DNA of 18,136 bases from NCBI GenBank assembly GCA_029934775.1, contig JAOZLO010000013.1, positions 1 to 18,136 on the forward strand, in the 5' to 3' direction. The translations under genes were made by a program, and so were the position numbers. Below are positions 1-18,136 of this stretch, one piece after another (position 1 is the stretch's first letter; every line of letters starts with the position of its first letter). The stretch is from Desulfocapsaceae bacterium (GTDB lineage: Bacteria; Desulfobacterota; Desulfobulbia; Desulfobulbales; Desulfocapsaceae). Under the pieces are notes generated by a model. That model made no database searches. It had not been told where the DNA came from and was given only the letters and a program-made list of their open reading frames with translations.

Positions 1-89
1 TGAACGGCATTTTGTTTCTAGATCATCTCAGTTCTCTTAAAAGGAGTCTCTACAAGAAAAAAGTTAAAAAATGGTTGGCAAACAAATAG
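1..89 (+). CDS. def: Peptide deformylase, C-terminal tail (partial)
   Basis: The 5' part lies outside the window. Reading from base 3, 28 codons run to a TAG at 87-89 and encode a tail containing NGILFLDHLSSLKRSL followed by a lysine-rich end. This matches the usual end of bacterial peptide deformylases, where a G-x-LF-(I/L)-D-(R/H)-(L/M) helix follows the metal-binding HEx2H motif (not visible here). The enzyme removes the formyl group from the N-terminal methionine of new proteins. It sits 8 nt upstream of fmt, which makes that formyl group, and def-fmt pairing is very common. The identification rests on a short tail plus context, so it is good but not certain. Confidence 0.8.
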   Translation, partial: NGILFLDHLSSLKRSLYKKKVKKWLANK

Positions 90-93
90 GAGG
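88..93 (+). promoter_or_regulatory. Ribosome binding site of fmt
   Basis: AGGAGG lies 4 nt before the ATG at 98 and overlaps the def stop codon (TAG, 87-89). This decides the fmt start. The in-frame ATG at 71 would lie inside def and has no Shine-Dalgarno sequence. Confidence 0.75.
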
Positions 94-97
94 CAGT

Positions 98-1042
98 ATG
101 TCTAAGCAGCCGTTACGAATTATTTTCATGGGCACTCCGGATTTTGCAACATTAAATCTTAAAGCCCTGATTGATGGTCCTGACGATGTTGTGGCTGTTG
201 TCACTCAACCGGACCGCCCAAAAGGCAGAGGAAAGCAACTGACACCACCACCGGTAAAACTCTTTGCTGAATCTGCTGATATCCCTGTTCTGCAACCCAC
301 CAAGATAAGGACAGAAGAATTTTTGAACGGCTTACTCAGTTACCAACCGGATCTTATTGTGGTCACTGCTTACGGAAGAATTCTACCTCTCCCTCTGCTT
401 GAACTCGCCCCAATGGGCTGCATTAACGTCCACGGCTCACTCCTTCCTCTCTACAGAGGTGCTGCTCCAATTCAGTGGTCTGTAATCAAAGGAGATGAAG
501 AAGTTGGAGTTACAGTTATCAGGCTTGATGAGGGTATGGATACAGGAGATATACTGCTGCAGGCGAGCATTTCGACTGCACCCGACGAAACAGCAGGCTC
601 TCTTTTTGACAAACTCGCACACCTGGGCAGTGAGACCCTGCTTAAAACCATCATGGGATTAAAGGATGGTACCATAGCAGGGACTCCTCAGGATCACAGC
701 CAGACGACAGAGGCTCCGATGCTGAAAAAAACTGACGGCTTAATTGACTGGTCTCAAAAAGCTCGAGACCTTGAAGCACTTATTCGGGGCCTCGATCCAT
801 GGCCTTCAGCCTTTTGCTTCCTTTCCAGCAAACGTTTACGACTTTTTAAACCGGAGGTCGTCTATAAATGGAACGCCGCTCAACCCGGAACCCTGCTCCG
901 GGCAGATAAACGTGGACTGGTTATTGCCTGCGGAAAAGATACTCTTCTTATTAAAGAGATCCAACCAGAGGGTAAAAAACGTATGACGGTTGAAGCCTTC
1001 CTTTGTGGTTGTTCGCTCAAACCTGGGATCCTGCTGACCTGA
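98..1042 (+). CDS. fmt: Methionyl-tRNA formyltransferase
   Basis: This cytoplasmic enzyme formylates initiator Met-tRNA using 10-formyltetrahydrofolate. With the start at 98 the protein is 314 residues, the normal family length. The N-terminal formyltransferase domain shows FMGTPDFA (residues 10-17), the SLLPxxRGAAPIQ loop (114-126) and the expected catalytic trio N110, H112 and D148, the last in MDTGD. The C-terminal part (about 205-314) is the tRNA-binding OB-like domain, with the family motif RGLDPWPSA. The start at 98 is chosen because of its AGGAGG site and because the 71 ATG overlaps the upstream deformylase. It probably forms a translation-initiation operon with def, and a gap of about 58 nt separates it from larC. 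Confidence 0.97.
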   Translation: MSKQPLRIIFMGTPDFATLNLKALIDGPDDVVAVVTQPDRPKGRGKQLTPPPVKLFAESADIPVLQPTKIRTEEFLNGLLSYQPDLIVVTAYGRILPLPLLELAPMGCINVHGSLLPLYRGAAPIQWSVIKGDEEVGVTVIRLDEGMDTGDILLQASISTAPDETAGSLFDKLAHLGSETLLKTIMGLKDGTIAGTPQDHSQTTEAPMLKKTDGLIDWSQKARDLEALIRGLDPWPSAFCFLSSKRLRLFKPEVVYKWNAAQPGTLLRADKRGLVIACGKDTLLIKEIQPEGKKRMTVEAFLCGCSLKPGILLT

Positions 1043-1100
1043 CCCGACAAACAGACTTTTCATTGAATAAACTGTAACAAGTTCGCAAAAAACTTCATAT

Positions 1101-2288
1101 GTGACACATACATTGACAACTAAAATTGTATATGCTGACTGTTTTTCCGGTATCAGTGGTGACATGCTGCTTGGCGCTCTTCTCCATTGCGGTATAGACC
1201 AGCACTTGCTCCGAAGTGAGCTTGACAAACTGGGCCTGGATGACTTCGAATTTCTTGTTGAAGAAAAAACTGTCCAGTCTATCTCGAGCTGCAAGGTTAC
1301 TATCTACAGTAAACGCAGACAAGAACTGCGTACCTTGCCTGCTCTCATGGAAATCCTCAACAAAAGTGGTCTGGACGATGCCATCACGACCAGGTCCGCC
1401 GCAGTTTTCACAGCCCTTGCTGAAGCTGAAGCCAAGGTGCATGGAATTGCAGTCGAAAAAGTACATTTTCATGAGGTTGGAGCCCTTGACACCATTGTCG
1501 ATGTTGTCGGTACCATAATAGCTTTGCACCAGATGGGAGTCCAGAAACTGATATCATCCCCTTTGCCGATGGGAAGAGGGTTTGTCGAATGTGCCCATGG
1601 AACTTTACCTCTGCCAGCTCCAGCTGTCTGTGAGCTTATCCGAAACATTCCTGTCTATGGTGTTGAAATTAAGAAAGAACTGGTTACACCTACTGGTGCT
1701 GCCCTCATCTGTACCCTTGCTGATGAATTCGGCCCAATGGTCCCTATGACGGTAAGTGCAACCGGTTACGGGGCAGGTACTCATTCCTTAGCCAACGATC
1801 AACCCAATTTACTGCGCTTGATTACCGGCTATGCCGAACATGTTGATGAAAGCCAGCTCATCGACGTGATTGAAACCAACCTGGATGACTGGAGCCCAGA
1901 ATTCTTTCCCTTTCTCTGCGATCGTTTATTTGCAGGAGGAGCTCTCGATGTCAGTTTAACCTCCATCCTTATGAAGAAAGGGCGACCAGGATTCAGTCTT
2001 CAAGTCATCTGTTCTCCTGTCCATGCATTTGATATAAAAAACATTATCCTGACTGAAACAAGCGGTATCGGCTTGCGTTTCCGAAAAGAGGCGCGCCAGA
2101 CCCTTGCCCGTGAAAAGGTTGTTGTTGCTACACCCTGGGGAGAAATCAAAGCCAAAAAAGTTCAAACCCCTTCCGGTCCGGTAGTATACCCGGAATATGA
2201 AGAATGTAAAACAGTTGCTGCCCGGCACCACATACCACTGCAGGAAGTATACAACGAGGTGCGATGCAGACAAAAGAGGTCAGAATGA
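1101..2288 (+). CDS. larC: LarC-type nickel insertion protein (nickel-pincer cofactor biosynthesis, DUF111)
   Basis: LarC is the CTP-dependent nickel insertase that makes the nickel-pincer nucleotide cofactor of lactate racemase and related enzymes. The 395-residue protein carries the family signatures DCFSGISGDM (13-22), VHFHEVGALDTIVDVVG (121-137), LVTPTGAAL (194-202), ETNLDDWSPE (258-267) and LMKKGRPG (290-297). In Lactiplantibacillus the gene is split by a programmed frameshift, but here it is one continuous frame. The start is a GTG with no clear Shine-Dalgarno sequence; the TTG at 1113 is an alternative. The stop overlaps the pgpA start (ATGA). No larA, larB or larE is present in the window, so the client enzyme is unknown. 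The family assignment is firm, the exact role here is inferred. Confidence 0.93.
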   Translation: MTHTLTTKIVYADCFSGISGDMLLGALLHCGIDQHLLRSELDKLGLDDFEFLVEEKTVQSISSCKVTIYSKRRQELRTLPALMEILNKSGLDDAITTRSAAVFTALAEAEAKVHGIAVEKVHFHEVGALDTIVDVVGTIIALHQMGVQKLISSPLPMGRGFVECAHGTLPLPAPAVCELIRNIPVYGVEIKKELVTPTGAALICTLADEFGPMVPMTVSATGYGAGTHSLANDQPNLLRLITGYAEHVDESQLIDVIETNLDDWSPEFFPFLCDRLFAGGALDVSLTSILMKKGRPGFSLQVICSPVHAFDIKNIILTETSGIGLRFRKEARQTLAREKVVVATPWGEIKAKKVQTPSGPVVYPEYEECKTVAARHHIPLQEVYNEVRCRQKRSE

Positions 2289-2737
2289 ATCAACTCATAA
2301 TGGCCCTGGCTACAGGCTGTTACGTAGGAATGCTACCCAAAGCACCGGGCACCTGGGGGTCTCTTGCAGCATTTCTTCCCTGGTTTTTTATTAAAGACCT
2401 TCCGCTACCATCATATCTTGCTGTTTTAACCTTTGTCTTTGTTCTTGGTTTCTTTGTTTCCGGCTCTGCAGAAAAAATTCTTGATCGCCCCGATGCAGGT
2501 CCCATCGTTATTGATGAATTCCTTGGTATGTTTATTACACTCACCCTCGCTCCACCCCACCCCGCCGCCTGGCTCCTCGGTTTTATTCTTTTCAGGATTT
2601 TTGACATTTTCAAACCATTTCCCGTTTCGTGGTTCGATAGACAGATTCATGGAGGTATTGGTATTATGATGGACGATGTTGCTGCAGGTTTATACGCTTT
2701 TTGTTCTCTACAGCTGCTATGGTTTGTAATCAGCTGA
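2285..2737 (+). CDS. pgpA: Phosphatidylglycerophosphatase A
   Basis: This inner-membrane phosphatase converts phosphatidylglycerol phosphate to phosphatidylglycerol. The 150-residue protein has the PgpA pattern: LPKAPGTWGS (17-26), IDEFLGM with D77 and E78, RIFDIFKPFP (104-113), and GGIGIMMDDVAAG (123-135) with D130 and D131. Hydrophobic segments lie near 28-60, 80-105 and 132-149. The ATG at 2285 overlaps the larC TGA as ATGA, and AGAGGT lies 4 nt before it, so translational coupling with larC is likely. An in-frame ATG at 2264 lies further inside larC and is less likely. It ends 14 nt before the next gene. Confidence 0.95.
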   Translation: MNQLIMALATGCYVGMLPKAPGTWGSLAAFLPWFFIKDLPLPSYLAVLTFVFVLGFFVSGSAEKILDRPDAGPIVIDEFLGMFITLTLAPPHPAAWLLGFILFRIFDIFKPFPVSWFDRQIHGGIGIMMDDVAAGLYAFCSLQLLWFVIS

Positions 2738-2751
2738 TAAAGGACCAACCT

Positions 2752-3648
2752 ATGAATAAGATGGGGAAATACTCCTGCTCCATTCGTTCCATCACTGTTT
2801 CTTTTTTTTTACTGCAGATGACAGTTACCCCACTCAAAGTTTACGGTTCATCACAGCCTGAAGATACTGACACCCTGCCACTGTGGGAATTGCGCCTTGC
2901 GGCTACTGCGGCCGTTCTTCCCCACTATATCGGTTCAAATGAATATAAAAGCTATCTCTTCCCTCTCCCCTATTTGATCTATCGCGGTGAATTTTTTGAG
3001 TCTGACAGAGACAATATGCGGACAATTTTTTTTAAAAACAAATATTTCGAAACTGATATCTCTCTGTGGGGCAATCCACCTGTCCCGGGTAATAATTACA
3101 CACGTAACGGGATGGAAGAGCTTGATGCTCTAGCTGAAATCGGCCCCGCTTTAAGATATTATTTTTACCATAACAACAGGCGAGATGCCCTTTACCTGGA
3201 AGGAGCAATACGGACAGCCTTCTCAGTCGGGTGGGAAGGTGGCCCTGAGATAGGTTATCAAGGTTTACATGGCGGTTTTGATGTGATTTTAGAGAATAAT
3301 TCTCTGTTTAAAGAGCAGAAAATAGAATTCCATCTCAGCAGTGGAGTACAGTTCGCAAACTCAAGATTCAACAGCTACTTTTATGATGTGGAAATGGAAG
3401 ATGTCACTCCATATAGAAGTTATTATACAGCAGACGGAGGGTATTCGGGCTTTACCATATCAGGCTCTATTACCAGAGAACTCTATCCTGGCTTCACCTT
3501 CCTGTGCTACGGAAGATGGGATAATATCAGCGGTACAACCTACAATGACAGCCCTCTTGTCACCGCTGAAAATAATTATACAATTGGGACCATGCTCATT
3601 TTTACATTGGCAAAATCAAAAAAAATGATTTCCCGCTATTCAAAATAA
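2752..3648 (+). CDS. MipA/OmpV-family outer-membrane protein
   Basis: This is a predicted beta-barrel outer-membrane protein of 298 residues. A signal peptide spans about residues 1-32 (basic n-region, hydrophobic ITVSFFLLQMTV, likely cut near VYG-SS). Family-like features follow: an early HYIGSNEY segment, PLPYLIYRGE, a TRNGMEELDALAEIGPALRYY stretch and a C-terminal IGTMLIFTL strand. MipA in E. coli is a scaffold for murein enzymes and OmpV is a porin-like protein, so no specific role can be given. The ATG at 2752 has AAAGGA 7 nt upstream. An in-frame ATG at 2701 lies inside pgpA and would spoil the signal peptide. Probably co-transcribed with pgpA, and convergent with the cytochrome bd operon. 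Confidence 0.8.
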   Translation: MNKMGKYSCSIRSITVSFFLLQMTVTPLKVYGSSQPEDTDTLPLWELRLAATAAVLPHYIGSNEYKSYLFPLPYLIYRGEFFESDRDNMRTIFFKNKYFETDISLWGNPPVPGNNYTRNGMEELDALAEIGPALRYYFYHNNRRDALYLEGAIRTAFSVGWEGGPEIGYQGLHGGFDVILENNSLFKEQKIEFHLSSGVQFANSRFNSYFYDVEMEDVTPYRSYYTADGGYSGFTISGSITRELYPGFTFLCYGRWDNISGTTYNDSPLVTAENNYTIGTMLIFTLAKSKKMISRYSK

Positions 3649-3752
3649 CAGGAAGCACAGAGAAGAACTGTTTGAGAGTAGAGGGATTTCTGTGCTCTGG
3701 GAGACTATCCGAGAATACTTTTTCCCTCGAACAGCCTCCTGGTCAAATAAAC

Positions 3753-3845
3753 TCACATATTGTCAGTCCTTTCCAAAACAAACACAATCGCTTTGTAAGA
3801 AATACCGATTAAAGCGACCCAGCCAACAAGTAAAAATGTAACCAT
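3753..3845 (-). CDS. Small single-helix protein downstream of cydB (CydX-like candidate)
   Basis: This 30-residue frame starts MVTFLLVGWVALIG and ends LERTDNM. It has one hydrophobic helix (about residues 2-24) and a short charged C-terminal end, the build of CydX/CydS-type accessory subunits of cytochrome bd oxidases. Its ribosome site is strong: AAGGAGT, 5 nt before the ATG. It follows cydB on the same strand but is separated by a 137-bp inserted element. Without that element the gap from the cydB stop would be 16 nt. Sequence identity to E. coli CydX is not evident by eye, so the role is inferred from size, topology and position. It could be a chance frame, but the ribosome site and context argue against that. 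Confidence 0.6.
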   Translation of the reverse strand: MVTFLLVGWVALIGISYKAIVFVLERTDNM

Positions 3846-3850
3846 GACTT

Positions 3851-3857
3851 ACTCCTT
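3851..3857 (-). promoter_or_regulatory. Ribosome binding site of the small cyd-linked protein
   Basis: AAGGAGT on the minus strand, 5 nt before the ATG at 3845. It is the main evidence that this very short frame is translated. Confidence 0.6.
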
Positions 3858-3859
3858 AT

Positions 3860-4006
3860 AGTTAGTGCCCGTCCAGAAATGGCCTTTTTGCTCTAACCCT
3901 TCGTTGCAGGAAAAATTTTATCCTCCGATAAGCGAGGCACGAGACATCGAGATATCACCTATAGACCTGTGGTAAAATTTTCTAGTTTCTGGATGAACAC
4001 GAGTTA
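3860..4006. mobile_element. MITE-like element with target-site duplication
   Basis: A 137-bp non-coding block (3865-4001) lies between cydB and the small downstream gene. Its ends are imperfect inverted repeats: GTGCCCGTCCAGAAA (3865-3879) against the complement of TTTCTGGATGAACAC (3986-4000), matching at 12 of 15 positions. AGTTA flanks it on both sides (3860-3864 and 4002-4006), as expected of a 5-bp target duplication. An inner pair of AT-rich palindromes (around 3911-3920 and 3973-3980, both containing AAAATTTT) adds dyad symmetry. No reading frame for a transposase is present, so it would be mobilised in trans. The right-hand duplication includes the cydB stop codon. I do not recognise a named family. 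Confidence 0.65.
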
Positions 4007-5137
4007 ATATGCCTTTTCATCAGCAAGATCGTTCATGTCAATTTTTCTGGAATCCATCTGCCGCCAGACATAGATAACATAAGCCAGAACAAACGGTATC
4101 ATAAAGGCAACATAAGTCATCACCGTCAAAGTATAATGACTTGAGGAAGCATTGTAGATGGTTAGACTTGACTGCAAATCTACCTTGGATGGGTAAAAAG
4201 CAGTATTGTTAAATGCGGCGGTAAAGAATATTGCCAGCCCGACGAAAACTGTTCCAAGCCCGCCAAACCATATCCCTTTAGTCCCGGTTCCAAGACCTGT
4301 ACGAAGGACTCCCATAATTACAAGAAGAATACCGACCAGCAACATTCCCAGAACAACAGGCATCGCCAGGAGATTTCCCAGATATTTATAGGCAACCATA
4401 CTCACAACTCCATTCTCATCAAAACCGTAACCGTCAATCACCAGCAAAGCCACCAGTACATAGAGAAGGAAAGGCAAAGCACAGAAAAAACTGGTTAAAC
4501 AATTCTTTCTCAGCCGGACCTCAAGCCCAGGAACTTCAGTAAAATCTATATTATTAACCAGGTACATGGCTCCAAGTACCCGAGCATTGAATACCAGAAA
4601 AAGCCCGAGAGACAGATTAAAAAAGGAGAAGGCCGCTTCCATTCCTCTCATTGGGTTGGTCCAGGTAACCTGATTCATGTCGTTCAAAGTGAAGTTCGAA
4701 CCTGTAAAGAATGTTCCGACCGCCGCACCAATAAGTAGAATACCCACCGATCCGTTAATAAAAAGGAACGTCTCGTATACCTTCTGCCCGAGAAAGTTAT
4801 CTGGTTTTGTGCGATACTCATAACTTACCGCTTGAATAATAAAGCTGAAAAGAATAAGCATCCACACCCAGTACGCTCCACCAAAGCTTGTAGCGTAAAA
4901 TTTTGGGAAAGCAGCGAAGAGCGCCCCCCCGAAAAGAACCAGGGTAGTAAAGGTCAACTCCCATTTTCGTCCAAGTGAATTCACAACCAACGACTTCTCT
5001 GTTTCGTCTTTAGCCACCTGCCAGAGCAGAGTCTGCCCCCCCTGAACGAAAGTCAAAAAGAGAAAGAGGGCTCCAACTATTGAGCAGATGATCCACCAGA
5101 TCTGCTGCAACACCACGATATCTAAATTCCCAATCAT
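4004..5137 (-). CDS. cydB: Cytochrome bd ubiquinol oxidase subunit II
   Basis: CydB is the integral-membrane partner of CydA in the bd-type quinol oxidase. The 377-residue protein is almost wholly hydrophobic with about eight or nine membrane segments. It begins with the usual NLDIVVLQQIWW region and has the family motifs RKWELTFTTLVLFGGALFAAFP (about 57-78) and NNTAFYPS...SLTIYNASSS near the C-terminus. Its length is normal. The ATG lies 1 nt after the cydA stop, with GGAGGGCG inside the end of cydA serving as ribosome site, so translation is coupled. Its stop codon lies within the target duplication of the adjacent inserted element, and the insertion left the protein end intact. Confidence 0.97.
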   Translation of the reverse strand: MIGNLDIVVLQQIWWIICSIVGALFLFLTFVQGGQTLLWQVAKDETEKSLVVNSLGRKWELTFTTLVLFGGALFAAFPKFYATSFGGAYWVWMLILFSFIIQAVSYEYRTKPDNFLGQKVYETFLFINGSVGILLIGAAVGTFFTGSNFTLNDMNQVTWTNPMRGMEAAFSFFNLSLGLFLVFNARVLGAMYLVNNIDFTEVPGLEVRLRKNCLTSFFCALPFLLYVLVALLVIDGYGFDENGVVSMVAYKYLGNLLAMPVVLGMLLVGILLVIMGVLRTGLGTGTKGIWFGGLGTVFVGLAIFFTAAFNNTAFYPSKVDLQSSLTIYNASSSHYTLTVMTYVAFMIPFVLAYVIYVWRQMDSRKIDMNDLADEKAY

Positions 5138-5138
5138 T

Positions 5139-6671
5139 TTACGCGCCCTCCGGTCCTATTTTTATCTGCTTGAGCATAATTTTAATCTCAGCAATCAGCA
5201 GTACACCAAACAGTACAAAGAACATAAAGAAAGTTGTCTGTACATGCCCCACTCCAATATTAGTTGTGGCCATCTTCACTGGCATCAAGTTCTGAATAGC
5301 CCATGGTTGACGACCTACTTCTGCAACGACCCAACCAAGTTCAGACGCTGTTAAGGCGAGAAAGAAAGAACAGAACCCAAGCATTAACAGCCATATTTTA
5401 TCCTCCAATGTGTCTTTATAGGAGTAATAGAGATAGAGCATAAAAAGAAGGATAAAGAAAGATCCCAGATAAACCATAATATGGAAGGAATAATAAACAG
5501 TGGCAACCGGAGGCACTATTTCCTCAGGAGTATCAAGATAACCAAACCCCAGATAATCCTGATTTACTTTGAATCGCTCAAGAGCGGTAGCCTTTGCCTG
5601 TTCATCCCCGGCTTTTCCAGCTTCCCGTATCGCTGCAAAATCTGCGACGGCAGCCTTACCTTTCTCCATCTTCTCGGCAACTGACATTATGCCCTCAGCC
5701 TCATTGCCGTAAACGAGATCATTAATCCCGGGAACGAAACCATTCAATTCGCGTTTGGCCATAATTGACAGGCCCTTTGGAATGGAAACTTCAAAAGCAA
5801 ACGGTTCCTGACCGTCACCGACTCTCTTGCCGCTGGTCAAAACACCAAGAGCAACAATATCCGCACCTCTTTTTCCATCAAAAAGCCCTTCATAAGCGGC
5901 AAGTTTCATGGGTTGAGTATTTGCATTGTTGTACGCTGACTCATCACCTGTAAAGGCAGTAAAGAGGGAAGAGAGCAGGCCAAAAACTGACGCCACAATG
6001 ATTGACTTCTTGGCCATATTCACATGACGCCCTTTAAGCAGGTAGTACGAAGAAATGGTGATCACAAAAAAGGAACCCACAACAAAACTTGAGCTGGTTG
6101 TATGAGTAAATTTGGCAATTGCAATTGGAGATAAAAGTACTTCCCAGAAGTTTTCCATCTCAAAACGGGCACTCTCGGGATTAAATGCCATGCCAACCGG
6201 ATACTGCATCCAACCGTTAGCCACCAGAATCCAGAGAGCGGAAAGATTCGAACCTATAGCGACCATCCAGGTAGAAAAAAGATGAAATCCTTTAGAAGTG
6301 CGCTCCCAACCAAAAAACATTACAGCAAAAAATGTCGCCTCTAAAAAGAAGGCAAAAATACCTTCAATGGCCAAAGGAGCACCGAAAATATCACCTACCA
6401 TCCACGAATAATTGGACCAGTTTGTACCAAATTGGAACTCAAGAATAATTCCTGTGGCAACACCTATGGCAAAATTTATACCAAACAGTGTCATCCAGAA
6501 TTTCGTCAGTTTTTTCCACTCTTCATTACCTGTCCGCACATACATCGATTCAAAAAATGCACAAAGAAACGACAGCCCCAGAGTAATCGGGACAAAAATC
6601 CAGTGATACATTACTGTCAGGATAAACTGTGCCCTCGCCCAGTTCACCATGCTCAGATCTATTTCACCCAT
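5139..6671 (-). CDS. cydA: Cytochrome bd ubiquinol oxidase subunit I
   Basis: CydA carries the three haems and the quinol site of cytochrome bd, which reduces O2 to water without pumping protons. The 510-residue protein keeps the key residues: H23 (haem b595 ligand, E. coli H19), H190 and M399 (haem b558 ligands, E. coli H186 and M393), E103 and E111 in EGIFAFFLEATFF, and the GRQPW motif (453-457). The periplasmic Q-loop (about 250-385) contains IPKGLSIMAKRELNGF followed by a charged, alanine-rich stretch (330-367). GGAGGA lies 7 nt before the ATG. In a presumed anaerobe the enzyme would serve O2 scavenging or microaerobic respiration. Confidence 0.98.
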   Translation of the reverse strand: MGEIDLSMVNWARAQFILTVMYHWIFVPITLGLSFLCAFFESMYVRTGNEEWKKLTKFWMTLFGINFAIGVATGIILEFQFGTNWSNYSWMVGDIFGAPLAIEGIFAFFLEATFFAVMFFGWERTSKGFHLFSTWMVAIGSNLSALWILVANGWMQYPVGMAFNPESARFEMENFWEVLLSPIAIAKFTHTTSSSFVVGSFFVITISSYYLLKGRHVNMAKKSIIVASVFGLLSSLFTAFTGDESAYNNANTQPMKLAAYEGLFDGKRGADIVALGVLTSGKRVGDGQEPFAFEVSIPKGLSIMAKRELNGFVPGINDLVYGNEAEGIMSVAEKMEKGKAAVADFAAIREAGKAGDEQAKATALERFKVNQDYLGFGYLDTPEEIVPPVATVYYSFHIMVYLGSFFILLFMLYLYYSYKDTLEDKIWLLMLGFCSFFLALTASELGWVVAEVGRQPWAIQNLMPVKMATTNIGVGHVQTTFFMFFVLFGVLLIAEIKIMLKQIKIGPEGA

Positions 6672-6703
6672 TTCTACATCCTCCGTTAATAATGATTTTC
6701 TAC

Positions 6704-6916
6704 CTACCGTGTTAACTGGTTGATAACATGGTCGGCCCTTTGTTGATCAGTTGAAAAATTGGTATTGAGATAATTTGGAAAAAAGAAAATTTTGAGTACA
6801 CCAAACATTATAATCAATTTAATAATTATAACTTTCCACAGGGTCTTACCCACGGTCATCCGTCGAAACCCATCCCGATAAAATCTAAACAGTCGCACTG
6901 GGTATTCTATTATCAA
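6704..6916 (-). CDS. DUF4492 small membrane protein of the cyd operon
   Basis: This is a 70-residue protein with one strong hydrophobic helix. The core FYRDGFRRMTVGKTLW then IIIKLIIMFGVLKIFFFPNYL is the DUF4492 signature, a family I know from genes directly upstream of cydA in epsilonproteobacteria, Bacteroidetes and Desulfobacterota. The function is not established; an accessory or assembly role in the bd oxidase is inferred from its constant position. I choose the TTG at 6916 because GGAGGG lies 6 nt before it and the product then begins close to the conserved core. The in-frame ATG at 6961 adds 15 residues and has no ribosome site. The gene ends 32 nt before cydA. Confidence 0.85.
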   Translation of the reverse strand: MIIEYPVRLFRFYRDGFRRMTVGKTLWKVIIIKLIIMFGVLKIFFFPNYLNTNFSTDQQRADHVINQLTR

Positions 6917-6922
6917 AACACA

Positions 6923-6928
6923 CCCTCC
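6923..6928 (-). promoter_or_regulatory. Ribosome binding site favouring the TTG start of the DUF4492 gene
   Basis: GGAGGG on the minus strand, 6 nt before TTG 6916. The alternative ATG at 6961 has no purine-rich site upstream. Confidence 0.6.
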
Positions 6929-7011
6929 ATAACTACTCTTACTGAACTGATTCTCCCTCATCGGGATTATTGTACAACTTTAAAATTTCATTCTGTATAT
7001 AAAAAGGGATA

Positions 7012-7040
7012 TCTATAATCTAATAGGCACCTTCGGTCAA
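7012..7040 (-). promoter_or_regulatory. Candidate sigma-70 promoter of the DUF4492-cydAB operon
   Basis: On the minus strand, TTGACC (7040-7035, 5 of 6 to consensus) is followed after exactly 17 nt by TATAGA (7017-7012, 4 of 6). This leaves a leader of about 90 nt to the DUF4492 start. It is the best promoter match seen upstream of the operon and lies in the only intergenic gap before it. Confidence 0.5.
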
Positions 7041-7084
7041 GAATAATTATCATTTGCACAAAATGATGGCTTCAATTCTTGACC
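7035..7084. repeat. Nested inverted repeat between the export operon and the cyd operon
   Basis: The outer arms GGTCAAGAAT (7035-7044) and ATTCTTGACC (7075-7084) are perfectly complementary over 10 bp. Inside them ATCATTT and AAATGAT form a second stem around a 5-nt loop. The structure starts 13 nt after the DUF2955 stop codon, so it may act as a terminator or mRNA 3' end for that operon, although no T-run follows. Its left arm is also the proposed -35 of the cyd promoter, so an operator role is equally possible. Confidence 0.5.
7038..7052 (-). promoter_or_regulatory. Fur-like box overlapping the cyd promoter -35
   Basis: TGATAATTATTCTTG (minus strand) matches 11 of 14 defined positions of the 7-1-7 Fur motif TGATAAT-N-ATTATCA, with the first half perfect. 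It overlaps the proposed -35 element, where a repressor could block transcription. The motif is AT-rich and could arise by chance. A similar site occurs at 14552-14566. Confidence 0.35.
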
Positions 7085-7097
7085 GCAAATTTTATTT

Positions 7098-8129
7098 TTA
7101 AGTGGAGGGAGAGCCTTCTCTTTTTGGGGATCGCAGGAGATATTCAACAAGAACCAGGCCGGCCACCGCGAAGATACCTGCAAAAAGTATGAGGAAGATT
7201 CGAAGATAAAAATTCGAACTGGCATCCTTATCAACCATAGTTGAGGTTCCGAGAAGAACAAGAAAAGTGATGAATCCGGAAGTAAACATAGCCGCGTGCT
7301 GTCCACCACTGAATATCTGCCGACTAAAGAAGAGGGCTATCACAAGAGTCAGCGACAGCAGGAAGAGATAGCCTGGTACAGCCACCAGCAGATTGAAAGC
7401 AAGTATAATGGCCGCACCGCCAATACAGCAGGATATTGCATTTGCTTTCATAACCTGAATCGAGGCTTTGGAATTTGCAGCCCCAACCATAAAACAGATT
7501 TGAATCATGGCAAAGGCATAGGCAACCAGATTCAGAGAAAAGAAAATTGCAACAGCAGCAAAGGCAACGATACTACTGGCCAGAGCCAGCCGAATACGTT
7601 CCTCCCTGGGTGGTAATGACGGAGGAGGAGGCCTTTTTGCCGGTACAGCCTGATCACTTTTCTGAGCAAGAGTATTTGGAAACAGATTATGAAAAATCCA
7701 GGCAAAAACGAGACCTGCTGCCATATTTATCCACAGCGATGCTGCTATAAATTGAGGCAATCCAGCTCCGGAGAGGCCCATGATCGGCACAATAGTAACA
7801 CCAAGAGTCATGAACATTGTAGAAAAGGGAGGGGCAGATGGTGTATCATTATAGTAAATATAAAAGAACAGCAAACCATAGCAGAGCAGGCAGATGGCGG
7901 GAAAATCGAGGAGAAGTTCACTGATAAGAAGCCCAAGCAGAAGGCTGAAGAACAGTCTGATAAGAATCTGTGAAGCCATTTTCCAACCAATCCACACCGG
8001 TAGAGTGAGGAAAATGGTGGCAAAAAGAGGGGTCATAAAGTACAGCTGCCAGGCCATACCATATGAAACAGCTATGGCTGTCCATACCCCGAATGCCAGG
8101 CGAAAAATTTGAACTGTCTGCAGTGTCAT
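7098..8129 (-). CDS. DUF2955 / FUSC-like inner-membrane protein
   Basis: This 343-residue polytopic protein has two hydrophobic halves, about residues 8-148 and 178-333. They are joined by a proline-rich polar linker (151-177) with a PPPPSLPP run. The arrangement and the opening LRLAFG-like segment fit DUF2955, a family related to aromatic-acid exporter/FUSC permeases and usually encoded beside HlyD-type adaptors. It is likely the inner-membrane part of an export complex with the adjoining adaptor and outer-membrane protein. No ATP-binding motif is present. The start at 8129 follows a weak GGGGGT site in a short hairpin. The substrate cannot be inferred. Confidence 0.75.
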   Translation of the reverse strand: MTLQTVQIFRLAFGVWTAIAVSYGMAWQLYFMTPLFATIFLTLPVWIGWKMASQILIRLFFSLLLGLLISELLLDFPAICLLCYGLLFFYIYYNDTPSAPPFSTMFMTLGVTIVPIMGLSGAGLPQFIAASLWINMAAGLVFAWIFHNLFPNTLAQKSDQAVPAKRPPPPSLPPREERIRLALASSIVAFAAVAIFFSLNLVAYAFAMIQICFMVGAANSKASIQVMKANAISCCIGGAAIILAFNLLVAVPGYLFLLSLTLVIALFFSRQIFSGGQHAAMFTSGFITFLVLLGTSTMVDKDASSNFYLRIFLILFAGIFAVAGLVLVEYLLRSPKREGSPST

Positions 8130-8130
8130 G

Positions 8131-8155
8131 GCACTTATACCCCCTTTGTGGGGTG
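8131..8155 (-). other. Short hairpin between the HlyD and DUF2955 genes
   Basis: In the 26-nt gap the minus strand reads ACCCC, a short loop, then GGGGGT. The GGGGGT arm is also the only plausible ribosome site for the DUF2955 gene, so folding could lower its translation. It is short and could be incidental. Confidence 0.3.
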
Positions 8156-9286
8156 TTAATAAATATGAGAAAAAAAACTTACAAGGCGTATCCAGACCCG
8201 TCCTACACTATTTAAAATGGGGCGGTCTCCGGTATAAATGATAATATCCACCTGACCGCCGGCACGACGGTAACCCTTTGCACTGTCATCACTAAATCCA
8301 ATAAGCACCGGGAAGTGCTGAGCCTGCCTGAGCCAGCCGGACGATGTCTGAACAGTGGTCAAGCCTCCAAGACTGTTGGCGCTATTATCAGAGACGCCAT
8401 AGCCAACACTCAGCACCTCACCTTTGAACACTTTCCCGGGCGCCGCATCCAGCACTATGTCCACCGGGTTTCCTGCCTTAATGTGCCCCAGGCTGTTCTC
8501 CCGCATATCAGCCTGCACCCAGACATCTCTGGTGGAGATAAATGTCATGATTGGCGCGCCTGTATTTGCAAAATGGCCTGCATCCACAGTCAAATTAGTG
8601 ATGATTCCATCTGCCGGCGCCCTGACAATTGTACGAGATAAATCGAGTTTTGCTGTCTCAAGTGCAGTAAAAGCAGACCGTATTCGCGCATTATCCTGTC
8701 CCTTAGAGCCGAGATTGTTTTTGGCTCTTTCCAGTTCAGAGGTAGCGGAGGCCAGTCGTGCCTTGCTGGCCTCTATCTTTGAGCGAGCATCATCGGCACG
8801 TGATACTGAAGCCGCACCCTTTTTAGACAGCTTGATAATACGCTGTCCTTTTATTTCAGCATTGCGTAGATTCGCCTTGGCCTCGGCAACTTTGGCCTGG
8901 GCCGTGCTTACACCACTGACATCGGCTGCAGAGGTCTGGCTTGCCTGCTGAAGTTCAGCCTCAGCACGGCGCACAGCTAATTCATATTTGGCAGGATCAA
9001 TAACTGCCAGCTCTTGTTCAGCAGAAACAATCTGATTATTTATTGCGCTGACTTTTGAGAGGATTCCTGCAACCTGCGGAGCAATGGGAACAATAAATGC
9101 CTCTACCCGGCCATTGCTGGTATACGGCGTATACTTATCACTGATTAAATGCCAGCCGAATATAAAAACACAGAGAGCGAGTGTCGCCGCTGTCCATGTT
9201 TTTACAGGATCCCGTTTTTTCTTTTTGGCAGCTGTTTCATGTTTTTTCCCTGCTGCTTTTTGATTATTCCCAGTTTTTTCAGACAT
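8156..9286 (-). CDS. HlyD/EmrA-type membrane-fusion adaptor
   Basis: This periplasmic adaptor is anchored by one inner-membrane helix and would bridge an inner-membrane pump to an outer-membrane channel. The 376 residues contain a lysine/alanine-rich cytoplasmic tail (1-28), a helix (about 29-48), a first lipoyl-like half (about 58-100), an alanine-rich coiled-coil hairpin (100-210), the second lipoyl half with VRAPADGIITNLTVDAGHF (221-239) and a beta-barrel with WVQADMREN. The start at ATG 9286 is preceded by AGGTGG at 8 nt; the in-frame GTG at 9298 overlaps that site and is less likely. It is 34 nt after the outer-membrane lipoprotein gene and 26 nt before the DUF2955 gene. Confidence 0.9.
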   Translation of the reverse strand: MSEKTGNNQKAAGKKHETAAKKKKRDPVKTWTAATLALCVFIFGWHLISDKYTPYTSNGRVEAFIVPIAPQVAGILSKVSAINNQIVSAEQELAVIDPAKYELAVRRAEAELQQASQTSAADVSGVSTAQAKVAEAKANLRNAEIKGQRIIKLSKKGAASVSRADDARSKIEASKARLASATSELERAKNNLGSKGQDNARIRSAFTALETAKLDLSRTIVRAPADGIITNLTVDAGHFANTGAPIMTFISTRDVWVQADMRENSLGHIKAGNPVDIVLDAAPGKVFKGEVLSVGYGVSDNSANSLGGLTTVQTSSGWLRQAQHFPVLIGFSDDSAKGYRRAGGQVDIIIYTGDRPILNSVGRVWIRLVSFFSHIY

Positions 9287-9320
9287 TAAACGTACCACCT
9301 TTATTGGTTAAAGAGGTATA

Positions 9321-10829
9321 TTAAGGAGTGCTGAAATAAGTACCCCAGTCAGTCCTCTTCTGCATTTTTTCTTTTATAGATGCTGGAATGAAATCACTGT
9401 CACCCCGAAGTTGCCAGCCCCCTCCTAGAGCCTTATAGATGCTGACAAAGCTGGTTGCTATGCTACCCTGGAGCTGGGCGAATTGATCTTGTTTCTGAGT
9501 CAGTGCCCTGGTGGAGTCTAGAACCCGTTGATAATCAGCCAACCCTTCCTGGTATTGGAGTATGGACAGCTCCATGGATCTCTTTGAGCTTTTGACTCCC
9601 TGCCCGACAAATTGCGCCTCTTTTTGCTTGTAAACAAGACCTGTCATGCCATCTTCAACCTCTCGGGCAGCATTCAGCACCGTATTTTGATACGTGCTTA
9701 TAAGCTGTTCCAGTCGCGCATCCTGGATTCGTACCTGATTTTTGAGGCGGCCGTATTGAAAGAGCTTCCATCTGAAAGCCGGCCCAAAACTGTAGCTGAA
9801 GCTGTTAGACTCAAAAATGTCTCCAAGGCTGTTGCCCGCTGAATCACTGGCACTCCAGCCCAGGGAACCAAAGAGGGTGAAACTCGGGTACAGTTCTGTT
9901 ATCGCCACACCAATCTGCGCACTCTGGGCAGCTGCCTGCATTTCAAGCTTACGGATATCGGGCCGCCTCCGCAGCAGGTCAGCCGGAATGCCAACTGCAA
10001 TCTCCAATGAGACTGTCGGGATTCTCTCCTCTCCTTTCAGCAGATCCTGAAACTCTCCTGGGAATACACCAAGAAGGATGGCCATTGCATTCCGATTCTG
10101 CTGCAGCTGGTTTTGCAGATTTGGAATTGTTGCCCGGGTAGAGCTCAAGAGAGTCTTTGCCTGAAGAACATCAAGCTCGGTTACTGTTCCGGCTTCAAAC
10201 TGGTGCATAACAAGTTCCAGAGCATTTTTCTGAATTAAACCATTTTTTACAGCAAGCCTGATACGTTCCTCCAGGGTACGAATATCAATGTATGTCCTGG
10301 CAACCTCGGCTGTAAGGGTTACCAGAACATCATCGTAATCAGCGATACTCGCAAGCAGGTTTGCATCGGCGGATTCGATTGAACGACGGAATTTCCCCCA
10401 GAAATCAATCTCCCAGCCAACATCAAAACCAACTGAAGCTGAGTTGAAATATCTATCAGCAGCCGGTCCGGTGGTACCGATGGTGGTCAGATCGCCCTTC
10501 ATCTCCTGGGTCTGGGGATACAAATTTCCTTTAACCAAGCCGAGCTGAGCACGGGATTCAAGAATTCGCAATCCGGCAGTCTGGAGTGAGAGATTCTGTT
10601 CGTAGGCCGTCTGGATAAGGTTGTCAAGAACAGGGTCACTAAAGAGCTTCCACCATTCCATACTCTCCTCGGCAGACGGTTTTTTAAATGCACTGTTCTC
10701 ACTATCATTCCAGTTGGGCGGGAGTTTTGTTTCAGGATTTTTAAAATCCGGTCCCAGCTTGGTACAGCTGCTAAAGTACAGAGATAAAATGAAAAGCAGT
10801 ATAAAGGTACTGAGTTGGGTGAATTTCAT
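9321..10829 (-). CDS. NodT/TolC-type outer-membrane efflux lipoprotein
   Basis: The outer-membrane channel of a tripartite exporter, 502 residues. It has a lipoprotein signal (residues 1-21) with lipobox FSSC, so C22 is the predicted lipidated residue. TKLGPDFKNPE and the later SMEWWKLFSDPVLDNLIQTAYEQN segment are typical of the NodT family. Two outer-membrane efflux repeats follow (about 65-255 and 275-465), with VGIPADLLRRRPDIRKLE near 277-294, the usual signature between repeats. No Shine-Dalgarno sequence is evident before the ATG. It may depend on translation of the upstream AI-2E-family gene, which ends 36 nt earlier. Confidence 0.93.
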   Translation of the reverse strand: MKFTQLSTFILLFILSLYFSSCTKLGPDFKNPETKLPPNWNDSENSAFKKPSAEESMEWWKLFSDPVLDNLIQTAYEQNLSLQTAGLRILESRAQLGLVKGNLYPQTQEMKGDLTTIGTTGPAADRYFNSASVGFDVGWEIDFWGKFRRSIESADANLLASIADYDDVLVTLTAEVARTYIDIRTLEERIRLAVKNGLIQKNALELVMHQFEAGTVTELDVLQAKTLLSSTRATIPNLQNQLQQNRNAMAILLGVFPGEFQDLLKGEERIPTVSLEIAVGIPADLLRRRPDIRKLEMQAAAQSAQIGVAITELYPSFTLFGSLGWSASDSAGNSLGDIFESNSFSYSFGPAFRWKLFQYGRLKNQVRIQDARLEQLISTYQNTVLNAAREVEDGMTGLVYKQKEAQFVGQGVKSSKRSMELSILQYQEGLADYQRVLDSTRALTQKQDQFAQLQGSIATSFVSIYKALGGGWQLRGDSDFIPASIKEKMQKRTDWGTYFSTP

Positions 10830-10865
10830 TTTAATAGTCTGATAAAAAGTTCCGATTTATTCGAG

Positions 10866-11960
10866 TCATTTGTTTTCATTCAGGGTTTCCTTCTTTACAC
10901 CATTTTCAGCAATCCATGCCATAAACAAGGTATACATGATAGCAAGTACAACAGCACCCGTAAAAAGGCCCATAATCCCGGAGAGCATCATGCCACCTAA
11001 TGCTCCGAGTAAAATAACCAGCATGGGAATATCAACTCCGCGACCCATGAGCATAGGCTTTAAGAAACTGTCACTTGCCGTGACAAAAAGTACCCAGACC
11101 AGGAAAATTACTGCTGTGGTTGTATCAGCAACAGAAAAAACATAGCCGGCAACCGGTCCGAGCACCAAAATGGGCGGTAACTGGCTGACCGCACAGACCA
11201 GAGTGAGAACAGTCCAAAGGCCGGCCGCAGGGACACCAACAATCACCATACCGATCGCAGCAAGAATTGATTGAATCACCGCCACACCAACAACACCCTG
11301 CATAACCCCGCGAATAGTCGCTGTAGCAAGGTTTGTGATTTCCATCCCCTTATCCCCGGCAACACGCGTAATTATACTTTCGGCAATTGCAGAGCTTTCC
11401 TCTGACTTAGCCAAAAAAACACCGGCAATAACGGTTGAGATGATAACCATGAAGATCCCAAGCAATCCCCCCCCTACCGAGCCAAGCAGTGTGCCGGCAG
11501 CTGATTTAATCTGGGGAGCAAATTGTGTCAGGGCTGCCTCAAGATTTGTTGATGCCAGTTTCCAGGTCTTATGGACACTATCCCCGATGACAGGCCAGTC
11601 TGCAACAGTTTCCGGAGGTGGTGGAATAACAAGCGATCTGCTCTCCATGCCCTCCGTCAACTCCTGAATCGTGTCAACGGATGATATGGCAAGCATAACC
11701 GAAGGAATTATCAGGGCGGCAATGACCATCAGTACAAAAAATCCAGAGACAAGGGATTTTCTGCCACCCATCATTCTGGCAACCTTTGTAATAAAAGGTT
11801 CGACGGCAACTGCCAGAATAATTCCCCAGATAACAGGAATTAAAAATGGTTTTATCAAGAAAAATGTCCAGATAACCATAACAGCAAGAACTACTATTTT
11901 TATAACAGCATCAACAACATTGTTAGCAACCACTCCATTTTTCTCTCTATGTTCGTCCAT
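10866..11960 (-). CDS. AI-2E-family (TqsA/PerM-like) membrane permease
   Basis: This polytopic inner-membrane protein of 364 residues belongs to the family that includes TqsA and YdiK. Members are implicated in export of autoinducer-2 or Na+/H+ exchange, so the substrate is open. Family features are two early helices with VIWGIILAVAVEP, a large periplasmic/soluble middle region, GVPAAGLWTVL...SQLPPILVLGP, and a C-terminal DSFLKPMLMGRGVDIP followed by LGALGGMMLSGIMGLFTGAV. The ATG at 11960 has GAGGA 8 nt upstream; the upstream TTG at 11975 overlaps that site and is rejected as start. It lies 39 nt after the AsmA-family gene. Confidence 0.92.
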   Translation of the reverse strand: MDEHREKNGVVANNVVDAVIKIVVLAVMVIWTFFLIKPFLIPVIWGIILAVAVEPFITKVARMMGGRKSLVSGFFVLMVIAALIIPSVMLAISSVDTIQELTEGMESRSLVIPPPPETVADWPVIGDSVHKTWKLASTNLEAALTQFAPQIKSAAGTLLGSVGGGLLGIFMVIISTVIAGVFLAKSEESSAIAESIITRVAGDKGMEITNLATATIRGVMQGVVGVAVIQSILAAIGMVIVGVPAAGLWTVLTLVCAVSQLPPILVLGPVAGYVFSVADTTTAVIFLVWVLFVTASDSFLKPMLMGRGVDIPMLVILLGALGGMMLSGIMGLFTGAVVLAIMYTLFMAWIAENGVKKETLNENK

Positions 11961-11999
11961 CAATTTTTTCCTCAAGTATAATTGTCCGTAAAAGAAACA

Positions 12000-14501
12000 C
12001 TATTGAACACTTTTGTCATCACCTTCACCGGTCAGTGCCCATGCCTGCCTGCACGCCTTTTGTCCATCCTCAGGGATTGCATCTACAAATATTTTGCGGA
12101 TGGGAACATGAACAGGACTGGTAATAAATGAAAATATTGCCCCGGTCAGCCTGCCCACTCCAATTCCCAAACCAAAATCATCAAATTTTCCATCCACTTT
12201 TATTGGTACGGCAAGACTGAAAAATTCAGGCTTCTTTGCTTTAGGAACCAAAACAATATTAAGCTCACGGGTTTTAAAATTAATATCAGCCTTGCCGGCC
12301 ACCCGCATATTAGAAGTATCCATGAAGATAGCCTTTTCTTCCATCAATCCGTTTTCAATACCAAAACGGACTACTACGCAGTTTATTTCCGACTGCTCTT
12401 CCTCTGAGACCTCAGTCATTATGGATGAAATAAGGTTCACCGCCCACAGGTCAATAATGCCTGCGGAAAAGTTCTGCGGAACAAGTCCAAAATCAAAATG
12501 ACCTGTCGCATTCTCCATCACGGTACTAAAATCAGGGGCGGTTGAGTGTAGATCTGCATCCAGATAGATCATCCCCCCCATATCCGCCTCGGGTTTAGCT
12601 CTTCTGACAAGAACGCCGATATCAAACGTATCAATGTTTGCATTCAAATTGAAAGTAATATCCCGCTCTGCCGGCAGGTAATCCAATTCGACTTGAACAA
12701 TACCGCCCGGTACATCGATACGTAGAGGTGCAAGAGCCAGGAGGCCGTCCTTCAGTGTTACTTTCATCTCTGCCGAACCGAGGTCATCATCGCCGGAAGT
12801 CACCTTTTTAGCTTTGACCAGTAATTCCGCATTGAAACTGCTCAACACTTCCTTTGAAAGCAGATCTCTTTGATCATTTTCGCTCTGTTTATCTGTTTCT
12901 TCTACAACAGTTTCATCCACATTCCTGGCATCTTCAGGTTCAACTACTTCGGTAGTTTGTGAATTTTCATCAGAACTCTTTATCATGGCATCAAAATCAT
13001 CAATACGAAGCAGTTCTGATATCAGTTCGACATGTATCTCTGGCTTTTCCACTGAGGAATCCAGGCTCATTTTTCCTGAAAGCCGACTTTCTCCAACCTG
13101 CAGATCAAGACTGGATAACTCATAAAGACTGTCCTGCAACTTGAACCTGGTTGAAAGATCAACGGGACCGATTGGAGGCAAATCAAGTCTGAGTACTTCA
13201 TTAAGATTATCCAGTTTATCAGTTTTAAATTTAAGGAAAAAATTCAGATTACGTTTTGTAACGGGAAGTGTAAGCTCACCTCCAAAACTTAAGTAACTGT
13301 TGGCAAATTCGACATCAATCGTCAGGGGAATCGTTTCCGGGACTGAGACATATTCAACCAGTGGTGCCCCGGTGATAACAAATTTCACCGGAAAACTATC
13401 GACCATCCCCGCCAGTTTCATTGTTACTTCATTTCCCTGTTCAACCAGAATGTCTCCAGTAAGTTTCTCTACATCAAGGAAAGCTTCCGAAGTCGGGCTT
13501 GCTATCCTCCACTGACCGTCTCTCAGCGAAAAAGACATTGACGAATTACGGACAATTTTATCCAGGCTGTTCCCTTTCAATGCCAGTTTAATTCCCATCG
13601 AACCGGTGGAGGCCTTTAAACCTTCAACCAGCCCGAGTCGGGACAGAATGTCACCAACATCAATGTCCATAATTTCGAACTCCAGGTTAGCAGCAGGTTC
13701 ATTATCGCGCATAGCCATATCACCCTCGGCTACTATCTTTTTACCAGCCACATCACCTGTCAGTTTGAACTGCCAGGACTCTTCTCCTCCTGACAGAAGT
13801 TCTTCTATAGAACCACCTTGAAATTGAAAATCATACCCATTCTCTTGAAGATTCCCTGCAAAATCCAATATGATCGGTTTTCCGGGTGATGCCTCCCCAT
13901 CCAGTTTATTAAGCTTGAAATGGATTGTCTTACCAAGTACTGCGTCATGATAGGTGACTGCAATATCCTTCAAAGTGAGATCGTTCAGACCGCTGAAGCT
14001 GATGGATTTATCCTCCTCCTCAGCTGATGCCGTCACAGGAGTGTTGTCAACTTGTGTCGGCTCCGGTGTATGATTTTTTCCTGCTCCAAAAACCCAGTTC
14101 GGTTGTCCCTGGCCATTATTCTCCAAATTTAGAGTAACATTCTCAGCTGTTATTTCACCTATCTGGATATCTCCTTTGAGAAGAGGGAATAAACCAATCT
14201 GCAATCTCACTAGTCCAGCATCCAGAAAAACAGGCTCTAAAGCGTCCGGAAGATTTGCAATCTGTACATTCCGTACTTCGATTGCCGGCCAGTTCGAGAA
14301 CTCGAGGAATACCGGCCCATTTATTGAAACCTCACGGTCAAGGACCGATTCAGCAGAAGCCTCAACCCCACTTTTAAGAAATTCCAGATTGAGAGTCACT
14401 CCGAAATACATGAGTCCTGCTATGGTGATTACAAGCAGGGAGAGAAGCAGGCTGATGGAAATAAACAGCCACTTAAAAAGGATACGGATTTTGGTTTTCA
14501 T
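12000..14501 (-). CDS. AsmA-family envelope protein
   Basis: This 833-residue protein has an N-terminal membrane anchor (about 11-32) and a long periplasmic beta-rich region. AsmA-like proteins affect outer-membrane assembly and are related to bridge-like lipid-transport proteins (TamB/YhdP type). The early segment with ENVTLNLENNGQGQPNWVF (120-138) is a hallmark of AsmA. The C-terminal third (about 650-820) contains the conserved AsmA end with NLISSIMTEV, SEINCVVVRFGIENGL and DINFKTRELNIVLVPK. An acidic low-complexity insert spans 511-546. The ATG follows AAGG at 6-7 nt. It is probably the first gene of the export operon. A role in supplying lipid or barrel assembly to that system is inference. 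Confidence 0.9.
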   Translation of the reverse strand: MKTKIRILFKWLFISISLLLSLLVITIAGLMYFGVTLNLEFLKSGVEASAESVLDREVSINGPVFLEFSNWPAIEVRNVQIANLPDALEPVFLDAGLVRLQIGLFPLLKGDIQIGEITAENVTLNLENNGQGQPNWVFGAGKNHTPEPTQVDNTPVTASAEEEDKSISFSGLNDLTLKDIAVTYHDAVLGKTIHFKLNKLDGEASPGKPIILDFAGNLQENGYDFQFQGGSIEELLSGGEESWQFKLTGDVAGKKIVAEGDMAMRDNEPAANLEFEIMDIDVGDILSRLGLVEGLKASTGSMGIKLALKGNSLDKIVRNSSMSFSLRDGQWRIASPTSEAFLDVEKLTGDILVEQGNEVTMKLAGMVDSFPVKFVITGAPLVEYVSVPETIPLTIDVEFANSYLSFGGELTLPVTKRNLNFFLKFKTDKLDNLNEVLRLDLPPIGPVDLSTRFKLQDSLYELSSLDLQVGESRLSGKMSLDSSVEKPEIHVELISELLRIDDFDAMIKSSDENSQTTEVVEPEDARNVDETVVEETDKQSENDQRDLLSKEVLSSFNAELLVKAKKVTSGDDDLGSAEMKVTLKDGLLALAPLRIDVPGGIVQVELDYLPAERDITFNLNANIDTFDIGVLVRRAKPEADMGGMIYLDADLHSTAPDFSTVMENATGHFDFGLVPQNFSAGIIDLWAVNLISSIMTEVSEEEQSEINCVVVRFGIENGLMEEKAIFMDTSNMRVAGKADINFKTRELNIVLVPKAKKPEFFSLAVPIKVDGKFDDFGLGIGVGRLTGAIFSFITSPVHVPIRKIFVDAIPEDGQKACRQAWALTGEGDDKSVQ

Positions 14502-14551
14502 TATGTACCTTTTCTTATAATGCTCCGAATTTACGTTACCTTTATTGGTAG

Positions 14552-14566
14552 TGATAATTATTACTG
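14552..14566 (+). promoter_or_regulatory. Fur-like box upstream of the AsmA-family gene
   Basis: TGATAATTATTACTG matches 11 of 14 positions of the 7-1-7 Fur motif. It shares the core TGATAATTATT with the site at the cyd promoter. It lies about 50 bp upstream of the AsmA start, inside a near-perfect 16-bp palindrome (14550-14565, one mismatched pair). No convincing -35/-10 pair was found with it. Confidence 0.3.
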
Positions 14567-14606
14567 TAAAGAGTATTTAAGGATAACCTTTAAATTGAAA
14601 AAGTAA

Positions 14607-14798
14607 ATACAAATCTCCCTCCCAACAAGCAGGTTAGGCAGAGACATCCATGAAAAGGTTAAGATCCCAGACTCCCTGTTGAATATTCCGGAAGGAATAA
14701 TTGTCATCTGGGGTGAAAAGTCATGGCACAGATCATGGCCTCTTCAGCATTTTGAAGAAGATGATCAAAGCAATCTGAATAAGAGTAAGCCGTCCTAA
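14607..14798 (+). pseudogene. Possible gene remnant (C-terminal fragment, family unknown)
   Basis: An open frame of 63 codons runs from just after an in-frame TAA (14604-14606) to TAA 14796-14798. It has no ATG or GTG; only an internal TTG (about 14682) is available. The translation includes IPDSLLNIPEGIIVIWGEKS and a tail rich in acidic and polar residues, which reads more like protein than random sequence. The IVIWGEK piece loosely recalls alpha/beta hydrolases, but I would not assign a family. It overlaps the stop of the convergent porin gene by 4 nt. It may be a decayed gene end or a chance open frame. The rest of 14502-14606 holds only the Fur-like site. Confidence 0.25.
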
Positions 14799-16033
14799 AA
14801 TTTATACTGCAGATAAATTCTTCCATCGGAATAATCTTCACCACCAGCGATATCTTCATCCTGGTTTATGAATGCATAACGGAGCCTGACACTGCATCCT
14901 TTAAACCATCCACCCAGGTCATACTGAAGGTTGAAATCAATCTCATCTAAATCAGGAGACCTATTTGCACTCCCATCGGGAGTATTGAATCTCCCGTAAA
15001 AGACATCAGTACTCAACCCTTTGACACCAAGTCGCTCAAAATTGTACTTCAGTTGAAGTGCCCAGACGTCCTCTTCGGCCCGCTCGTGATTGTTGACCTG
15101 CATACTGACAATCCAATCACCGCCAAAGGGAACACGAAGTACATCGTCTCCGTTCAAACCGTAGTAGGCTGACAATTTTGCTCCATATGCAGCCAGCCCG
15201 ATATTTCCACCAGCAGAAAAAGTGTCAATGTTTCCAGCCAATGCCTCACCCACATCCGTCTGATTAAAATATTTCAAACTAGCGGACAAAGAATACTCTT
15301 CACCAATTTTTTGATCATATCCGGCCTGTACATAAAAAGTATTCAACACCTCGTTGAAATAGTAGTCCCATCCCTGTATTTTAAACATATCGGACAGTTG
15401 CCAGACAACACCACCGACCAGTGCACCTTCATTTTCATCAAGATTACCGGTGATGCCGGATGTTATAGATTCCCAATCCTCAGAAGTCCAGTTCAGCCAT
15501 TTATCGATATAATAGCCATGAAACTCAACTTTCTCTATTGAACTGTTTATAATAGCAAAACCTCTATATTTTTTGGGGGTCAAACGAATATCATGAGCTT
15601 TAAGCCAGGGCGTTTCAAGCTGCTGGGCGCCCAGGATGAGATTGGTATCCAGGTTGTTGTAGCGCAGATAATATTCGTCAAGTGCAGCATAATTATCTGC
15701 ATCAAATGGGCTGTCTCCAAGTGCCAGAACCCCCCTGTACACTTCTTCATTATTGAGATTACCACCTGCTCCGGTTTTAAAACCAGCTCCCCCGCTAATC
15801 CCATATAGAGGTGCTGTCTCAAGCCTGAGATTACCACCGATTGCCAATGTGGACCTGTCTTCAGTGGCACCATCAAAAGCCCGGGAAAAGAGCAGTGATC
15901 GGATATTACCATTAAGTTTTCCCTCGGTAAAAATACGGGCAAGGTTGTCATATTCCGATAGCTGCTCAGCTGTTGCCACAGCAACAGTCGTTAATGAAAC
16001 TAATGATATGAGCACCATTGCCGCTACCTTCAT
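14795..16033 (-). CDS. OprD-like outer-membrane porin
   Basis: This is a predicted beta-barrel porin for small solutes. From ATG 16033 it has 412 residues with a clear signal peptide (MKVAAMVLISL to ATA, cut before EQL). An N-terminal GKLNGNIRSLLFSRAF stretch and alternating aromatic strands up to the terminal YLQYKF, ending in phenylalanine, are typical of outer-membrane barrels. The early strand pattern and YGISGGAGFKT fit the OprD family. I prefer 16033 because it gives a canonical signal peptide; AGGGAG lies 11 nt upstream. The in-frame ATG at 16063 would add ten residues and has a poor GGGGTG site. The gene stands alone, convergent to the asmA-side remnant and downstream of the kinase. 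Confidence 0.8.
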   Translation of the reverse strand: MKVAAMVLISLVSLTTVAVATAEQLSEYDNLARIFTEGKLNGNIRSLLFSRAFDGATEDRSTLAIGGNLRLETAPLYGISGGAGFKTGAGGNLNNEEVYRGVLALGDSPFDADNYAALDEYYLRYNNLDTNLILGAQQLETPWLKAHDIRLTPKKYRGFAIINSSIEKVEFHGYYIDKWLNWTSEDWESITSGITGNLDENEGALVGGVVWQLSDMFKIQGWDYYFNEVLNTFYVQAGYDQKIGEEYSLSASLKYFNQTDVGEALAGNIDTFSAGGNIGLAAYGAKLSAYYGLNGDDVLRVPFGGDWIVSMQVNNHERAEEDVWALQLKYNFERLGVKGLSTDVFYGRFNTPDGSANRSPDLDEIDFNLQYDLGGWFKGCSVRLRYAFINQDEDIAGGEDYSDGRIYLQYKF

Positions 16034-16136
16034 CTTTGCTATTTCTCCCTGTCTATTATCCATCTAACACCCCACTAGATAGGCATAAATACCATAGTGA
16101 TACATCGATTTACCCGGCAACCCTGAGTAATCCAGA

Positions 16137-16158
16137 GAGTTCCCATGATCAGGAACTC
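16137..16158. repeat. Inverted repeat after the sensor-kinase gene
   Basis: GAGTTCC and GGAACTC form a perfect 7-bp stem with an 8-nt loop, about 24 nt downstream of the kinase stop codon. It may be a terminator-like structure separating the kinase from the porin gene. No T-run follows on the minus strand, so a factor-independent terminator is doubtful. Confidence 0.35.
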
Positions 16159-16181
16159 CAGTAAACAGCAGAGTCTTACTT

Positions 16182-17045
16182 TCAAATGTCATCCAGCGCC
16201 TTACGGATCAGCACTGCAATATCTTTCTTCGTAAGCGGCTTCAACGCAAACTCTCTTATACCTATAGATTTAGCTTTTTCCTCCGAGATAATGCTTGAGT
16301 AGCCAGTGCAGAGAATAATGGGAATATCAGGGCGAATCTGCAGCATTCTTCTGGCAAGATCAACACCAGTCATACCAGGCATAGTCTGATCGGTGATGAC
16401 AAGATCAAACAGATCAGGCTGGTTCTGAAAAGTTTCCAGAGCATCAATGCTGTTCTTTCTAACCGTAACATGATAGCCAAGCCTTTCGAGCATATCTTTG
16501 CCCATATCAGCAAGTATATCCTCATCATCAACAAAGAGGATCTTTTCTGTACCAATTGGGATCTGTTTAATAGCCTCCTTCTCAGTCATCAATTCCTCAC
16601 TGACGACAGGTAGAAAAATATGAAAAGCTGTACCTTTACCAGGTTCACTGGAGAGCGTTATGAACCCGCCATAGCTTTTTATAATGCCATGGACGATAGA
16701 AAGTCCCATTCCGGTACCTTTACCAACTCCTTTGGTCGTAAAATAAGGATCGAATATTTTATCTTTTACCTCTTGTGTCATTCCGGGGCCTGAATCAGAC
16801 ACTGACAGTTGAATAAAGGAACTGGTATCAACTTGCGGCTCATGTGTCATGTCTTCCCTGGAGAGAACTATTTCTTTTAATGAAATACCAAGTCTACCAC
16901 CTGTCTTTTCCATAGCATGGAATGCATTAGTACAGAGGTTCATCATTATCTGATGGATCTGAGTCTGATCCGCAAAGATAAAACCAGTTTCTGTGTCGAT
17001 ATTCTGAATAATTTCGATAGTTGTGGGAAGCGTCGAGCGAAGCAT
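16182..17045 (-). CDS. Hybrid sensor kinase, ATPase and receiver part (downstream of a frameshift)
   Basis: This 287-residue frame holds the back half of a hybrid histidine kinase. The HATPase_c region has the N-box HQIMMNLCTNAFHAM (31-45), G1 DSGPGM (84-89), the F-box FDPYFTTK (98-105) and G2 GKGTGMGLS (108-116). A receiver domain follows (about 168-285) with acidic pocket D173/D174, phospho-acceptor D219 in ITDQTMPGMTG, T247 and K269. The ATG at 17045 has no ribosome site, and an in-frame TGA lies at 17061-17063. The histidine-bearing half is in the adjoining frame. The two halves were almost certainly one gene, separated by a single-base shift. Alone it lacks the HisKA dimerisation domain. 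Confidence 0.85.
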   Translation of the reverse strand: MLRSTLPTTIEIIQNIDTETGFIFADQTQIHQIMMNLCTNAFHAMEKTGGRLGISLKEIVLSREDMTHEPQVDTSSFIQLSVSDSGPGMTQEVKDKIFDPYFTTKGVGKGTGMGLSIVHGIIKSYGGFITLSSEPGKGTAFHIFLPVVSEELMTEKEAIKQIPIGTEKILFVDDEDILADMGKDMLERLGYHVTVRKNSIDALETFQNQPDLFDLVITDQTMPGMTGVDLARRMLQIRPDIPIILCTGYSSIISEEKAKSIGIREFALKPLTKKDIAVLIRKALDDI

Positions 17046-18136
17046 AGTAATATGCTTTATTCACAATATCAGCAGGTTGCAGGAGAATATATTCTGTTTC
17101 ATCCTGACGACTAAAGGAGAGGATCTGTTTTACAAGATCAGTGGCTCTGGTACTTGCCTCCAAAACCTTATCCAAATCTTTGCTAGCCAATGACTCTTCG
17201 GGGATGCCATCTCTTGCCATTTCAGTATAACCGACAATGGCTGCTAAAATATTGTTGAAGTCATGTGCAATACCACCGGCCAAAGTGCCAATCGCTTCCA
17301 TTTTCTGAGATTGCTTGAGATGTTCTTCAAGTTTGATCTCATCTGTGATGTCATAAACAATTCCCTCAATATGCGTTATTATTCCCTGGGAATCTTTGCG
17401 TAGATAACTTTGATCTTTCACCCATTTGATAGCACCATTTTTACTCACAAGCCTATATGGTTCATGGAGAAAAGTTTGTGCCCCTCCCTCTTTCCTACCA
17501 GATATAACTTCTCCTTCAACTCTTTCTAAATCATCTTTGTGAATAAGGTTTTTATAGGATATTCTTTTTTCAATAAAGTCCCGAGGGGAATATTCTACCA
17601 AATCCTCGACATTATCGGACACAAACTCTACTGGCCAATCTTGAGCAGTTTGCCATAAAAATGCCACTGCTGGACTGCGATTTATTATTTTGTTAGCTTC
17701 ATACAACGCCGCATCTCTTTTTTGAAGACTCATTGTTAGATTGTTGAAGGTATCAATAATATTCTGGACTTCAATTTTTTGATTCTCCAAACCAGATTTG
17801 CGAAACTTTCCTTTCGCTAATAATGACATATCCTTTTGCAGATCGTCTAAGGATCGAGTTAAATATCGCCTGAGGAGGATATCAATGAAAAATAAAGACC
17901 CGATGATAGTTCCAAAAACCATCAAGAGGCCTACTATCATAATATTTTTTCTTTGCTGTTCTTTGGTTATGTTAGAGTAAAATATTTCAAGGTAACCAAC
18001 GAGTTTTTCTTTTTTATGGCGCAGTTCTTTGCGAATAAGGGTAGTTGGCTCTTCATGGGAAGATACTTCTTTTCTAAAAATAACTTTCTTGTTTTGATCA
18101 AGTAGAATCAACCCTCTGACTTCTGGATATTCAAGA
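16927..18136 (-). CDS. Hybrid sensor kinase, sensor/HAMP/PAS/HisKA part (partial, frameshifted)
   Basis: The frame is open to the window edge, so the true start lies outside. Counting from the TTG at 18111, one membrane helix spans about 56-80, followed by a HAMP-like linker (80-130), a PAS domain (about 145-255, with VKDQSYLRKDSQGI and the closing EGIVYDITDE) and a HisKA domain with QKMEAIGTLAGGIAHDFNNI (269-288). H283 is the phospho-accepting histidine. After about residue 355 (base 17046) the sequence stops resembling a kinase, while the adjacent frame resumes with MLRSTLPTTIEI, the usual link to the ATPase domain. The last 39 residues to the stop at 16927 are therefore out-of-frame. The signal sensed is unknown. 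Confidence 0.85.
   Translation of the reverse strand, partial: LEYPEVRGLILLDQNKKVIFRKEVSSHEEPTTLIRKELRHKKEKLVGYLEIFYSNITKEQQRKNIMIVGLLMVFGTIIGSLFFIDILLRRYLTRSLDDLQKDMSLLAKGKFRKSGLENQKIEVQNIIDTFNNLTMSLQKRDAALYEANKIINRSPAVAFLWQTAQDWPVEFVSDNVEDLVEYSPRDFIEKRISYKNLIHKDDLERVEGEVISGRKEGGAQTFLHEPYRLVSKNGAIKWVKDQSYLRKDSQGIITHIEGIVYDITDEIKLEEHLKQSQKMEAIGTLAGGIAHDFNNILAAIVGYTEMARDGIPEESLASKDLDKVLEASTRATDLVKQILSFSRQDETEYILLQPADIVNKAYYYASLDASHNYRNYSEYRHRNWFYLCGSDSDPSDNDEPLY
17041..17056. repeat. Perfect 6-bp palindrome at the kinase frameshift
   Basis: AGCATA-GTAA-TATGCT spans the exact place where the kinase coding frame shifts by one base. The shift must lie between the TGA of the second frame (17061-17063) and the start of kinase-like sequence at 17045. 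Short palindromes are known sites of templated indels. Confidence 0.6.

Follow-up and report, generated by a model that had tools for sequence, protein, structure and literature searches.

The cytochrome bd locus and its small downstream gene

The window, that is the whole stretch of 18,136 nucleotides of Desulfocapsaceae DNA analysed here, carries on its minus strand the two main genes of a cytochrome bd oxidase, followed by a reading frame of only 30 codons. The genes and signals around the junction are as follows, in window coordinates.

5139-6671, minus strand: cydA, cytochrome bd oxidase subunit I, 510 aa (Pfam PF01654, 3.6e-159)
4004-5137, minus strand: cydB, cytochrome bd oxidase subunit II, 377 aa, intact (PF02322, 1.9e-68; TIGR00203 above cut-off)
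3852-3857, minus strand: AAGGAG, resembling a ribosome-binding site, of the 30-aa gene; intact, read from the sequence
3753-3845, minus strand: 30-aa gene with a hydrophobic product, lying 3' of cydB in most measured loci
3630-3654, minus strand: terminator-like hairpin downstream of the 30-aa gene (consensus match only, with 0.9 expected by chance in the scanned region)

Read along the minus strand, the TAA of cydB is followed by a spacer, then by AAGGAG and the ATG of the 30-aa gene, with a gap of 158 nt between the two genes. The Pfam matches bear out the identification of cydB and of a cytochrome bd operon made from the bare sequence in an earlier note on this DNA. The 30-aa protein has no match in Pfam, NCBIfam or PDB sequences; it is conserved in the family, its residues W9, I13, Y17 and L24 being invariant across 20 sequences. 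It may represent a small subunit, so far without a name, of this branch of cytochrome bd, with a role like that of CydX or CydS. Elsewhere in the window, the minus-strand ORFs 16182-17045 and 16927-18111 overlap at 16927-17045 and look like a single hybrid histidine kinase split by a frameshift, either real or a sequencing error.

Structure of the element between cydB and the 30-aa gene

The spacer between the two genes holds a miniature inverted-repeat element (MITE) with the following parts.

3865-4000, plus strand: MITE, 136 bp, non-autonomous and of ISNCY type, between cydB and the 30-aa gene (12 complete copies with the same ends in its own genome; ISNCY elements in the related genomes G006 and G001)
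3865-3879, plus strand: left terminal inverted repeat, GTGCCCGTCCAGAAA
3986-4000, minus strand: right terminal inverted repeat, GTGTTCATCCAGAAA as read on that strand
3859-3864: distal copy of the target-site duplication, TAGTTA (TAACTA on the minus strand)
4001-4006: cydB-proximal copy, GAGTTA, which holds the cydB stop codon TAA (4004-4006, minus strand)
3926-3948, plus strand: nested 23-bp micro-repeat CGATAAGCGAGGCACGAGACATC (register 3927-3949 possible), missing from the sister MITE copies C501:4373 and C52:871
3980-3981: site at which the right arm lacks 28 bp by comparison with the 141-bp copies, a deletion whose placement is ambiguous by a few bases

The arms are complementary at 12 of 15 positions (80%), exactly as the earlier note had it. 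Its other measurements needed some adjustment: the element is 136 bp long instead of 137, and the duplication, given there as 5-bp AGTTA, extends to 6 bp with one mismatch (5/6). This duplication does contain the cydB stop codon, and removal of the MITE together with one duplication copy leaves the 16-nt gap that had been predicted, as counted from the sequence. No ORF of 60 aa or more and no transposase gene lie inside the element. Relative to the 141-bp copies described below, it has 23 bases more (3926-3948) and 28 bases fewer; both the nested insert and the right-arm deletion near 3980/3981 had escaped the earlier reading.

Dispersal of the MITE and duplication of its target

Had the block been inserted, the earlier note argued, copies with the same ends and duplications should be scattered through this genome and its relatives. 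Such copies were found in both: at E 0.01 or better, 32 of the 58 genomes searched (own included, and many of them drafts) have a match to the MITE. The genome of origin, itself a draft of 3.5 Mb in 592 contigs and 88% complete, gave 25 BLAST matches and 32 sites with the MITE end pattern, as against 6 for a reversed control. At least 12 copies in this genome are complete with both ends, six of them 141 bp long, four 163-165 bp, one 186 bp and the window copy 136 bp. In G006, a genome of the same genus assembled into a single contig, 98 end sites were counted at up to one mismatch and none with the control.

The target duplication was assessed in 30 MITE copies, which were taken from loci of this and related genomes with the ends as sole criterion. 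Their 6-bp flanks agree on average at 4.63 of six positions, compared with 3.13 when flanks are shuffled between copies and with 3.67 in the highest of 2000 shuffles. Agreement reaches five or six positions in 21 of the 30 copies (six in 8 of them) and is nil in one. A further 18 copies were fetched from G006: five or six positions agree in 12 of them (all six in 9) and none in one.

Positions of the copies were counted against mechanical ORFs, not annotated genes. In the own genome none of the 12 copies lies within an ORF of at least 90 aa, and for five of them a neighbouring stop codon is no more than 4 nt from the start of the copy. The stop-codon pattern is weaker in G006, where one of 18 copies begins that close to a stop codon and one of 18 lies inside an ORF. 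Dispersed elements at six further loci of the own genome (L007, L011, L013, L014, L017 and L019) share parts of the inner core of the MITE near ATCCTCGGAATATCAACTATATGCCTGTGGTAAAATTTT and have different ends, such as GGGTACCTTGCAAAATT and GAGCCCGTTGATTTAAT. It looks as though core and ends could be exchanged, in the manner of a mosaic.

A candidate parent and its target rule

A search for DDE_Tnp_1 domains in seven genomes of the genus returned 30 loci, which were checked for MITE ends. Two ISNCY elements of about 1.69 kb with MITE-like ends emerged, one in G006 and one in G001, both of the same genus. The first (L352:1282-2972) is bounded by GTGCCTGTCCATAAA and GTGCCTGTCCATGAG and by the duplication TACCTA/TACCTA, and its transposase is split over three frames. 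The second (L339:1282-2969) encodes an intact transposase of 485 aa, which matches the ISNCY model NF033593 at 432 bits (cut-off 325), and its flanks agree at only 3 of six positions.

Relatives of the L339 protein were found by protein search in 10 of the 58 genomes. In one of these, G011, nine ISNCY copies are identical over 1578 bp, share 43% protein identity with L339, and end in GTGTCCGTCCGGAAA and GTTTCTGTCCGGAAA; all nine are flanked by perfect 6-bp TANNTA duplications. Measured against the 15-position end pattern, the two ends have 0 and 2 mismatches in L352, 1 and 4 (right end) in L339, and 1 and 2 in the G011 copies. The window MITE has in common with ISNCY (NF033593) ends of the kind GTGYCYRTCC... 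and a 6-bp duplication, and the nine G011 copies and L352 share the target TANNTA. Unlike these elements, the MITE is without a transposase gene, and its interior beyond the ends is dissimilar by eye. The draft genome of origin, with 592 contigs at 88% completeness, yielded two short fragment matches to the ISNCY transposase and no intact gene for it. We take the candidate parents to belong perhaps to the ISDol1 subfamily. A passage of PMC8147514 places ISDol1 within ISNCY.

Other routes to a parent were set aside. A search of retrieved loci for transposons of 0.4-6 kb by paired MITE ends gave one pair, read as two separate MITEs; a 766-bp end pair in G006 consists of two MITE pieces around an FKBP-like gene, as judged by translation. 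Twenty G006 end sites with no close partner at up to one mismatch were fetched, and the six adjoining ORFs that were scanned held no transposase: they are SurA-like, AMP-binding, Memo, SpoU methylase, cupin and one unmatched. Plasmid records yielded only two weak matches (37 bits, E = 5).

ERIC, NEMIS, Correia and RUP are types of bacterial MITE, and ERIC and Correia target TA. The window MITE is like all four in its length class of about 100-150 bp, its imperfect palindrome over the whole length and its intergenic dispersal; it differs from them in sequence and target, and its parent family would be ISNCY. A part of PMC3116915 describes ERIC and NEMIS as likely MITEs. Our literature search found no paper on Desulfobulbaceae with miniature inverted-repeat elements.

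The junction in relatives and the possible effect of the insertion

Matches to cydB occur in 49 of the 58 genomes. The junction was read at 30 returned cydB loci (own included); the gap to the 30-aa gene could be measured in 27 and was unreadable in three. It spans 10-42 nt in 21 of the 27 measured loci, with G016 counted among them under either of two starts, the automatic choice being doubtful there. The six longer gaps measure 158 nt (G000), 314 nt (G001), 148 nt (G006), 210 nt (G010), 265 nt (G026) and 89 nt (G030). In G005, of the same genus, the junction is short, at 26 nt, in line with the empty site that the earlier note had expected in relatives. That note had also named a spacer conserved at this locus as the mark of a local regulatory element; G001 and G006 carry different spacers. 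The one in G001 includes two dispersed repeats of other kinds and has 47 matches within its own genome, the query itself among them, most of which fall on query positions 1-128 or 123-200. In the one in G006, seven further matches were obtained for a segment of about 50 bp. The junction has therefore been lengthened several times, by different material. Junctions lengthened downstream of cydB were noted at L101 (G001), L102 (G006), L119 (G010), L121 (G026) and L122 (G030), and this place may be a hot spot or may simply tolerate such material.

With a probability of roughly 0.93, we read the block as an ISNCY-type MITE that was moved in trans, duplicated its target so as to rebuild the cydB stop codon, and is most likely a near-neutral passenger. 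The dispersed copies, the duplications, the short junction in G005, the unconserved spacer and the ISNCY ends all favour the insertion already proposed in the earlier note. An ISNCY-family DDE transposase, for which the GTGYCYRTCCAKAAA ends as borne by the MITE are candidate substrates, would have acted on a TANNTA target, here presumably TAACTA. If the distal duplication copy represents the original target, cydB ended TAT TAA CTA. The first three bases of TAACTA would then be the stop codon, so that gap repair would have copied it and the duplication rebuilds it. In this way cydB and the next ribosome site would have been left intact, and both are intact today, as had been claimed (377 aa; AAGGAG at 3852-3857). 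Before or after the insertion, the window copy or its source would have gained the central 23-bp micro-repeat and lost 28 bp of one arm. Since AAGGAG is preserved, the operon mRNA is probably read through the MITE and the 30-aa gene still translated from its own ribosome site, the MITE at most weakening translational coupling. A scan of 3600-4400 for consensus matches listed no minus-strand promoter-like site between the MITE and the 30-aa gene.

We consider it quite unlikely that the MITE has been taken over as a cis-acting RNA switch whose hairpin sets the ratio of the small subunit to CydAB through mRNA processing or uncoupled translation. That the gap, presumably 16 nt at first, now measures 158 nt where 21 of 27 loci keep within 10-42 nt could be taken in its favour, as could the long and different spacers of G001 and G006 and the long ones of G010, G026 and G030; moreover, some bacterial MITEs act in mRNAs. 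Against it, on the mRNA strand the block folds in an ordinary way (z -1.39, with 21 of 200 shuffles folding at least as well; z -1.20 on the other strand), so that folding lends a regulatory RNA no support. The spacer sequence at the locus is not conserved either, many unrelated genes have a copy of this MITE beside them, and Rfam returned no match in the whole window at gathering scores. We found no evidence of a regulatory role, or of the lowered or uncoupled expression or mRNA processing considered in the earlier note, which would be no more than possible effects. The weak fold, the unconserved locus and the retained ribosome site are the reasons for which the MITE is held to be nearly neutral. 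That the block evolved in place as a local regulatory element, with no insertion, can practically be discarded: it forms an imperfect palindrome in the mRNA, and against this stand the dispersed copies in own and related genomes, the 6-bp duplication, the empty junction in a same-genus relative and the ISNCY elements with similar ends.

A micro-repeat nested in the MITE

The 23 extra bases of the window copy belong to a family of 17-27 bp with the form GGTAAGCG-N1-11-AGACTCCG, in which middles of 1, 2, 7, 8, 9 or 11 nt occur and the octamers vary somewhat; in the window they read GATAAGCG and AGACATCG. The exact pattern with middles of 1-7 nt has 21 matches in the own genome and is present in 24 of the 58 genomes, as against one match of the reversed pattern in all 58. 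Exact copies number 46 in G001 and 42 in G016.

Public genome contigs contain at least 113 stretches with a related degenerate 24-mer. Among the 80 stretches listed, 70 carry names such as Desulfobulbaceae, Desulforhopalus, Desulfocapsa and Desulfurivibrionaceae, nine are labelled Deltaproteobacteria and one Pseudomonadota, and 25 come from a single MAG. Desulfosediminicola flagellatus and Desulfurivibrionaceae were checked to be Desulfobulbales, to which the other listed host names presumably belong. We found no paper matching four letter strings of the micro-repeat.

Among the sequences that host it are the MITE family described here, in which it occupies several positions, a CGTCATTCCGGC repeat and further palindromic repeats. 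Rfam, run on nine loci, gave group II intron matches around or adjoining the micro-repeat in three (L135, L167 and L187). At the 80 listed public loci, four of 138 micro-repeats fall in stop-free segments of at least 150 codons, which cover 73% of that DNA, and two of these four belong to the L135 intron stretch. Tandem runs with a period of 23 or 24 bp were seen at the public loci L140 (23 bp), L190 and L223, which suggests insertion beside an existing copy, or slippage. At L291-L307 in G006, a second dispersed repeat family (gttcacccaaggtcagtccaggcgacgcc...) has a 17-bp micro-repeat at one fixed place in many loci.

Insertion or inheritance of the micro-repeat

In G006 the MITE copies of 142-144 bp and those of 159-161 bp differ by a 17-bp segment: the empty site reads TTCA^AGGAG and the filled one TTCA[GGTAAGCGWAGACTCCG]AGGAG, with another interior in one of 18 copies (166 bp). 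On a broader scale, 293 distinct micro-repeat contexts were grouped into 106 site clusters, and an empty site was defined as a counterpart at no more than 3 mismatches in 28 positions, sought in the analysed loci, which related searches had selected. Such counterparts were recovered for 31 of the 106 clusters, 16 of them at 0-1 mismatches. Four of the 31 are tandem cases in which the flank is itself a micro-repeat, leaving 27 of 106, with 12 at 0-1 mismatches. Random 23-bp skips gave an empty site in 0 of 200 trials. In a harder control, skips of equal length were placed next to the insert within its own hosts, with as many as four offsets per cluster, and an empty site turned up in 4 of 106 clusters. 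The loci examined yielded no empty site for 75 of the 106 clusters.

The matched sites show no target duplication. Of 242 junctions, 198 have A immediately before the micro-repeat, 179 have C one base further out, and 187 have A just after it. These comparisons suggest that the micro-repeat was inserted and not just inherited, and that such precise insertion seems to have happened at many places in these bacteria. Tentatively, at somewhat below even odds, we propose that Desulfobulbales host micro-elements of 17-27 bp, with GGTAAGCG and AGACTCCG around a middle of 1-11 nt, that insert precisely and without target duplication, mostly after CA, into MITEs, group II introns and repeats of other kinds. 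The mechanism would involve a single strand or a template switch, and the copy nested in the window's MITE would be one such insertion.

The converse history, in which the 23-bp segment is ancestral and was precisely deleted from other copies, or was copied from another MITE by gene conversion, is in our view unlikely. Both states do occur in both MITE subfamilies, and the letters of the window insert are identical to those of the C534 copies. A tree of the 12 own MITE copies, built with the insert columns left out and well supported at two of nine inner branches, mixes filled and empty copies and needs at least four state changes, without showing which are gains; two are forced by well-supported branches, and 287 of 500 shuffles are as low. 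Yet 27 of the 106 clusters, which lie in different hosts, have a footprint-free empty counterpart (31 with the tandem cases), against 4 of 106 and 0 of 200 in the controls, and loss alone cannot explain the presence of the micro-repeat in group II introns. The tree places the window copy together with two empty ones (support 98/95); the bases flanking its insert are those of its empty sisters, and a conversion tract from another MITE would therefore be very short.

Comparison with known small repeats

Two further readings of the micro-repeat were not retained. An integron attC site was dropped, the copies in the own genome standing singly between unrelated ORFs. A hairpin is not claimed either: positions 2 and -3 co-vary across the 242 junctions (G-C 212, A-T 20, A-C 7, G-T 3, with common descent left in the counts), positions 3 and -4 show no co-variation (P = 1), and folding is poor for many variants.

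SDR5 of Nostoc and other small dispersed repeats were reportedly treated by Elhai in 2008, and we know of nobody who has shown how those of cyanobacteria move. By its description, and in a different bacterial order, the micro-repeat appears to resemble these elements: it is dispersed, very short, present in many copies per genome and precisely inserted into other sequences without target duplication. It follows A in most junctions and not an HIP1 site as SDR5 does, and it has, unlike SDR5, a variable middle of 1-11 nt between two fixed octamers. The comparison draws on a part of PMC4390886 that deals with SDR5 and on a part of PMC3116915.

The REP and REPIN sequences associated with the Y1 transposase RAYT, as treated in a section of PMC3116915, are likewise short and dispersed; a point of difference is the poor folding of many variants of the micro-repeat. 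A single-strand mechanism would be compatible with insertion that duplicates no target. Matches to Y1 transposases, counted by hand, occur in 23 of the 24 genomes with the micro-repeat and in 27 of the 34 without it, so that their presence does not separate the two groups.

Significance

The MITE comes with a candidate ISNCY parent and a TANNTA target rule, and the duplication that rebuilds a stop codon would offer a simple reason why such elements are tolerated at stop codons without harm. Of the two elements, the micro-repeat matters more: it would provide, in a second and unrelated bacterial order, a small dispersed repeat with many filled and empty sites. Together with a carrier genome in a single contig, these sites are material for testing how DNA of 17-27 bp may spread.
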